64,000 nt of DNA from Lachnospiraceae bacterium (GTDB taxonomy: Bacteria; Bacillota; Clostridia; Lachnospirales; Lachnospiraceae): contig JALENY010000037.1 of NCBI GenBank assembly GCA_022767285.1, positions 1 through 64,000 of the forward strand, given 5' to 3'. The notes below the pieces were generated by a model, which searched no databases, had not been told where the DNA came from, and saw only the letters and a program-made list of their open reading frames with translations. Of this stretch, positions 1 to 64,000 are shown in pieces. Position 1 is the stretch's first letter, and each line of letters opens with the position of its first letter. The position numbers were made by a program, and so were the translations under genes.

Positions 1-46
1 ACGCACTTCCACAATCCTGCCCCGCATTCGCAATCCATGGGGCCCC

Positions 47-133
47 CGCCCCACTTCTTGCTCATGTGGGGCGTGTCAATAAGGTATACCTCCACTTACA
101 TGCAAGCATGACGTGGAGAATACCTTTTGACAC
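47..133. repeat. Two consecutive hairpins downstream of dapF
   Basis: The 144 bases beyond the dapF stop hold no gene but are highly structured. Arms 47-54 and 66-73 form a perfect 8-bp GC-rich stem (CGCCCCAC with GTGGGGCG). Arms 73-95 and 113-133 form a roughly 21-bp stem with small bulges, and its loop contains a nested stem CATGC-AA-GCATG at 99-110. No U-tract follows on either strand, so this is not a standard intrinsic terminator. It could be a 3'-end stabiliser or a dispersed palindromic element; I cannot tell whether it recurs outside the window. Confidence 0.55.
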
Positions 134-144
134 TGTAATCCATT

Positions 145-978
145 TTATAAATCAATTTCCCCTTCAAACACAGTAGCAGCGGGGCCGTTCATATACACCA
201 GATTATCCTCTCTGTCCCAGAAGATTTCCAGATCACCGCCCAACAGTTTTACCGTCACTTTGTCTTTTGTGTATCCGTTTAAAATACACGCCACTGCCGT
301 TGCACATGCACCGGTTCCGCAGGCAAGTGTCTCACCGGAGCCCCGCTCCCAGACACGCATCTCCACCGTTTCCTCATCGATCACCCGGCAGAATTCCGTG
401 TTCACGCGATCCGGGAAACAGGGATGATACTCGAATCCGGGTCCGATTTTCTCAATCTCAAGTCCTTTTACATCATCCATAAAAACAACCGCATGGGGAT
501 TGCCCATGGAAACAGCCGTCATATGATACAGCGTGCCGTCCACTTCAATCGGTTCATCGATCACCCGGTCTTTTTCCGAAACCACCGGAATATTAGCCGG
601 AGTCAGCTCCGGAGCTCCCATGTTTACTTTTACCATGGAAACCTTACCGTTTTCCACGGTCAGTTCCGGGTATTTAATGCCGCCTTTGGTGCTGATGCTG
701 AATTTCAGCTTGTCCGTCAGGCCATAGTCGTAAACATATTTTGCCACACATCGGATCCCGTTTCCACACATGGAACCCTGTGATCCGTCTGCATTATACA
801 TTTCCATCTCAAAATCTGCTGTCTCCGACGGTTTTATGAGAATCAGTCCGTCTGAGCCGATGCCAAAATGACGATCACTGACAAATTTTGCTACACTTCC
901 GGGATTTTCCACATTTTCCTGAAAACAGTTTACATATACATAATCGTTTCCAATCCCATGCATTTTGGTAAATTTCAT
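145..978 (-). CDS. dapF: Diaminopimelate epimerase
   Basis: Converts LL- to meso-diaminopimelate, the last step before peptidoglycan cross-linking diamino acid and lysine. The 277-residue length is normal for the family. The two active-site cysteine regions are visible: [13 protein letters not shown] near residues 69-81 and [14 protein letters not shown] near 216-229, plus the N-terminal [12 protein letters not shown] motif. The ATG has a good ribosome site (GGGAGG, 5-6 bases upstream). It is the last gene of the run glnA - ANTAR regulator - dapF, 41 bases behind the regulator, so it is probably co-transcribed with nitrogen-assimilation genes. Structured sequence but no U-tract follows the stop. 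Confidence 0.97.
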
Positions 979-1019
979 AGTATCCTCCCTACTCTCTTTT
1001 ACTCTTGTTGCTCTCTGAT

Positions 1020-1568
1020 TTACATATACATGATACTGATTACCATCTCCGCTGTCTCTACCATATTCGTGCTGTTGTTCATGCTTGTTTTCTGAATATA
1101 TCGGTGCGCTTCCTCTTCTGTCATATGATTACGCTCCATCAAAAGCCTCTTTGCCTCCAAAATGGTGGCCTGCTCTTTTGCATCGCGTATTTTGGGTTTT
1201 TCTCTCTCTTTCTTTTTCCGGCGCAGAATATTGCGCTCTATCATATTTATTGTATCGATCAGATCCTGCGCTTTGAGTGGCATGCTCACGCACAAAATTT
1301 CCGATCCCGCACATTGACTGATGACCCTCTGGGATCCCAGGAGAAGCATTTCAAACTTCGGCGGAAGATTTTCTTTTAACTGATGATACATCATATCAGG
1401 AAAACGATAGCCACATATGACAATGCCGTTGGTCAGTCCGTCAATCGCATTCAGCGCCTGCGCTCCCGTAGAACAGACAGCAGTGACAGTAAATCCATAA
1501 CGCATCAGTAGATTCCGGATACTTTTCGCGTCTTCCATTTTCGGAAATACTACAATAATACTGCTCAT
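1020..1568 (-). CDS. ANTAR-domain antiterminator with degenerate receiver domain
   Basis: A 182-residue two-domain regulator. Residues 1-115 resemble a response-regulator receiver, but the segment where the phosphorylated Asp should sit reads [12 protein letters not shown], so the acceptor appears to be missing and control is probably not by classical phosphorylation. The C-terminal 60 residues match ANTAR domains ([20 protein letters not shown], then K-x-SM and a helix of alternating V/I/M). ANTAR proteins bind RNA hairpins and prevent intrinsic termination. The start at 1568 is chosen because GGGAGG lies 7 bases upstream. It lies 48 bases behind glnA on the same strand; the glnA leader contains a terminator, which makes glnA its obvious candidate target. 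The target is inference. Confidence 0.9.
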
Positions 1569-1616
1569 CCATTCGCCTCCCATATATTTTACTGCGGTTT
1601 CAAATATATAGAACGC

Positions 1617-2948
1617 CTAAATGCGATACAAATACTTCTCGACTTCCCAATCCGTCACCTGTTCCGCATACAGCTTCCACTCCTGTTTCTTGGCTTCAAT
1701 ATAGCGCTCAGAATAGTAGTCTCCGAGCACGCCCTGAATAAATTCATCTTTTTCCAGTTCCTGGATTGCTTCCAGCAGGTTGCGCGGAAGCCTGTCAATT
1801 CCAAGTGCTTCCCGCTCTGCCCTTGACATTTCAAAGGTATTCCGATTCACACTGGCCGGCGGCTCGATCTGATTCCGTATTCCGTCCAGACCTGCTGCCA
1901 GACAAACAGCCAACGCAATATAGGGATTTGCTGCCGGATCCGGACTTCTCAGTTCCACTCTGGTCTCTTCCCCTCTGGCAGCGGGAATCCGAATCAACGG
2001 ACTTCTGTTTTTACCGGACCAGGCGATGTACACCGGCGCCTCAAATCCCGGCACCAGACGCTTATAACTGTTGATCAGAGGGTTGGTCACCGCAGACATG
2101 CCTTTAATGTGCTTAACGATACCGCCGATAAACCAGTATGCCTCTTTGCTCAGCCCCACTGCATCACTCGGATCATCAAAGATGTTTTTGCCATCTTTTG
2201 AGAGTGACATATTTGTATGCATGCCGGAGCCGTTTACACCATATTTGGGTTTCGGCATGAAAGTTGCATGGAGACCATGGCGTCTTGCAATGGTTTTTAC
2301 TGCCAGTTTAAAAGTCATAATATTGTCTGCCGTGTGAAGGGCCTCGTCGTAGCGAAAATCAATTTCATGCTGGGCAGGCGCCATTTCATGATGGGAGGAT
2401 TCAATTTCAAATCCCATATCTTCCAGAGTCAGTACCATATCCCGGCGGGCATTTTCTCCCAGATCCAGCGGGCCGATATCAAAATATCCTGCCTGCTCAT
2501 GAGAGATGGTTGTCGGTAATCCGTCATCATCGGTGTGATACAGGAAAAACTCACATTCCGGTCCCACATTAAAGGTGTAACCCATCTCTTCTGCTTCCTT
2601 CATCACTTTCTTCAATATATAACGGGGATCTCCCTCAAAAGGTGTTCCGTCCGCCCGGTAAATGTCACACAGGAAACGGGCAACTTTTCCGTCCTGGGGT
2701 CTCCAGGGAAAAATCTCAAAGGTGTCCAGATCCGGATACAAATACATATCCGACTCTTCGATTCGGACAAATCCCTCAATCGATGATCCATCAAACATAA
2801 ATTTATTATTCAGTGCCTTTTCCAGCTGTGTTGCTGTAACTGCCACATTTTTCAGAGTACCGAACATATCCGTAAATTGCAGGCGGATGAATTCGACATC
2901 TTCCTCCTCAACCAGACGAATGATATCGTCCTTTGTATATTTTGCCAT
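1617..2948 (-). CDS. glnA: Type I glutamine synthetase
   Basis: ATP-dependent condensation of ammonia and glutamate to glutamine; 443 residues, typical of the GSI-alpha class of Firmicutes. Visible family motifs are DGSSIEGF near 55-62, the ATP/metal region [17 protein letters not shown], the glutamate-binding segment [13 protein letters not shown] and the C-terminal [18 protein letters not shown] see no adenylylation-type insertion. The start at 2948 is preferred over an in-frame codon 15 bases upstream because GGAGG sits 8 bases before it. First gene of a probable operon with the ANTAR regulator and dapF. Its leader contains a promoter followed at once by an intrinsic terminator (separate entries). 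Confidence 0.98.
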
Positions 2949-2984
2949 TTTATGTTCCTCCACACAAATAATATCTTAAAATAC

Positions 2985-3019
2985 GAAAAAATGGGCGCTC
3001 TTAATAAAAGAGAACGCCC
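2985..3019 (-). terminator. Intrinsic terminator in the glnA leader
   Basis: On the minus strand the arms 3008-3019 and 2993-3002 pair as GGGCG(TT)CTCTT with AAGAGCGCCC around a 5-base loop, followed by six U residues at 2990-2985. It lies only about 8 bases after the expected start of the promoter at 3034-3062 and about 37 bases before the glnA ATG. It could also serve as the terminator of the kinase-like gene ending at 3059, but no promoter fits between it and glnA, so glnA transcription has to pass it. Confidence 0.75.
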
Positions 3020-3033
3020 TTGTTCCACTCAAG

Positions 3034-3062
3034 ATAATATCAGTCAAATGGCCATTTGTCAA
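3034..3062 (-). promoter_or_regulatory. Probable sigma-A promoter for glnA
   Basis: Minus-strand -35 TTGACA at 3057-3062 and -10 TATTAT at 3034-3039 with a 17-base spacer: a perfect -35 and a 5/6 -10. The -35 overlaps the stop region of the upstream kinase-like gene. Transcription would start near 3027 and meet the terminator hairpin almost immediately. Confidence 0.65.
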
Positions 3063-3571
3063 TGATTATCCTTTGACCAGTACTGAATTCCCCAGTTTTC
3101 AAAATCCCATTTTTCCATATAGTCATTGCATTCAAAGTCCACATAATACAGTTTTTCATCCTGTACAACAAAGTTTGTAGGATAATAATCGATGTTTGTA
3201 TTGGCCGGATAGAGAAGCGCACACATATCCCTCATCTGAGCCAGATATTCCGGCTTCATCCGATCCTGCTGCACGAGATCCGCTATCGTTTCCCCTTTTA
3301 TGTATTCCTTCAGAATCCGCTCTTTTTCTTTATCCACATCGATAAGACGGGGCATGGGGATTCCTATTTCTTTCAGCCGATGGTAATCTCTTATTTCTGC
3401 TTCAATTTTATTTCCAAACTGATAGTAATCACATGGTTCATGGTGAATTTGTTTCAGCACATACTGATTCACTCCATCTGAAGCCAGATAGGAATAGCCG
3501 CCTTTTCCTTTGCCCAGTAACTTTTTAATAAAAAATTTTCTGTCATTTACGCACATGATTGTCTCACTCAT
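3059..3571 (-). CDS. Minimal protein-kinase-like protein
   Basis: A 170-residue protein with the marks of a reduced eukaryotic-type kinase fold. There is a glycine-rich loop LGKGKGGYSYLA at about 19-30, a candidate ATP lysine in YVLKQI, a Glu-rich helix (IEAEIRDYH), a catalytic-loop-like NIDYYPTNFVV with the D-x4-N spacing, and a YVDFE motif in place of DFG. It is much shorter than Hanks kinases (about 260 residues) and lacks most of the substrate lobe, resembling small RIO/lipopolysaccharide-kinase-like proteins. The ATG follows AAGGA at normal spacing. Substrate unknown; it could be a small-molecule kinase rather than a protein kinase. Upstream of glnA on the same strand, with a terminator between. 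Confidence 0.7.
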   Translation of the reverse strand: MSETIMCVNDRKFFIKKLLGKGKGGYSYLASDGVNQYVLKQIHHEPCDYYQFGNKIEAEIRDYHRLKEIGIPMPRLIDVDKEKERILKEYIKGETIADLVQQDRMKPEYLAQMRDMCALLYPANTNIDYYPTNFVVQDEKLYYVDFECNDYMEKWDFENWGIQYWSKDNH

Positions 3572-3703
3572 CGTTCCTTATCCCCATTTCATAAATTGTT
3601 CGGTTAGAGTACATTTTTCTTTTTCTCCGCACTTTCTTTCGTTTACCCATTTATCTTATCTCATATCGGCTGTATCTTCAAAGGTTAAACGCATAACCCA
3701 AGA

Positions 3704-3748
3704 CAAAAAAAGAAGCCCTATTTATCAATATTTGACAAATATGGCTTC
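3704..3748 (-). terminator. Intrinsic terminator after the LacI remnant
   Basis: Minus-strand stem GAAGCCATATTT (3748-3737) pairs with AAATAGGGCTTC (3723-3712) with one mismatch, followed by seven U residues. The decayed regulator gene keeps its terminator. Confidence 0.75.
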
Positions 3749-3752
3749 CGTC

Positions 3753-4356
3753 TTATTGTCTCTGTTCCGATAAGAAAGAAGTACTGCTGTCACGTTCTAT
3801 CAGCGTAACCGGCATCTTGACCGTGGTCTCTGTCTCCTTTTTTTCATTCAGTTCCTGCAGTTTCTGAACGGCAATTCGCGCCCGCTCCGCCACATCCTGC
3901 CGAACAGAAGTCAAAGTGGGGGAAACAAGGCTGCACACAATATCCGTCATACACCACAAAAGGAATGCGCATGTGATTCCGGAGATATTCATAGTCCTCA
4001 TCGCAAAACCCGATCAGGACCAGCCCGTCCAGATTCCACATAGATGCAAAACGAATGATTGCCTCCCGGTCAGTTGTCTTTTTTATCATCATAAACTGAC
4101 CGTTTTTTTCAATCTCCGTTGACAGAGCGTTCAGAGACGATGCAACAAACACATCTTCCAGGGTGCGGGATTCATATTTCTCATGATCGTTGACTACCAC
4201 GCCGATGATCCGGGAAGAATTCTGGGCCAGAAGGATTCCCGCCATGGTGGGAATATATTGTTGATCCGAACTCTTCTGTTTTCCATACTGTGCCTGTTCT
4301 TTTTCCTCTTTTTTCTTATGTGTGCCTGTACCGAAAGCTGATCCAAAACAAATTTT
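3753..4356 (-). pseudogene. Decayed LacI-family transcription regulator
   Basis: Homology to LacI-family regulators runs in two frames. From about 4230 to 3940 it encodes the first half of the sugar-binding domain (RIIGVVVNDHEKYESRTLED ... IPFVVYDGYC). At about 3933-3939 (TGTGTGC on the minus strand) the reading jumps frame straight to the extreme C-terminal family signature CSLVSPTLTSVRQDVAERA and ends at 3753. About 100 residues between VYDGY and SPTLTS are therefore missing, with a frameshift at the join. Upstream, in-frame codons continue (about 37 residues) to a TGA at 4357-4359 and encode no helix-turn-helix, so the DNA-binding domain is also gone. It cannot make a working repressor. 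Confidence 0.85.
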
Positions 4357-4368
4357 TCAATGAAAGAA

Positions 4369-4941
4369 TCAACCTTCCCACTTCATGACCGGTATGACCT
4401 CCGGCTGGTCTGCACGGTGCTCCCCGATCATTTTTTCCATCCATACCATATCGTACCATCGGTTAAACTTATAGCCGCACCGGTGAAATCTTCCCACCAT
4501 CTCATAACCCAGATGCTCATGAAATTTCACACTGTCCATGGTCAGATGTTCATCTTCCTTTGCGGGATATGCGATACATGCATTCATATTCAAAATATTC
4601 TGTTTTTTCAGGACTGTTTCCAGCTCATCATGAAGCCGTCTTCCGATTCCCAGACCTCTTCGGTCCTGCCGTACATAAATGGATGTCTCAATAGCCCAGT
4701 CATAGGCTTTCCTCTCTTTAAAAGGACTTGCATACGAGTAACCCACAATTTCTCCGGATAATTCTGCCACAAGGTACGGATAACGCCTTAAAGTCCTGCG
4801 GATCCGCTTTTCGAATTCTTCCACAGTCGGTACCTCGTATTCAAATGTTATGGCCGTTTCCCGCACATAGGGTGCATAGATTTCCAGCAGCGCTTCCGCA
4901 TCTTCCGTATTGGCCATTCTGATTTTTATTTCCGTCTCCAT
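4369..4941 (-). CDS. GNAT N-acetyltransferase, phosphinothricin-acetyltransferase-like
   Basis: 190-residue GNAT protein of the PAT/MnaT branch (N-acetylation of amino-acid-like substrates such as methionine analogues or phosphinothricin; the true substrate is not decidable here). N-terminal IRMANTEDAEALLEIYAPYV and TFEYEVPTVEEFEKR are typical of this branch. The acetyl-CoA loop is VRQDRRGLGIGRRLHDEL near residues 103-120. The start at 4941 is chosen because AGGAGG lies 5 bases upstream; an upstream in-frame start lacks a site. It abuts the LacI remnant on the same strand. Confidence 0.88.
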   Translation of the reverse strand: METEIKIRMANTEDAEALLEIYAPYVRETAITFEYEVPTVEEFEKRIRRTLRRYPYLVAELSGEIVGYSYASPFKERKAYDWAIETSIYVRQDRRGLGIGRRLHDELETVLKKQNILNMNACIAYPAKEDEHLTMDSVKFHEHLGYEMVGRFHRCGYKFNRWYDMVWMEKMIGEHRADQPEVIPVMKWEG

Positions 4942-5082
4942 TTTTCCTCCTGCTGCTTTCAAATGGCTTATTTCTGTGCAGGAAAAGACAGTATCCGTCA
5001 TTGGGTCCGTAAAAAACAGATATCCTCATACGACCGTCCAATATGTTTTGACAGTTACTTCACATCATTGATTACTCTTATA

Positions 5083-7614
5083 CTATCTTCCCATTACTTC
5101 CCGATAGGTGGCATGTTTTTCGACCGCTTCCGTCAGTTCGGCCATGCGGCTCACATCCCCGATCAAAATCACGCCGCAGAGGCGATTATTCAGGAAATAA
5201 TATTTCTCATATTGTTTCTTGCCCATGTCCTTGTATTCCATGGTCTTATAAACCAGATCTTCTCTCTTACCGGCATCTCCGATGGCAAAAAGCGCTGTAT
5301 TCATACCGTGAAAGTTCAGTGCGGCAGAAATCGTTTCATAATTGATCCTTTCCCCTGCTGCATTAGCACCTGCCGCTTTGCCCTGTTCCGCAGCTTCAGA
5401 CCAGAGTGCATAGTTGATACCTTCATACTGTGCGCAGTCACCGCATGCATAAATATCTTTTACACTGGTTTCCATTCTTTCATTTACGACAACCGCACGG
5501 TCAATGTCCAGACCGGCAGCCTTTGCAAGGGATATATTAGCCCGAACACCGGCAGATACGATTACAAGTTCGGCCGGAATCTCTGTTCCGTCTGCCAGTT
5601 TCACTCCGGTTACATGACCTTCTCCTTCAATAGACGCAATCTGTACACCCGTAAGGATCCGGATACCCTGATCCTGAGCAATCTTTTTCAGGACCTCACC
5701 TGCACTTTCATCCAACTGACGGCCCATCAGAAGGGGGGCAGCTTCCAGAACTGTAACCTGACATTTCGCTCTGCGCATTTCCCAGGCAGCCTCAAGGCCC
5801 AGAACACCTCCGCCGATCACAGCCACTTGCTTCACCGCGGGCAGCAGTTCAGCAATTTTTTGGGTATCTGAGAGACGGCGGATCGCGATCACTTCCGGTT
5901 TTTCCCTTCCGGTAATCGGCGGAATAAAGCACTCAGAACCAGCTGCATAGATCAGCTTTGTATATTTCAGTCTGGTGCCGTCCTCCATCACAACCTCCTT
6001 TGACTCTGTGTCAATCTCAGTGACCGTCTTCCCGAGAACCTGATAAATCCGATTCTCCTCATACCAGGATTCCGCCTCCACCGCGATCTGCCGTGCATCC
6101 AGCCCGGCTGTAAGCGATTTAGTCAGCATTGGACGATTATAAGTGGAGTAGGGCTCATTGGAAATCATCACTACGGAACCTGTGGCATCACGCTCCCGGA
6201 TAGCTTTTGCTGCATTCAGTCCGGCTGCTCCGTTACCGATAATTACATAAAAATCTCTTGTGTCGTTGCGGAATGTGGATTCTTCTGCTTCAACCGGGAC
6301 AAAATTTTCTTTTCCCACGCCGCAGACCGGACAAACCTCCAGGGATGAATCAAAAATCTCACCGCATACCAGGCATTTCACCAGAGTGCTCTTTCCTGCT
6401 TTCTTCGGATTTTCTTTTTCCTGAAGGGTGCATCCGAAATTGTATCCATATTCATAAGCGTCGATAAGATTGGTCTCACCCGGTTTGAATCTCACCCGGA
6501 ATCCGTCATCCACCACCTTCATTTTCAGTTGTTTCAAGCGCTCAATAATATGCGGAACACCTTCACCGCTCCATCCATAGCTGCCGAATGCGCTGGCCAG
6601 CTTGCCGCCATGGGTTCCCGCAAAAATAGACGTTGTCAGATCCCAGATGGGTTTCAGAGCCTCCCCTACGATAGTCGGGGTTCCGAATAAAATACCATCC
6701 GCAAATCCAAGCTCCTCCAGAACTTTTCCCTGATCCGCCTTTACCATATCATATATACGAACGTCGATATCTCCGCTATCCCGGATACCTTCCGCAATTT
6801 TCTCAGCCAGCATGCCCGTATATCCGTAAGCACTCACATACGGCATGATCACAGTTTTTCTCGGATTCGGATTCACCACGGTGCTCCACTCTTCATAGGT
6901 ATCCAGCATGAACCCGATCCTGTCATCCAGCACAGGCCCATGTCCCGGGCAGATCATAACCAGATCCAGCTCCCGCACCCGCGCAAGTGCTTTCATCATA
7001 TAGGGTTTGAACGGTCCAATGATGCAGTCGTAATAATATTTTGTTGCCCGCATATAGCCTTCCTGATCTGCCACTTTGCTCACAAGAACATCATGGAAGC
7101 CATAGTGGGAGCCAAAAGAGTCACAGGTCACCAGAACCTGTTCTTCTTCAATATATGTATACATAGTATCCGGCCAGTGGAGATTCGGCACCACCATAAA
7201 GCGAAGGGTCTTATTTCCGAGCTTCATAATCTGGTTATCCTTTACCGGAATCGCTGTAAAATCACCGTTTACAATCTCTTTCAAAAAGCCGATGGCGCAG
7301 GCGGTTGCAACGATTTTAAGTCCCGGATTCAGTTCCAGCAGTCTTTCCACACTGCCTGCATGATCCGGCTCCGTATGACTTACGATCAGATAATCGATCC
7401 GTTCAATGTCTGTGATTTCTTTCACTTTTTCCAGATAATCATCAAAAAATGCTGCTTTCGCCGTTTCAAAAAGAATGGTCTTGTCTCCGGCCTTCAGCAC
7501 GTATGAGTTATATGTGGTTCCAAATTCTGTGTACATGATAATGTCAAAAACACGAAGCGTATCATCTACAATACCAACCCAGTAAAAATCATCTTTTAGC
7601 TTTAATGTTTTCAT
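5083..7614 (-). CDS. Multidomain flavodiiron protein with short-spaced rubredoxin and NADH:rubredoxin oxidoreductase (class F type)
   Basis: A cytosolic 843-residue fusion that should reduce O2 (or NO) to water (or N2O) directly with NAD(P)H. Order: metallo-beta-lactamase diiron domain (1-245) with ligands in HTEPDH (80-85), H146, D165 and H225; flavodoxin domain with FMN loops (about 255-400); a tiny rubredoxin; then an FAD/NAD oxidoreductase (about 455-843) with IGNGAAG near 459-465 and a second Rossmann motif VIGGGVLGLE. The rubredoxin cysteines are 414, 417, 428 and 431, only 10 residues between the pairs instead of about 30. This matches class F flavodiiron proteins known from Clostridia. 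AGGAGG lies about 12 bases before the ATG. Monocistronic, with its own candidate promoter. Confidence 0.95.
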   Translation of the reverse strand: MKTLKLKDDFYWVGIVDDTLRVFDIIMYTEFGTTYNSYVLKAGDKTILFETAKAAFFDDYLEKVKEITDIERIDYLIVSHTEPDHAGSVERLLELNPGLKIVATACAIGFLKEIVNGDFTAIPVKDNQIMKLGNKTLRFMVVPNLHWPDTMYTYIEEEQVLVTCDSFGSHYGFHDVLVSKVADQEGYMRATKYYYDCIIGPFKPYMMKALARVRELDLVMICPGHGPVLDDRIGFMLDTYEEWSTVVNPNPRKTVIMPYVSAYGYTGMLAEKIAEGIRDSGDIDVRIYDMVKADQGKVLEELGFADGILFGTPTIVGEALKPIWDLTTSIFAGTHGGKLASAFGSYGWSGEGVPHIIERLKQLKMKVVDDGFRVRFKPGETNLIDAYEYGYNFGCTLQEKENPKKAGKSTLVKCLVCGEIFDSSLEVCPVCGVGKENFVPVEAEESTFRNDTRDFYVIIGNGAAGLNAAKAIRERDATGSVVMISNEPYSTYNRPMLTKSLTAGLDARQIAVEAESWYEENRIYQVLGKTVTEIDTESKEVVMEDGTRLKYTKLIYAAGSECFIPPITGREKPEVIAIRRLSDTQKIAELLPAVKQVAVIGGGVLGLEAAWEMRRAKCQVTVLEAAPLLMGRQLDESAGEVLKKIAQDQGIRILTGVQIASIEGEGHVTGVKLADGTEIPAELVIVSAGVRANISLAKAAGLDIDRAVVVNERMETSVKDIYACGDCAQYEGINYALWSEAAEQGKAAGANAAGERINYETISAALNFHGMNTALFAIGDAGKREDLVYKTMEYKDMGKKQYEKYYFLNNRLCGVILIGDVSRMAELTEAVEKHATYREVMGR

Positions 7615-7916
7615 ATTTGCTGCTTACCTCCTGTGTCTGTTTTTGCTCTGTGTGTTGTCCTATGGTTTTGCCCTATTGTTTTGTTCTATATGGCTGCAAA
7701 ATTCCCCGTTCATTCTATTCTGCAGCAACCAATGTTAAAACTGTACTGCCGTATGACTGTACAAACACCCTTCCTGTATCTATGTCTTATTTTACTGGAA
7801 ATACTTCGCTTTTGCAATAAGCAAGTACATCTCCCTGAGATTCTCTGTTTACAAAACCGGTAATCACTTTTCCTCTTTTTTCATATACTAGTGATAAAAG
7901 CAATCCTGGTGCCCTT
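7615..7916. other. Divergent intergenic region of the flavodiiron and deacetylase genes
   Basis: No gene is visible in these 302 bases. They hold the promoters of two divergent genes and a roughly 165-base leader for the flavodiiron gene. Near the deacetylase side the plus strand shows CATATACTA at about 7880, which resembles a sporulation sigma-E or sigma-G -10 element; I could not fix a convincing -35 for it. Confidence 0.5.
7789..7817 (-). promoter_or_regulatory. Candidate promoter of the flavodiiron fusion gene
   Basis: Minus-strand TTGCAA (7812-7817), 17-base spacer and TAAAAT (7789-7794). The match is moderate (4/6 and 5/6) and would give a 165-base untranslated leader. Confidence 0.4.
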
Positions 7917-8696
7917 ATGAAAAAAAAATATCTCCTTCCTCTGACCCTTCTCTTTTCCCTGATGTTTCTTCTATCCATCAGCTACAACAGGCGAATCGCT
8001 ACCCGCGTGATCGCCACCAGCAGCACCGTCGGCAGCCGCGAACTTCCCATTTACTGTGTACAGACCGACAAGCCTCAGATTGCCCTGACTTTCGATGCAG
8101 CTTGGGGAAATGAAGACACAAAGACCATACTGGATATCCTGGCAAAGCACGAGGTTAAAGCCACATTTTTTATGACCGGCGGCTGGGTCTCCTCTTATCC
8201 CAATGACGTAAAAGCTATTCTGGCTGCCGGACATGATCTGGGCAATCACAGCGAGAATCACAAAAATATGAGTCAATTATCCGACCGTGAAAAAACCTCG
8301 GAACTGATGACCGTACATAATAAGGTAAAAGAGCTGACCGGATATGATATGTTCCTCTTCCGCCCGCCCTACGGAGACTACGACAATGCGGTGGTTTTAA
8401 ATGCAAGGGAGAATGGTTATTATCCGATTCAGTGGGATGTGGACAGTCTGGACTGGAAAGATTATGGTGTGGAAGCAATTATCGATACGGTCTGCAATCA
8501 CAAACATCTGGGAAACGGATCTATCATTTTGTGCCACAACGGTGCAAAATACACTGCTCAGGCATTAGATACCATGATTACCACCCTTAAATCAAAGGGA
8601 TATGAATTTGTTCCCGTATCACAGTTAATTTTAAGAGACAATTATCATATGGATCATGAAGGGCGGCAGATTCCGGATAATACATCGAGCAGTTAA
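7917..8696 (+). CDS. Polysaccharide deacetylase, PdaB-like
   Basis: 259-residue secreted or membrane-anchored NodB-fold deacetylase acting on cell-wall amino sugars. An N-terminal lysine stretch and one hydrophobic segment (residues about 5-22) anchor or export it. The catalytic domain follows: TFDAAWGNEDT (about 61-71; the TFDD motif reads TFDA as in PdaB-type proteins), metal motif GNHSENHKNM, RPPYGDYD, WDVDSLDW and the closing ILCHNG. The short length and the TFDA-W pattern resemble the sporulation deacetylase PdaB/YlxY group, so a role in spore cortex is plausible but not proven. Monocistronic, convergent with the GH112 gene and separated from it by a bidirectional terminator. Confidence 0.85.
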   Translation: MKKKYLLPLTLLFSLMFLLSISYNRRIATRVIATSSTVGSRELPIYCVQTDKPQIALTFDAAWGNEDTKTILDILAKHEVKATFFMTGGWVSSYPNDVKAILAAGHDLGNHSENHKNMSQLSDREKTSELMTVHNKVKELTGYDMFLFRPPYGDYDNAVVLNARENGYYPIQWDVDSLDWKDYGVEAIIDTVCNHKHLGNGSIILCHNGAKYTAQALDTMITTLKSKGYEFVPVSQLILRDNYHMDHEGRQIPDNTSSS

Positions 8697-8779
8697 CTTG
8701 CATTGGAGTCTGCTTTAAGTAATTTCGATGATTTTGCCGAACCGTGCGAAAAATCTCCGGGAAAGGACAGCCGGCGAGA

Positions 8780-8820
8780 GAGAAAAGGCAAACCGCATTT
8801 CCTGCGATTTGCCCTTTCTC
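8780..8820. terminator. Bidirectional terminator between deacetylase and GH112 genes
   Basis: Arms 8780-8797 and 8803-8820 form an 18-bp stem (GAGAAAAGGCAAACCGCA with its near-perfect complement, two mismatches) around a 5-base loop, placed between two converging genes. The U-tract is short and interrupted on both sides. Confidence 0.65.
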
Positions 8821-8851
8821 AATCCTGTTACCGGAAATGTTTTTTATAAAA

Positions 8852-11020
8852 TCAAATCTCGTACCAGCAAATCTCATTCGCCTCCAAATGAAGCGGATAA
8901 CTTTCGCCGTCACCGGTATAAACCACTGTATCCTGCGGCTCATAAGTATTATTTACAACACAGTATTTGCCGTTTTTCACATAAGCATGAACTTCCACGT
9001 TGTAGTTTGTGCTGAACCAGCAATAAAGCTGGTCTTCACTGCCGGAGCTCCACAAAATACTGCGGTACAGAATCCGGCTGTTTTCAAAGCTGTAGGGCAA
9101 GCCGCTGATATAAACGGCACGTCCTTTTCCATAGCTGTGAGCCGCCATCTGTACTTCCTTCTCGCGCTGGATCAGAACTTCCGTCCCATCCAGTGCATAG
9201 ATGCTCTTCTGTCCCTCGCCAAAATCAATTTCTCCCGCCGCATCCTGCAGGATAAAATGATCCGGGTGCTCTTCCCAATTGTATTTGTCATAATTCAGCG
9301 TAAATCCCGTTTCTTTTTCCACACCGAGGACGCTTGCCATCTGCAGGTAACGGCCCTGATACTGATGTCCGGAAGGCTCACCTACGCCGATCAGGCCGCC
9401 GCCTTCATAGACAAATCTTCGCACCGCAGAGGCAATCTGCGGATCTTCCCAGGCGGCACCGCCGGTGTGTGCCGTGTCTCCATCTCCCACGTTCAGAATG
9501 ACATCGATATTTTTCAATATATCCGGATTTTCTTTCATATCATCAAAACTGATAAACTGAACATCAAAAGGTGCTCCGGACAGGGCTTCAATCACGCCGG
9601 CATAGCTGTAATTTTTCTTGTAATACAGGGCATGGTGAACCATATGGCAGCCCCATGCACGCATTTTTCCCCAGCTGTTCAGTACCGCAACCTTTTTTAT
9701 GCAATACGGGGTTGTCCCTTTGATATTGTCGTAAAGTACGCGGAATTCATTGCAGACGCTCTCAACATAATCGATAAATTCCGGGAAATCCAATGCAAGC
9801 TTCAGATAACCGCCATAGCCGATCCGGTCAATGGGGCTTCTTAATATTGCACGTCGGGCAGTCACCCAGTTTTCCCTCGCCTCTTTTACCGGATCTCCTT
9901 TTTCGTTAAATGTGTCCGGGAAGAAATAAGGCAGAAACCGGCCTTCTGTGTATTTTACACCTTTAATATCCGAAATAAGCCGCAGGGTGCATCCGTTTCC
10001 AACGCTTCCCACCACTGCGTCCAGACCGGCACCGGAAAATTCCGGCATAAAGGGCTCCGTTCCGATCCAGTGATCTCCCAAAAACATCATGGCTTCTTTT
10101 CCGTATTCATGGGTAATTTCGACCATCTCACGAATCAGCGCTGCCACTTCCCGTCGCTGGAATGCCATAAAATCTTTGAACTCTTTGCTGGGCACACGAT
10201 ACTGGTTGCAGTAATAGCCCTGGTCAATGATGTATTCCGGTCGGAATTTGTAGCCCACTTCATTTTCAAACTGTTCCAGTATGTACGGGCTGACGGATGC
10301 GGAATATCCATACCAGTCCACATATTTTTCCCGCTTCAGTTCATCAAAAACCAGCGTGAACTGATGGAAAAAGGTCGTGTATCGGATGACATTCACATAG
10401 GGATGGCTTTCGCAAAATCTGCGCAGCCGCTCCATCGTGTAGCGGTGTGTCTTCGGCTGGCGGACATCAAAGGTGATTTGATGTTCAAAATCTTTCCAGT
10501 TATTTACCACTGCATTGTACATATGAACCGGATCCCAGATCAGATAAGCAAGGAAACTTACGGTATAGTCATGAAATGCCTCCGTATTTTGAATCACAAC
10601 GCAGTCACGCTGCTCATCATATTCCCATTTTTCCACAGGTACCACCTGGCCGGTGGTGCGGTCGATCACTTCCCACCAGCGTTTCGGATCATCATGTTCA
10701 TTGACTTTCATCAACTCTTCGGAAATTCCCTGCATCAACGCAATTTCCAGCGTCTCACTCACAGCTGTGTGAAATCCGGTCATGATATAGCACTGCTGCA
10801 CCTCATCCGGGTTGGCCTTGGCCCACTGATTATCTTTTCGCGTCGTATAATAAGTTGCATAGATTTTAGCCCCTGTGCGAATCAGTTCTTCCGGGAACTC
10901 CGTTCCGTCACAGTCGCGAATCGCATCCGCGCCCCATCGTTTCAGAATATCAATTGTTTCCGGAACCACATCCAGATTGGTGGGAATCGTAACTCTCCCT
11001 TTTGTTTTTTTCGTTATCAT
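8852..11020 (-). CDS. GH112 beta-galactoside phosphorylase (galacto-N-biose/lacto-N-biose or galactosyl-rhamnose phosphorylase)
   Basis: 722-residue cytosolic enzyme of glycoside hydrolase family 112. Such enzymes split a beta-galactoside with phosphate to alpha-galactose-1-phosphate plus GalNAc/GlcNAc or rhamnose. Family hallmarks are the N-terminal TIPTNLDVVPETIDILKRWG with WGADAIRDCDGTEFP, the middle MFLGDHWIGTEPF and the amidotransferase-like domain ILNVGDGDTAHTGGAAWEDP. There is no signal peptide. Residues alone do not let me choose between the N-acetylhexosamine and rhamnose specificities. Last gene of the run binding protein - permeases - small membrane protein - GH95-like - GH112, 40 bases behind the GH95-like gene, so its substrate is most likely what the transporter imports. 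It is slightly shorter than the bifidobacterial enzyme (about 750). Confidence 0.92.
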   Translation of the reverse strand: MITKKTKGRVTIPTNLDVVPETIDILKRWGADAIRDCDGTEFPEELIRTGAKIYATYYTTRKDNQWAKANPDEVQQCYIMTGFHTAVSETLEIALMQGISEELMKVNEHDDPKRWWEVIDRTTGQVVPVEKWEYDEQRDCVVIQNTEAFHDYTVSFLAYLIWDPVHMYNAVVNNWKDFEHQITFDVRQPKTHRYTMERLRRFCESHPYVNVIRYTTFFHQFTLVFDELKREKYVDWYGYSASVSPYILEQFENEVGYKFRPEYIIDQGYYCNQYRVPSKEFKDFMAFQRREVAALIREMVEITHEYGKEAMMFLGDHWIGTEPFMPEFSGAGLDAVVGSVGNGCTLRLISDIKGVKYTEGRFLPYFFPDTFNEKGDPVKEARENWVTARRAILRSPIDRIGYGGYLKLALDFPEFIDYVESVCNEFRVLYDNIKGTTPYCIKKVAVLNSWGKMRAWGCHMVHHALYYKKNYSYAGVIEALSGAPFDVQFISFDDMKENPDILKNIDVILNVGDGDTAHTGGAAWEDPQIASAVRRFVYEGGGLIGVGEPSGHQYQGRYLQMASVLGVEKETGFTLNYDKYNWEEHPDHFILQDAAGEIDFGEGQKSIYALDGTEVLIQREKEVQMAAHSYGKGRAVYISGLPYSFENSRILYRSILWSSGSEDQLYCWFSTNYNVEVHAYVKNGKYCVVNNTYEPQDTVVYTGDGESYPLHLEANEICWYEI

Positions 11021-11060
11021 AAACCAGTAAATCTCCTCTCTTTATGGTTCTGTATCGTTA

Positions 11061-13241
11061 TTACTCCAATCGTATCTGCGTGATTTTTCCTGCATACAAG
11101 TCTATTTCTCTCTTTCCCACATACACCGTCTGATCCTGTTTCGGCATGAACGAGACTTCACATCCCATGTCAGGAATCCATTCCGCCGAAATGAGAAGAC
11201 CTTTTTCTCCCCGCAGATTTTCAAAAGAAATGCGCTCTTTTTTCCACTTTTCCGGAATTGCCGGAAACAGTTCGATCACTCCGTCCCGCATAGAAAGGAG
11301 CATCTCCTGCAGGGCATCTGCCGCATACATGTTGGACTCCAGCGTAAACGGGCGGTAATGAAAAGTAGTATATCCACGTTTTTTGTAATCACCATTTAAG
11401 TGGAATCCATTGGATGAGCAAAAGCTTTCCCAAAAAATCCGAAGCTGCTCATATGCCCCTTCTCCATTTTTCTGAACAGAATACAGATGGGACATCCAGA
11501 CAAAGGAAAAACCGACCCACATACCGGTCCCTAACCGTTCAAAATCCAGAACCGTCGCATCAATGATCTCTTTGTCTGTGTCACAGTTCATAAGTCCAAG
11601 AGGACAAACGGCCATAGCATTGGACAAGTGCCGGTGTGATTCCTCCAGGCTTTCATCAGGCGAGATCATCAGCACCTTCTTTTCATTCACTGCTAACTGC
11701 GGAAGCTTCTCCAGTATCTGCTTCCACCTGTATTCCTGATGATATTCCAGGCGAATAGAAAAATCAATCAGCGTTTGATAGAGATAACGAAGTAAAGCCA
11801 GATCATAATTGCTGTTAGGCGTCACCCAGGCTTCTTTCTCATCATCATGTATTTCCGGTGAGCTGGATACCGGCAGATATAAATATCCGTCCTTCTCTTC
11901 CAACAATCCCGTTATACATTTTGCCGTTTCTTCAAAATAGACCCAGGCCTTTTCTTTTAAAAATTTCATGTCCCCGGTATAGCGATAATACAACTCAAAA
12001 GACTGGCACAGCCAGATCTGCTGGGTCGGAGACAGAGAATACATGGGCCAGCCCCCTAGAGGTTTCCCGTCAATCGCCATAACGCCGGGAAGACAGATAC
12101 CTTCTGTCTTATAAAATGTTTTTGCAAATTTTCTTGCGGCTTCCATGGAATCCCAGAGAAAATCAAGGAAGCATTCTCCCTCTTCCAGATGATTGGCCTT
12201 GTAAAAATGTGAATAACTCAGCTGGGTGTTTAAATCATTATGATAATCGCCCTTCCAGGGCGGCAGCTCGCCGTTGTCCGCCGTCCAAACTCCCTGAAGG
12301 GGCATCGGATATTCACCCTTTCTGGAGCAGGATGCGAACAAATAATTTGCAAGATACCACTGTTTTTCAAATAAAACATCCGGCAAAGAAATGCTGCTTT
12401 TTCCCCAGTATTGCTCCCACCATGCCTGATGGGTGCGGAAACATTTTTCGTACCCGGCTTCCAGTTCCTGCCGCAATTCCTTTTCGGCCGCTTCCATCCA
12501 GTCCGGTCTGTCATCGGAAGTCACCACCCGGTAAAATGCAAGAGTTTCCTCATCTTTTCTTTGAACCCCCAGAACAATGCCAAACGAATACCCCTCGTCC
12601 ACTTTCTGTTCAAACCGGAAAAAGGCCGGATTTCCTTCTGTCTTTCCCAGTACCGGAGCCGCATAATGAATCTTTTCCAGACCGCCCTGTGAGATTGTCC
12701 GATGCTCAGGATCGTAAGACTCCTCACTCACCTGATCCGAATTTCCAAATCGGGGATTTTCCAGCTTAATCTCAAAGGAATCAGCGGCGCTGCGGACCCG
12801 TATCATTCCGCTCTTCGTCACTGCATGGCAGACTGCATCCAGAGAAATCGTCTCTTTTTCTGTCCGGATCTTTAATTTTGCTTCTGCGCGCTCCAGATCC
12901 AGTTCCGATTCCACAGCTGTTCCTCCGGCAAATCTGAGGATAATTTTCCCAACCGGAAGCTTTGTCGGGGTCGGATGATTATAAGGAGCATCAAACAGCT
13001 TTCGGATTTCCTCTGTTTTTCCTTCCCTGGCCAGATTTACCATGGCTGCATAGGTAAAATCTTCACGTTCTGTATTTAAGGGAACAGAAGTGTCCCATAC
13101 ATCGGTCCGGTCAAGGCTGAAGCGCAGCGCATCGGCATTCCCCCATATGAGTGTGCCGATACGTCCATTTCCCAATGGAACCGCTTCATCCCAATTTTCA
13201 ATTGCTTTTTCAAATTTTAATTTATGTCTGATCATCGTCAT
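11061..13241 (-). CDS. Divergent GH95-like glycoside hydrolase
   Basis: 726-residue intracellular protein (no signal peptide) with the GH95 layout: N-terminal domain opening with AVPLGNGRIGTLIWG, then an (alpha/alpha)6 barrel. Canonical GH95 enzymes are inverting alpha-1,2-L-fucosidases or alpha-L-galactosidases. By eye, the acid motif is kept (PVSSSPE). The segment that normally carries two catalytic Asn (ININTE-like) reads HNDLNTQ here, and the usual FQIDGN motif reads FTLESN, so one Asn and one Asp appear changed to Asp and Glu. This may be a distinct subfamily with another linkage. Its ATG overlaps the stop of the small membrane protein gene (ATGA), indicating translational coupling. With GH112 next door, removal of a capping deoxyhexose before phosphorolysis is a natural model. 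Confidence 0.8.
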   Translation of the reverse strand: MTMIRHKLKFEKAIENWDEAVPLGNGRIGTLIWGNADALRFSLDRTDVWDTSVPLNTEREDFTYAAMVNLAREGKTEEIRKLFDAPYNHPTPTKLPVGKIILRFAGGTAVESELDLERAEAKLKIRTEKETISLDAVCHAVTKSGMIRVRSAADSFEIKLENPRFGNSDQVSEESYDPEHRTISQGGLEKIHYAAPVLGKTEGNPAFFRFEQKVDEGYSFGIVLGVQRKDEETLAFYRVVTSDDRPDWMEAAEKELRQELEAGYEKCFRTHQAWWEQYWGKSSISLPDVLFEKQWYLANYLFASCSRKGEYPMPLQGVWTADNGELPPWKGDYHNDLNTQLSYSHFYKANHLEEGECFLDFLWDSMEAARKFAKTFYKTEGICLPGVMAIDGKPLGGWPMYSLSPTQQIWLCQSFELYYRYTGDMKFLKEKAWVYFEETAKCITGLLEEKDGYLYLPVSSSPEIHDDEKEAWVTPNSNYDLALLRYLYQTLIDFSIRLEYHQEYRWKQILEKLPQLAVNEKKVLMISPDESLEESHRHLSNAMAVCPLGLMNCDTDKEIIDATVLDFERLGTGMWVGFSFVWMSHLYSVQKNGEGAYEQLRIFWESFCSSNGFHLNGDYKKRGYTTFHYRPFTLESNMYAADALQEMLLSMRDGVIELFPAIPEKWKKERISFENLRGEKGLLISAEWIPDMGCEVSFMPKQDQTVYVGKREIDLYAGKITQIRLE

Positions 13242-13417
13242 CGATACTGTCTGTTATACAGCCACAGCAGAGCTACTAAACCGGCAAGTCCGATTAACTC
13301 TATGAGAAGTCCCTGGAGACCAACATTTCTCTGGCCGATCACTACCAAAGCAATGCAGACACAGAAAATGATCGCAACGAGGATACCAACGATTACTTTT
13401 TTTGTGTACTCATTCAT
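13238..13417 (-). CDS. Small membrane protein of sugar ABC operons (DUF6903-like)
   Basis: 59 residues starting MNEYTKKVIVGILVAIIFCV, with a first hydrophobic helix at about 9-25, a polar linker GQRNVG and a second helix at about 34-53, ending in WLYNRQYR. AGGAGG is 7 bases before the ATG; the stop overlaps the next gene by 4 bases and the upstream permease ends 12 bases before it. Tiny two-helix proteins of this kind recur next to MalF/MalG-type permeases in Lachnospiraceae; I recall the family as DUF6903. Role unknown; a transporter accessory subunit is plausible. Confidence 0.8.
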   Translation of the reverse strand: MNEYTKKVIVGILVAIIFCVCIALVVIGQRNVGLQGLLIELIGLAGLVALLWLYNRQYR

Positions 13418-13429
13418 AACTGATCCTCC

Positions 13430-14323
13430 TTAACCTTTCAGTCCGCCGACTGTCATACCTTCTGTCAACTGCTTCTGAACACACATATACAAGATCAAAG
13501 TGGGAAGCATTACAATCACAAGTCCTGCATACATCTGACCGTACTGCACGGCAGACTTCTGTGCGGCCATCAGATTCATAAGACCGACCGGCAGCGTTTT
13601 CAGTTCCGGTTGGGTCAGCATCGTCATGGAAATAATGTACTCATTCCAGAAGGAAAGGAAGTTAAACAGGATAACCGTAACGATACTTGGTTTTGCCATC
13701 GGTATGATGACCTGCACCATCGTTCTGAAATAACTTGCACCGTCAACATAGGCAGCCTCTTCGTAATCTTTTGCCAGTGTCCTGAAATAGCCGGACAAAA
13801 GATAGATAGTAAACGGAAGAGCTGTTGCCGCATATACCACTGCAAGGATAAACAGATTATTCAAAAAGAAGGGATTTCCCACCGTCTTGCGCAGAAAAGT
13901 ATCACCCTCACTTAACATCAGGAAAATCGGTACTACGATATAGTTAACATTGATAAACAGGCCCGCCATAAATAACGTGTTCCAGAATGCTCTTGATTTG
14001 AATTTGAATCTTGCAAGAACATAGGATGCAGGAAGCGAGACTACAATCAAAATCACCAGTGCAAGTGCCGTTACCAACACTGAATTCAGCATATAGGATC
14101 CCATGTCTGCTTTCTGCCATGCATCCGCAAAGTTCTGGAGGTAGATCCCTTCCGGAAGTGCCCACGGATTTCGGTAGAATTCAACATTTTCTTTTATTGA
14201 AGCCATAAATACCCAGAATACAGGTACAATGATGACAATCGCAAGAAGAATCAACGGTATATAAATCAGAACTTTGCTTGCCGCAGAAGTCTCACGGATT
14301 GGTCCTTTATTCTTTTTTCTCAT
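13430..14323 (-). CDS. Sugar ABC transporter permease, MalG type
   Basis: 297-residue integral membrane subunit of a CUT1 sugar importer. Six hydrophobic segments are visible, beginning after the basic N-terminus (about 19-40). The conserved EAA cytoplasmic loop that docks the ATPase is EEAAYVDGASYFRTMVQVIIP at about 190-210. ATG preceded by a purine-rich site. Lies 15 bases behind the partner permease. No ATP-binding gene is in the cluster, so a shared MsmK/UgpC-type ATPase encoded elsewhere must energise it, as is common for CUT1 systems in Firmicutes. Confidence 0.95.
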   Translation of the reverse strand: MRKKNKGPIRETSAASKVLIYIPLILLAIVIIVPVFWVFMASIKENVEFYRNPWALPEGIYLQNFADAWQKADMGSYMLNSVLVTALALVILIVVSLPASYVLARFKFKSRAFWNTLFMAGLFINVNYIVVPIFLMLSEGDTFLRKTVGNPFFLNNLFILAVVYAATALPFTIYLLSGYFRTLAKDYEEAAYVDGASYFRTMVQVIIPMAKPSIVTVILFNFLSFWNEYIISMTMLTQPELKTLPVGLMNLMAAQKSAVQYGQMYAGLVIVMLPTLILYMCVQKQLTEGMTVGGLKG

Positions 14324-14338
14324 TATCCATCCCTCCTT

Positions 14339-15232
14339 CTAGAACTCAATTTCTTCACGTTTTGTAACCCAGTTCAGAATAGCGGAAAGCGCGAATGAGA
14401 ATAAGAATACCATAGCACCAATTGCCATACCGTATCCATAAGAGGAGTTGGTATACGCTTCCTGATACATGTAACTCAGGAATACGTGTGATGCACTGTC
14501 CGGGCCACCGTTTGTCATTGCTTTTACAAACAGAAAACTCATATTAATCGTACTGATTACAAAGAACGTTAATGTGGTTCTGATGTTTGTCCAGATCAGG
14601 GGCAACGTAATCGAGAAGAACTGTTTGATTTTTCCTGCACCTTCCAGGCTGGCTGATTCGTAAAGGCTGGCCGGTACGTTTGCCATACTTGCCATATACA
14701 TAACCATATAGTAACCGATTGCCTGCCAGATCATGGCGATGACAATACTCCAGATTACCAGCTTTTGACTTCCGAGCCACAGGATCGGATCGGAGCCCTC
14801 CCCCCGGAAAAGAGCAAGAATGGAATTCAAAAGGCCCTGATTCGGATCATAAATTGCGGAGAAAATTGCACTGATGATAACAACTGATAAAATATTCGGG
14901 ATATAAAATACGATTCGGAAGAAATTCTGTCCCTTGATTTTTTCTCTCGTTAAAACCGCTGCAAAAATCAATGCCAAAGCAAACGTCACCACGGTTACGA
15001 TTACGATCAGAAGAATCTGATTCTGGAATGCACGGTAAAATTTTTCACTCTGGAACAAGGTTTTAAAGTTATTCAGTCCGACAAATGTTTTCTCCGCTGT
15101 ATAACCGCCCCATTTATACAGAGACATACGGAATACGTCAATCGTCGGCATGATCATGAATATTACAAATAAAATTATAGCAGGAGCTGTACATAAAACG
15201 ATAAATCGCCCTCTACCCTTCCGTTTATCCAT
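14339..15232 (-). CDS. Sugar ABC transporter permease, MalF type
   Basis: 297-residue CUT1 permease with six predicted membrane spans and the EAA loop YESASLEGAGKIKQFFSITL. The start at 15232 (MDKRKGRGRF) is chosen because GGAG sits 8 bases upstream; in-frame ATGs further upstream (15277, 15340) have no ribosome site and run into the terminator at 15311-15348. Works with the MalG-type partner and the lipoprotein binding protein encoded upstream. Confidence 0.95.
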   Translation of the reverse strand: MDKRKGRGRFIVLCTAPAIILFVIFMIMPTIDVFRMSLYKWGGYTAEKTFVGLNNFKTLFQSEKFYRAFQNQILLIVIVTVVTFALALIFAAVLTREKIKGQNFFRIVFYIPNILSVVIISAIFSAIYDPNQGLLNSILALFRGEGSDPILWLGSQKLVIWSIVIAMIWQAIGYYMVMYMASMANVPASLYESASLEGAGKIKQFFSITLPLIWTNIRTTLTFFVISTINMSFLFVKAMTNGGPDSASHVFLSYMYQEAYTNSSYGYGMAIGAMVFLFSFALSAILNWVTKREEIEF

Positions 15233-15310
15233 TGGTTCATCTCCAATCTGATTTATTTGTGTCGGCATTTCCGACATAGCGTTTCTTTCACAAAACAAAC
15301 TTTCCTGTGA

Positions 15311-15348
15311 GACAAAAACAGCTGGTGCCCTATCAGACACCAGCTGTT
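15311..15348 (-). terminator. Intrinsic terminator between binding-protein and permease genes
   Basis: Perfect 11-bp stem AACAGCTGGTG (arms 15338-15348 and 15317-15327) with a 10-base loop, followed on the minus strand by UUUUUG. It sits between the binding-protein stop and the permease start, so partial read-through would give more binding protein than membrane subunits. Confidence 0.85.
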
Positions 15349-15355
15349 ATGACAA

Positions 15356-16726
15356 TTACTGTTTAAGAGCCGCTCTGAAAGAATCGTTGTCCTTGATAAT
15401 CTGTGCTTTCCAGTCGTCAATTGTCTTATCTCCTGTTACAAGAGAGTTGATCGGATCACAGAAAGTACCACGAATTGTAACGCCTTCGATTGATTCTGTA
15501 GCTGCAAATGCATCCAATACGGCAATAGCACCTGTATCATAAATGCTGTAGTAAATCTTGTTGTCACCTTCCAGTTTGTCAGTCATACCGGCGATCGGCT
15601 GAACAGCACCTGCAGAAGCGAAGATTTCAGCAGCTTTGTCCGAATATAAAAATGCAATAAACTCTTTGCCAAGATCCTGGTTTACGGCGCCGCCCGGCAT
15701 CCAAACCTGCTCAAACCATGCATAGGAAGCTCTCTCACCGCCGTCTTTTACTGCCGGAAGAGCTGTAAATCCCCACTGGAATCCCTCAGCGCGGGGAGCC
15801 TCTGCCATCTCACCGATTACCCAGTTGCCATTCGGCATAAACAGCGCTTTGTTGTCCAGAATCAGCTGCTGGTTTTTCTGGAAGTTATCGTCATTTGCAT
15901 TGGCAGGTGTTGTAACTTCTGTGTAATCAGCCAGTTTGTCAAGAATTCCGAATACAACATCCGCTTCCGGAGTTTCCCAGATACCTTCTTCATAATTAAG
16001 AACCGATTCAAATTTGTCGCCAAAAGCTTCATGCATCAATGCATACAGGAAAGCATCAAAATATCCGGCTGTCGGATACGTAAATAACGCGATTCCCTCT
16101 TCTTTTGCTTTGTCGCCCAGTTCCCACATTTCATCCCAGGTTGCCGGAACAGTCCAGCCCTTTTCCTCAAACAGCGCTGCGTTATAGAATAATCCGCAGG
16201 GGCTGTAGAACATCGGCATCAGGTATGTTTTTCCGTCACCATATGGGTTTGTGATCGTATTGTCTGTGAAACCGCCAAGAATCTTTTCACCAACGGTTGT
16301 TTCCTCTCCGGGCACTGTCATATCCAGCACATCGGTTAAATCAACCAGGTTATTGTCTTTGATAAAGGTTTCTGTCATACCGGATTCAGCACCTACCGCA
16401 CGCATGATCACGTCCGGATAATTTCCTGCTTTCATATCCGGGGAGATCACATCTTCCAGATTTTTATCTACAGTAAGCTCTACGGTCACACCTTCATGCA
16501 CTTCCTCAAATGCAGCCGCAACATCCTGCCAGATCTGCGGGCCATAAGCGGTTTCTACTGCTGCAACCTTAACAACTTCCGATCCGCCATCTGCTTCACT
16601 GCTGCCGTCTGCTTCACTGCCGGCATTTGCTTTGCCGTCGCTGCCGGAATCTTTACTTCCGCATGCTGCCAGGCCCAGAATCATCGCACCAGCCAAAACA
16701 AGACTAAGTAACTTTTTCATTTTCAT
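15356..16726 (-). CDS. Sugar ABC transporter substrate-binding lipoprotein (CUT1)
   Basis: 456-residue extracytoplasmic sugar receptor. The signal peptide MKMKKLLSLVLAGAMILG ends in the lipobox LAAC (Cys at about residue 21), followed by a Ser/Gly/Ala/Glu-rich linker. The mature domain has family-1 solute-binding features (VTVELTVDK, PNGNWVIGEMA, FIAFLYSDKAAEIFA). The start at 16726 follows AGGAGG by 8 bases; upstream in-frame codons lack a site. First gene of the importer/phosphorylase run, divergent from an AraC-type regulator that probably controls it. The ligand is likely a galactose-containing oligosaccharide given the two downstream enzymes (inference). Confidence 0.95.
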   Translation of the reverse strand: MKMKKLLSLVLAGAMILGLAACGSKDSGSDGKANAGSEADGSSEADGGSEVVKVAAVETAYGPQIWQDVAAAFEEVHEGVTVELTVDKNLEDVISPDMKAGNYPDVIMRAVGAESGMTETFIKDNNLVDLTDVLDMTVPGEETTVGEKILGGFTDNTITNPYGDGKTYLMPMFYSPCGLFYNAALFEEKGWTVPATWDEMWELGDKAKEEGIALFTYPTAGYFDAFLYALMHEAFGDKFESVLNYEEGIWETPEADVVFGILDKLADYTEVTTPANANDDNFQKNQQLILDNKALFMPNGNWVIGEMAEAPRAEGFQWGFTALPAVKDGGERASYAWFEQVWMPGGAVNQDLGKEFIAFLYSDKAAEIFASAGAVQPIAGMTDKLEGDNKIYYSIYDTGAIAVLDAFAATESIEGVTIRGTFCDPINSLVTGDKTIDDWKAQIIKDNDSFRAALKQ

Positions 16727-16752
16727 GTTTTTTTCCTCCTTTTTTTCTGCGA

Positions 16753-16768
16753 TGAACATGTGTGTTCA
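16753..16768. promoter_or_regulatory. Inverted repeat TGAACA-TGTG-TGTTCA in the binding-protein leader
   Basis: Perfect 6-bp arms around a 4-base centre, 27 bases before the binding-protein start and downstream of its candidate promoter. It could be an operator, for example for the divergent AraC protein or a global regulator, or a leader hairpin. No protein can be assigned from sequence alone. Confidence 0.4.
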
Positions 16769-16788
16769 TTACTTTCGTTACTAAAACA

Positions 16789-16816
16789 AGTATACCTTTC
16801 ACAGTTTTGTGTACAA
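16789..16816 (-). promoter_or_regulatory. Candidate promoter of the sugar importer operon
   Basis: Minus-strand TATACT (16789-16794) with a weak -35 TTGTAC (16811-16816) at 16-base spacing. The poor -35 is consistent with a need for an activator such as the divergent AraC protein. Confidence 0.45.
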
Positions 16817-16845
16817 TTCGTTTGTTGTTACATTTTTTATAATTC

Positions 16846-16874
16846 TTGCTATCTTTCGGTATTTTTGATAAAAT
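16846..16874 (+). promoter_or_regulatory. Candidate promoter of the AraC regulator gene
   Basis: Plus-strand TTGCTA (16846-16851), 17-base spacer and TAAAAT (16869-16874); transcription would start about 85 bases before the ATG. Confidence 0.45.
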
Positions 16875-16967
16875 AGACAGTGTAAAGGTTTGTTTTTTAT
16901 GCACTTTATACATGTTTTTCGACTTTTTTTCTGCTAAAAACACCAATTCACAGGAAGGGAGACAGTT

Positions 16968-17822
16968 ATGAGCCACAATCGTTATAAAATCATTCCTGCA
17001 AAAGACCGTATTGTTCGAAGCAACGCAAAAATGCTCTATCTAAGCACTGCAAAATACGACGGCGACTGGCACAGCGTTCCCCATGCCCACACATTCGCCG
17101 AACTGTTTTACGTAGTCGGGGGTGTAGGCCAGTTTCGCATTGAATCCGATTTCTACAGCGTATCTGCCGGTGATCTGGTTATTGTCAATCCGAATGTGGA
17201 GCACACGGAAACCAGCCTGGATGCCCAGCCGCTGGAATATATCGTTCTGGGCGTAAAAGATCTGGAATTATCCGTAAAAGAAGGGCAGGATAATCGTTTC
17301 TGTATCGCACGTTTTAAACGAAAACAGGCAGAAATTCTTTTTTACCTGCGCACAATGCAGCGCGAGATCGAGGCAGAAGCTCCCGGCTATGAGATTATCT
17401 GCCAGGATCTGCTGGACGTCCTTGTGATTTATCTCATGCGTCAGACAGACTTTTCTGCGAAACTGACTCCGATACCAAAACAGGCCAGTCAGACCTGTTC
17501 TGTGGTACGCCGCTATATTGATACCCATTACAAAGAAGATCTCTCACTGGAAGAGCTGGCTAAAATTGCCCATGTCAGCAAATATTATCTGTCCCATACA
17601 TTCAGCAAAGAATACGGCATATCACCCATGAGCTATCTTTCCATGCGCCGCATTGAAGAGAGCAGAGAGCTGCTGGCCACCACTGATTTCCCGCTGACGG
17701 AAATCGCACGTTTTCTGGGTTTTTCCTCCGGAAGTTATTTTTCCCAGAGTTTTCGGAGGCAGGAGGGTATATCTCCACGGGAATACCGAAGTATCCATTG
17801 TTCCGGACAGGGAAATCAATAA
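16968..17822 (+). CDS. AraC-family transcription regulator of the sugar locus
   Basis: 284 residues: an N-terminal cupin sensor (HSVPHAHTFAELFYVVGGVG near 34-53, with metal- or ligand-type His residues) and a C-terminal double helix-turn-helix (about 180-280) with the signature EIARFLGFSSGSYFSQSFRR and the end motif GISPREYR. GGGAG lies 8 bases before the ATG. Divergent from the binding-protein operon across 241 bases holding both candidate promoters and an inverted repeat, so it most likely activates that operon when its sugar is bound. The effector cannot be deduced. Confidence 0.93.
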   Translation: MSHNRYKIIPAKDRIVRSNAKMLYLSTAKYDGDWHSVPHAHTFAELFYVVGGVGQFRIESDFYSVSAGDLVIVNPNVEHTETSLDAQPLEYIVLGVKDLELSVKEGQDNRFCIARFKRKQAEILFYLRTMQREIEAEAPGYEIICQDLLDVLVIYLMRQTDFSAKLTPIPKQASQTCSVVRRYIDTHYKEDLSLEELAKIAHVSKYYLSHTFSKEYGISPMSYLSMRRIEESRELLATTDFPLTEIARFLGFSSGSYFSQSFRRQEGISPREYRSIHCSGQGNQ

Positions 17823-17884
17823 TATACTGCTTGAAGGAACGGTTTTGACGATCATTTATATAGAAACAATTCTGACCGAAAAGG

Positions 17885-17923
17885 AAAAAGCCGGAGGCAG
17901 ATCACTCTGCCTCCAGCTTTTTC
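17885..17923. terminator. Bidirectional terminator overlapping the end of the CBS gene
   Basis: Arms 17885-17900 and 17907-17923 form AAAAAGCCGGAGGCAG with CTGCCTCCAGCTTTTT around a 6-base loop, with U-tracts on both strands. The last codons of the CBS gene (17902-17923) form one arm. It serves the two converging genes. Confidence 0.8.
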
Positions 17924-18318
17924 ATACGTTTATAGCAATATTCAATAATGTCTTTTCTCGTGATGATTCCTATAAAATTATTTTTATCATCCACAACCGG
18001 AACGTAGTTCTGATTCATAGCCTTCTCGATCAGATCTTCCATGTTCGTCTCAATATGTACCGGCTGGTAATGGGTTCTCCGGGCAAAGGAAGTAATGGGA
18101 ATCTCCTCCGTGTCTTTCAGAGAAAGACCTTTTTGCTCCTTCATTCCCCACAGAAGATCCCCTTCTGTAATAGATCCCACATATTTTCCGTTGCGGCCGA
18201 TCATGGGAATGCAGGAGTAGCGATGATAATGCATCTTTTCCAGCACTTGCCGAAGATTGTCATCGTCATAGATATAAGCGACATCCTCCTTCGGTGTCAG
18301 AAAAAACAAAATATTCAT
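17902..18318 (-). CDS. CBS-domain pair protein
   Basis: 138 residues made of two CBS motifs (a Bateman module, adenosine-nucleotide sensor): repeat 1 from about 7 to 60 (LRQVLEKMHYHRYSCIPMIG, then GSITEGDLL), repeat 2 from about 78 to 135 (MEDLIEKAMNQNYVPVVDDK, then GIITRKDIIEY). It has no attached enzyme domain, so it is probably a free regulatory module with an unknown partner. The start at 18318 is preferred because AGGTG lies 7 bases upstream; an in-frame ATG 18 bases further up has no site. Monocistronic. Confidence 0.88.
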   Translation of the reverse strand: MNILFFLTPKEDVAYIYDDDNLRQVLEKMHYHRYSCIPMIGRNGKYVGSITEGDLLWGMKEQKGLSLKDTEEIPITSFARRTHYQPVHIETNMEDLIEKAMNQNYVPVVDDKNNFIGIITRKDIIEYCYKRMKKLEAE

Positions 18319-18467
18319 ATACGGCACCTCTTTCATTTCAGTCAGCAGCTTACCTTTTCACAGCTTGCTTTTCTTAAGAAAATTGTACCATATTTTCACT
18401 GAAAAGTCCCGGAAATAAGTGTTAAAAGTCTATAAAGATATCGATGCGTCGTGTTTTGCCGTCTGCC

Positions 18468-20312
18468 TTAAGCAGTCTCCTCAAAGAATACTTTATGCCA
18501 GGTCAAAAAGGCAAATACGGTCCAGATTTTACGGCTGTTATCCTTACGGCCTGCCTTGTGCTCTTCCATCAGTGCAACAAGCTTTTCTGTATGGAAAAAC
18601 TCTTTTGCCGCATTACTGGTAAACATCTCCAGGATCTCACTGTACCAGGGTTCTTCTTTGATCCAGACACGAATAGGTACCGGGAATCCCAGTTTTTTAC
18701 GCTCCGCACTGTCATGTGGCAGACATCGTTCCGTCGCTTTGCGGAACAGATATTTTGTCTGATGGTCTCTGACCTTTGCTTTTGTTGGCAGACATCTGGC
18801 CAGTTCAAAAACATCACGATCCAGGAACGGTACACGCAGTTCCAGAGAATGCGCCATACTCATCTTGTCCGCTTTCTGCAGGATATCCCCCGGAAGCCAG
18901 TAATTCAGGTCAATGTACTGCATCTTATTCATGTCTTCCAGTTTTTCCACTTTTTTATAAGTAGTTTTCAGCAGATCATAACTGGATTTTGCCGGTGTTT
19001 TGTTAACCAGCAATTCTCTGCGTTCCTCATCACTGAAAATGTGTGCATTTCCGATAAAACGCTCTTCCACATCCTTGGACGCACGAATGATGTAATTCTT
19101 TCCTTTTACATCCGGCAGCTTTTCCGCAACTTTCGCCATGGCTTTGCGAAGTCCCTTGGGCAGCCAGCTCAGATATTTCAGATCATGTGGCTCCAGATAA
19201 ATGTTGTATCCCCCGAACAGCTCATCAGATCCTTCTCCTGACGTGACAACTTTTACGTACTTTGCAGCTTCCTGAGCCACAAAATACAGAGCAATACCGG
19301 CAGCATCTCCGCTGGGTTCATCCAGATGGTACATAACCTTCGGGATCGACTCCCAGTATTCCTCTTTGCTGATGATTTTTGTGTAATGTTCCAGACCCAG
19401 CTTTTGCGCCAGTTCCCGGGCATAGCTGATCTCACTGTACTTGTTATGATCATCCAAAAAGCCTACGGTAAAGGCTTTTTTCCCGGTAAATTTTGCAGCA
19501 ATATAGCTGGAATCCACTCCGCCGGAAAGGAATGCGCCAACTTCAACGTCCGCTACCATGTGGCGTTTTACAGATTTATCCATGGTTCGGTCGATCCGGT
19601 CAATGATTTCATCGTCGGTTCCCATGTTTTTCGGTGTCAGCGTGGGATCAAAATAACGCTCTATCATTGTTTCTCCGTCTTTCCACGTCAGGAAATGGCC
19701 CGGCATCAGACGATAGACACCTTTAAAGAACGTTTCCTCAAGAGGAGAATACTGGAACGAAAGATACTGTTCCAGGACTTCCTGATTTACTTCTTTTTTA
19801 AATCCCGGGTATTCCAGAAGGCATTTAATCTCCGATGCAAACACAAAGGCACCGTCGATCACAGTATAGAAAAAGGGCTTAATTCCGAAGAAATCTCTGG
19901 CCGCGAAGAACTTTTTCTCCTTCTCATCCCAGATACCGAATCCGAACATACCGCGTATTTTCTGAACCAGATCCGTGCCCCAGGACTCATATCCATGAAG
20001 AAGCGTCTCCGAATCCGAATGGTTGGCAAACGTATGTCCAAGTTCTTTCAGCTCTTTTCTCAGCTTTTTATAATTGTAAATCTCGCCGTTAAATACAAGT
20101 GTCAGCGTTCCGTCCTCGTTGTCCATAGGCTGTGTGCCGTCTGACAAATCGATGATACTCAATCTGACGAAACCCAGAGCCGCATCATCCGTGATATGAA
20201 CTCCTTCCGAGTCCGGTCCGCGGTGCTTCATGGCCCGCATCATGGATCTTAAGATGGCCTCTTTGTTCTCTTTTGTCTCATTACTTCCTAAAAATCCACA
20301 AATTCCACACAT
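18468..20312 (-). CDS. asnB: Asparagine synthase (glutamine-hydrolysing)
   Basis: 614 residues. Starting at 20312, the N-terminal glutamine amidotransferase domain begins MCGICGFLG with the Cys2 nucleophile exposed after Met removal; this fixes the start, and GGAG lies 8 bases upstream. The C-terminal synthetase domain carries the PP-loop SGGVDSSYIA near 260 and GEGSDELFGGY. It forms asparagine from aspartate, ATP and glutamine nitrogen in the cytosol. Members of this family near surface polysaccharide genes can amidate sugars or peptidoglycan, but the context here does not suggest that. It has its own promoter; the gene downstream converges. Confidence 0.95.
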   Translation of the reverse strand: MCGICGFLGSNETKENKEAILRSMMRAMKHRGPDSEGVHITDDAALGFVRLSIIDLSDGTQPMDNEDGTLTLVFNGEIYNYKKLRKELKELGHTFANHSDSETLLHGYESWGTDLVQKIRGMFGFGIWDEKEKKFFAARDFFGIKPFFYTVIDGAFVFASEIKCLLEYPGFKKEVNQEVLEQYLSFQYSPLEETFFKGVYRLMPGHFLTWKDGETMIERYFDPTLTPKNMGTDDEIIDRIDRTMDKSVKRHMVADVEVGAFLSGGVDSSYIAAKFTGKKAFTVGFLDDHNKYSEISYARELAQKLGLEHYTKIISKEEYWESIPKVMYHLDEPSGDAAGIALYFVAQEAAKYVKVVTSGEGSDELFGGYNIYLEPHDLKYLSWLPKGLRKAMAKVAEKLPDVKGKNYIIRASKDVEERFIGNAHIFSDEERRELLVNKTPAKSSYDLLKTTYKKVEKLEDMNKMQYIDLNYWLPGDILQKADKMSMAHSLELRVPFLDRDVFELARCLPTKAKVRDHQTKYLFRKATERCLPHDSAERKKLGFPVPIRVWIKEEPWYSEILEMFTSNAAKEFFHTEKLVALMEEHKAGRKDNSRKIWTVFAFLTWHKVFFEETA

Positions 20313-20359
20313 AGTTTTCTCCAAATTATTCTGTTGACATGATTAGTAATAACAATGCT

Positions 20360-20387
20360 ATTTTACACTTTCCAGCGAAAAAGTCAA
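20360..20387 (-). promoter_or_regulatory. Probable promoter of asnB
   Basis: Minus-strand TTGACT (20382-20387), 16-base spacer, TAAAAT (20360-20365); start about 40 bases before the ATG. Confidence 0.5.
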
Positions 20388-20445
20388 ATATTCACGCTGT
20401 AAATTGGGCAAATTTACGGTAAATCAGAGAATTTTACAAAAAGTC

Positions 20446-21075
20446 TTACGAGATCAGCCCTTTTTTGTAACAGAATACTGCAAGCTGCGTCCGATCTCTT
20501 AATTCCAGTTTGTCCAGAATCTGACTCAAATAATTACGCACCGTGCCTTCACTTAAAAATAATTTTTCCGCGATTTCACGGTTGCTGAAGCCTTCTCCCA
20601 CCGCCCGGATGATATCTGCCTCCCGCTGGCTGATTCCGTATTCCTCACAGGAAAATTTTTCTTTGTGTTCCAAAAGGTTGGGGAGTTTCTGCATGACCTC
20701 ATGCCCGAAAACCGTCTGTCCGTTAACCACTGCATGAAGAGCCGGATAAATGCTCTCATAGTCCTGTTTCAGCAGATAACCCTTTGCACCGATCTTCAGT
20801 GCCCGGATAATATATTCATCATCGGAGAATGTGGTCAGCAAAAGAATCTTCGCATCCGGCCAGCAGTTCAGGATCTCCTGAGATGCAGTCAGTCCATCCA
20901 TCTCTTTCATGCGGATATCCATCAGAAGGACATCCGGATGATACTCTCCGTAAAGAGAAATAGCCTCCCGTCCATTGGCTCCAACCGCAGCCACTTCCAT
21001 ATCTGCCTGCGTTTCCAGTATGATTTTCAGTGACTGAGAAACCAGAAAATCGTCATCAACAATTACTATTTTCAT
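20446..21075 (-). CDS. NarL/LuxR-family response regulator (LnrK-like position)
   Basis: 209 residues: receiver domain (1-120) with acidic pocket IVDDD, phospho-acceptor in DVLLMDIRMKEMDG (Asp at about 54) and Lys in GYLLKQDY; then a LuxR-type helix-turn-helix (ISQREADIIRAVGEGFSNRE, KLFLSEGTVRNYLSQIL). The TAA of the kinase gene is followed directly by this ATG, so the two are translationally coupled. Divergent from a three-gene ABC exporter; it probably binds the palindrome at 22287-22300. Confidence 0.95.
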   Translation of the reverse strand: MKIVIVDDDFLVSQSLKIILETQADMEVAAVGANGREAISLYGEYHPDVLLMDIRMKEMDGLTASQEILNCWPDAKILLLTTFSDDEYIIRALKIGAKGYLLKQDYESIYPALHAVVNGQTVFGHEVMQKLPNLLEHKEKFSCEEYGISQREADIIRAVGEGFSNREIAEKLFLSEGTVRNYLSQILDKLELRDRTQLAVFCYKKGLIS

Positions 21076-22167
21076 TTACCCGTCCTTTCGTGGAACGGTG
21101 ATAAAAATGCAAAATCCCCGATCTGAAATAATCTGGAAATTTCCATTCAGGATTCTCACACGTTCCTTCATATTTTTCAGCCCGATTCCCCGATCTGCCT
21201 GTACGCTGCCGTCCGCGAGCGAAAACATGCTTCCGGCTGTGCCGTTGTCCTTGATGATCAGCTGGTACATGGCCGGATGGGAACGGGCAGTAATCTTTAC
21301 TTCTGTAGCATTACTGTGTTTTCTCACATTTACCAGCGCTTCTTTTACAATGGCAACAAAACAGTATTTTACGCTCTGAGGGATACGTACACCCATATCA
21401 TAAACCAACCGGACCGGACAGAACTCAAATTCCTGTATCAGGCCGGACAGCACTTCCTCCAGATTTATGGATTCATCATGAAGATCATGGATACTCTCAC
21501 GGATGCTGTTCATGGCAGTGGAGAGAGACTCTTCCAGCTGCATTAAGGGAACCCGAAGATTTTCTTCCTTATTAATCGTTTTCAGAGCTCCCACCATAAT
21601 AAGTGTCCGTGATAACAGATGTCCCACATTGTCATGGATCTCCCGGGCGATTCGATTTCGTTCTTTCAGTATGGCAGAATATGTCTCTGCATCCTGCTTT
21701 TCGATCAGATTCCTGTTTTTTTCGGTCAGCAGAAGCGTCCGTTCTGTGGAATCATCCCGCAGCTTTCGGGATTCTTCTGTAAGTTTCAGGTATCGCATGC
21801 TTTTCCGGCAAAGCCATCCGGCAAGAATCACTCCCAACAAAATCACAAACAATGATCTCGGTTCATATGCGTCTGCTTTCATCGATAACGGAAGGATCCA
21901 GGTCAGCAATACTGCCGTACTATTCTGGTAGAATACCCCATAAGCGATCAGCGGAAAAAAGATCAGCAGCGAAGGATAAAAACAGGCGATCACAGCCACA
22001 GATATTCCTATAATCCGGCCTGCATAGGGTTCTTTGCCAAGATAGCATATACATGCCGCAATAACGCCTGTCAGCAGAGCCAGCACGTAGTCTTCGCTTT
22101 TGCCAAGGAAAAATATTCCGGCTGCACTGTATAAAAGCAAAAACAATTGATCGATCAGTACACTCAT
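21076..22167 (-). CDS. Sensor histidine kinase of the HisKA_3 type (LnrJ-like position)
   Basis: 363 residues: about five closely spaced hydrophobic helices (1-135) with almost no extracellular loop, so an intramembrane-sensing type; then a coiled-coil and the dimerisation box ILKERNRIAREIHDNVGHLL with the phospho-His, and an ATPase domain with IVKEALVNVRKHSNATEV (N box) and GIGLKNMKERV (G box). The start at 22167 is chosen for GGAGGGAG upstream rather than the codon 21 bases further up. Such kinases commonly sense membrane-active drugs and induce the neighbouring ABC exporter. Confidence 0.93.
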   Translation of the reverse strand: MSVLIDQLFLLLYSAAGIFFLGKSEDYVLALLTGVIAACICYLGKEPYAGRIIGISVAVIACFYPSLLIFFPLIAYGVFYQNSTAVLLTWILPLSMKADAYEPRSLFVILLGVILAGWLCRKSMRYLKLTEESRKLRDDSTERTLLLTEKNRNLIEKQDAETYSAILKERNRIAREIHDNVGHLLSRTLIMVGALKTINKEENLRVPLMQLEESLSTAMNSIRESIHDLHDESINLEEVLSGLIQEFEFCPVRLVYDMGVRIPQSVKYCFVAIVKEALVNVRKHSNATEVKITARSHPAMYQLIIKDNGTAGSMFSLADGSVQADRGIGLKNMKERVRILNGNFQIISDRGFCIFITVPRKDG

Positions 22168-22286
22168 AGCATTCTCCCTCCGGAACATGTCAACCTCTAT
22201 ATTTTCCAGTGTTCCTCATACCAGACCTCAGACATCAGAATCATTGTGTTATGGTTAATATACCATTTTTTACAAAAGAAAAAAAG

Positions 22287-22300
22287 ATGACATTTGTCAT
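22287..22300. promoter_or_regulatory. Palindromic operator candidate ATGACA-TT-TGTCAT
   Basis: Perfect 6-bp arms centred about 64 bases upstream of the expected start of the ABC exporter transcript, which is a classical position for a NarL-type activator. The neighbouring TTGTGACGAAAC may be a second half-site. Confidence 0.5.
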
Positions 22301-22342
22301 AACGCAGTTGTGACGAAACTCACTACCCCTATTTTGTGATTC

Positions 22343-22351
22343 TGGTATACT
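22343..22351 (+). promoter_or_regulatory. Extended -10 promoter of the ABC exporter
   Basis: TG-G-TATACT (TATACT at 22346-22351) with no recognisable -35 at the proper spacing (CTACCC there). This fits a promoter needing the response regulator. Confidence 0.5.
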
Positions 22352-22490
22352 GAAGATATCCTTAAGAAGAGGATCCCGGTTTTTGCAATTCAGCACCTGT
22401 GTCAGATCGTTCCGGCAGCATAACCGGTTCTGCCGCACTGCATCCTGTACACAGCATCCAAATATGTATCAAATGAAAGGAGTTTCCTAT

Positions 22491-23234
22491 ATGATTAAAA
22501 TTCAAAATCTGGTCAAACGTTACGGCGATCTGGTCGCTTTAGATCACCTGAATCTGGAAATACAGGACGGTGAGATCTTCGGTCTTCTCGGCCCCAACGG
22601 TTCCGGAAAGACCACGGCCATCAACTGTATTTTGTCCCTTCTGAAATATGACAGAGGAACCATCGAGATCATGGGGAAAGAAATGCGTCCGGACCGATAC
22701 GATATAAAAAGAGAAATCGGCGTTGTCATGCAGAACGTTGCGGTATTTGAGCAAATGAGCGTGGAAGAGAATATCTCCTATTTTTGTGGCCTGTATGTGC
22801 CAGATCGCAAAAAATGCAAAGAACTGACCGAGGAGGCCATTCGTTTTACCGGGCTGGAAGATTTTCGAAAGACCCGACCCAAAAAGCTTTCCGGCGGTCT
22901 TCTCAGACGTCTTAACATTGCATGCGGAATCGCACACAAGCCCAAACTGATTATTATGGATGAGCCCACCGTAGCAGTTGACCCCCAGAGTCGCAACAAG
23001 ATTCTGGAAGGAATCGTTGAACTGAACCGTCAGGGATCAACGATCATCTATACGTCACATTACATGGAGGAGGTTGAGCAGATCTGCACCCGCATAGCCA
23101 TCCTGGATCATGGCCGCTGCCTTGCCCTGGGAACAAAAGAAGAGCTGAAGAGCATGGTCAGAAGCGACCATCCGGAATCTCTGACACTGAATGATGTGTT
23201 CCTGAACATTACCGGCAAAGAACTGCGCGACTGA
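22491..23234 (+). CDS. ABC exporter ATP-binding protein (LnrL-like)
   Basis: 247 residues with Walker A GPNGSGKTTAIN (near 37-48), signature LSGGLLRRLNIA, Walker B KLIIMDEPTVAVDP and a switch His in YTSHYMEEVEQI. The start at 22491 is fixed by AAAGGAG 9 bases upstream; earlier in-frame codons lack homology. Followed by two ABC-2 type permease genes. The set of kinase, regulator, ATPase and two permeases matches the LnrJKLMN (YfiJKLMN) arrangement of Bacillus that confers linearmycin resistance; the drug exported here is unknown. Confidence 0.95.
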   Translation: MIKIQNLVKRYGDLVALDHLNLEIQDGEIFGLLGPNGSGKTTAINCILSLLKYDRGTIEIMGKEMRPDRYDIKREIGVVMQNVAVFEQMSVEENISYFCGLYVPDRKKCKELTEEAIRFTGLEDFRKTRPKKLSGGLLRRLNIACGIAHKPKLIIMDEPTVAVDPQSRNKILEGIVELNRQGSTIIYTSHYMEEVEQICTRIAILDHGRCLALGTKEELKSMVRSDHPESLTLNDVFLNITGKELRD

Positions 23235-23296
23235 CAAATATCCCGGCAGCCCCTGCACACATATTGTACTTTATTTTCAACAGTAAAGGAGAATTT

Positions 23297-24424
23297 ATGT
23301 TACATTTACTTCGCTACAGCATTTTAAACTCGGCTCGCAACCGGATTACCATGTTCTGGTCACTGTTGTTTCCCATTATTCTCGGTTTCTTTTTCCATCT
23401 CGGTTTTTCCGGTGCCAATGATTCCGAAATACTGGATTCCATTCCTACCGGTGTCGTGACCATGGATTCTTCCCATGAATCCGACGGATTTTCAATCTTT
23501 CTGGAGCAGATGGACGGGGATACTCTCACATTGACTTATTTCGATACGGAAGAAGATGCCGCTAAAGCTTTAAGTGCCAAAGAGATATCCGGATACTTTA
23601 TAAACCGTGCAGATCGCTCTTTGATCGTTAACGGGACCGGCTTAAATGAGAGCATCCTCACTCAGATCATGAATTGTTATACACAAAACGAATCTATGAT
23701 TCTGGACATTGCCGCTTCTCACCCGGACAAATGGAAAGATGCCATTGCATCCATTGAAGGCTACACCACTTACGTGGAAGAAACATCCCTGGGAGGACAG
23801 TCTCTGGATAGTTTTATCACTTACTATTTTGCTCTGATCGGTATGGCATGTCTCTACGGCTGTTTTCTTGGTCTGGATAAAGCGCTCCAGCTTCTGGCTT
23901 ACAATTCACCGCTGGGTGCAAGGCGCTGTGTGACACCAACTCATAAACTGAAACTGATTTTTACCGACTGGCTGGCTGTTGTGATCCTTCACTATATTAA
24001 CCTTCTGATCTTGCTGTTTGTGATCCGTTTTATCTTTCATATGGATCTTGGCAGCCGGTATGGCATGATTCTGCTGATTGCACTCATGGGAGATATCATC
24101 GGTGTATCTCTGGGCTTTTTGATCGGATGTGCCATTAAAGCAAAAGAGGGGATAAAAATAGGCATCATGATTGGCGTTACCATGACCTTCTCTTTCGCAG
24201 CAGGACTTATGTTTTCCGATGTGAAGATGGTGATCGAAAAGCATGCGCCTCTTTTCAACCGTGTTAACCCGGCAGCGCTGATTTCCGATGCTTTTTACTG
24301 CATTTCTATCTATGACAACCCCGAACGGATGGCAACATGCCTTCTGATTCTCAGTATCATGAGTGCCGCTCTGATTCTGATAAGCTTTTTCATAACAAGG
24401 AGGGAACGATATGACAGTATTTAA
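23297..24424 (+). CDS. ABC-2 type exporter permease (LnrM-like)
   Basis: 375 residues: one N-terminal membrane helix (about 18-38), a large extracytoplasmic domain (about 40-175), then about five to six helices (FITYYFALIGMACLYGCFLG onward). This is the standard ABC-2 permease plan of DrrB/LnrM-type exporters. AAAGGAG lies 6 bases before the ATG at 23297. Its 3' end overlaps the next permease gene by 14 bases, so the two subunits are coupled and likely form a heterodimer. Confidence 0.92.
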   Translation: MLHLLRYSILNSARNRITMFWSLLFPIILGFFFHLGFSGANDSEILDSIPTGVVTMDSSHESDGFSIFLEQMDGDTLTLTYFDTEEDAAKALSAKEISGYFINRADRSLIVNGTGLNESILTQIMNCYTQNESMILDIAASHPDKWKDAIASIEGYTTYVEETSLGGQSLDSFITYYFALIGMACLYGCFLGLDKALQLLAYNSPLGARRCVTPTHKLKLIFTDWLAVVILHYINLLILLFVIRFIFHMDLGSRYGMILLIALMGDIIGVSLGFLIGCAIKAKEGIKIGIMIGVTMTFSFAAGLMFSDVKMVIEKHAPLFNRVNPAALISDAFYCISIYDNPERMATCLLILSIMSAALILISFFITRRERYDSI

Positions 24425-25571
24425 AGGCTATATGAAAGTCATAACCAAGACCCTTCCGCAGATACTCATGTACTTCGGTATTTTTCTTGCCATCTATCTT
24501 ATGATATCTCTGACGGAAGCAGATTCTCCTGTGACGGACTTTTCCGCCAAACGTCTTTCGGTATCGGTGATTGATTATGACGGCGGAGTACTGGCAGAAG
24601 GCCTGACCCGATATATCGGTCTTCAGCACGATCTGGTATCACTTCCGGATGACAACAACACGCTTCAGGAAGAATTGTTTTACCGCAACATTGAATACAT
24701 CGTCTATATACCGGAAAATTTTGAACAAGTATGTCTGGAAGGGAAGCAGCCGCTGGAAACCGTCAAAGTTCCGGATTCCTATTCCGGCTTTTATGTAGAC
24801 CGGTGTATCGATCAGTATATGAATCAGATTCAGGTTTATCATTCTGCCGGCTATACACTGACGGAATCGGTCGATAAAGTCATTGCCTCGCTGGAAAAGA
24901 AACCGGATGTACGCTTTCTGGATGTGGAAGCCGCAGTGGTCCCTCAGTTTTACTACCTGTTCCGCTTTCTTCCATACCTGATGATCGCGATTATGTGCTA
25001 CGGAGTCAGCACGGTGATCGTCACGTTCCGGCAGCGTGATATGCGGATGCGCATGAACTGTGCGCCTGTCTCTCCCATATCACAGAGTTTTCAGGCAATT
25101 CTGGCATTTGCCCTGCTTGGTACCATTTACCTGATCGCATGCCTTCTCCTGGCTTTCCTGCTGGACGGAAAAGAACTGCTTCAGGCATCGCATCTGAATT
25201 ATTACATCATCAATGCGGTGCTCTGCACGGGATTAAGCCTGGCTCTTGCTTTCTTTGTGGGGATGATGGCAAAAAGCGCTGTGATTATTACCAATATCGT
25301 AAATGTTCTCTCCCTTGGACTGTGCTTTTTGGGCGGGGTTTTTGTCCCTCTTGATTTTCTCAGCGAGGGTATAACAAAAATGGCCCAGTTCCTTCCTGTC
25401 TATTGGTATATACGCATCAACGACACACTCATACAGTTCCCTGAACTGACAGAAACGACACAGGCCACCGTAAATCGTGGAATCCTGATTCAGGTTGTCT
25501 ATATTATCGCACTGATCTGCATTGGACTGGTGGCGGGACGCATCCGCTCTCAGGATTCGGCAAAGGTGTGA
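24411..25571 (+). CDS. ABC-2 type exporter permease (LnrN-like)
   Basis: 386 residues with the same plan as the preceding permease: N-terminal helix (about 15-35), extracytoplasmic domain to about residue 180, then five to six helices (LPYLMIAIMCYGVSTVIVTF; LGLCFLGGVFVPLDFL). AGGAGG is 7 bases before the ATG and lies inside the end of the previous gene. It converges on the maf gene, with only a weak hairpin (GGTGTGAAA with TTTTCACC, 25564-25588) between. Confidence 0.92.
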   Translation: MTVFKGYMKVITKTLPQILMYFGIFLAIYLMISLTEADSPVTDFSAKRLSVSVIDYDGGVLAEGLTRYIGLQHDLVSLPDDNNTLQEELFYRNIEYIVYIPENFEQVCLEGKQPLETVKVPDSYSGFYVDRCIDQYMNQIQVYHSAGYTLTESVDKVIASLEKKPDVRFLDVEAAVVPQFYYLFRFLPYLMIAIMCYGVSTVIVTFRQRDMRMRMNCAPVSPISQSFQAILAFALLGTIYLIACLLLAFLLDGKELLQASHLNYYIINAVLCTGLSLALAFFVGMMAKSAVIITNIVNVLSLGLCFLGGVFVPLDFLSEGITKMAQFLPVYWYIRINDTLIQFPELTETTQATVNRGILIQVVYIIALICIGLVAGRIRSQDSAKV

Positions 25572-25605
25572 AAGCCGCCCTTTTTCACCGGACAGTAAAA
25601 TCTTA

Positions 25606-26337
25606 TCAGGAGCGAAAACACTCCTGCCACAATCGTGCTATGGGCAATCCAACCACATTGTTATAGTCTCCGCAGATGGATTTGATAAATCTGGCGCTTA
25701 TGCCCTGGATGGCATAGGCGCCGGCTTTGTCCATGGGCTCTTTCGTATCGATATATTCCAGTATTTCTCTTTCTGCTAAGGGATACATGGTCACATCGGT
25801 TTTTTCGGCAAATACTGTCACTGTATCCGTTTCTCTGTTTGTTTCCTCTTTTGTCCCACTGATCGTTTTCCCGGCCGTTTCATCAGGAGAATCTCTTCTG
25901 CATTGCGGACAGTTCCCGGATTCCTTCCACTCAGCACCCTTTTCATTCAATGTTATCACGCAGACACCGGTATATACTTGATGGGTCTTTCCCTGAAGTA
26001 TCGTAAGCATACGCTTAGCATCCGCTTCATCCGCCGGTTTTCCGAAAATCTCCCCATTATATACAACGACGGTATCCGCTCCGATAATTCTCAACGTAGG
26101 AAACTGCGCCCCGCTTTCTTTCGATAACTCCGCTCCAGCCTGCCCGTAAGTTCTGCGGAGAATATGGTCTCTGACTTCGGAAGCTTTCTGAACAGCAAGC
26201 TCTTTTACCACTTCTTCGGGGTCCGTTTTCGTAACAATCTCCTCACCGCAGGATGGAATAATGTCAAAATCCAATCCTAGCTGCTTCAATAATTCACTTC
26301 TCCTCGGTGATGCCGAGGCTAATATAATCTGCTTCAT
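25606..26337 (-). CDS. maf: Maf-like nucleoside triphosphate pyrophosphatase with internal insertion
   Basis: 243 residues; Maf proteins hydrolyse dTTP/UTP or modified nucleotides and are usually about 190-200 residues. N-terminal IILASASPRRSELLKQLGLD, the catalytic RIIGADTVVVYNGEIFGKPA and C-terminal PMDKAGAYAIQGISARFI are intact. Between the LQGKTHQVYTGV segment and the TDVTMYPL segment there is an extra hydrophilic stretch of about 45 residues, rich in E, T, K and S with a CPQC pair, in a loop region. The start at 26337 is chosen for homology and GGAAGA upstream. It lies 33 bases behind topB on the same strand. Confidence 0.92.
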   Translation of the reverse strand: MKQIILASASPRRSELLKQLGLDFDIIPSCGEEIVTKTDPEEVVKELAVQKASEVRDHILRRTYGQAGAELSKESGAQFPTLRIIGADTVVVYNGEIFGKPADEADAKRMLTILQGKTHQVYTGVCVITLNEKGAEWKESGNCPQCRRDSPDETAGKTISGTKEETNRETDTVTVFAEKTDVTMYPLAEREILEYIDTKEPMDKAGAYAIQGISARFIKSICGDYNNVVGLPIARLWQECFRS

Positions 26338-26370
26338 GTTCTGTCTTCCAATCCTTTTCCATCTCAAAAA

Positions 26371-28560
26371 TCACAGTTTCAGGTTTTTAAAAGCGTCTGC
26401 AAATGCATTGTTAAGCGGTTCCTGCGCCTCTTTTTTCTGTTTTTTCATATAATTCTGCACATCACGCCTGCTCACACCGGCACCTTCTTTTTGCCGCCGT
26501 TCCTGAAATTTATTCAGACGCTCTTTGTGCCCGCAGCCACAGACAAAAGTCGCATTATCACCCTTTCCGATCATTTCCATTTTCTTATGGCAGACCGGAC
26601 ACCGGGCATTAGTCACTCTGGACACGGTCTCACGATAACCGCATTCCCGATCCTGGCAAACCAACATTTTCGCATTTTTTCCATTGACAGCCAGGAGGCG
26701 CTTACCGCATTGCGGACAGATCTTGTTGGTCAGATTATCATGACGGAACGTTCCCTCGCCGGTTTTAATCTGATCCAAAATCTCTTCCGTGTAATCCCGA
26801 ATGTCATGCATAAACCGACTGCTCTTCAGCTGGCCCTTTGCGATCTTTGACAAACGCATTTCCCATGCAGCCGTCAGCTCTGGCTTTTTCAGATCTTCCG
26901 GAACCAGTTCCAGCAATTGTTTCGCTTTTGAAGTAATACAAATCTCATTTCCTCGCTTTTCAATCATAAAGCCGGAAAAAAGTTTCTCAATGATATCAGC
27001 TCTGGTGGCAACTGTACCCAGCCCGCCAGTCTCCCCCAACGTCTTTGCCATCTGTTTATCCTTGGATTCCATATATTTTACCGGGTTCTCCATGGCGGAC
27101 AGAAGAGTGGCTTCGGTGAAGCGTGCCGGCGGTTTCGTTTTTCCATCCGTTCGGCGAATTACCATATTCCGAAATACCTGGCCTTTTTTCAAAGACGGCA
27201 GCGTCTGTTTTTTCAGTTCCGTCCCATCCGATTCATCTTCATCGATTTGTTCTTCATAGACGCTGCGCCATCCATTCTCTATGATCACATTGCCTTTTGC
27301 AAAAAAGGGTTCCCCGGAAATCTCTGCAGTCAATATGGTCTCCTCATATAAGCAGGGAGGATAAAGGACAGAAAAGAAACGGCGAACTACCAGATCATAG
27401 ATCCTTTTTTCCTCGTTTGTCATATGGGTAAAATCCGGTGATTCTTCGGTGGGGATAATCGCGTGATGGTCACTGACTTTGTCATTATTTACAAAAGAAG
27501 GCTTTCCCTCTATTTTTGCTGTCAGCAGCAGCCCGGCCATCTTTTTGTATATGCCCACGGCACATGCACGCACCCGGTCTTTCAGCGTTCCCACCACATC
27601 CGAGGTCAAATATCGGGAATCCGTTCTTGGGTAAGTCAGAACTTTGTGATTCTCATACAATCGCTGCATGATATTCAGAGTCTCCTTCGCCGAGTAGCCA
27701 AAACGCTTATTCGCATCCCGCTGAAGCTCTGTCAGATCGTACAGAAGAGGCGAATAGGACTTCTTCGCCTTTTTCTCCACCTGAACGACTGTCATGGGCT
27801 CTCCCTTGCACTTTGCCAGCAGTTCATCGATCCGTTCTTCTGAAAAGGTGCGGTAACTGCCGCTTTTCTTATCTTTCCAGGTAAAAGTCACCCCTTCCGC
27901 CAATGCGGTCATGCCAAAATAAGGCTCCGGCGAAAAAGCACGGATCTCCTCTTCCCGCTTGGCGATCATAGCCAGCGTCGGTGTCTGAACACGGCCGCAG
28001 GAGAGCTGCGCATTATATTTGCAGGTCAGAGCGCGGGTTGCATTTAAGCCCACCAGCCAGTCTGCCTCAGCTCTGGAGACTGCCGCATAATACAGATTAT
28101 CATATTCTTTCGCATCTTTCAGATTGGCAAATCCGTCCCGGATTGCCTTATCCGTCACCGATGAGATCCAGAGTCTTTTGCATGGCTTCTGGCATTTCGC
28201 TTTTTTCAGGATCCAGCGAGCCACAAGTTCTCCTTCCCGGCCCGCATCTGTTGCAATCACGATATCCGCCACATCGTTCCGGTACAGCTGCGCTTTTACC
28301 GCATTGTACTGCTTTGCGGTCTGCCGGATCACTTCTATATCCAGATGCTCCGGCATCATCGGAAGGTCTTCCATCTTCCACTCTTTATATTTGGGGTCAT
28401 AATGTTCCGGGGCAGCCAGTTCCACCAGATGGCCCAGGCCCCAGGTTACAATATATCTATTTCCTTCGATAGCACCGTTTATATTCTTTTTGCAGCCCAG
28501 CACCCGGGCAATATCCCGCCCAACGGAAGGCTTTTCTGCAATAACAAGGGTTTTGCTCAT
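26371..28560 (-). CDS. topB: DNA topoisomerase III
   Basis: 729-residue type IA topoisomerase that relaxes or decatenates DNA through a 5'-phosphotyrosine. Toprim domain at the N-terminus (VIAEKPSVGRDIARVLG; DAGREGEL), active-site region VLTYPRTDSRYL near 310, and C-terminal zinc-ribbon pairs (ICPQCGKR; CPVCHKK, then CGCG) from about 630. Length and order are standard for the Firmicutes enzyme. It has a strong promoter of its own and is probably co-transcribed with maf. Confidence 0.97.
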   Translation of the reverse strand: MSKTLVIAEKPSVGRDIARVLGCKKNINGAIEGNRYIVTWGLGHLVELAAPEHYDPKYKEWKMEDLPMMPEHLDIEVIRQTAKQYNAVKAQLYRNDVADIVIATDAGREGELVARWILKKAKCQKPCKRLWISSVTDKAIRDGFANLKDAKEYDNLYYAAVSRAEADWLVGLNATRALTCKYNAQLSCGRVQTPTLAMIAKREEEIRAFSPEPYFGMTALAEGVTFTWKDKKSGSYRTFSEERIDELLAKCKGEPMTVVQVEKKAKKSYSPLLYDLTELQRDANKRFGYSAKETLNIMQRLYENHKVLTYPRTDSRYLTSDVVGTLKDRVRACAVGIYKKMAGLLLTAKIEGKPSFVNNDKVSDHHAIIPTEESPDFTHMTNEEKRIYDLVVRRFFSVLYPPCLYEETILTAEISGEPFFAKGNVIIENGWRSVYEEQIDEDESDGTELKKQTLPSLKKGQVFRNMVIRRTDGKTKPPARFTEATLLSAMENPVKYMESKDKQMAKTLGETGGLGTVATRADIIEKLFSGFMIEKRGNEICITSKAKQLLELVPEDLKKPELTAAWEMRLSKIAKGQLKSSRFMHDIRDYTEEILDQIKTGEGTFRHDNLTNKICPQCGKRLLAVNGKNAKMLVCQDRECGYRETVSRVTNARCPVCHKKMEMIGKGDNATFVCGCGHKERLNKFQERRQKEGAGVSRRDVQNYMKKQKKEAQEPLNNAFADAFKNLKL

Positions 28561-28632
28561 AATTTCCTCCAGATATCTATATTTACATTAAGTGCACTGT
28601 TCGTGTATGGTACTGATTCACTCAGTGCCCCT

Positions 28633-28661
28633 ATTATACTACAAAAACGGCGGACTGTCAT
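28633..28661 (-). promoter_or_regulatory. Strong promoter of topB
   Basis: Minus-strand ATGACA (28656-28661), 17-base spacer, TATAAT (28633-28638); start near 28626, leader about 65 bases. An imperfect inverted repeat (28649-28677) overlaps the -35 and may be an operator or a plus-strand terminator (six U follow on the plus strand). Confidence 0.65.
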
Positions 28662-28710
28662 TCATGGACAGACCACCATTTTTTGTATCTGTAAAGATTA
28701 AAATTTTTTC

Positions 28711-28740
28711 TTGAATTTTATTCTCATTCTGATGTATAAT
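28711..28740 (+). promoter_or_regulatory. Promoter of the first MATE exporter gene
   Basis: Plus-strand TTGAAT (28711-28716), 18-base spacer, perfect TATAAT (28735-28740). Expected start near 28747, ten bases before a terminator hairpin. Confidence 0.65.
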
Positions 28741-28756
28741 ACCCACGTCGTGCAGC

Positions 28757-28801
28757 AGAATGCGTAAGTCCAGATTTTCTGGATTTGCGCATTCTTTTTT
28801 T
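28757..28801 (+). terminator. Attenuator-like intrinsic terminator in the MATE leader
   Basis: Arms 28757-28774 and 28778-28795 pair over 18 bp (AGAATGCGTAAGTCCAGA; two G-U wobbles, no mismatch) with a UUU loop, followed by seven U. It works only on the plus strand, and no plus-strand gene lies upstream, so it can only act on transcripts heading into the MATE gene. Confidence 0.85.
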
Positions 28802-28858
28802 GTTCTGACACCAGTCTCATAAGTAAATCTTTTCATTGTAAAACCGGAGGTAAATAAA

Positions 28859-30277
28859 ATGGAACAAACGAATCAATCTTTTCTTGCCACTGAAAAGGTC
28901 GGCAAACTCATGCGTAAATACGCCATACCATGCATCATCTCTCTGCTCGTGGGGGCACTTTACAATATTGTCGACCAGATTTTTATCGCCAATGCAACTT
29001 ATCTTGGCTCATACGGAAATGCCGCCAACACAGTTGTTTTTCCGCTTACGGTCATCGCGCTCGCAATCGCAGTCATGATTGGTGACGGATGCTGTGCTTT
29101 CGTCAGTCTGAATCTTGGAAGAAAGGAGCCTCAGGACGCAACGCGCAGCGTGGGTAACTCAGTCATTCTGACTATTGTTTCCAGCCTTATTCTGTGTGCG
29201 GTCTATCTTATCTTCAGCGATCAGATCATTACCATGTTCGGAGGCACCGTAAATGCGGAAACATTTGCGCATTCAAAAGAATACTTTTTCTACATTACAC
29301 TTGGTATTCCGTTTTATATGTTTGGTCAGGCTATGAATCCAATCATTCGTGCAGATGGTAATCCAAAATTTGCAATGATCTCCACGCTCGCCGGCGCGGT
29401 TGCCAATATTATTCTTGACCCGATCATGATTTTCATTTTCAAATGGGGCATGATGGGTGCAGCCGTTGCAACCGTAATCGGTCAGATTATCACGGCGGTC
29501 CTGGCAATCTGGTATCTGCTCCACACGAAGACAATCCGGCTGACAAAGACTGATTTTTCGTTAAAAATCGATATTGTTTCACGAACTCTGACTCTCGGAG
29601 TCTGCAGTTTCCTTTCACAGATTTCCCTGGTGGCAGCCATGGCTGCTATCAATAATATGATCCGCAAATATGGTGCCCTCGATGCCATCTTTGGTCAGGA
29701 ACAGTTTGCGCAGATTCCTATGGCAGTAGTAGGTATCGTAATGAAATTCTTCCAGATTGTCATATCGATTGTTGTGGGTATGGCTGCCGGATGCATTCCT
29801 ATCGTTGGCTACAACATGGGAGCCGGCCACAACGAGCGGGTTAAAAGCCTTTTTAGTCGGCTTCTGACTGCGGAAGCCTGCGTGGGCGCAGTAGCATTTA
29901 TTATTGTAGAATTCTTCCCGCAGCAGCTCATTAATATCTTTGGTGCTGCAAACGAAAGTATCTACTATACTGAATTTGCTGTAAAGGCATTCCGCACTTA
30001 CCTGTGTATGGTAATTCTGGCCTGCATAAATAAAGCAGCCTTCATCTTTCTTCAGGCCATGGGAAAAGCAGCCGCATCTACCATGTTGTCTCTGATTCGT
30101 GAGATTGTATTTGGTGTGGGACTCGCTCTCCTGCTTCCGCTCTTCTGGGGGCTGGACGGTGTACTTTATTCCATGCCCGTATCCGATGTATTGACTTTTA
30201 TCGTTTCCGTTATTGTGATACTGATGACATATCGGCAGTTGTCCGGGACAAGAACAAAAAAATCAAATATTGAATAA
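28859..30277 (+). CDS. MATE-family multidrug/Na+ antiporter
   Basis: 472-residue efflux protein with twelve predicted membrane helices in two homologous halves (SLLVGALYNIVDQIFI in the first; MAAGCIPIVGYNMGAGHNER opening the second). It probably exports cationic compounds or metabolites by cation antiport. CGGAGG lies 9 bases before the ATG. The 112-base leader contains a promoter and then an intrinsic terminator, so expression is probably induced by antitermination. Convergent with the GH13 gene, with a strong shared terminator. Confidence 0.93.
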   Translation: MEQTNQSFLATEKVGKLMRKYAIPCIISLLVGALYNIVDQIFIANATYLGSYGNAANTVVFPLTVIALAIAVMIGDGCCAFVSLNLGRKEPQDATRSVGNSVILTIVSSLILCAVYLIFSDQIITMFGGTVNAETFAHSKEYFFYITLGIPFYMFGQAMNPIIRADGNPKFAMISTLAGAVANIILDPIMIFIFKWGMMGAAVATVIGQIITAVLAIWYLLHTKTIRLTKTDFSLKIDIVSRTLTLGVCSFLSQISLVAAMAAINNMIRKYGALDAIFGQEQFAQIPMAVVGIVMKFFQIVISIVVGMAAGCIPIVGYNMGAGHNERVKSLFSRLLTAEACVGAVAFIIVEFFPQQLINIFGAANESIYYTEFAVKAFRTYLCMVILACINKAAFIFLQAMGKAAASTMLSLIREIVFGVGLALLLPLFWGLDGVLYSMPVSDVLTFIVSVIVILMTYRQLSGTRTKKSNIE

Positions 30278-30282
30278 GGGGC

Positions 30283-30322
30283 AAAGAAAGCAAAGTGATC
30301 GAAATCACTTTGCTTTCTTTTT
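30283..30322. terminator. Bidirectional terminator between MATE and GH13 genes
   Basis: Perfect 17-bp stem (arms 30283-30299 and 30304-30320, AAAGAAAGCAAAGTGAT) with a CGAA tetraloop. The A/T-rich base of the stem supplies U-rich ends in both directions. Confidence 0.88.
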
Positions 30323-30364
30323 CCAAATCATCGATTCTTTTTCTGCCTAAGGGATATCGATCCC

Positions 30365-32035
30365 TCACTCCACAACCACTCCCTGAAATCCTTTTAACGT
30401 AATCGTATTATTTTTCAACTCCAGATCCTCATAGTTGTTGATCAACACCCGTGTCGGAATCTCTTTCAGATTCAACGACACCGGCTCATTCTGATAGTTG
30501 GCCAGTACCAGAAGTTTTTTCTTATCGGTTACCCGATAAAAGGCAAATACGTTGTCCATGTCTTCGAAGACCGGAACCATCTTCCCATAAACCACCACAT
30601 CTTCATATTCCGGATTTTTTCTGAGGCGGATCAGTTCCTGATAAAAGGAGAATACGGAATCTTTTCGTCCAATCTGATCTTTCGCATTGATTGTTTTATA
30701 ATTTGGATTGACCGGCAGCCACGGTTTCCCGGTTGTAAATCCGGCGTTTTCTCCGTCACTCCACTGGAACGGTGTTCTGGCATTGTCTCTGCTCCGGAAG
30801 GTACAGGCACGAAGTGCTTCCGCCTGGGAACAGCCGGCATTCAAAGCCACCTGGTATTCATCCTTTGTGCTGATATCGTCAATCTGCGATATATCAGAAA
30901 ACACAGTATTTTCCATTCCCAGTTCCTGTCCCTGATAAAGAAACGGCAGCCCCTTTCTCATGAACATGAGCATACCCAGCATTTTCTTTCCTTCTGTTGT
31001 CTGCCCTTCTTTCGGAAGGTAACGGCTGACTCCCCGGGGTTCATCGTGATTCTCAATAATATTAGCCATATAACCGATGCCTTCACATTTTGCCTGACTT
31101 TCGAATATCGTGTCCCGATACAGATTCGGATCAATGGCTTTTAAATCAAACCAGCCCTTTTCACTCCCCCCGAGCATTTCCGTGGAGAAATCAAAAATAC
31201 TGGAAAAACAGCCATGCTCTCCGATGTACGCTTCCAGCGCACACGGATCATAATTGAACAGCTCCGCAATGCTGAATGCATCATGTTTTGCAAATGTTTC
31301 CCGGTTCATTTCCTGAAGAAATTCCAGCACTCCATTCGCATGCTCAAGCATATGATGAGCACTGCACATGCCGTCATCACGGTCTGCAGGATAATCAGAA
31401 AAAGTAAGATCCTTTTTGATATTGATAATTGCGTCAATCCGAAAACCGGCAAGCCCCTTATCCAGCCACCAGTTCATCATCTTATAGATTTCCCGGCGCA
31501 CGTCAGGGTTTTCCCAGTTCAGATCCGGCTGTTCCTTTGCAAACATGTGAAGATAGTATTTGTTTTTTGTTCCCGGCACCTTCTCCCATACACTGCCTCC
31601 GAAATAAGAACGCCAGTTACATGGCGGCTCACCGTTTTCCTTTCCTTCCCGGATGTAAAAATAGTCACCGTATGGGCCGTCCGGATCCGCCATAGCTTTT
31701 TTGAACCATTCGTGCTGGTTCGAACAGTGGTTGACAACCAGATCCATCAATATCGATATATTTCTCTTTTTGGCTTCCTCAAGCAGTTCTTCCATCTCTT
31801 CCATATTGCCGAAAAGCGGATCAATATTATAGTAATCGGAAATATCATAGCCCTGATCTACAAAAGGCGAACTGTAAATCGGCGAAATCCATACGATATC
31901 CACGCCCAACCGCTTTAGATAGTCCAGTTTTCCGATAATCCCGCGAAGATCGCCAATACCATCACCGTTTGAATCGCAAAAGCTTTTCGGATAAATCTGA
32001 TATGCAACTTTATTATGCCACCATTGCTTTTTCAT
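30365..32035 (-). CDS. GH13 alpha-glucosidase (oligo-1,6-glucosidase type)
   Basis: 556-residue cytosolic retaining alpha-glucosidase. The barrel motifs are complete: MDLVVNHCSNQH, nucleophile in GLAGFRIDAI, acid/base Glu in SIAELF and transition-state Asp in IIENHDEPR. The N-terminus WWHNKVAYQIYPKSFCDSNG and the length fit the oligo-1,6-glucosidase/trehalose-6-phosphate hydrolase subgroup (GH13_29/31). Exact specificity (isomaltose, sucrose, maltose or a phosphorylated disaccharide) cannot be read. AGGGAGG is 8-9 bases before the ATG but is locked in a hairpin. An AraC-type gene lies just upstream on the same strand. No dedicated transporter is adjacent. Confidence 0.9.
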   Translation of the reverse strand: MKKQWWHNKVAYQIYPKSFCDSNGDGIGDLRGIIGKLDYLKRLGVDIVWISPIYSSPFVDQGYDISDYYNIDPLFGNMEEMEELLEEAKKRNISILMDLVVNHCSNQHEWFKKAMADPDGPYGDYFYIREGKENGEPPCNWRSYFGGSVWEKVPGTKNKYYLHMFAKEQPDLNWENPDVRREIYKMMNWWLDKGLAGFRIDAIINIKKDLTFSDYPADRDDGMCSAHHMLEHANGVLEFLQEMNRETFAKHDAFSIAELFNYDPCALEAYIGEHGCFSSIFDFSTEMLGGSEKGWFDLKAIDPNLYRDTIFESQAKCEGIGYMANIIENHDEPRGVSRYLPKEGQTTEGKKMLGMLMFMRKGLPFLYQGQELGMENTVFSDISQIDDISTKDEYQVALNAGCSQAEALRACTFRSRDNARTPFQWSDGENAGFTTGKPWLPVNPNYKTINAKDQIGRKDSVFSFYQELIRLRKNPEYEDVVVYGKMVPVFEDMDNVFAFYRVTDKKKLLVLANYQNEPVSLNLKEIPTRVLINNYEDLELKNNTITLKGFQGVVVE

Positions 32036-32085
32036 ACAAAAAACCTCCCTGAAATATCACATAGTAACAGCATACTCCAGGGAAG
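32036..32085 (-). promoter_or_regulatory. Hairpin masking the ribosome site of the GH13 gene
   Basis: Minus-strand arms ACTTCCCTG (32085-32077) and CAGGGAGGT (32050-32042) pair over 9 bp (one G-U) around a 26-base loop. The right arm is the ribosome-binding site, followed by six U running to 4 bases before the ATG. It can act as a terminator and as a translational block; on the plus strand it also ends in a U-tract. Confidence 0.55.
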
Positions 32086-32121
32086 TCTTTTTTTCTTACT
32101 CTATCTTGATTTTGAATTACA

Positions 32122-33012
32122 TTATTTTGACATTTTCATGCGTTTACGGTACTCTGACGGGAGACATCCTTCCCTTTTTCTGAACACCGAGATAAAATTA
32201 CCCATGTGATTGAATCCGCAGTCCATAGCAATATTCATGATGGCATCATTTCTGTAAATCAGTTCTTCTTTTGCCTTTTCAATCCGATACTCATTCAGAT
32301 ACTCCACCGGTGTTTTTCCCAACATTTTCTTAAAAAAACGGCAGAAATACTGCTCATTCATGCTCACCAGCCCGGCCATATCACGGATTCTTATTTTCTG
32401 CCCATAATGAATCCGTATGTATTCCAGTATGATTTTCAGATATTCTGCCCGATAATCTTTTTCCTTGATCCGGTCATCAATCAGATTTTTCTCCTCCAGA
32501 AGAGCAACCATATCAAGCAGGGCACTTTTTACCCGCAGTACATCATGGGAGGCAATCGTCTCTGTCTCCTTGCGGAATATTGTAATAATACGGTTATATT
32601 CTTCTTTTATATCTCTGCCGATATCGGAGTCCGCCCGGATGATTCGCGGAAAAGATTTCTCTCCCTGAGCAAGAGGCCCCAGCAGCATGCGCTGCCCCGG
32701 GTCTTCCCTGGCAAATTTCAGCAGCTCCAGGTCAAACACAATCGCACTCTCCCGAAAGGATTCGCCTTCCAGATGGATACAGTGCAGTTCTTCCGGATTC
32801 ACAAACACAAAACATTCCTCTGTTATAATAAATGGCTCCATGTCGATTTCCATGTGGCAGATGCCGCCATTAAAATGTATTATTTCCATATTGGTGTGCC
32901 AGTGATGATTCACCAAAAGCGGTCCTGCCGCCTCACTGTGCAAGTAAATGGCACAGGGAAAATCCACTGTGCCATGACGCCTTCTCTCAAGTAAATATTT
33001 GTTGTTTTTCAA
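32122..33012 (-). CDS. AraC-family transcription regulator
   Basis: 296 residues: N-terminal cupin sensor (NHHWHTNMEIIHFNGGICHM near 35-54; VFVNPEELHCIHL) and C-terminal AraC helix-turn-helix pair (KIRIRDMAGLVSMNEQYFCR; MDCGFNHMGNFISVFRKREG), ending PSEYRKRMK. The start is a TTG at 33010-33012 with GGGAG 7 bases upstream. It lies 86 bases before the GH13 gene on the same strand, so it probably controls that gene. Confidence 0.9.
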   Translation of the reverse strand: MKNNKYLLERRRHGTVDFPCAIYLHSEAAGPLLVNHHWHTNMEIIHFNGGICHMEIDMEPFIITEECFVFVNPEELHCIHLEGESFRESAIVFDLELLKFAREDPGQRMLLGPLAQGEKSFPRIIRADSDIGRDIKEEYNRIITIFRKETETIASHDVLRVKSALLDMVALLEEKNLIDDRIKEKDYRAEYLKIILEYIRIHYGQKIRIRDMAGLVSMNEQYFCRFFKKMLGKTPVEYLNEYRIEKAKEELIYRNDAIMNIAMDCGFNHMGNFISVFRKREGCLPSEYRKRMKMSK

Positions 33013-33081
33013 GACATTTCTCCCAACAATCAGGCTCTGTTCCTCTTCAACTTAAAACCGGAGTCTAAACAGGCCATTTTT

Positions 33082-33567
33082 TTACAAAATACCGTACATA
33101 ATCAAGCTTACGATAGTCGTTGCCATGGCGATACCGATCAGAATCGCTACAGATGCCTTTTTGATGTCGATGCCAAGCAGCGATGCAATGAGTGAACCGG
33201 TCCATGCACCGGTTCCCGGAAGGGGAATGCCCACAAAAAGCAGCAGTCCAATAAATTCGCCCTTGTCCAGAGCACTGCTCTTATTCATGGCTTTTGCTTC
33301 CAGTTTCTTCACAACCGGCCCCATCAGTTTTGTCGGGCGAAGCCAGGAAAAAATTTTTTTAATAAACAGCAGGATAAAGGGAATCGGAAGGATATTTCCG
33401 ATTACCGAAAAGAAAATCGTCGATCCCAGCGTCATCCCCAACAGCCTTCCTACAACAATCCCGCCTCTGCATTCCAGAAACGGCATCAACGAAACAAGAA
33501 ACGTAACCGCCTCAGCCGGAATATACTGACCCAGCGTATTGGCGAACCAGGTTGCTATGGCGTCCAT
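33082..33567 (-). CDS. Small multidrug export family membrane protein (COG2426)
   Basis: 161 residues with four to five hydrophobic helices. Family marks are FLECRGGIVVGRLLGM (about 31-46) and GIPLPGTGAWTGSLIASLLG (about 112-131). The COG2426 family is named for putative small multidrug export, but the function is not well established. GGAGG lies 4-5 bases before the ATG. It follows hisC on the same strand with a 78-base gap. Confidence 0.85.
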   Translation of the reverse strand: MDAIATWFANTLGQYIPAEAVTFLVSLMPFLECRGGIVVGRLLGMTLGSTIFFSVIGNILPIPFILLFIKKIFSWLRPTKLMGPVVKKLEAKAMNKSSALDKGEFIGLLLFVGIPLPGTGAWTGSLIASLLGIDIKKASVAILIGIAMATTIVSLIMYGIL

Positions 33568-33645
33568 AAAACCTCCTTAATAACTTCAAATACTCCCCGG
33601 AGCCTTCACTCCTGTTTTTAAACTACTTAAATTCCGTTTTCCGTA

Positions 33646-34701
33646 CTATTTTAAATACTCTCTCAAAAATGCAACGAATTTTTCCATCTCTTCCTGAGTT
33701 CCGATGGTAATCCGCAGATAATCATCAATGCGAGGCTTATTAAAATAGCGCACGTAAATATGGGCTTCCCTGAGTGCCGCAAAGATTTCTTTTGCATGCA
33801 CCCTGGCATGTCTGGCAAAAATAAAATTCGCCTTTGACGGGTGGAAGGAAAAGCCCAGCTTTTTCAGTTCCTCTGCGGTCCATTCCCTTGTTTCCTGTAT
33901 TTTACGCACGGTTTTTTCAAAGTATGCCTGATCTTCCAGCGCAGCCACCCCGAGTTCAATGGAAGTGCGGTTCATCGTATAGGAATTAAAAGAGTACTTC
34001 ACATCGTTCAGATACTTGATCAGAACCTCATTTCCCAATGCATAACCAATACGCATACCGGCCATGGAACGGGACTTAGAGAAAGTCTGTACTACCAGCA
34101 GATTATCGTACTTTTCAATCAGCGGCAAAGCAGACTGCGCGCCGAAATCCACATACGCCTCATCTACAACCACAATGCTGTCCGGATTGTGTCTCACAAT
34201 ATCCTCCACATCCTGAAGCGGAAGCTCTGCTCCTGTGGGCGCATTGGGGTTGGGGAATATGATACCCCCGTTTTCCTTATAATAGTCTTCTTTTACTATC
34301 TGAAAGGCTTCATTCAGAGGCTGGCATTCATAAGGTATTCGAAGCATGTCCGCCCAGACATCATAAAACGAATAGGTAATGTCCGGAAACAGAATCGGCT
34401 TTTCGGAATTGAAAAAGGTCATAAAAACCATTGCGAGCACATCATCCGAACCAACACCCACAAAAACCTGCTCTTTTTTCACTCCGTAGTGCTGTGCCAG
34501 CGCACCGACCAGTTTCCCGACGGTCGGATCCGGGTACAGACGCATCTGATCAGCGTCCATATTTTTCAGCAATTCCTGAACTTTCGGTGCCGGCGGGTAA
34601 GGATTCTCATTTGTGTTCAGTTTTATCATGTCGGTCTCGTTTGGCTGCTCACCCGGCACATAGGGAACCACCTTACGGACATTTTTTTCCCAGGGTCTCA
34701 T
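33646..34701 (-). CDS. hisC: Histidinol-phosphate aminotransferase
   Basis: 351-residue fold-type I PLP enzyme. It transaminates imidazole-acetol phosphate with glutamate in histidine synthesis; some homologues act on aromatic or other phosphonate substrates. LNTNENPYPPAPKV near 27-40, VVVDEAYVDFG, the PLP lysine in QTFSKSRSMAGMRIGYA and the C-terminal RITIGTQEEM are typical. The start at 34701 is chosen for GGAGG 6 bases upstream. No other his gene is in the window. It follows another aminotransferase gene, possibly by gene-family clustering rather than pathway. Confidence 0.9.
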   Translation of the reverse strand: MRPWEKNVRKVVPYVPGEQPNETDMIKLNTNENPYPPAPKVQELLKNMDADQMRLYPDPTVGKLVGALAQHYGVKKEQVFVGVGSDDVLAMVFMTFFNSEKPILFPDITYSFYDVWADMLRIPYECQPLNEAFQIVKEDYYKENGGIIFPNPNAPTGAELPLQDVEDIVRHNPDSIVVVDEAYVDFGAQSALPLIEKYDNLLVVQTFSKSRSMAGMRIGYALGNEVLIKYLNDVKYSFNSYTMNRTSIELGVAALEDQAYFEKTVRKIQETREWTAEELKKLGFSFHPSKANFIFARHARVHAKEIFAALREAHIYVRYFNKPRIDDYLRITIGTQEEMEKFVAFLREYLK

Positions 34702-34823
34702 ATTCTCCTCCGTTGTCAATCACTCTTTTTTCGTCTGCATTTCTTTACAATTTCTGTGACAGATATCTGCAGTCTTTTTTATCATTTCTTTTCTCTGCCC
34801 GAAATCTTTTCTGTCAGTTCTTT

Positions 34824-36014
34824 TTACTTGAAATACTCTCCTGCCAGCTCTTTGAATTTCGGCAGAGAATTTACGATAGTCTCATAGGCCACACAGTAAG
34901 CCAGACGTACATAACCCGGGCAGCCGAAGGAACTTCCCGGAACGATGAGAATATTATACTTTTTAGCTGCCGCAACAAATTCCTTTTCATTCTCCACCGG
35001 TGATTTTACAAACAGGTAAAATGCTCCCTGCGGTTTGATGCAGGAAAATCCCAGTTCCTTCAGACCGTTGTAAAGAGTCTCACGGTTGCGGTCATAATAG
35101 GAAATATCCGTTTTTTCATTAATACATTTTGCAATCACTTTCTGCTGCAGAGTCGGAGCATTGACAAAACCGAGAATGCGGTTTGCCACCGTTGCCGCAG
35201 AAATAATATCCTCGCTGTCCGCTGCCTCATCCGGAATAACCAGATATCCGATACGCTCGCCCGGCAGAGACAGGGACTTACTGTAGGAATAGCCCACAAT
35301 CGTATTTGCATAATATTTTGTCAGATAGGGAACTTCCACTCCATCGTAAGCCAGCTCACGATATGGTTCGTCAGAAATCAGATAAATGTCTGTTCCAAAC
35401 TCTTTCTGTTTTGCCTCCAGAATAGCCGCCATCTTTTTAATCGTTTCTTCCGAATATACCACACCGGTAGGGTTATTGGGAGTATTTACAATTACCGCCT
35501 TCGTCTTTGCTGAGATCTTCTGCTCAAACTCATCCAATTTCGGCTGAAAATCTTCGGTATTGGGTGATATTTCCACCAAAACACCGTCATAGTTGGCTGT
35601 ATAGCTGCGATATTCCCCAAAATATGGCGCAAATGTGATGACTTCATCACCAGGGTTCACCAGCGTTTTCAAAATCACGTTCAGACCGCCAGCAGCACCC
35701 ACTGTCATGATCAGATTCTTTGCCTGGAAAGAGGTTCCAAAACGTTCATTCAGAGAATCAGCGATCACCTGCCGCACGTCCTCGTAACCGGCATTGCTGT
35801 TGGTATATCCATGCAGTACCAGTGGATCTTCTTCATCCAACATCTCACGAATGGCTGTCTTTACTGCCTCAGGTGCAGGGACATTTGGATTGCCCAAACT
35901 AAAATCAAAGACATTTTCCGCTCCGTACAGCTTTGCCAGACGGTTGCCTTCCTCAAACATTGCACGAATTGCAGAACTGTTTTTTACAAAATTAACCATT
36001 TTATTTGAAATCAT
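34824..36014 (-). CDS. Aspartate aminotransferase-like class I/II aminotransferase
   Basis: 396 residues; fold-type I PLP enzyme of the AspB/PatA-like group. Motifs: FSLGNPNVPAPEAV near 37-50, NTPNNPTGVVYSEE, ISDEPYRELAYDG, PLP lysine in GYSYSKSLSLPGERIGYLV and the closing RLAYCV. It probably exchanges the amino group of aspartate or another amino acid with 2-oxoglutarate; the substrate is not certain. The start at 36014 follows AGGAGG at 7 bases. It has its own strong promoter, divergent from the second MATE gene. Confidence 0.88.
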   Translation of the reverse strand: MISNKMVNFVKNSSAIRAMFEEGNRLAKLYGAENVFDFSLGNPNVPAPEAVKTAIREMLDEEDPLVLHGYTNSNAGYEDVRQVIADSLNERFGTSFQAKNLIMTVGAAGGLNVILKTLVNPGDEVITFAPYFGEYRSYTANYDGVLVEISPNTEDFQPKLDEFEQKISAKTKAVIVNTPNNPTGVVYSEETIKKMAAILEAKQKEFGTDIYLISDEPYRELAYDGVEVPYLTKYYANTIVGYSYSKSLSLPGERIGYLVIPDEAADSEDIISAATVANRILGFVNAPTLQQKVIAKCINEKTDISYYDRNRETLYNGLKELGFSCIKPQGAFYLFVKSPVENEKEFVAAAKKYNILIVPGSSFGCPGYVRLAYCVAYETIVNSLPKFKELAGEYFK

Positions 36015-36055
36015 GGTATCTCCTCCTAATATGTATCTGCTTTCAAGTTTCAATT

Positions 36056-36084
36056 ATTATACCCCGTACACCAGACAAAGTCAA
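36056..36084 (-). promoter_or_regulatory. Promoter of the aminotransferase gene
   Basis: Minus-strand TTGACT (36079-36084), 17-base spacer, TATAAT (36056-36061). Confidence 0.7.
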
Positions 36085-36111
36085 TAAAAGTGGGGCTTTG
36101 GTCCTTGCCCC

Positions 36112-36140
36112 TTGACGCAGATACAAACTCAGGCTATAAT
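36112..36140 (+). promoter_or_regulatory. Promoter of the second MATE gene
   Basis: Plus-strand TTGACG (36112-36117), 17-base spacer, TATAAT (36135-36140). Unlike the first MATE gene, no terminator hairpin follows. Confidence 0.7.
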
Positions 36141-36207
36141 CGCAAGTACAAAATCCAACTAATCCGATTTGAAATGATATGATATCGTTTTTGCAAAGGA
36201 GGAAAAC

Positions 36208-37542
36208 ATGCGTATACAATTATCCGATCATTTTACTTACCGGAGACTGCTGCGGTTTGTTGCACCTTCTGTCATTATGATGGTTTTCACATCGATATAT
36301 ACCGTTATCGATGGACTCTTTGTGTCAAATTATGTAGGAAAAACACCTTTCGCAGCCCTGAACCTGATCTGGCCTCTGATCATGGCTCTGGGTGCCGTGG
36401 GCTTTATGCTCGGTACCGGCGGCAGTGCCATTGTCGCCAAAACACTCGGTGAACAGAAGCCAGAAAAAGCCAACGAGTATTTTTCCATGATCATCTTTAC
36501 CACCATCTTGGCCGGCATCGGTCTGGCGGTTCTTGGCCTGTTTGTGGTCCGCCCGGTGGCAATTTTACTGGGAGCCACATCAGATATGATGCCCCACTGT
36601 GTTTTGTATGGCACCATCACTCTGATCGCGCTGCCTGCTTTCATGCTGCAAAATGTATTTCAGAGTTTTCTGGTCACAGCCGAACGCCCGAAAACGGGGC
36701 TTTTCATTATGATTCTGGCAGGTATCACCAATATCTGTCTGGATGCCTTTTTTATCATAGGACTGGACTGGGGTATCGCAGGGGCTGCTGCTGCCACATC
36801 CTGTAGTCAGCTTGTGGGCGGAGTTATCCCGTTTTTCTGTTTTATCAACAAAAAAAAACGCAGCCGGCTCCATCTGACCCGCCCCCATTTCAACGGACGG
36901 ATCCTGTTAAAAGCCTGCACCAACGGTTCTTCGGAACTGATGACAAACTTGTCCGCTTCGATCGTAACTACACTGTATAATTTTCAGTTGATCCGGCTGG
37001 CAGGAGAAAACGGAGTCGCCGCATACGGCGTTATTTCTTACGTATTTTTTATATTCAGCGGAATCTTTTTCGGATATTCCATCGCCAGCGCCCCCATCAT
37101 CAGTTTTCACTACGGTGCCAGGAATGATCAGGAGCTGAAAAATCTGTTTAAAAAGAGCCTGACTTTTCTTATAACCACGGGAATGGTCCTGATGACACTT
37201 GCCATATTGTCCGCCCCGGCCCTGGCAAACCTCTTTGTGGGGTACGATACTGAGCTCTGTGAAATGACAACTCACGGGCTTGGCGTGTACGGCATATCCT
37301 ATCTGATCTGCGGCATCAATATTTTTGCTTCCGCATTTTTCACCGCACTGAACAACGGTGCCGTCTCCGCGGCCATATCTTTTCTGCGCACCTTTGTGTT
37401 CCAGATTGCCGTGCTGATCCTGCTGCCAATATATCTCAATCTGGATGGTATCTGGCTGGCTGTCACGGCAGCAGAGCTTTTATCTCTTTTCGTCAGTACC
37501 TTTTTCTTCATAATTAAAAAGAAGCGTTACTATTACGCATAG
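36208..37542 (+). CDS. MATE-family efflux transporter
   Basis: 444 residues with twelve predicted helices. The N-terminal half has YTVIDGLFVSNYVGKTPFAA and MLGTGGSAIVAKTLGEQK, and the second half FFGYSIASAPIISFHYGARN. It belongs to the same superfamily as the exporter at 28859 but to a different branch (little shared sequence by eye). AAAGGAGG lies 5 bases before the ATG. It ends next to a GH2 remnant on the other strand. Confidence 0.92.
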   Translation: MRIQLSDHFTYRRLLRFVAPSVIMMVFTSIYTVIDGLFVSNYVGKTPFAALNLIWPLIMALGAVGFMLGTGGSAIVAKTLGEQKPEKANEYFSMIIFTTILAGIGLAVLGLFVVRPVAILLGATSDMMPHCVLYGTITLIALPAFMLQNVFQSFLVTAERPKTGLFIMILAGITNICLDAFFIIGLDWGIAGAAAATSCSQLVGGVIPFFCFINKKKRSRLHLTRPHFNGRILLKACTNGSSELMTNLSASIVTTLYNFQLIRLAGENGVAAYGVISYVFFIFSGIFFGYSIASAPIISFHYGARNDQELKNLFKKSLTFLITTGMVLMTLAILSAPALANLFVGYDTELCEMTTHGLGVYGISYLICGINIFASAFFTALNNGAVSAAISFLRTFVFQIAVLILLPIYLNLDGIWLAVTAAELLSLFVSTFFFIIKKKRYYYA

Positions 37543-37631
37543 ATCAGATACCGACCCGCAAAAGCATACTCCCATATTCCATTCAGATTTACGTAGCTTT
37601 CACGGATCAGGTTCGGCCTCGAATACTCGGT
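37533..37631 (-). pseudogene. Remnant of a GH2 glycoside hydrolase N-terminus
   Basis: On the minus strand 32 codons in one frame read ...TEYSRPNLIRESY followed by VNLNGIWEYAFAG and then meet a TAA at 37533-37535. This matches the conserved opening of family 2 beta-galactosidase/glucuronidase-like proteins (xYPRPQxxRxxWxNLNGxWxFA). No more of the gene follows; the sequence beyond is the end of the MATE gene on the other strand. It is best read as a deletion relic of a former sugar-hydrolase gene. The identification rests on one motif of about 25 residues. Confidence 0.55.
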
Positions 37632-37691
37632 GTTTCTCTTAGTCAACCATAGAACAATTGAAAATATAATTTAAAATTACATTTTATTAAC

Positions 37692-37720
37692 TTGCCATTC
37701 TGAAATTATAATGCTACTAT
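37692..37720 (+). promoter_or_regulatory. Candidate promoter of the ParB-like/BMP fusion gene
   Basis: TTGCCA (37692-37697), 17-base spacer, TACTAT (37715-37720). Just downstream an inverted repeat GATGCCTGG/CCCGGCATC (37732-37740 and 37751-37759, one mismatch, 10-base loop) lies in the early leader and may be an operator. Confidence 0.4.
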
Positions 37721-37802
37721 ACCATTGAGCTGATGCCTGGTATCAAAGTTCCCGGCATCCAGCATATTTCTATCAACCTGATTGAAGAAAGGAGAAACAT
37801 CA

Positions 37803-39740
37803 ATGGCTGTTACAGTGGCTACAAATGCCGAAGCGCTAAAAGAATATGAAAAAGCCTGCCGTCTTGGAAAAAAAGAAGGTCTTCCTATGATCGCACTCGA
37901 CAATATATTAAAGGAAAAGAAAATCCAGACGCCAAAAGAGATTCCCCTGGGTCTGGTACAGATACCCATGAATCAGATTGTCGGAACCAAAACAGTCGGA
38001 CGCAGTTCCGCATTCAGCCAAAGTTTTTATCCGCTCATTAAAATAAACAGTGAATTTTCCACCAAATGGTGTAATCTGTATCTGGCTCACCTGCAAGAAG
38101 GAATCCGCGAACCGGTAAAAGCATACGAGTTTATGAACAAATTCTATATTGAAGAGGGAAACAAACGGGTCAGTGTACTGAAATATTTCGATGCGGTATC
38201 CGTTCCCGGCTACGTAACCCGAATCATCCCGCCCTGGTCGGAAGATCCTGAGGTTCGCACTTATTATGCTTTCATGGATTTTTACAATCTGTCCGGAGTC
38301 AACTATATCTGGTTTTCACACGAGGAAAGTTTCGCAAAACTCCAGCAGTTGATGGGGAAACGGCCGGATGAAGTGTGGGATGAAGATACCCGCCTGACTT
38401 TCAGTTCCGTATACAGCCGCTTTGAATCAGAATATGAGGCAAACGGAGGCGGAAAATTGCCCATTACCACCGGCGACGCATTTCTGTTTTTTATTGAACT
38501 GTATGATTATGATACCCTTGACGGTATGACAACAGCAGAGTTAAACGAAAAAATCGTAAAGACCTGGAATGAATTTAAACTGCTGATTACCGATGAAACC
38601 CTGGAACTGCAGATGGATCCTTCGGAAGACGGGGAAGTGAAAAAAAATATTTTTGCACGCCTGATCCCCATCAGCACACCAAAGGTACATGTGGCATTTA
38701 TCCATGAAAAAACTGCCGAAACTTCCGGCTGGACCTATTCTCACGAACTGGGCCGAATGCACCTGCAGGAAACCTTTAACGATCAGATCAGTACCACCTG
38801 CTACGACCAGGTGACAGAAGAAACTGCCGATGAGGTTCTGGAAAAGGCTATTGCCGAGGGAAATAATCTGATTTTTACAACTACTCCGCCTCTGTTAAAA
38901 GCCAGCCTGAAAGCGGCTATCGAACATCCGGAAGTAAAAATACTGAACTGCTCCCTGAACAATACCCATAAGAATATTCGTACTTACTACGCACGTATGT
39001 ATGAGGCAAAATTTCTTCAGGGGGCCATTGGCGGAGCCATGTCTAAAAGCGGTAATATCGGCTACATTGCCGACTATCCCATTTACGGTATGATCGCCAA
39101 CATCAATGCATTTGCGCTGGGTGCCAAAATGGTAAATCCACGTGCAAAAATTTATCTCGAATGGTCTACCATAAAAGATCACGACATGTTTGAAACCTTT
39201 GCAGAACACAATGTTGGTATTATTTCCGGTCCGGATATATCTGTACCCGGAGATGCATCCCGTCATTTCGGTCTCTATCGGGCCACGGATCATACACCGC
39301 TGAATCTTGCCATGCCCATATGGCACTGGGGGAAATTCTATGAACAGATGATCCGAAAGATCATGTCCGGAGCTTTCAAATACGATGAGACCTCCGATGA
39401 GACAAAGGGATTGAACTACTGGTGGGGTATGTCTGCAGGAATTATCGATGTTATCTGTTCGCATCATCTGCCGATCGGTACTGCCCGACTGGTCGATCTT
39501 TTGAAAAAAAATATATGCGAATACGCACTAAATCCGTTTTCCGGTATTCTATTCTCACAGGACGGCGTCGTGAAAAACTCTGCTGACAACATCATGAGCC
39601 CGGAAGAGATTGTAAAAATGGACTGGCTGGCAGAAAATGTCATTGGAATAATACCGAAAAAGAAAATTTTGGTTGAGGATGCAAAACCTGTCGTGCAGAC
39701 TCAGGGACTGGAAAACCAGAAGTTGAAAACGGGAGTTTAA
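37803..39740 (+). CDS. Cytosolic fusion of a ParB/Srx-like domain with a BMP-type nucleoside-binding domain
   Basis: 645 residues without signal peptide, lipobox or membrane helix. Residues about 40-145 look ParB/sulfiredoxin-like: an I-P-L-x-x-V-Q-I-P strand and a KFYIEEGNKRVSVLKYFDAV motif comparable to the ParB box (D/E-G-x-x-R). A linker (150-300) of unknown fold follows. Residues about 305-585 match the BMP/PnrA family of nucleoside-binding proteins (KVHVAFIHEK; YEAKFLQGAIGGAMSKSG; NIGYIADYPIYGMIANINAF), normally extracytoplasmic lipoproteins. The start at 37803 has AAAGGAG upstream. Six bases before a metallophosphoesterase gene, so co-translated. No BMP permease or ATPase is nearby. 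A cytosolic purine-nucleoside sensor or regulator is plausible; function unknown. Confidence 0.75.
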   Translation: MAVTVATNAEALKEYEKACRLGKKEGLPMIALDNILKEKKIQTPKEIPLGLVQIPMNQIVGTKTVGRSSAFSQSFYPLIKINSEFSTKWCNLYLAHLQEGIREPVKAYEFMNKFYIEEGNKRVSVLKYFDAVSVPGYVTRIIPPWSEDPEVRTYYAFMDFYNLSGVNYIWFSHEESFAKLQQLMGKRPDEVWDEDTRLTFSSVYSRFESEYEANGGGKLPITTGDAFLFFIELYDYDTLDGMTTAELNEKIVKTWNEFKLLITDETLELQMDPSEDGEVKKNIFARLIPISTPKVHVAFIHEKTAETSGWTYSHELGRMHLQETFNDQISTTCYDQVTEETADEVLEKAIAEGNNLIFTTTPPLLKASLKAAIEHPEVKILNCSLNNTHKNIRTYYARMYEAKFLQGAIGGAMSKSGNIGYIADYPIYGMIANINAFALGAKMVNPRAKIYLEWSTIKDHDMFETFAEHNVGIISGPDISVPGDASRHFGLYRATDHTPLNLAMPIWHWGKFYEQMIRKIMSGAFKYDETSDETKGLNYWWGMSAGIIDVICSHHLPIGTARLVDLLKKNICEYALNPFSGILFSQDGVVKNSADNIMSPEEIVKMDWLAENVIGIIPKKKILVEDAKPVVQTQGLENQKLKTGV

Positions 39741-39746
39741 TCTGCC

Positions 39747-40367
39747 ATGAAAATACTTGTAGTCGGAGATGAAGAATCAAAATATTACTGGGACTTCTAT
39801 GAAAGGGGAAAACTTGACGGTATCGACCTGATCCTTTCCTGCGGCGACTTACACCCGCATTATCTGTCCTTTCTTGCAACTTTTTCGAACGTCCCTGTTC
39901 TCTATGTGCACGGTAACCATGATGATAAATATGAACGGATTCCACCGGAAGGATGTATCTGTATTGAAGATCAGATTTATGTCCACGAGGGAATCCGGAT
40001 TCTGGGACTCGGAGGTTCCATGCGCTATCGGGACGGAGCGCACCAGTATACGGAAAAGCAGATGAGCAGAAGAGTGACAAAGCTGAAGCCCAAAATCTGG
40101 ATGAAGGGCGGTTTTGATATTCTCCTGACTCATGCTCCCGCATTTCAGATCAACGACGGACGTGATCTTCCCCACCAGGGTTTTCAGGTCTTCCGCTCAC
40201 TGATGGACAAATACAAACCAAAATACTTTCTCCACGGCCATGTTCACATGTCCTACGGTCGACAGTATAAACGCTATGACAAATATGAAGATACACATAT
40301 CATAAATGCCTATGAGCGCTGCCTTTTTGACTTTGAAGATGACAATCCAAAGGAACATATTCGCTGA
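39747..40367 (+). CDS. Calcineurin-like metallophosphoesterase
   Basis: 206-residue single-domain phosphoesterase. Metal-binding motifs in order: ILVVGDEES (the usual D-x-H reads D-E-E), SCGDLHPHYL, YVHGNHDDKY, LLTHAPAFQI and the final HGHVHMSYG. The substrate may be a phosphodiester, nucleotide or protein. The altered first motif removes one canonical His ligand, as in some YfcE/MJ0936-unlike branches, so activity is likely but altered. Only 6 bases behind the ParB-like/BMP gene, which makes a joint role (for example turnover of the nucleotide sensed by the BMP domain) an attractive guess. Confidence 0.85.
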   Translation: MKILVVGDEESKYYWDFYERGKLDGIDLILSCGDLHPHYLSFLATFSNVPVLYVHGNHDDKYERIPPEGCICIEDQIYVHEGIRILGLGGSMRYRDGAHQYTEKQMSRRVTKLKPKIWMKGGFDILLTHAPAFQINDGRDLPHQGFQVFRSLMDKYKPKYFLHGHVHMSYGRQYKRYDKYEDTHIINAYERCLFDFEDDNPKEHIR

Positions 40368-40387
40368 ACATGACAGGGACTCGTATA

Positions 40388-40435
40388 GAAAAAAAGGATT
40401 CCGGACCGGTAAAAACAGGTCGGAATCCTTTTTTC
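40388..40435. terminator. Bidirectional terminator between metallophosphoesterase and ptsI
   Basis: Arms 40388-40406 and 40418-40435 (AAAAAAGGATTCCGGACC with GGTCGGAATCCTTTTTT, one bulged base) with U-tracts on both strands, between converging genes. Confidence 0.88.
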
Positions 40436-40496
40436 TCTCTTTTTTATTGCTGTTCCGTATACCGGAAGCGAAAATCTTTTACCTCTCTGCCCGTTT

Positions 40497-42113
40497 TTAC
40501 TGAATGGATGTCTTGCGGATGATCTCACGGATCGGCAAAATAAAGGTCGGCGATACGGACAGTTCATCTACACCCATTTTAAGGAATGTCTCAGTCAGTG
40601 TCATATCTGCACCCAATTCACCGCAAATACCTACCCAGCAGTCATGTTTGTGGCCATTTTCCACCGTCATGCGAATCATCTCAAGGATAGCCGGATGATG
40701 GGAATCATAGAAGCGGCCCAGTTTTGCATTCTGACGGTCAATGGCCAGTGTATACTGGGTCAGGTCATTCGTACCAATGCTGAAGAAGTCCATCTCTTTT
40801 GCCAGTTCTTCACTAACCATAACAGCTGCCGGTGTCTCGATCATAACACCCAGTTCCACATCACCGTACGAAATACCCGCGGTGTCCAGCTCTGCTTTTA
40901 CCAGATTCACGATCCGCTTGATTTCCTGTACTTCCCAGACAGAAGTGATCATCGGGAACATAATGCCCACATTGCCGTAAGCACTTGCGCGGTACAGAGC
41001 ACGAAGCTGTGTTTTAAAAATATCCGGCTGTTCCAGACAGATACGAATGGCGCGAAGACCCATTGCCGGGTTCTCTTCGTCTGCAAGGTTAAAATAGTCT
41101 GCCTGCTTGTCTGCTCCAAGATCCAGAGTACGGATGATAACCTTTTTACCGGCCATATTTTCCACAACCTGCTTGTATACCTGGAACTGTTCGTCCTCTG
41201 TGGGCCAGTGATCTTTTTCCAGATACAGGAATTCACTTCTAAACAGACCAATTCCCTCTCCGTCGTTCTGCAGTACATTTGCCACATCACCAACGCTGCC
41301 GATGTTTGCATACAGACGGATCTTCTTGCCGTCTACGGTTTCGCTCACTTTTCCCTTCAACTGCTGCAGCAGTTCTCTCTTGCGGATTTCTTCCTGCTGT
41401 TTTGCCCGCATCACTTCCAATGTTTTTTCATCCGGTTCGATATAAAGAGCACCGTTAAATCCGTCTACCACTGCCATCTTTCCGTTCCATGCAGGATCAA
41501 TATCCAGGCCAATCAAAGCCGGAATATTCATGGTTCTGGCTAAAATAGCCGTATGGGAATTGGAAGAACCCAGTCTGGTAACAAAAGCCAGCAGTTTGCT
41601 CTTATCCATGCTGACTGTCTCACTTGGTGTCAGATCCTCTGCCACAACGATAACCGGTTCTGACAGATCTGCAGCATCCTGTTTTCCACTGAGCACGTTG
41701 ATCAGGCGCTCGGAGATATCCTTTACATCCAATGCTCTTGCTTTGAAATATTCGTCATCCATCTCAGCAAACATCGTCGCAAAATTATCACCGGTGGTAG
41801 CCACTGCATATTCCGCATTCATGTTCTGGGTACGAATAATGTTGTAAATAGAATCACAGAAATCAGTATCGTCCACCATCATGGCATGGGCATCAAAAAT
41901 CTCTGCCTGAGCTTCCCCAACTTCTACCAGCGCTTTTTCATACAGCGCATGCAGCTGTTCCAGAGTCTTTTCCTTCGCCGCCTCAAAACGCGCTGCTTCT
42001 GCCTCCGTATCCTCGATACGTTCCCGCTTCACCTGCTGCTCGGATTTTGCAAAGAAAAAGATCCGACCGATTGCAACTCCGCTGAATATGGACTTTCCCT
42101 GAAACTTCTCCAT
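40497..42113 (-). CDS. ptsI: Phosphoenolpyruvate-protein phosphotransferase (PTS enzyme I)
   Basis: 538 residues, cytosolic. It takes phosphate from PEP and passes it to HPr. The start at 42113 (MEKFQGKSIFSGVAIGRIF) is supported by AGG-rich sequence and by the family N-terminus. Phospho-His is in GSSNSHTAILARTMNIPA near 188; PEP-domain motifs are RTLDLGADKQ, FLYLEKDHWPTEDEQF-like GLFRSEFLY, and ISIGTNDLTQYTL-type SIGTNDLTQY near 455; active-site Cys in WVGICGELGAD. No ptsH (HPr) gene is adjacent, unlike the usual ptsHI pair. It lies 17 bases behind a sugar kinase gene. Confidence 0.96.
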   Translation of the reverse strand: MEKFQGKSIFSGVAIGRIFFFAKSEQQVKRERIEDTEAEAARFEAAKEKTLEQLHALYEKALVEVGEAQAEIFDAHAMMVDDTDFCDSIYNIIRTQNMNAEYAVATTGDNFATMFAEMDDEYFKARALDVKDISERLINVLSGKQDAADLSEPVIVVAEDLTPSETVSMDKSKLLAFVTRLGSSNSHTAILARTMNIPALIGLDIDPAWNGKMAVVDGFNGALYIEPDEKTLEVMRAKQQEEIRKRELLQQLKGKVSETVDGKKIRLYANIGSVGDVANVLQNDGEGIGLFRSEFLYLEKDHWPTEDEQFQVYKQVVENMAGKKVIIRTLDLGADKQADYFNLADEENPAMGLRAIRICLEQPDIFKTQLRALYRASAYGNVGIMFPMITSVWEVQEIKRIVNLVKAELDTAGISYGDVELGVMIETPAAVMVSEELAKEMDFFSIGTNDLTQYTLAIDRQNAKLGRFYDSHHPAILEMIRMTVENGHKHDCWVGICGELGADMTLTETFLKMGVDELSVSPTFILPIREIIRKTSIQ

Positions 42114-42130
42114 CCTGAAAACCTCCCTTT

Positions 42131-43060
42131 TTATAATTGTTCTTCGATTTCCTGTCTTGTCGGCAGTGCCTCGATTGCACCCTTTTTCTGAACGGTAAAC
42201 CATCCCGCTACATTTCCGTAATTCATTGCATTGGTCAGCTTTTCCTGGCTCAGATCAGAGGAACTGTTGACCCCCTGAATCAGAATGCTGGATAAGAAGC
42301 CACCCCAGAAAGCGTCACCTGCGCCGGTAGCATCTACTGCCTTTGCCTTGCGTCCCGGCACTTTAAAGCATGTGTCCTGAAAGAAGCACTGAGCACCATC
42401 TGCGCCAAGAGTTTCAATCACAGCAGAAATACCGTACTCCTTCATGAGTTCCGGAATCTTTTCAGGACCCCCAAACAAGCCAACTTCCTCATCGGATACT
42501 TTCAGCAGATCCACATAGGGAAGGATCCCGCGTACTTTTTCCATTGCCGCTTTTTCGTCGCCATCCCAGATAAAATCACGATAGTTCACATCGAAGCTTA
42601 CCAATTTCCCTTTTTCATGGGCAACACGCAGCACCTTTACGGTCGCGTCTGTTACCGGTCCTCCGGACAGCGTAAGGGAACCGCCATGGACCAATCGAGT
42701 ATTTTCGATATCTTCTTCTTTGATGTCTTCCGGAGAAAGCATCATATCAGCACCCGGTTTTCTTACAAACGTAAAGGTTCTCTCACCGTCTTCATAAAGA
42801 GTTACAATGGCCATCGTAGTCACTGCTTCTCTGGTGGGAGCCGGACTTAAGGGCTTTACATTGTTCTCTTTCAACGTTTCCAGAAGGAAGGTTCCAAAAT
42901 CATCATTTCCCACTTTCCCATAAAATCCGGCTTCCAGACCGTTGCGCGCAACCGCCACCGTTGCGTTCATCGGTGCTCCTCCTGCTTTTCGAATGTAACT
43001 GAAGGGTTCGGATCCAGGTATAAAATCAATTAGAATCTCACCTACGCCTATCATATCCAT
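42131..43060 (-). CDS. PfkB-family sugar kinase, fructokinase-like
   Basis: 309-residue ribokinase-fold kinase. The N-terminal GEILIDFIPG and the GGAPMNATVAVARNG segment are typical of fructokinases (ScrK/CscK type); the C-terminal signature VDATGAGDAFWGGFLSSIL (about 248-266) carries the catalytic Asp and anion hole. It most likely phosphorylates fructose to fructose-6-phosphate; other hexoses are possible. AGGAGG lies 9 bases before the ATG. Followed closely by ptsI, preceded by a flavodiiron gene 49 bases upstream on the same strand. Confidence 0.9.
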   Translation of the reverse strand: MDMIGVGEILIDFIPGSEPFSYIRKAGGAPMNATVAVARNGLEAGFYGKVGNDDFGTFLLETLKENNVKPLSPAPTREAVTTMAIVTLYEDGERTFTFVRKPGADMMLSPEDIKEEDIENTRLVHGGSLTLSGGPVTDATVKVLRVAHEKGKLVSFDVNYRDFIWDGDEKAAMEKVRGILPYVDLLKVSDEEVGLFGGPEKIPELMKEYGISAVIETLGADGAQCFFQDTCFKVPGRKAKAVDATGAGDAFWGGFLSSILIQGVNSSSDLSQEKLTNAMNYGNVAGWFTVQKKGAIEALPTRQEIEEQL

Positions 43061-43109
43061 GGTACATATCCTCCTTGTGACTCTATTTTTATTTCTTTTT
43101 CATTACTTA

Positions 43110-44300
43110 TTAACAGAGATCTTCCGCCAGCCTTTTTACAAGTCCGGACGGTTCTTCCCAAAGTGCAGACTTGATGGTTACTTTCTCATCCAGAATTGTC
43201 ATATTTTTCATTTCTTCCAGTTTGGCACGCATCTGTTTGCCGGAAGTCGCTGCCCAGGTTCCGTTTTCCATAATGCCGACGGTTCGGTTCTGTACATTCA
43301 GCGCCTTCATATCTTCCAGAAGATTTGCCATAATCGGGTAGATACCCGAATTGTAAGTAGGAGCAGCCAGAACCAGATGGCTGTAATGAAAAATTTCACT
43401 GATCAGCACCGACACATGGGTATTGGATACATCGTAAACGCGGATGTTTTTCACTCCTGCTTCTGCCAGCCTGCAGGCCAGTACATCAGCTGCATTTGCC
43501 GTATTTCCATACATGGATGCATAGGCAATAACAACACCTTTTTCCTCCGGTTCGTAAGTGCTCCACTTCTGATATTTGTCCAGAATATAGCCCAGATTGT
43601 TTCTCCATACCGGACCATGAAGAGGACAGATCATCTGAATATCCAAACCGTCTGCTTTTTTCAGTACATTTTGCACCTGCACGCCGTACTTTCCGACAAT
43701 ATTTGTATAGTAACGTCTTGCATCATCCAGCCAGTCACGGTCAAAATCAATTTCATCATTAAAAATATAGCCTCCCAGAGCGCCGAAAGTGCCAAACGCA
43801 TCCGCGGAAAACAATGCCTTCGTACAGGAATCATATGCAACCGTAACTTCCGGCCAGTGGACCATAGGGGCCGCAACGAAGTGAAGCTCATGCTTTCCGG
43901 CTGAAAGTACATCTCCCTCTTTCATCAGCATCACATGGTCATTATCGGCAGAACCGAAAAACTGTTTCATGATCTGAACGGTCTTGGATGTTGTCACCAG
44001 CGTCACATCAGGATAACGCAGACGCACCTCTTCAATCATGGAGGCATGATCCGGTTCCATATGGTTAATTACCAGATAGTCCAGATTTCTGCCATCCAGC
44101 ACATACGCCAGATTCTCAAAAAACTGCTTGCTTACCGCCGTGTCCACGGTATCCAGGAGTACGGTCTTTTCGTCCAGAATAACATAAGAATTATAGGAAA
44201 CCCCTCTTGGAATCGGAAAAATGTTCTCAAACAAGGCCAGACGTCTGTCGCTTGCGCCAATCCAGTAAGTGTCTTCTGTCAAATTTCTAACACAATGCAT
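43110..44300 (-). CDS. Class A flavodiiron protein (FprA-type O2/NO reductase)
   Basis: 396 residues: metallo-beta-lactamase diiron domain (1-250) followed by flavodoxin (about 255-396). Diiron ligands: INHMEPDHASM (H-x-E-x-D-H), APMVHWPE, FSADAFGTFG and LHGPV. FMN loop: YASMYGNTANAAD. It is the minimal class without a fused rubredoxin, so it needs a separate electron donor, unlike the 843-residue fusion at 5083. The start at 44300 is fixed by GGAGG 9 bases upstream. It protects the anaerobe against O2 or NO. The window thus encodes two flavodiiron proteins of different classes. Confidence 0.95.
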   Translation of the reverse strand: MHCVRNLTEDTYWIGASDRRLALFENIFPIPRGVSYNSYVILDEKTVLLDTVDTAVSKQFFENLAYVLDGRNLDYLVINHMEPDHASMIEEVRLRYPDVTLVTTSKTVQIMKQFFGSADNDHVMLMKEGDVLSAGKHELHFVAAPMVHWPEVTVAYDSCTKALFSADAFGTFGALGGYIFNDEIDFDRDWLDDARRYYTNIVGKYGVQVQNVLKKADGLDIQMICPLHGPVWRNNLGYILDKYQKWSTYEPEEKGVVIAYASMYGNTANAADVLACRLAEAGVKNIRVYDVSNTHVSVLISEIFHYSHLVLAAPTYNSGIYPIMANLLEDMKALNVQNRTVGIMENGTWAATSGKQMRAKLEEMKNMTILDEKVTIKSALWEEPSGLVKRLAEDLC

Positions 44301-44460
44301 GTATCTATTCCTCCGTATATAAACTTTATCCATGTTTATCATACCCGAATAACACAATATTTTCAATCTTTTTCACCGCAATCTTATTTTTTCTCCGCGC
44401 AGTGCACTTACGGTTTAATGGTCACAAAGCCCGTTCCGATTTTCCTCTCTGCTTTCCAAA

Positions 44461-44510
44461 AAAGAAGAAGAGCGAAAAGAGCTGTGCGACAGCTGCTTTT
44501 CCTCTTCTTT
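44461..44510 (-). terminator. Terminator of the trp operon
   Basis: Long stem: arms 44461-44485 and 44489-44510, with core AGCTGT-GCG-ACAGCT extended by purine/pyrimidine arms AAAAGAAGAAGAG and CTCTTCTTTT, 21 bases after the trpA stop, ending in a U-rich tract on the minus strand. Confidence 0.85.
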
Positions 44511-44531
44511 TCTCTTTTCTTCTCTGCTCTT

Positions 44532-45299
44532 TTACAAAGCCTCTTTCATCAATTTTACGTATTCATAGACATGAGGTGCCGCCTTTTCTCCATACTGAGC
44601 AATGATTTTTACAATCGCACTGCCTACGATCGCCCCGTCAGCGATTTCTGCCATTTCTTTTGCCTGCTGCGGAGTACTGATCCCAAAGCCAATGGCACAG
44701 GGTACATCCGTCACTTGCCGGATAGCGGATACGATTTTCCCCAAATCTGTGGTAATTTTACTGCGGACACCCGTTACGCCCATGGAAGATACGATATATA
44801 TATATCCGCTGGCTTCTTTTGCGATCATCTGGATTCTCTCTTCTGATGTCGGTGCAATCAGAGCGATCAGATCCACATCGTATTTCTTCGCTATATCTGC
44901 CACTTCATCCCGTTCCTCATAGGGCAGATCCGGACAAATCATTCCGTCTACCCCCAATTCCCTGCATTTGGCAAAAAATGCTTCATACCCGTAATGAAAG
45001 ACCGGATTTAAATAGGTAAGAAATACCAGCGGTATCTGCGTTTTTTCACGGATTTTTCGAACCACCTCAAAGACACCGGACAGTTTCATGCCGCCGCTCA
45101 AAGCGCGAATATTGGCATTCTGAATTACGACGCCCTCCGCAGTGGGATCGGAAAACGGAATTCCCAGTTCCACCAGATCCGCACCTGCGCGTTCCATCTC
45201 AAGAACAAATTCCACCGTTTTGTCACCATTTGGATCCCCCACGGTCAAAAACGGAATAAATGCTTTTTTGTTTTCAAATGCTTTTGCTATTTTACTCAT
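44532..45299 (-). CDS. trpA: Tryptophan synthase alpha subunit
   Basis: 255-residue TIM barrel that cleaves indole-3-glycerol phosphate to indole and G3P. The catalytic Glu and Asp are in [16 protein letters not shown] (about 47-62) and the flexible loop in [13 protein letters not shown]; phosphate site in AIGFGISTP. Its ATG lies inside the end of trpB (8-base overlap), so the subunits are translationally coupled. Last gene of the trp operon. Confidence 0.98.
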
Positions 45300-46476
45300 A
45301 GATCTCAACCCCCCTGTATCTTGCAATGGCTGCCACATCTTTGTCCCCACGGCCGGAAAGGCAGACGATAATACTGTCCTCTTTGCTCATGGATCCTGCA
45401 ATTTTCCGCACATGTGCCACTGCGTGAGCACTTTCCACCGCGCAGATGATTCCCTCGGTCCGTGCCAGATATTCAAAAGCATCCACTGCTTCATCATCCG
45501 TCACCGGAACATACTGTGCACGGCCAATGTCATGCAGATAAGCGTGCTCCGGTCCGATGCCCGGATAGTCAAGGCCTGCGGAAATGGAGTATACCGGTGC
45601 GATCTGTCCGTCTTCATCCTGGCAAAAGTAGGATTTCATGCCGTGGAACACACCGAGACGTCCGGTTGATATGGTGGCAGCGGTTTCTTTTGTGTCAATG
45701 CCGCGTCCTGCCGCTTCACATCCGATCAGCTTTACCTCTTTGTCCTCGATAAAATTATAGAACATGCCCATGGCATTGCTTCCGCCGCCCACGCAGGCAA
45801 CCACTGCCGCCGGCAGTTTTCCCTCTTTTTCCAGGATCTGCTGTTTTGCCTCCCGGCTGATGACGCTCTGGAAATCCCGGACAATCATAGGAAACGGGTG
45901 TGGTCCCATAACGGAGCCAAGGACATACAGCGTATCATCGACCCTTGAAGACCATTCACGCATGGTCTCATTAACCGCATCTTTCAGTGTCATAGTTCCG
46001 CTGGTCACCGAATGAACCTTCGCGCCCAGGAGCTCCATACGATATACATTCAGCGCCTGACGGTCTGTATCTTCCTTGCCCATGTAGATCTCGCATTCCA
46101 GTCCCAACAGCGCCGCAGCTGTAGCAGTGGCAACTCCATGTTGGCCGGCACCGGTTTCCGCTATGATTCTGGTTTTGCCCATTTTTTTCGCCATCAGCGC
46201 CTGACCGAGTACATTATTGATTTTGTGAGATCCGGTATGATTCAAATCCTCACGTTTCAGATAGATTTTCGCTCCTCCCAAATCTTTTGTCATCTTCTCT
46301 GCATAATACAGAAGCGAAGGGCGACCGGCGTACTCATTTAACAATTTTGTCAGTTCCGCATTAAACTCCGGATCTTTTTTATAAAATTCATATTGCTTTT
46401 CCAACTTTATCAGTTCATTCATCAGGGTCTCGGAAATGTACTGTCCCCCGTGAATTCCATATCTACCTCTGCTCAT
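45292..46476 (-). CDS. trpB: Tryptophan synthase beta subunit
   Basis: 394-residue PLP enzyme joining indole and serine. Schiff-base lysine in [17 protein letters not shown] (about 81-97), catalytic Glu in [12 protein letters not shown], phosphate loop [10 protein letters not shown]. The N-terminal [16 protein letters not shown] is typical of TrpB1, the type that pairs with TrpA. Overlaps trpF by 14 bases and trpA by 8. Confidence 0.98.
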
Positions 46477-47086
46477 TGCGAACTCTCCTTATAAACTTCT
46501 GTATTTTTTCTTTGTCTTTTACTCCATCGGTCTCAACACCGCTGCTCACATCCACCGCAAAGGGATGCACGCAGCTGACCGCTTCCGCCACATTGTCCGG
46601 ATCCAATCCTCCGGCCAGGAAAAACGGCTTCCCTATGCCTGAAATACGCTGCAGAATATCCCAGTCAAAGGTCTCTCCCGATCCCATTCCGCTGTCCAGA
46701 AGCAAATAATCCGCCTCTGTATCTAGCCAGTTCAAAATGTCTTCCTCACTTTTTATTTTGACCGCTTTAATTACCGGCTTTCCGGTTTCACATCGAATAT
46801 CATGAATTTGTTTTTCCGTTTCACTGCCGTGGAGCTGGGCCAGATCAATAATCCTGTTGTTCAGCAGTTCGATCACGATATCCGTGTCTTCATTTACAAA
46901 TACCCCGACGGCCTTTATGTCCGATCGCAGTTTTTGTCTCAATTCCACGGCCTGGGCAATGTTCACAGCCCGTTTGCTGTTGGGCCAGAAAACAAATCCG
47001 ACGTAATCCGGATTCATCTCATTTACGTAATCAATATCTTCCGGTCGGGTAAGACCGCATATTTTGATTTTTGTCTCATTTTTCAT
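46463..47086 (-). CDS. trpF: Phosphoribosylanthranilate isomerase
   Basis: 207-residue TIM barrel catalysing the Amadori rearrangement of phosphoribosylanthranilate. [12 protein letters not shown] (catalytic Cys), [36 protein letters not shown] and the C-terminal [13 protein letters not shown] are diagnostic. The start is uncertain: the ATG at 47086 has only a weak A-rich upstream region, and a TTG 15 bases earlier is an alternative. A 167-base gap separates it from trpC. Confidence 0.95.
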
Positions 47087-47253
47087 ATCTGTTTTTTTCA
47101 ATTCATTATGATGTTTTATACTATTTCCGGTTATGGATCAAATACTGCGTGCATCCATCGGATACGCTGTTCTGCAATTTCTTAAATCACTGCATGCATC
47201 CGTCCCATCTGCCGCTTTTATAATCGGAAACAACCTGTTTGTTCCTGTTTCAG

Positions 47254-48099
47254 TTATATTCCGCGAAGTGTATCCAGCATGGCCTTTTTGTCCCTGCTCC
47301 GCATCAGCGTTTCCCCGATCAGCACCGCATCGGTTCCGTTTTCCCGCAATGCAGCAATGTCCTCCGGCGTCTTCATACCGCTTTCTGAAACGAAGAGAAT
47401 TTCCGGCGGCACCAGTTTTCTTAGCCGAATGGAATTGTATATGTCCACTTCAAATGTCTTAAGATTCCGGTTATTAACTCCGATGATACCTGCGCTGGAT
47501 TCCAATGCCATCTCCACTTCCGCTTCATCATGGGCTTCCACCAGGGCAGACATCCCCAGGCTATGGGACAGTTCAAGATAAGCTTTCAGCTGCACCTTAT
47601 CCAGAATCGCGCAGATCAGAAGCACTGCGGATGCCCCCAATATTTTTGCCTCATAGATCATATATTCATCCACTGTAAAATCTTTACGCAAAACCGGAAT
47701 TCGGACCTCCCGTGCGATTTCCTCCAAATACTGATCCGAACCCTGGAAAAAGTAAGGTTCTGTCAGGCAGGAGATGGCCGATGCTCCGGCTGCCTCATAA
47801 TCTTTGGCTATCTGCAGGTAAGGGAAATCAGCGGCTATGAGGCCTTTCGACGGAGAAGCTTTCTTCACTTCACAAATAAACTGAATTTCTCTCTGTTTGC
47901 TGCCATCCAATTTATTTTCACTGCCGAAACTGTTTTTTTCCGCATCTGCAAGCCTGCTCCTGCACAAAGCCTGTGCAAATGGAAAGCCTGTATCCTGATT
48001 TTGATCCTCAGCCTGTTTTCTTATCACTTCCATCGGTATCTGCCGTTTTTTCTCTTTTATTCTTTCTCTCGTTTTTGCAGCTATATTATCTAAGATCAT
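47254..48099 (-). CDS. trpC: Indole-3-glycerol phosphate synthase
   Basis: 281 residues, slightly longer than the usual 255-260 because of a polar stretch of about 25 residues between the N-terminal helices and the first strand (around ADAEKNSFGSENKL). Core motifs are complete: FICEVKKASPSKG (catalytic Lys), VLRKDFTVDEY, VNNRNLKTFEV, LFVSESGMKT and VLIGETLMRS. GGGAGAG lies 5 bases before the ATG at 48099. Ring closure of CdRP to indole-3-glycerol phosphate. No fusion to trpF. Confidence 0.97.
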   Translation of the reverse strand: MILDNIAAKTRERIKEKKRQIPMEVIRKQAEDQNQDTGFPFAQALCRSRLADAEKNSFGSENKLDGSKQREIQFICEVKKASPSKGLIAADFPYLQIAKDYEAAGASAISCLTEPYFFQGSDQYLEEIAREVRIPVLRKDFTVDEYMIYEAKILGASAVLLICAILDKVQLKAYLELSHSLGMSALVEAHDEAEVEMALESSAGIIGVNNRNLKTFEVDIYNSIRLRKLVPPEILFVSESGMKTPEDIAALRENGTDAVLIGETLMRSRDKKAMLDTLRGI

Positions 48100-48163
48100 T
48101 TTTCTCTCCCGCCCGGTTTTCAAATCGATTGATATCGATTCTTTTATTTCTTTTGTCCTGTAC

Positions 48164-49177
48164 TCATCGTTTCAGATTGGAATAGTGAATGAACTCCTCC
48201 AGTTTTGCCTTGGCTTTTCCGCTGTCAATCAGATCCTCTGCCATTTTCACGCCATCTTTCAGCGTCGATACTTTACCGGCAATATAAAGTGCAGCTCCGG
48301 AATTCAATACAACCGCATCACGTTTCGGGCCTTTTTCTCCGTTCAGAATGGCCTTTGTAATTTCTGCATTTTCTGCCGGTGTACCGCCCACCAGATCCTC
48401 TTTTTTACATCTGACGTATCCGAAATCTTCCGGCTGGATCACATAACTGGAAAAGGCGCCGTCCTTGATTTCGCAAACTGTGGTTGGTGCACTTATGGAT
48501 ATCTCATCCAGCTTATCCTGTCCGTAAACAACCATAGCATTTTTTACCCCCAGATTGCACAGAACTTTTGCCAGGGGTTCCACCAACGCCTCATCATATA
48601 CGCCCATCAGTTCCATATTTGCGCCTGCCGGATTCGCCAGCGGTCCGAGAATATTAAAGATGGTCCGGATCCCCAGTTCTTTGCGGACCGGCCCCACAAA
48701 CTTCATTGCGATATGATAATTCTGGGCGAAAAGGAAACAGATTCCGATTTTTTTCAGCATTTCGGCACTCTGTTCCGGTGGTACCGAAATATTGACTCCA
48801 AGTGCCTCCAGTACATCTGCAGCACCGCATTTACTGCTGGCTGCACGGTTTCCGTGTTTTGCCACCGGCACTCCGCCGGATGCGATCACAATGGCGGATG
48901 TGGTTGAGATGTTAAAAGAATTAGCTCCGTCTCCGCCGGTTCCCACGATTTCCAGCACATCCATCTCATGCAAAAGACGGATACAATGATTGCGCATTTC
49001 CTCCGCGGATGCGGTTATTTCTTCAATGGTTTCTCCCTTCATGGACAGCGCGGTAAGATATGCACTCTTCTGCACTTCGCTTGCCTGACCGCTCATGATT
49101 TCATTCATAACTTCCTTTGCCATTTCATATCCGATGTCTTCTTTCTTTGCCAGTTTCAAAATAGCTTCTTTGATCAT
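48164..49177 (-). CDS. trpD: Anthranilate phosphoribosyltransferase
   Basis: 337 residues. PRPP-binding glycine loop [17 protein letters not shown] (about 78-94), the [20 protein letters not shown] segment and the metal site DELDEIS-like KLDEISIS. Couples anthranilate to PRPP. The start at 49177 follows AGGAGG at 8 bases. Separate from trpG, unlike the fused enterobacterial form. Confidence 0.97.
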
Positions 49178-49309
49178 TTTTCTGTCCTCCTGATTCATTT
49201 TTATGCCCATCCGGCATATCACAATGCACTCCGGGCGATGGTGCTTTGCACCATATTGTATGTTCCAATACCTGCAGTCTCTGTTCTTCTCAGACCAACT
49301 TTTTATCTT

Positions 49310-49879
49310 CTATTTGCTCATCAGATTTCTTACAATTTCAATTCCCTTCGGTGTCAGCACCGATTCCGGATGAAACTGGACCCCGTAAACCGGATATTTT
49401 TTATGCTCCACCGCCATAACTTCGCCGTCTTCTGTCCTGGCAGTTATTTTTAGCTCTTCCGGTATGGTCTCCGGAACCGCCGCCAGAGAATGGTATCGCG
49501 CAACCAGGATCTCCTGTTCCATATTCTGAAACATTCTGGAATCCGTATCCAGCTTTGCCATGCTGGTTTTTCCGTGCATCAGTTGTCTTGCATAGGAAAC
49601 CGTGGCTCCATACGCCTCACAGATAGCCTGATGTCCAAGGCATACACCGAAAATCGGGATTTTTCCTCCCAGTTTCTGAACGACGGAAATGCATACTCCC
49701 GCATCTGCAGGTTTTCCCGGCCCCGGTGACAGCACGATCCATTCCGGATGCAGGGCCTCAATCTCTTCCACCGTCATCTCATCGTTTCGTATCACTTTCA
49801 GGTTTTGATTTACCGTTCCGATCAGTTGATAAAGGTTATAGGAAAAGCTGTCATAATTGTCAATCAGCAAAATCATCAT
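49310..49879 (-). CDS. trpG: Anthranilate synthase glutamine amidotransferase component
   Basis: 189-residue class I amidotransferase giving ammonia to TrpE (and perhaps PabB). IDNYDSFSYNLYQ, the oxyanion LSPGPGKPADAG, nucleophile in IFGVCLGHQAI (Cys about 78) and catalytic His-Glu in YGVQFHPESV. The ATG at 49879 follows GGGGG; it overlaps trpE by 20 bases, so the pair is translationally coupled. Confidence 0.97.
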   Translation of the reverse strand: MMILLIDNYDSFSYNLYQLIGTVNQNLKVIRNDEMTVEEIEALHPEWIVLSPGPGKPADAGVCISVVQKLGGKIPIFGVCLGHQAICEAYGATVSYARQLMHGKTSMAKLDTDSRMFQNMEQEILVARYHSLAAVPETIPEELKITARTEDGEVMAVEHKKYPVYGVQFHPESVLTPKGIEIVRNLMSK

Positions 49880-51347
49880 CAATTCCCCCTCTCGCCTGTT
49901 CCAGTGCTTTGATCACTGCTTTTGCTTTATTGATGCACTCCTGATACTCCTTATCCGGTACACTGTCTGCTACGATCCCCGCACCGGATCGGACAAACAC
50001 TTTTCCATTCTTTGAAAAAGCCAGCCGGATGGCAATACAGGTGTCAAGGTTACCGGTAAAATCAATGTATCCGATCGCACCGCCGTAAATTCCCCGTTTA
50101 TTGTTTTCCAGCTCATTGATGATCTCGCAGGCCCGAAGCTTTGGCGCTCCGGACAGCGTTCCTGCCGGCAGGATCGCGTCTACCGCATCCAGGGCATCAC
50201 GCTTGCTGCTGATTCGGCCGGACACCGTTGAACCGATATGCATCACGTGGGAATACCGCTCTATATTCATATACTGCTCTACTTTTACGGACCCGATCTG
50301 GCTGATTTTGCCAATATCGTTTCTTCCCAGATCCACCAGCATATTATGTTCCGCCAGTTCCTTTTCGTCCCGCAGAAGTTCTTCTTCCAGTTCCCTGTCT
50401 TCCTCCTCTGTGTCGCCCCGCGGTCTGGTGCCCGCAAGCGGATAGGTATACAGTTTCCCGTTTTCCAGTTTTACCAGTGTTTCAGGGGAGGCTCCGGAAA
50501 TCTCCACATCATCACTGGAAAAATAGAACATATAGGGGGAAGGATTCACCGTCCGCAGTACCCGGTAAGCATCAAACAGGCTTCCTTCCATCTCAGCTTC
50601 CAGCCGGTTGGATAAGACCACCTGAAAAATATCCCCCTCACGGATATAATGCTTTGCTTTTTCAACCATTTCACAGTATTCCTCTTTTGTAAACAGCGTC
50701 CGGAAACCGTCTTTTATTTTCAGCGGCATGTTTTTAGCCGGTTTCCCATGGCATATGAGCTTTGCCATATTTTCCAGCTCATTAACCGCCCTGTTATACT
50801 CGGTCTCAAAATGCTCTGTTCTTGCATTTACAATCAATATGATCTTCTGTCTGAAATGGTCAAATGCAATCACCTTGTCAAACAGCATCAGATCGACATC
50901 CTTGAATCCTTCTTCATCCCTGGCATCCAGATTCAGCACCGGCTCGCTGTACTTGATATAATCATATGAAAAATATCCCACCAAACCTCCGGTAAAGGAA
51001 GGCATCTGTTTCAGTCTGGGGCTCTTGTAGTCTTTCAGGATTTCCCGGATTGCCTCACCGGGGTAATCCGTTTCACGCTCCACCGTCATACCGCTGCGGA
51101 TCCTCAGTCTATGGTTGTGACAGGTAATCTCAAGAGTCGGATCATATCCAAGGAAGGTGTAGCGTCCCCATTTCTGGCTGCTGTCCACACTTTCCAGCAT
51201 GAAACAGTGTTTGCTGATGTTTTTCAGAATTCGCATCACTTCAATGGGAGTGATTCGATCAGAATACAGTTCCCGACTGATCGGGATGATTTTGTAGTCT
51301 CCAAATGTCAATATTTTTTTCGCCTCATCAAAATCCGGATAAATCAT
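49860..51347 (-). CDS. trpE: Anthranilate synthase component I
   Basis: 495-residue chorismate-utilising enzyme. Near the N-terminus, CFMLESVDSSQKWGRYTFLG contains the LLES-like tryptophan feedback site (MLES), so allosteric inhibition is expected. The catalytic C-terminal half shows FQVVLSNRLEAE, GASPETLVKLENGKLYTYPL, AGTRPRG, LVDLGRNDIGKI and AGTLSGAPKLRACEIINELE. AAAGGAGG lies 5 bases before the ATG. First gene of trpEGDCFBA behind a T-box. Confidence 0.98.
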   Translation of the reverse strand: MIYPDFDEAKKILTFGDYKIIPISRELYSDRITPIEVMRILKNISKHCFMLESVDSSQKWGRYTFLGYDPTLEITCHNHRLRIRSGMTVERETDYPGEAIREILKDYKSPRLKQMPSFTGGLVGYFSYDYIKYSEPVLNLDARDEEGFKDVDLMLFDKVIAFDHFRQKIILIVNARTEHFETEYNRAVNELENMAKLICHGKPAKNMPLKIKDGFRTLFTKEEYCEMVEKAKHYIREGDIFQVVLSNRLEAEMEGSLFDAYRVLRTVNPSPYMFYFSSDDVEISGASPETLVKLENGKLYTYPLAGTRPRGDTEEEDRELEEELLRDEKELAEHNMLVDLGRNDIGKISQIGSVKVEQYMNIERYSHVMHIGSTVSGRISSKRDALDAVDAILPAGTLSGAPKLRACEIINELENNKRGIYGGAIGYIDFTGNLDTCIAIRLAFSKNGKVFVRSGAGIVADSVPDKEYQECINKAKAVIKALEQARGGIDDDFAD

Positions 51348-51378
51348 GTTTTCCTCCTTTTACATCCGCTTCACTCCG

Positions 51379-51432
51379 CCACTCGGGCTATTGATTTCCT
51401 TCCGCTCACTGGGGCTATCGGCTTCCTTCCGC
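51379..51432 (-). repeat. Two tandem 27-bp imperfect repeats between T-box and trpE
   Basis: Units 51379-51405 and 51406-51432 match at 22 of 27 positions (plus-strand core GGGCTAT and TTCCTTCCGC). They lie between the T-box terminator and the trpE ribosome site and are untranslated. Confidence 0.7.
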
Positions 51433-51454
51433 CATGCGCATGGATTCATTCGCC

Positions 51455-51768
51455 ACACAAAAAACGCCCCTGACAGAATATACTCATTCTGTCAAGGGCG
51501 GGTAATATACAATACAATTATAATCTACTCGCGGTGCCACCTTGATTCGCAGATAAAACATCTGCGCACTTTCCTGGATACCATCATATCCATGGCAACT
51601 AACGTATGCCTCACGTCAGGGGATACTCTGGCCAAAAGCCTTTTCATCCTGCCCTCTGCGGTCCATTTAACAGGCTGCGTTCTGTCCGGCTCTCAGCTTC
51701 CCGGGCTCTCTGTGAGTGCACGATCTGTTTTTATCTCCGCTTCAACGGTTTAAAGCGTTATTAAGTTA
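51455..51768 (-). ncRNA. Tryptophan-specific T-box leader
   Basis: This leader RNA reads uncharged tRNA-Trp to control the trp operon. On the minus strand, in order: Stem I with the AG-bulge-type GCTGAGAG, a specifier loop with UGG (Trp) at 51665-51663 inside TTAAATGGACCGC, the invariant T-box AAGGTGGCACCGCG starting at 51543, and a terminator (CGCCCTTGACAGAAT with ATTCTGTCAGGGGCG, 51500-51465) followed by six U. When uncharged tRNA pairs with GGTGGCACC, the antiterminator forms and trpEGDCFBA is read. Confidence 0.95.
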
Positions 51769-51774
51769 ATATGT

Positions 51775-51803
51775 ATTATAGTTCTTCCCGGCTGAAAAAT
51801 CAA
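51775..51803 (-). promoter_or_regulatory. Promoter of the trp operon
   Basis: Minus-strand TTGATT (51798-51803), 17-base spacer, perfect TATAAT (51775-51780), starting the T-box transcript near 51768. Confidence 0.7.
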
Positions 51804-51817
51804 GAATCATTTAAAAA

Positions 51818-52621
51818 TTATTTTTCTTTCTTTGTCTGAACCAGTTTGTCCAGTTGTTCTTTTGTGATATGCAAATGAAATCCTCCCGGGTTAAGCACCA
51901 GACCTTTTGCCTCCGCTGCCAGATAATTCGGCAAATCGGTAAAGCCCTGCACGCCCATCCCCATTTTGGTCGCTTTGTCCCGATAGAACTTCTGAAATTC
52001 CGTAAAATCGGAGAAGATCGGCATCAGCATATTTCCGTCTTTGTCCTTCACATAGGGGATTTTCTTTTTCTGCTTCGGATCTTTTGGATTCACCGGTTCG
52101 TTCGGATTTACATTTTCCAGCGGAAGAATGTATCTGGACCGCATTAAATTAATGAGCATTTCTTCTTCCAGCTCTTTCGCATGCTGCATATCATGTTTGA
52201 CCGGACGATACATTTCCTGAAGGAAATACAGCGTCGACAACTGAAGCGTAGGGTTCACCACCGGAAGTTTTTCTTTCATCAGCTTGCTCAAATCAGGCAT
52301 TTTCTCTATATCTTTCAACTGCAGCCGATATACATTTCCGTTTTCGTGAAAGACAACGGCATTGGCACCAATGGAATAGAATGTGTTATACATACTCCGC
52401 ATCTGAGCCTTCAGCACTTTCACAGCCATCAACAGTATTTTCTTCTCCGTATACATTTTTGCAAATTCCTGTACCTCCGATTCGTTGGCAAACATATGTA
52501 CCTGATCGTCGTATGTCTCTTCATCACATTCGACAAAAGGCATTCGGGTCTGCTGTGAAAAAATCACGATTGCTTCCTCCAGATTTTGTATTTTTTTAAC
52601 TGCAAATGTATGATCAATCAT
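51818..52621 (-). CDS. SseB-family protein
   Basis: 267 residues, cytosolic, no signal or helices. The C-terminal part (about 165-260; DKDGNMLMPIFSDFTEFQKF, then GLVLNPGGFHLHITKEQLDKL) matches the SseB N-terminal domain, with its LNPGG...L motif. The first 120 residues look like a diverged second copy (TRMPFVECDEETYDDQVHMF; FAKMYTEKKILLMAVKV). The molecular function of SseB domains in Firmicutes is not established. AGGAAAA precedes the ATG. Monocistronic between the T-box and a divergent spore-coat-like pair. Confidence 0.8.
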   Translation of the reverse strand: MIDHTFAVKKIQNLEEAIVIFSQQTRMPFVECDEETYDDQVHMFANESEVQEFAKMYTEKKILLMAVKVLKAQMRSMYNTFYSIGANAVVFHENGNVYRLQLKDIEKMPDLSKLMKEKLPVVNPTLQLSTLYFLQEMYRPVKHDMQHAKELEEEMLINLMRSRYILPLENVNPNEPVNPKDPKQKKKIPYVKDKDGNMLMPIFSDFTEFQKFYRDKATKMGMGVQGFTDLPNYLAAEAKGLVLNPGGFHLHITKEQLDKLVQTKKEK

Positions 52622-52882
52622 GTTATTTTCCTACTTTCCTGTTTTCTGTTTTTCCATACTGCCGAAACAGTTGGATTGCGCTCGCCAAATATGATTCGCG
52701 CGCATCTGTGACTATTTTATCATACTCTTCTCAAAAATGCTATAATCTACATCAATACCTGTATTATCAGAAAAAAAGATACCTTATAACTGTTTATTTA
52801 TGAATCTATTTCATCCACTTTTCATGGAATATTTTCACTTATGACTGCACACACTATTTCCGTGAAAAAAGGAGGTGCTATC

Positions 52883-53068
52883 ATGGCAAATATTTCTGAA
52901 CTGGATCTGCAGAACCTGCGTCATCTGATCGGTGGCTACGACAACACGCATTGTAAAATGAAAGCTTACGCGGAGATGGCGACAGATCCGAAGGTAAAGC
53001 AGTTTTTTACCAAAAGTGCGCAGTCCGCTTTGGACAACAAACAGACACTGATGACGTTTTTACAGTAA
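52883..53068 (+). CDS. Small CotF-like partner protein
   Basis: 61 residues, helical (LDLQNLRHLIGGYDNTHCKM; DPKVKQFFTKSAQSALDNKQ). The pattern resembles the first half of Coat_F/ferritin-like helical hairpins, and it is followed 15 bases later by a clear CotF-like gene, so the two may form one split four-helix unit. AAGGAGGTG lies 6 bases before the ATG at 52883. Role in spores inferred from the neighbour only. Confidence 0.7.
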   Translation: MANISELDLQNLRHLIGGYDNTHCKMKAYAEMATDPKVKQFFTKSAQSALDNKQTLMTFLQ

Positions 53069-53083
53069 AATGAGGTGATGACG

Positions 53084-53338
53084 ATGGAAGAAAAGATACT
53101 TGTAAATGATACTCTGGTTGGAATCAACGGAGAATTGACCCGATATGCGGAGATGATTTCACAGACAGAAAACAAAGAGCTAAAACAGACATTGAAACAG
53201 TTCCGCAATGCCAGTGAAATGTCACAGGAAGAAATCTACCAGATCGCCCGGGAAAAGGCTTATTATATTCCGGCTGCTCCGGCGAAACCGGATGAGATTG
53301 CGCATGTGAAAGAAATTTTGATGAAACCGGCGGTATAG
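53084..53338 (+). CDS. CotF-family spore-coat-like protein
   Basis: 84 residues of two helices (ILVNDTLVGINGELTRYAEM; LKQTLKQFRNASEMSQEEIY), then KAYYIPAAPAKPDEIAHVKE, the tyrosine/proline-rich end typical of Coat_F proteins. ATG at 53084 with GAGGTG 6 bases upstream; an ATG 6 bases earlier is an alternative. Forms a two-gene unit with the 61-residue partner. Such proteins also occur in vegetative stress contexts, so spore localisation is likely but unproven. Confidence 0.75.
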   Translation: MEEKILVNDTLVGINGELTRYAEMISQTENKELKQTLKQFRNASEMSQEEIYQIAREKAYYIPAAPAKPDEIAHVKEILMKPAV

Positions 53339-53428
53339 GAGTCCGGCAATTTGCTTTGTGCCTTTTCCACACTTATATTGGGATTGTATTTTGTGAAAAG
53401 GCCCTTGCTATCCTAAGCCTGTGAAGGA

Positions 53429-53488
53429 ATAAAATACCGCCGTACGGAAGAGGACCGGGAGCAGTTTCCTTCCGTGCGGCGGTTTTAT
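53429..53488. terminator. Bidirectional terminator between CotF-like and HD genes
   Basis: Arms 53429-53450 and 53469-53488 (TAAAATACCGCCGTACGGAAG with CTTCCGTGCGGCGGTTTTA), loop 18 bases, U-rich ends in both directions. Confidence 0.85.
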
Positions 53489-53505
53489 CGGCTAATCTTT
53501 ATAGA

Positions 53506-54285
53506 TTATGGGAGCAAGACACATTTTGATCGGCAGTATGCCAGGGCTTCCTCTCGAATAAGTGCCATTTTTCGGGCAGTATCCGGATTAGAATAGGGAA
53601 TCCGATCAATGTTGGAAGCAATACAGTTGTGATCCAATACATATTGGTAACTGGCCGGAAAATTAAAGTCATAGATAAAGGCCAGGTAAGAAATCCACAT
53701 ATCCATTTTTGTGCGCCGGTCATCTTTTAAAATGGGTTTGTGATCCATGAATGTCTGAAATATACTGTCGCTGACGTCTTCCATGCCGAGTTCTTCGGCG
53801 GTTACATCCAACATAGCCGGAACCGGATCTACGGCTTTTACCCGGAAATTATCAAGCTTATCTGCATCACGGATGATTTTCGCATGCAGCAGTGCATCTC
53901 CGGTCACAGTCGGGTCGATGGCAAAAAGACTGTGGTTTTTGATAGCAGCGTAAATGATAGAATCATATTTATCAGTATCAATATAATCACGGATATGATT
54001 CTGATCAAACAGTACTTCAAGACCGCATTCCGCATGCGGAAGCAGATTGTCATCGTAACTGTTGAAACGCGTCAGCTGTTCAAATCGCCCTACATCATGC
54101 AAAAGTCCGATGAGGAGTGAAAGATTGCGGTTTTCTTCATCAAGCTCAAGCGAATCGGTCAGATAACTGCATGCCTTCACCACTTCAAAAGTATGACGGA
54201 TTTTCAGGGCTATTTTCGGATCGGAAGTGTCATATTGAGAAACATATTTTTGGAATGCTTTTTTTGCATGATCTAATGATATCAT
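53506..54285 (-). CDS. HD-domain phosphohydrolase
   Basis: 259 residues. The metal-binding H...HD...D pattern is visible: IRHTFEVVKA (His about 30), LIGLLHDVGRFEQ (HD about 63-64), then AAIKNHSLFAI and KIIRDADKLDNFR (Asp about 140). Probably hydrolyses a nucleotide or phosphodiester; the substrate is unknown. GAGG lies before the ATG. Single gene. Confidence 0.85.
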   Translation of the reverse strand: MISLDHAKKAFQKYVSQYDTSDPKIALKIRHTFEVVKACSYLTDSLELDEENRNLSLLIGLLHDVGRFEQLTRFNSYDDNLLPHAECGLEVLFDQNHIRDYIDTDKYDSIIYAAIKNHSLFAIDPTVTGDALLHAKIIRDADKLDNFRVKAVDPVPAMLDVTAEELGMEDVSDSIFQTFMDHKPILKDDRRTKMDMWISYLAFIYDFNFPASYQYVLDHNCIASNIDRIPYSNPDTARKMALIREEALAYCRSKCVLLP

Positions 54286-54417
54286 AAAAACCTCTTTCTG
54301 CAGATTTCGGTTTTCTGCCGGAAACCGCGTTTCTTAGATTGTACCATATCTTTGAAGTATGTACAGCTTTAATAGATGAAAGAAATAAAACATTTCTCTA
54401 TGTTGTTGTACGTATGC

Positions 54418-54918
54418 TCACACTGTATAGGAACAAATACATCTCCAGCATTCTAACAGCCGGTCCATCTGATAAGCCGCATTGGCGGGACTGGTAGAAG
54501 GTAATACCTGTATTTCTCTTCCCGTCACAGGAAGACTGTAGCGATTGTACAGTTTCTCCGCTGTCTTTCCATTGGCAAAAACAGCCTGGATATCACAATT
54601 TCCAAAAATCCGCATTAAATCGCAGGGAATTACATTTTTTATGCTGCTGTCACTGGAACCTGCAATATCACAGCTGGCGATCACATCCCAAATGGCTATA
54701 CCATGGGAAAGCAGCAGCCACTTCTTCTCCTCTATGGTTTCAGGCATCTTTTCGTTCATCAGGGAAGCGATTACTTTCCAGAAGCGATTCTGGGGATGAC
54801 CATAGTAAAAATGGTTTTCTCTGGATTTCACCGAGGGAAACGTCCCAAGAATCAGTATTTTTGAATGATTGTCATACACTGGTGCAAATTCATGCACCTG
54901 CTTACTTCTTTTTTGCAT
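54418..54918 (-). CDS. DNA-deoxyinosine glycosylase
   Basis: 166-residue uracil-DNA-glycosylase-fold enzyme excising hypoxanthine (deaminated adenine) from DNA. Motif I ILILGTFPSVKSREN with HFYYGHPQNRFWKVI (about 20-50), IAIWDVIASC (about 72-81) and the C-terminal PSTSPANAA motif match this family. Length is as expected. AAGGAAAA precedes the ATG. Single gene in the same direction as the HD gene. Confidence 0.9.
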   Translation of the reverse strand: MQKRSKQVHEFAPVYDNHSKILILGTFPSVKSRENHFYYGHPQNRFWKVIASLMNEKMPETIEEKKWLLLSHGIAIWDVIASCDIAGSSDSSIKNVIPCDLMRIFGNCDIQAVFANGKTAEKLYNRYSLPVTGREIQVLPSTSPANAAYQMDRLLECWRCICSYTV

Positions 54919-54971
54919 ATTTTCCTTTTAACCGGCACCGGTTTTTCCCGTGAGCTCAAAACAGTTTCATG

Positions 54972-55006
54972 ATGAAAGGGAGGGACCGATGGTTCCTCCC
55001 TTTCAT
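54972..55006 (-). terminator. Hairpin downstream of glyA
   Basis: Perfect 12-bp stem ATGAAAGGGAGG/CCTCCCTTTCAT (arms 54972-54983 and 54995-55006, 11-base loop), 11 bases after the glyA stop. The U-tract is poor, so termination strength is uncertain. Confidence 0.5.
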
Positions 55007-55017
55007 ATACAACACTT

Positions 55018-56256
55018 TTACGCGATCAACGGATATTTATCCGTCAGCTCTTTCACAATTGCTTTTGCTTTTTCTTTATTATCCGGATTCTGAATCATGA
55101 GTGCGATTGCCTCTGCGATCTTATCCATGTCTTCCGGTTTCATACCACGGGATGTAACAGCAGCCGTACCAAGACGAACACCGCTGGTCACAAAAGTTGA
55201 CTCCGGATCATTGGGGATTGCATTTTTATTACAGGTAATGTGTGCGTCATCCAGCAAAGTCTCCATCTGTTTTCCGTTTATACCGGTTCCCCGCAGGTCA
55301 ACCAGCATCAGATGATTATCCGTTCCTCCGGAAACGATCTTCACGCCACGGCTCATGAGTCCTTTGCAGAGTGCCTGAGCATTGTCAATGATGCCCTGGG
55401 CATAGGCTTTGTATTCCGGCTGAAGGACTTCCTGGAAACATACAGCTTTTGCAGCGATCACGTGCATCAGAGGTCCTCCCTGAATGCCTGGGAATACTGC
55501 TTTATTCAGTTTATGCTCTTTTGCAAATTCCTCACTGCTTAAGATGAGACCACCTCTCGGTCCTCTTAAAGTCTTGTGTGTGGTTGTCGTCGTAACATGA
55601 GCGTAAGGAATAGGGCTTGGATGCAGGCCGGCTGCAACCAGACCGGCAATGTGCGCAATATCGACCATCAGATATGCACCAACCTCATCTGCGATCTCAC
55701 GGAATCTTTTGAAGTCGATGATTCTGCAGTAAGCACTCGCACCTGCTACAATCAGTTTCGGCCGGCACTCCAGTGCCAGTCTTCTTACCTCATCATAATC
55801 AATATAACCGTTTTCGTCTGTCTCGTAAGCAACTGCCTTAAAATAGGAACCACTCATGTTTGCAGGGCTTCCGTGTGTAAGATGTCCGCCGTGATCCAAA
55901 GACATTCCCAATACGGTATCACCGGGCTGAAGCAGCGCATAAAATACTGCCATATTAGCCTGTGCACCGGAATGCGGCTGAACATTTGCGTAGGTGCAGC
56001 CAAAGATTTTCTTAGCTCGCTCAATCGCCAGTCGTTCCACCACATCCACACAGGAACAGCCTCCATAGTATCTGTGTCCCGGATAACCTTCTGCATATTT
56101 ATTTGTGAGCGGGCTTCCCATTGCCGCCATAACAGCTTTGCTTACCCAGTTTTCTGAAGCAATCAGTTCAATGTGTGAATTCTGTCTGGCAATCTCGTCC
56201 TGAATCGCCTGTGCAATTTCCACATCTGTCTGCTTGATTTCATCCAATGAATACAT
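55018..56256 (-). CDS. glyA: Serine hydroxymethyltransferase
   Basis: 412-residue PLP enzyme interconverting serine and glycine and supplying methylene-tetrahydrofolate. [46 protein letters not shown], and the PLP lysine in [14 protein letters not shown] (about 226). ATG at 56256; a TTG 6 bases earlier sits closer to GGGAG and is an alternative start. Own promoter at 56299-56328; no room for a glycine riboswitch in the short leader. Confidence 0.97.
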
Positions 56257-56298
56257 ATCCAATTTTCTCCCTTCGTAAAACCAGTGTTAATTATTCGC

Positions 56299-56328
56299 AT
56301 TATAGCACTAAAAGTGAGAGCTTGTAAA
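56299..56328 (-). promoter_or_regulatory. Promoter of glyA
   Basis: Minus-strand TTTACA (56323-56328), 18-base spacer, TATAAT (56299-56304); leader about 40 bases. Confidence 0.65.
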
Positions 56329-56426
56329 GGATTCCTGTTTTTTTCAATACACTTTTTCAATATTTCTGTCGTTTTCATGATTCGACGGCACACTTCATGA
56401 TGATTTCATCTTTTTCCTATATTTTT

Positions 56427-56864
56427 TTATCTTTTCCCCTTATTTTTTTGCCTGCCGGATTTTTCTTTCCGTTCCGTTCTGCCCTTTTGATTTTCCTGCG
56501 TCGCTGCCACCAGTTTTCTTACCTGCTGATGGTTTCGGATGGCTTTGTCAATATTCCTGCAATGATGTTCCGGATTGTTTCTCTCTTCTATGGTCTTCTG
56601 AATAATTCTCTCCATAATTTCAAAAAACTGCTGATTTCTCTGATCTTTCCCGCCAAGTATGTCCCGAATATCCTTGAGCGCATGGGTCTTTTTCAGTTCT
56701 TTAATCTTCTGCATGGTTTCGATATTTTCTTTTGTATAGACACGATATCCTTTGGCATTTCGGCCAATATCCAGTTCCAGTTCTTCTTCCCAGAATCGCA
56801 GGACGTGACTCTCAACTCCAAGCATTTTTGCAGCCTGGGAAATGGTGTATGTAACCTCACCCAT
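56427..56864 (-). CDS. MerR-family transcription regulator
   Basis: 145 residues: winged helix at the N-terminus (YTISQAAKMLGVESHVLRFW, then GRNAKGYRVYTKENIETMQK), a coiled-coil (about 50-105) and a very basic, low-complexity tail (GRTERKEKSGRQKNKGKR) without a ligand domain. The short effector-less form resembles RacA/YhdQ-like MerR proteins. Its ribosome site GGGGAGG lies inside a 19-bp inverted repeat. Downstream of dnaB on the same strand. Confidence 0.88.
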   Translation of the reverse strand: MGEVTYTISQAAKMLGVESHVLRFWEEELELDIGRNAKGYRVYTKENIETMQKIKELKKTHALKDIRDILGGKDQRNQQFFEIMERIIQKTIEERNNPEHHCRNIDKAIRNHQQVRKLVAATQENQKGRTERKEKSGRQKNKGKR

Positions 56865-56868
56865 AAAA

Positions 56869-56926
56869 ATACCTCCCCATAAGAGATTCTCCTGCTATTA
56901 TAACAGCATTTCTCATAGGGAGGTAT
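56869..56926 (-). promoter_or_regulatory. Long inverted repeat over the merR leader
   Basis: Arms 56908-56926 and 56869-56887 pair over 19 bp on the minus strand (ATACCTCCCTATGAGAAAT with ATCTCTTATGGGGAGGTAT, wobble pairs only). The right arm holds the merR ribosome site and is followed by five U and the ATG. The 20-base loop carries TATAAT. It can be a terminator for dnaB, a translational block, or an autoregulatory operator. Confidence 0.65.
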
Positions 56927-56948
56927 GATTTTCGTTCGTCAAATTCCG

Positions 56949-58277
56949 CTATTTTTTCATGTTAACAAACTTTGTGTAGTTTGGCAGCCATACCAGCTTT
57001 ACTGTTCCAATGGGACCGTTACGCTGTTTTGCCACAATGATTTCCGCAATGTTCTTTTCTTCCGTGTCTTTGTGATAATAATCGTCACGGTAGATAAACA
57101 TTACCACATCGGCATCCTGCTCGATGGCTCCAGATTCACGCAAGTCGGAAAGCATGGGACGGTGATCCGGTCTCTGCTCCACGGCACGGCTCAGCTGGGA
57201 CAATGCCACAACCGGCACATTCAGCTCACGGGCCAGCGCTTTTAAGGAACGAGATATATCGGAAACTTCCTGCTGTCGGGAATCTGTTCTTCCGTTTCCG
57301 GACATCAGCTGCAGATAGTCGATGATAATGATACCGATGTCGTGGTCAATTTTATATTTTCTTGCTTTGGAGCGCAGTTCCGCAATGGAAATACCCGGTG
57401 TATCATCAATGATCAGCCTTGACTCGCCCACCACGCCGGCTCCTTCGATCAGACGGCTCCACTCCTCATCGTTCAGATTACCGGTACGGATCTTCTGGGA
57501 ATCCACACGTGATTCCAGCGCAAACAGACGGTTCACCAGCTGTTCCTTTGACATTTCCAAACTGAAGATAGCCACTGCCTTTTTGCAGCGAAATGCAATA
57601 TGCTGGGCAATGTTCAGGACAAATGCGGTCTTTCCCATGGAAGGGCGGGCAGCAACCAGAATAAAATCCGACGGCTGCAGACCGGCGGTCTGATAATCCA
57701 GATCGGTAAATCCTGTGGGCACACCGGTAACGGAACCCGTGGTTTTGGAAGCCTTTTCAATGGAATCCAGAGCGTTCAGCACAACCTGACGTATGGGAAC
57801 ATAATCTCCGGTGTTTTGCTGCAAAAGCAGATTAAAAAGTTTCTTCTCCGTATCTGCCAGAATATCGACGGTCTTTTCTTTGCCCAAATAGCATTCATTG
57901 GCAATCTCTTCGTTGACACGGATCAGTTTTCTGAGTGTAGCTTTGTCTTTTACAATATTTGCATAATATTTTACGTTGGCCGAAGTCGGTACCGCATTCA
58001 GCAGATCCCGAACAAATTCCATGTTGCTGATTTCAGGAGGTACATCTTTTTCTTTCAGACGATCCTGCAAAGTAACCACGTCCACGGGTCTGCCTTCGTT
58101 AAAAAGTTCAACCATTGACTCAAAAATGATTCCGTATTGCTGCTGGTAAAAATCTTCCGGTACCAGAATCTCACCTGCTGCCATAACAGCCTCACGACCC
58201 ATAAGCATAGAACCAATCACAGACTGTTCCGCTTCTATGCTATGCGGCAATATTCTCTTAATCAGTGCCTCTTCCAT
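56949..58277 (-). CDS. dnaB: Replicative DNA helicase
   Basis: 442-residue hexameric helicase of the replication fork. N-terminal domain (LPHSIEAEQSVIGSMLMGRE), linker helix, RecA-like core with Walker A AARPSMGKTAFVLNIAQHIA (about 205-224), Walker B GIIIIDYLQLMSG, and VVALSQLSRAVEQRPDHRP with an Arg finger. Length standard; no intein. Order gdpP - rplI - dnaB is widely conserved in Firmicutes. AGGAGGGACAGCCC precedes the ATG. Confidence 0.98.
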   Translation of the reverse strand: MEEALIKRILPHSIEAEQSVIGSMLMGREAVMAAGEILVPEDFYQQQYGIIFESMVELFNEGRPVDVVTLQDRLKEKDVPPEISNMEFVRDLLNAVPTSANVKYYANIVKDKATLRKLIRVNEEIANECYLGKEKTVDILADTEKKLFNLLLQQNTGDYVPIRQVVLNALDSIEKASKTTGSVTGVPTGFTDLDYQTAGLQPSDFILVAARPSMGKTAFVLNIAQHIAFRCKKAVAIFSLEMSKEQLVNRLFALESRVDSQKIRTGNLNDEEWSRLIEGAGVVGESRLIIDDTPGISIAELRSKARKYKIDHDIGIIIIDYLQLMSGNGRTDSRQQEVSDISRSLKALARELNVPVVALSQLSRAVEQRPDHRPMLSDLRESGAIEQDADVVMFIYRDDYYHKDTEEKNIAEIIVAKQRNGPIGTVKLVWLPNYTKFVNMKK

Positions 58278-58410
58278 GGGGCTGTCCCTCCTGTAACTCT
58301 CCCTGAAGTTGTTTCAGGAACTCTTCCTGAAGCTGTTTCCTGCATCTGTTTCTGCAGTCCTTACTTGCAGCTCTTCCCTCAGTTTTTCTGTATTTCTTCC
58401 GGTATTTGCT
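58278..58410 (-). other. Purine-rich rplI-dnaB spacer with short repeats
   Basis: 133 bases without a gene. The dnaB-proximal half holds a degenerate tandem motif around CTTCAGGAAGAG / CTTCAGGGAGAG (about 24-base period), ending in the dnaB ribosome site. No terminator is visible, so dnaB is probably read from the upstream promoter. Confidence 0.5.
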
Positions 58411-58857
58411 TTACTGCTCTTTTACATGTACTTTCAACTGTGCAGTCACCTTCGGATGCAGCCGCAGCGGTACGTTTGTGTAGCCAAGACTTTTTATCGG
58501 GCTTTCCAGCTGCAGTTTTTTCTTGTCGATATCAAGGTTCAGCTGATTTTTGGCCGCTTCCGCAATTTCTTTTGCGGAGACGGATCCAAATACTCTTCCG
58601 CCTTCCCCGGTCTTGATGGTTACTGTCACCGTCACATTCTCAAGCTCTTTTGCAAAAGCCTGTGCCGCAGCCAGATTCTCTTTTGCCACCTTTTCTTCAT
58701 GCTGGTTCTGAAGCTTCAGATCATTTAAGTTTTTGCTGTTTGCCTCTACACCCAGTTTTTTAGGCAAAATCATATTGCGCGCGTATCCGTCGGACACATT
58801 TACAATTTCACCTTTTTTTCCCAGAGATTTTACATCTGCCAATAAAATAACTTTCAT
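58411..58857 (-). CDS. rplI: Ribosomal protein L9
   Basis: 148 residues, the normal length. The N-terminal RNA-binding domain shows [20 protein letters not shown] and [16 protein letters not shown]; a long connecting helix and the C-terminal domain ([15 protein letters not shown]) follow. GGAGG lies 8 bases before the ATG, 18 bases after gdpP. Part of the 50S subunit, affects frame maintenance. Confidence 0.98.
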
Positions 58858-58875
58858 AATAATTTCCTCCTGTTT

Positions 58876-60921
58876 CTATAGATCGCCTTCCTCGATCATT
58901 TCCTGTAATGTACTCTTCAAAAGCCGAATTGCCTCACTGATGGTCGTATGGGGAAGCTGTGCACCGGCAATGTTCATATGTCCGCCGCCCCCCAGCCGTT
59001 CCATGATAATCTGTACGTTGACCTCATCAATGGCGCGAGCGCTGATATAAATCGTATCATTATAGTCTGTCATGACAAAAGATGCCTTCACGCCCACGAC
59101 GTTCAAAAGCTCATTGGCCGCCTGGGCACAGATTACCGTCGGGCTGTCCAGATCTGCACTTGGACATACGGAGATGGCAAATGCGTTTTCAAAGGTCTCT
59201 GCCCTGGCGATCGTAGCTGCTTTTGCCCGGTAATCTTCCATATTATCCCGGAACATCTTCCGGACTCTTGTCACGTCCGCACCGCATCGGCGCAGAAATG
59301 CAGCTGCTTCAAAGGTACGTACACCGGTTCTTGTCATAAAATTGTTCGTATCGATCATAATACCGGCATACAGACAGTCCGCTTCTATATTCCGGATACG
59401 GATCTCGTCCGCAAAATACTGTAAAACTTCCGCCACCATCTCACAGGCCGAAGAAGCATATGGTTCGATATAGGACAGCACCGCATTTCGGATGACTTCA
59501 CGGCCCTGCCTGTGATGATCCAGGACCACGATCGTCTTGGTCAGGCTCAGAAGCTCCTCGCACTCTGTGTAGCTGGGTTTGTTGGTGTCAACCACCACGA
59601 CCACCGTATTCGAGTCAACAATATCCCGTGCCTCTTTGCAGGTGACAAACATGTGGGAATCATAATCCGGATTGTTCAAAAATCCTGACATCAGCGGGCG
59701 TATAGCCGGCGGCGGATTGTCTACCACAATATAGGCCGGTTTGTTGATGGTCTTTGCTGCACGGTACATTCCCACCGCAGCTCCCAGGGTATCCACATCC
59801 GTTATTTTATGCCCCATGACAACCACGCGAGCCTTACTGCTCATGAACTCCTTCAGGGCATGGGCTTTTACACGCGCCTTCACACGGGTATTTTTCTCAA
59901 CAGATTCCGTTTTTCCGCCATAATAAGAGGTATTTTCTCCATTTTTGACAACGACCTGATCACCTCCGCGGCCGAGCGCCAGCTCGATGGCCACACGGGC
60001 ATATTCCGCATTCTGACTGTAGCTACTTCCGTTCAGTCCGATACCGATACTCAAGGTAACGGCCATTTCATTTCCGATGTTTACCGTTTTTACCTCTTCC
60101 AGAATACTGAATTTTACTTTCTGCAGAGCATCCAGAGATCGTTTCCTCATCATGACAAAATACTTGTCTTTTTCTGTTTTCCGAACAATTCCGTCAATCT
60201 CATTAAAATATTTGTTGATTTTTCGATCGATCAGCGCTACAAGAAGTGAGCGTCGGACTTCCTCAACACTTTCCAGCGCTTCATCATAATTATCAAGATA
60301 AATGAGACCGCAGACCAGTTTTTCTTCTTCTTTTTCCCTTTTTAGATGGTTCAGATCCGTCTCATCAAAGAGATAGCAGGCAATCAGATAATTTTTATCT
60401 TCCGCCATCTCCAGCAGGCTGTCATCCCCCAGCAGGCCGTCAACGGATACTTTTTCCATGGCCGCACGGTAGTCCCTTCCCTCAAACAGGATCTCAACCT
60501 CTGTCTTATCCTGAACTCCCGGCAATTCTTTTTCCGTCACTTCCGGAAATATTGTATTGATACCCTTGCGGTATGAGTTGTCTTTCTCACAGATTTCCAT
60601 AAACTCGTCGTTCATCCACAGCATCTTGCCTTCGGAGTCCATAAGGGCATAGGGAACGATAAATTCTTTCAGCAGCTGTTTCTGTACCTGCCCGTAATTG
60701 GCGGCAAATATGATCAGTTCGTGCAGAAGCACAGAACGGTTTCGCACATACAAAAGCCAGGCTGCCGCCACGTAAATAAGAAGACACACTGCGCTTGCCA
60801 GTCCGGCTATAATATCGATAAAAAACAAACCAATTACCATCACGACCCAGAAAATAATGAGCAGCAGCGGCCATCTCAAATATGATTTCAATTGTCCATT
60901 TAATTTAATATTATTTTTCAT
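58876..60921 (-). CDS. gdpP: Cyclic-di-AMP phosphodiesterase, GdpP/YybT type
   Basis: 681-residue membrane protein that degrades c-di-AMP. Two N-terminal helices (about 17-57), a degenerate PAS domain, a degenerate GGDEF domain (about 175-305), then the catalytic DHH domain (VMGHKITDVDTLGAAVGMYR; VVVLDHHRQG) and DHHA1 (RLGGGGHMNIAGAQ). GAGG lies 8 bases before the ATG. First gene of gdpP-rplI-dnaB. The leader from its candidate promoter is about 215 bases. Confidence 0.96.
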   Translation of the reverse strand: MKNNIKLNGQLKSYLRWPLLLIIFWVVMVIGLFFIDIIAGLASAVCLLIYVAAAWLLYVRNRSVLLHELIIFAANYGQVQKQLLKEFIVPYALMDSEGKMLWMNDEFMEICEKDNSYRKGINTIFPEVTEKELPGVQDKTEVEILFEGRDYRAAMEKVSVDGLLGDDSLLEMAEDKNYLIACYLFDETDLNHLKREKEEEKLVCGLIYLDNYDEALESVEEVRRSLLVALIDRKINKYFNEIDGIVRKTEKDKYFVMMRKRSLDALQKVKFSILEEVKTVNIGNEMAVTLSIGIGLNGSSYSQNAEYARVAIELALGRGGDQVVVKNGENTSYYGGKTESVEKNTRVKARVKAHALKEFMSSKARVVVMGHKITDVDTLGAAVGMYRAAKTINKPAYIVVDNPPPAIRPLMSGFLNNPDYDSHMFVTCKEARDIVDSNTVVVVVDTNKPSYTECEELLSLTKTIVVLDHHRQGREVIRNAVLSYIEPYASSACEMVAEVLQYFADEIRIRNIEADCLYAGIMIDTNNFMTRTGVRTFEAAAFLRRCGADVTRVRKMFRDNMEDYRAKAATIARAETFENAFAISVCPSADLDSPTVICAQAANELLNVVGVKASFVMTDYNDTIYISARAIDEVNVQIIMERLGGGGHMNIAGAQLPHTTISEAIRLLKSTLQEMIEEGDL

Positions 60922-61142
60922 ACGGTGTTCCTCATAGTTTCATACATGTGCATTATCGTGTGTTGATAAATGCAGTCATAAACAACTCGCAAAACGATCC
61001 CGCAGCTGCAGGCTTCGTCACGTGCTGTGGTTGCAGTTTTTGAAATGCTTCTTGATTTCATGATCCCGCTTCGTTATGCCAGGACTTGTTTGTATTCATC
61101 AAATGTCTGCTTCACATGCATTTGACGCATTGCGCTGCGAAT

Positions 61143-61171
61143 ATTATATCACAAGTATTCCGTAAAGTCTA
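61143..61171 (-). promoter_or_regulatory. Candidate promoter of gdpP-rplI-dnaB
   Basis: Minus-strand TAGACT (61166-61171), 17-base spacer, perfect TATAAT (61143-61148). Confidence 0.55.
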
Positions 61172-61213
61172 TGAAGAAGAATTTCCCGTCCGCGTATGGA
61201 TCTATACAATCAT

Positions 61214-61255
61214 GAAAATACGTCCGGAATCATCCCATAATTCCGAACGTATTTC
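61214..61255 (-). terminator. Terminator downstream of the PepSY gene
   Basis: Arms 61214-61230 and 61240-61255 (GAAAATACGTCCGGAAT with ATTCCGAACGTATTTC), 9-base loop, U-rich ends; about 40 bases after the stop. Confidence 0.75.
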
Positions 61256-61295
61256 AAGCATGAAGCCAACATTTTGAGGCAGCCATGCCTGTTGT

Positions 61296-61994
61296 CTAAT
61301 CCTGCTTCCAGGAAATCATTTCTCCCGTATCCGCAGACATCTTAAATTCATATTCTTTATTGTTGTAATGCACTTCGCCTTCATAGACCAACTGCCCATT
61401 CTCTTCTTCCAGCTCAATCTCAATATTTTCCTTAGAAGCACCCGGAACCATCTTCATCAGAGCCTGTATCGCCTGTTCCTCGCTAAATCCAACCGCCACG
61501 GTATTGGACTGAAAACCATCCTCGATTTCCCTGTCTTTGCTTAAAATTGTACCTGTTTTTCCGTCTATCTCGTAATCATATTCCTCCACACCTACATAGA
61601 ATTCCACCTCATATTCCCAGGGTTCCTCATCCATATCCAGATAAACACGCATGGTTGTCACATCCGTTTCCGCCACTTGTGCATCCTTTAAGGCGATTTG
61701 GAATGCCGCATCTTCACCGATCATGGAATTCATTTTTTCCCGGTATTCTTCTTCCGGACCGGCTGACGGTTTTTCCGGCTCGCCCGGGCTCATCTCCTCT
61801 CCCTCTGTTCCGGCGGAAGGTCCCATGTCATCCGGATTCTCTGCAATCTCATTGTCCTTCTCAGCAGGCTCCTCTAATTCCGTGGAATCCGGCGTATTTT
61901 TTGTCTCGTCTTTTGTACTCGTTCCGCAGCCGATCGTCAGCACCATAGCAGCTGCCAAAATTCCGGTCAAAATACTCACATTTTTTTTCTTCAT
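61296..61994 (-). CDS. PepSY-domain lipoprotein
   Basis: 232 residues. Signal peptide MKKKNVSILTGILAAAMVLT ends in the lipobox TIGC (Cys about 23); an acidic, Pro/Glu-rich linker (to about 90) leads to two PepSY repeats: IGEDAAFQIALKDAQVAETD with YEVEFYVGVEEYDYEIDGKT (first), and GFSEEQAIQALMKMVPGASK with YEFKMSADTGEMISWKQD (second). PepSY domains are thought to inhibit peptidases or regulate extracellular processes. The start at 61994 is chosen by signal peptide and AAAGGA. Downstream of the MoxR gene. Confidence 0.92.
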   Translation of the reverse strand: MKKKNVSILTGILAAAMVLTIGCGTSTKDETKNTPDSTELEEPAEKDNEIAENPDDMGPSAGTEGEEMSPGEPEKPSAGPEEEYREKMNSMIGEDAAFQIALKDAQVAETDVTTMRVYLDMDEEPWEYEVEFYVGVEEYDYEIDGKTGTILSKDREIEDGFQSNTVAVGFSEEQAIQALMKMVPGASKENIEIELEEENGQLVYEGEVHYNNKEYEFKMSADTGEMISWKQD

Positions 61995-62106
61995 TATTCC
62001 CATCCTTTCTGCCATATCATTCTTTTCTGTTGCCTGCCGGAATTATCTGTTCCGAAGGCATGTAAGAATACTATCTTCCCCCGCGGTCAAAATCATAAGT
62101 CATTTC

Positions 62107-63615
62107 TTACAGATTTTTCAGTCTCGCTTCTATGTTCCGACTGCAGTCTTCAAACAAAAGATTTTTATTGTACTGATAATACCGTTCACAATCGTATCCC
62201 TGAAGAAATTTTATACTGTAATAATTCATGCCCAGTTCAGTAATAAAGATGACCATCTCCTGCCCGCACGGGAATACAACCTCCATAAAATCAAATGCAT
62301 ATTCCAGCATCTGACCGCTCTTTTCCTGCGCCTCTTCCAGTTTTTCCCGATCATCGGCAAACTGTTCTTTTAATTTCTCAAAAGCCTTTTCCCCATTGCT
62401 CCTGCAGGAGTCATCCAGACATTTCCCATAGATCTCCAGGCGGTTCAGCACCTCCCGGTATATTCGGTTTTCCTCCCGGTCAAGTATCTCCGCTTCGCGC
62501 AGCTGAGTCCATTTTTCTTCGAACCGCCGGAGAATATCTTCAAACAAAACCGCCGGCTGCTCTTTCCAGATGCCGAGCATTCCCTCTTTGGCCTCTTTCA
62601 TATTTTCAAACAGTTTTTCAACCAGTTGTTCCTGCACATATGCACTTCGGAACTGTTCCGTACAGCGGCTGATCAGCAGGCTGATAACACTGAGCCGCTC
62701 ATCAAAAGACGCATGTGCTGCTTTTTTCACCAGTGACTCCTCAATTTTCCCCTCAAAAACCTGCTCCAGCTGATAATCCATCTGATATTTTTCATACAGT
62801 TCCAGATAATTGGCAAAATCTTTTGCAATTTTCTCATGCTGGATATATTGGATCACCACATCCCGGTCCATCTTTTTCCCCAATATCCCGTAAACAGACA
62901 GTATCCGTGACAGATCCTCCCAGCCACGTGGTGTGGCAAAGGTACGACCGTCCACCGTAGTCTCCATTCGGTAAAAATGCTGGGGCCTTGTGTCCAGATA
63001 TGATATAACAGCCGGATGGATCTGCTCTTTGTAAGCATATTCTTTCCACACCTGATAATCCGGCTCCACCTGTATTTTTTTCACTCGGTCCATGGTCACC
63101 ACATCAAACTCACGAACCGATTTATTGTATTCCGGCGGATTGCCCGCTGCCACGATAATCCAGCCGCCCGGAATGGCATGATTTCCGAACGTCTTGCACT
63201 GCAGGAACTGCAGCATGGCCGGTGCCAGTGTTTCGGACACACAGTTTACTTCGTCAATGAACAAAATTCCCTCTTTCAGGCCGGTCTTTTCCATCTTTTC
63301 ATAGACAGAAGCCACGATCTCGCTCATGGTATATTCGGTGAACGCATATTCTTTTCCGCCAAAATCCTTTTTGGAAATAAAAGGAAGTCCGATCGCACTC
63401 TGACGGGTGTGATGGGTAATGGTATAAGAAACCAGGCCAACCTGACACTCCCGGGCAATCTGCTCCATAATCTGTGTTTTTCCGATGCCCGGTGCTCCCA
63501 GTAGCAGCACCGGTCTCTGACGGATGGTCGGAATCACATATTCTCCGTATTCATCTTTCGTCAAATACGCCTCGATGGTATTTTTAATTTCTTCCTTCGC
63601 ACGTTTTATATTCAT
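62107..63615 (-). CDS. MoxR-like AAA+ ATPase
   Basis: 502 residues. AAA+ core in the N-terminal half: Walker A LLLGAPGIGKTQIMEQIA (about 33-50), Walker B GILFIDEVNCVSETLAPAML, sensor 1 IIVAAGNPPEYNKS; then a long helical C-terminal region (about 270-502) with many charged residues. MoxR ATPases act as chaperones that insert metals or mature complexes, usually with a von Willebrand A protein; that partner is encoded directly upstream (partial at the window edge). Clients unknown. Confidence 0.9.
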   Translation of the reverse strand: MNIKRAKEEIKNTIEAYLTKDEYGEYVIPTIRQRPVLLLGAPGIGKTQIMEQIARECQVGLVSYTITHHTRQSAIGLPFISKKDFGGKEYAFTEYTMSEIVASVYEKMEKTGLKEGILFIDEVNCVSETLAPAMLQFLQCKTFGNHAIPGGWIIVAAGNPPEYNKSVREFDVVTMDRVKKIQVEPDYQVWKEYAYKEQIHPAVISYLDTRPQHFYRMETTVDGRTFATPRGWEDLSRILSVYGILGKKMDRDVVIQYIQHEKIAKDFANYLELYEKYQMDYQLEQVFEGKIEESLVKKAAHASFDERLSVISLLISRCTEQFRSAYVQEQLVEKLFENMKEAKEGMLGIWKEQPAVLFEDILRRFEEKWTQLREAEILDREENRIYREVLNRLEIYGKCLDDSCRSNGEKAFEKLKEQFADDREKLEEAQEKSGQMLEYAFDFMEVVFPCGQEMVIFITELGMNYYSIKFLQGYDCERYYQYNKNLLFEDCSRNIEARLKNL

Positions 63616-63751
63616 ATTTGTTCTCTTTCTTCCGATGCCCGATCTGGCATCATCTTTCCTCTGATTTACAATTTATACAGGCTTTCATCACACTGTTTTT
63701 CGAAATTTTATGATAAAAGGGTTCGCACCTGAATCCGTTTCAACATCCGGC

Positions 63752-64000
63752 TCAGAAGTGTCCGTTTTGATCATTCAGATACTCATCCGCATCAAGGATC
63801 AGTTTGATTGCCCACGGCGGTACGTCCACATCCCGATAGTCCTCCTTCATGAAGACAAAGGCCGTCTCATATTCGGGCTTTCTGGCCGGAAACACGCCAT
63901 AACCATCCGTAAAATAGATGAGTCCCTTCAGTTTTGCAAACTGCTTTTTCTGCCTGAGTTCTTCCACATAGGCAAATGCCGGGCGAAAATCCGTCCCGCC
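63752..64000 (-). CDS. VWA-like/metallopeptidase-like protein (DUF2201), C-terminal part
   Basis: Partial: 82 codons before the stop at 63752, open at the right window edge. It shows GGTDFRPAFAYVEEL and LKGLIYFTDGYGVFPARKPE, the end of the VWA-like DUF2201 fold with a MIDAS-like Thr/Asp. The family is the regular partner of MoxR ATPases. It is transcribed before the MoxR gene, 136 bases upstream. Confidence 0.85.
   Translation of the reverse strand, partial: GGTDFRPAFAYVEELRQKKQFAKLKGLIYFTDGYGVFPARKPEYETAFVFMKEDYRDVDVPPWAIKLILDADEYLNDQNGHF

Follow-up and report, generated by a model that had tools for sequence, protein, structure and literature searches.

What does a long terminator hairpin do between the promoter and the coding sequence of an exporter gene? 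We addressed this question in a 64,000-nt stretch of DNA (the window) from a Lachnospiraceae genome of 2.67 Mb in 41 contigs. The original prediction had placed a promoter before a MATE-family exporter gene and, 10 bases past the expected start, an 18-bp hairpin with seven U; both are found there (Table 1). The position of the -10 hexamer puts the probable transcription start at a G near 28747, which agrees with the predicted distance to the hairpin (28757) and, together with the U run, with a predicted terminated RNA of about 55 nt. The hairpin has 18 pairs (7 G-C; G-U allowed) and a loop of 3 nt. The leader (28747-28858) has a minimum free energy of -32.5 kcal/mol compared to -19.3 kcal/mol (SD 3.14) for shuffled sequences, none of 200 shuffles being equally stable. 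A stem containing G+C, with a run of U after it, placed between a promoter and a gene is the arrangement of an intrinsic terminator or attenuator. In a 4-kb scan, we found six terminator-like sites compared to 4.5 (SD 2.0) in shuffles; the number of sites by itself is therefore not significant, and the 18-pair stem is the outlier.

As had been claimed, no gene lies close upstream on the same strand. The nearest plus-strand open reading frame taken for a gene (386 aa) ends at 25571, and shorter plus-strand frames upstream overlie topB. Because topB is on the other strand and divergent, the leader has no evident target other than the MATE gene. The interpretation of the hairpin as a promoter-proximal attenuator of this gene is borne out by sequence and comparison; the accompanying view that so short a leader could not be riboswitch-like is not, since a conserved element of about 29 nt runs from the transcription start and overlaps the terminator.

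Table 1. Features of the exporter leader and its surroundings, in window positions
Feature	Position	Strand	Basis or remark
topB	28560-26371	-	directed away from the MATE gene
Sigma-70-type promoter, TTGAAT-18-TATAAT	28711-28740	+	10/12 consensus matches
Conserved RNA element, putative aptamer	28747-28775	+	models R1 and R2, covariation
P1 of the element	28747-28749/28773-28775	+
P2 of the element	28755-28757/28761-28763	+
Conserved strands of the element	28750-28754 (GUGCA), 28764-28772 (GUAAGUCCA)	+
Terminator hairpin, 18 bp	28757-28795	+	terminator scan, leader folding
Seven-U run, terminator tail	28795-28801	+	first T closes the stem
RBS, GGAGG	28846-28850	+	sequence
MATE-family exporter, controlled gene	28859-30277	+	ORF with ATG at 28859; MatE Pfam, E 6.1e-32

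A conserved, covarying RNA element at the start of the leader

We compared the leaders of 80 orthologous MATE loci from one-per-species genomes, the best 80 of at least 581. What is conserved is not the 18-bp stem but the element of about 29 nt, which recurs within the 220 nt upstream of the orthologues as (NNY) GNGUA GC..loop..GC GUAARUCC(A/G) (RNN). Its architecture is P1 (3 bp), GNGUA, P2 (2 to 3 bp), GUAARUCC(A/G), and the second strand of P1. Among these best 80 loci, the element is present in 79: 75 were found by regular expression and four more (L052, L054, L085, and L107) by model R1, and both methods found none in L079. The window copy scores 38.1 bits with R1. Because this copy sits in the R1 training set, we built a second model, R2, from 30 copies in other genomes; it recovers the window copy at 28745-28777, where the score is 38.9 bits, with E 2.7e-8 over 72.6 kb of sequence. 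The letters GUAGC and GUAARUCC presumably resemble 23S rRNA.

The first alignment (A1) was based on the regular expression, which fixes GUAA, CC, and the two G of GNGU, so the invariance of these letters in A1 is partly built in; rows L070 and L103 were re-split by hand. The model matches leave these letters free, although they are aligned by fitting to the model. Among 102 distinct model matches outside the training rows, G6, G8, U53, A54, A55, C58, and C59 are invariant.

The pairing is supported by compensatory changes. In A1 (78 distinct rows), 93.6% of cells pair, and the covariation score is 0.517 compared to 0.223 in shuffled alignments and at most 0.100 in slid ones. The model-match set, obtained from 99 loci and the window, comprises 112 matches (107 distinct) that were not preselected on pairing but were aligned to the model. 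Among the 107 distinct matches, each of the six pairs has examples in which both partners change; 93.9% of cells pair, and the score is 0.551 compared to 0.240 shuffled, falling to 0.080 or less when the partner is slid by one to three columns. The middle P1 pair occurs as AU, GC, UA, GU, and CG and is unpaired in none. There are two weak points: the outermost (third) P2 pair is unpaired in 36/107 copies, and the outermost P1 pair in 18/78 A1 rows. Copies from the genome searches, including the set of 206 used below, were kept only when the two inner P1 pairs form; pairing counts of that set are thus not evidence, whereas those of A1 and the 107 matches are.

The element is also positioned at the promoter. 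A -10-like hexamer (5 or 6 of 6 letters) lies 3 to 15 nt upstream in 158/206 copies compared to 22% of shuffled upstream sequences, with a spacing of 6 to 8 nt in 116 of the 158. Farther upstream, the motif CCTTTG(A/C) occurs within 60 nt of the element in 72/206 copies (0.6 expected from shuffles), and TGCAAAA-N2-4-CCTTTG lies around the -35 position in 29/206 copies (0 in 100 shuffles); the window copy has a different form. The CCTTTG motif could be a conserved promoter form, a protein site, or a mark of shared descent.

Two layouts of the terminator on the element

In the window, the 5' arm of the terminator overlaps three segments of the element: some of P2, the GUAAGUCC strand, and some of the 3' strand of P1. 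Because it uses that P1 strand, the terminator and P1 cannot coexist. Across the orthologues, the 18-bp stem itself varies: the terminator 5' arm captures the 3' half of the element in 32/84 copies (the window type), the 5' half in 51/84, and both in 1/84. Since either layout sequesters one P1 strand, the terminator and the conserved fold are mutually exclusive; since either layout also leaves one P1 strand outside the stem, the terminator does not account for P1 pairing. All 84 orthologue copies form both inner P1 pairs, whichever layout they have, and the pairs are of several types. In the wider set, a loose terminator finder exceeds the 95th percentile of shuffled downstream sequences in only 139/206 copies.

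Given these observations, we consider it very improbable that the hairpin lacks a regulatory function and is simply a constitutive terminator or a mobile repeat. An 18-bp stem with seven U is a textbook terminator, and the number of terminator-like sites in the region does not exceed that of shuffles. A plain terminator would not, however, predict fixed unpaired bases, a nearby promoter, presence in 79/80 orthologue loci, or P1 covariation with one strand outside the stem. The element is no repeat, as R1 gives only two strong matches (42.1 and 38.1 bits) and two weak ones (19.9 and 18.6 bits) in the window's own 2.67-Mb genome. We counted the weakest (contig C10) as chance because GUAA is missing.

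The two layouts would also place the leader among riboswitch-like RNAs in general: a conserved, covarying fold upstream of genes that excludes the expression platform. In the window, the P1+P2 fold alone has a free energy of +0.3 kcal/mol compared to -27.3 kcal/mol for the terminator, so something must stabilize the conserved fold. In stepwise folding of the leader, the terminator grows from 28782 on. The start of the transcript (28747-28775) is one copy of a conserved RNA element; the original prediction, which is partly supported, is too modest.

Genes and genomes associated with the element

We took a census of 119 distinct genome-search loci. The regular expression missed 14/116 loci (10 were retried and missed again) and 3/27 later ones (L264, L267, and L273); these 17 loci, several of which still match the model, are outside the census, as are eight loci from the phylum search. 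The first gene encodes a MATE protein in 87/119 loci. Identity of these 87 proteins to the window MATE is at least 60% in 52 loci, 40 to 60% in 3, and below 40% in 32. Other genes after the element encode CarD-like regulators (by Pfam in L202, L210, and L241; by sequence likeness only in L213, L286, and L287), ABC and MFS exporters, cytidylate-kinase-like proteins, TetR, a SpoU methylase, UvrA, Cu/Zn SOD, an FMN oxidoreductase, and DUF2798 (one scored match, L260; L175, L259, and L274 alike by eye). Four of the 32 non-MATE loci are without an acceptable open reading frame, the first reading frames of several (L181, L230, and L235) look spurious, and some first genes start 167 to 499 nt from the element. 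Some of these neighbors may be accidental. Several non-exporter associations look unrelated to detoxification, and we count them against the reading of the element as a toxin sensor.

Two copies of the element occur in 8/76 orthologue sequences and 14/119 genome-search loci, and the loose finder assigns a candidate terminator to each tandem copy. Between the element and the MATE gene, 11 loci (L040, L042, L052, L053, L054, L088, L122, L129, L135, L144, and L203) carry a second conserved stretch, GGTTRTGGCAGCTTTCCT, which could encode a peptide starting MAAFL; a twelfth match (L077) was dropped because it is located elsewhere.

The element occurs in 46/150 genomes of the family (E <= 0.01) and, at E <= 0.001, in 64/392 genomes of the order, 40/391 of the class, and 12/398 of the phylum. 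There is overlap between the samples, all of which contain the window's genome; 8 of the 40 class matches come from the window's order and 4 of the 12 phylum matches from its class. Strict filters drop weak copies. The element is widespread and apparently undescribed.

Within the window's own genome, there are 44 MatE domain matches, and the two strong copies of the element lie only before the window gene and an operon on contig C29. The latter copy, the strongest (42.1 bits, position 207865, L113 and L297), precedes genes for a BMC-domain protein and a rubrerythrin. A MATE paralogue with 67% identity (contig C3, 93691-93962, minus strand; L295) has no element in the 271 nt to the contig end; its upstream sequence resembles a promoter in one stretch and may form another hairpin, different from the window's, with a run of U. 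The 19.9-bit weak copy lies about 40 nt before the gene for an orphan 79-aa protein (MKRVKAACICQTLHF...SPVGNYLD; contig C33, 36967-37203, minus strand), which is also found in L108, L134, L120, and other loci. Several loci are ordered element, 79-aa gene, element, MATE gene; no element was seen directly before the 79-aa gene in L057, L061, L100, and L214. The protein is strongly conserved and has a beta-alpha-beta-beta AlphaFold model (pLDDT 72.7). It matches no Pfam family above cut-off, and the model has no PDB match at E <= 0.001.

A putative small riboswitch and its alternatives

We propose, with a probability of about two in three, that the leader is a terminator-embedded ON attenuator and most likely a small riboswitch. 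Transcription would start at or beside the first strand of P1. In the default state, the nascent RNA would zip into the 18-bp terminator and a transcript of about 55 nt would be released. A signal, most likely a small toxic molecule exported by the MATE pump, would bind the conserved fold, in which P1 and P2 hold GNGUA against GUAARUCC. The bound fold would keep P1 and block the terminator 5' arm, so that transcription continues past it and the exporter is produced. We infer the ON direction, the direct binding of a small molecule, and the identity of the signal; the exporter targets suggest a toxic small-molecule ligand.

The strongest alternative is a trans-acting RNA-binding protein that recognizes the hairpin with its internal loop and prevents the terminator, which we regard as unlikely, though deserving of weight. 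BglG/LicT proteins bind RAT hairpins, which lie before PTS and sugar genes accompanied by a cognate regulator. A hairpin of about 29 nt that has an asymmetric internal loop and is mutually exclusive with an overlapping terminator is RAT-like, and a small target with fixed loop bases fits a protein as well as a metabolite. Unlike RAT sites, the element was not seen with PTS or sugar genes and a cognate regulator, and it is common to divergent MATE genes and unrelated genes. The sole regulator candidate tested, the 79-aa protein, has matches in 9/150 family genomes (E <= 1e-5) compared to 46/150 for the element, with both in 7; we rejected it in this role because it has no match in 39 of the 46 element-bearing genomes. 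The combination of unrelated genes, tandem copies, and fixed unpaired bases favors a riboswitch over a dedicated protein.

It is less probable still that the element is a divergent member of a described class, or one already in print. Guanidine-IV was our first idea, given its MATE/mepA association. Guanidine-IV (GGAM-1 or mepA motif) and Gd4v RNAs also precede MATE genes (accessible text of PMC9788692) and are terminator-controlled ON switches, as we propose for the element. They are defined by two hairpins joined by a pseudoknot, about 95 nt in all (PMC7736828 and PMC9788692, in the parts available), whereas the window leader from expected +1 to U run is about 56 nt with one hairpin, the element itself being a single hairpin of about 29 nt with an internal loop that starts at +1. 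We rejected guanidine-IV on this architecture. PMC9788692 describes Gd4v as enriched in guts, with a ligand still to be found.

The HMP-PP riboswitch (thiS motif) is another parallel. It is an ON attenuator whose ligand-bound fold pre-empts the terminator (available sections of PMC6478431), with a tiny aptamer nearly all inside an intrinsic terminator and fixed bases at positions that would be free to vary in a plain terminator. The element shares this layout, including the embedding of the aptamer in the terminator stem and the ON direction that we propose here, which is likeness of layout rather than membership. HMP-PP RNAs are associated with HET-P and thiamin genes, may form a pseudoknot, and are often in tandem with TPP riboswitches; the element precedes other genes (87/119 loci MATE; no thiamin family among 19 first genes scanned, 2 of which matched nothing), is in tandem with itself, and lends either half to the terminator. 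We set thiS apart by its description, not by consensus letters. Two further sources bear on this alternative: PMC8632094 describes HRC-8-4, an hvrB-linked motif consisting of a terminator whose tip bases are conserved, compared here by description only, and PMC11109978 counts 48 terminator stems.

Comparison with Rfam 15 argues against known classes. At the gathering threshold, no family was found on the element in the window and 50 loci, and none that is meaningful at a relaxed E-value in the window leader, one tandem leader, and 10 loci. Matches overlapping the element are all below threshold, the best being mir-7359 with 28.4 bits where 90 are required. Elsewhere in the window, a Clostridiales-1 RNA (RF01699, 89.5 bits) lies at 1-141 on the minus strand, cut by the window edge. 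Two genomes of a single genus have an azaaromatic (yjdF) riboswitch close to the element, on the opposite strand (L286:2638-2736(-) and L287:1289-1386(-)), at distances of about 1.1 kb in L286 and 0.1 kb in L287. This class (RF01764) has a 101-position aptamer of other structure and binds diverse nitrogen-containing aromatics (available text of PMC4793209); its proximity is no more than a lead.

We found no description of the element in the literature, with supplements and most subscription papers outside the search, so a prior description is possible; the accessible parts of PMC7736828, PMC9788692, PMC6478431, PMC11611296, PMC8632094, PMC11109978, and PMC6429828 do not describe it.

Ribosome-mediated attenuation through a leader peptide is the least credible alternative: the window has a 20-codon frame (MRKSRFSGFAHSFFVLTPVS) that begins with the ATG at 28761, and some ATG occurs at any position within the first 40 leader nt in 41/84 copies, but we rejected this peptide because the short frame is not conserved (an ATG at the window's place in 15/84 orthologue copies and 33/206 of the wider set), no clear RBS was seen before the ATG in the window, and conservation is at the RNA level with compensatory changes.

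For the proposed riboswitch, we judge the chances evenly balanced that it represents an undescribed class: about 29 nt, among the smallest known, located within the first bases of the transcript, working through two opposite platforms, and shared as a toxin sensor by unrelated detoxification genes of gut and other Clostridia. If so, the identity of the ligand would suggest both the cargo of these MATE pumps and a toxin that these bacteria meet, and many exporters with substrates yet to be named would share one signal that can be tested. A small sensor with two interchangeable platforms would offer a clean model of how aptamers and terminators evolve, and it may provide a handy part for controlling expression in Clostridia.
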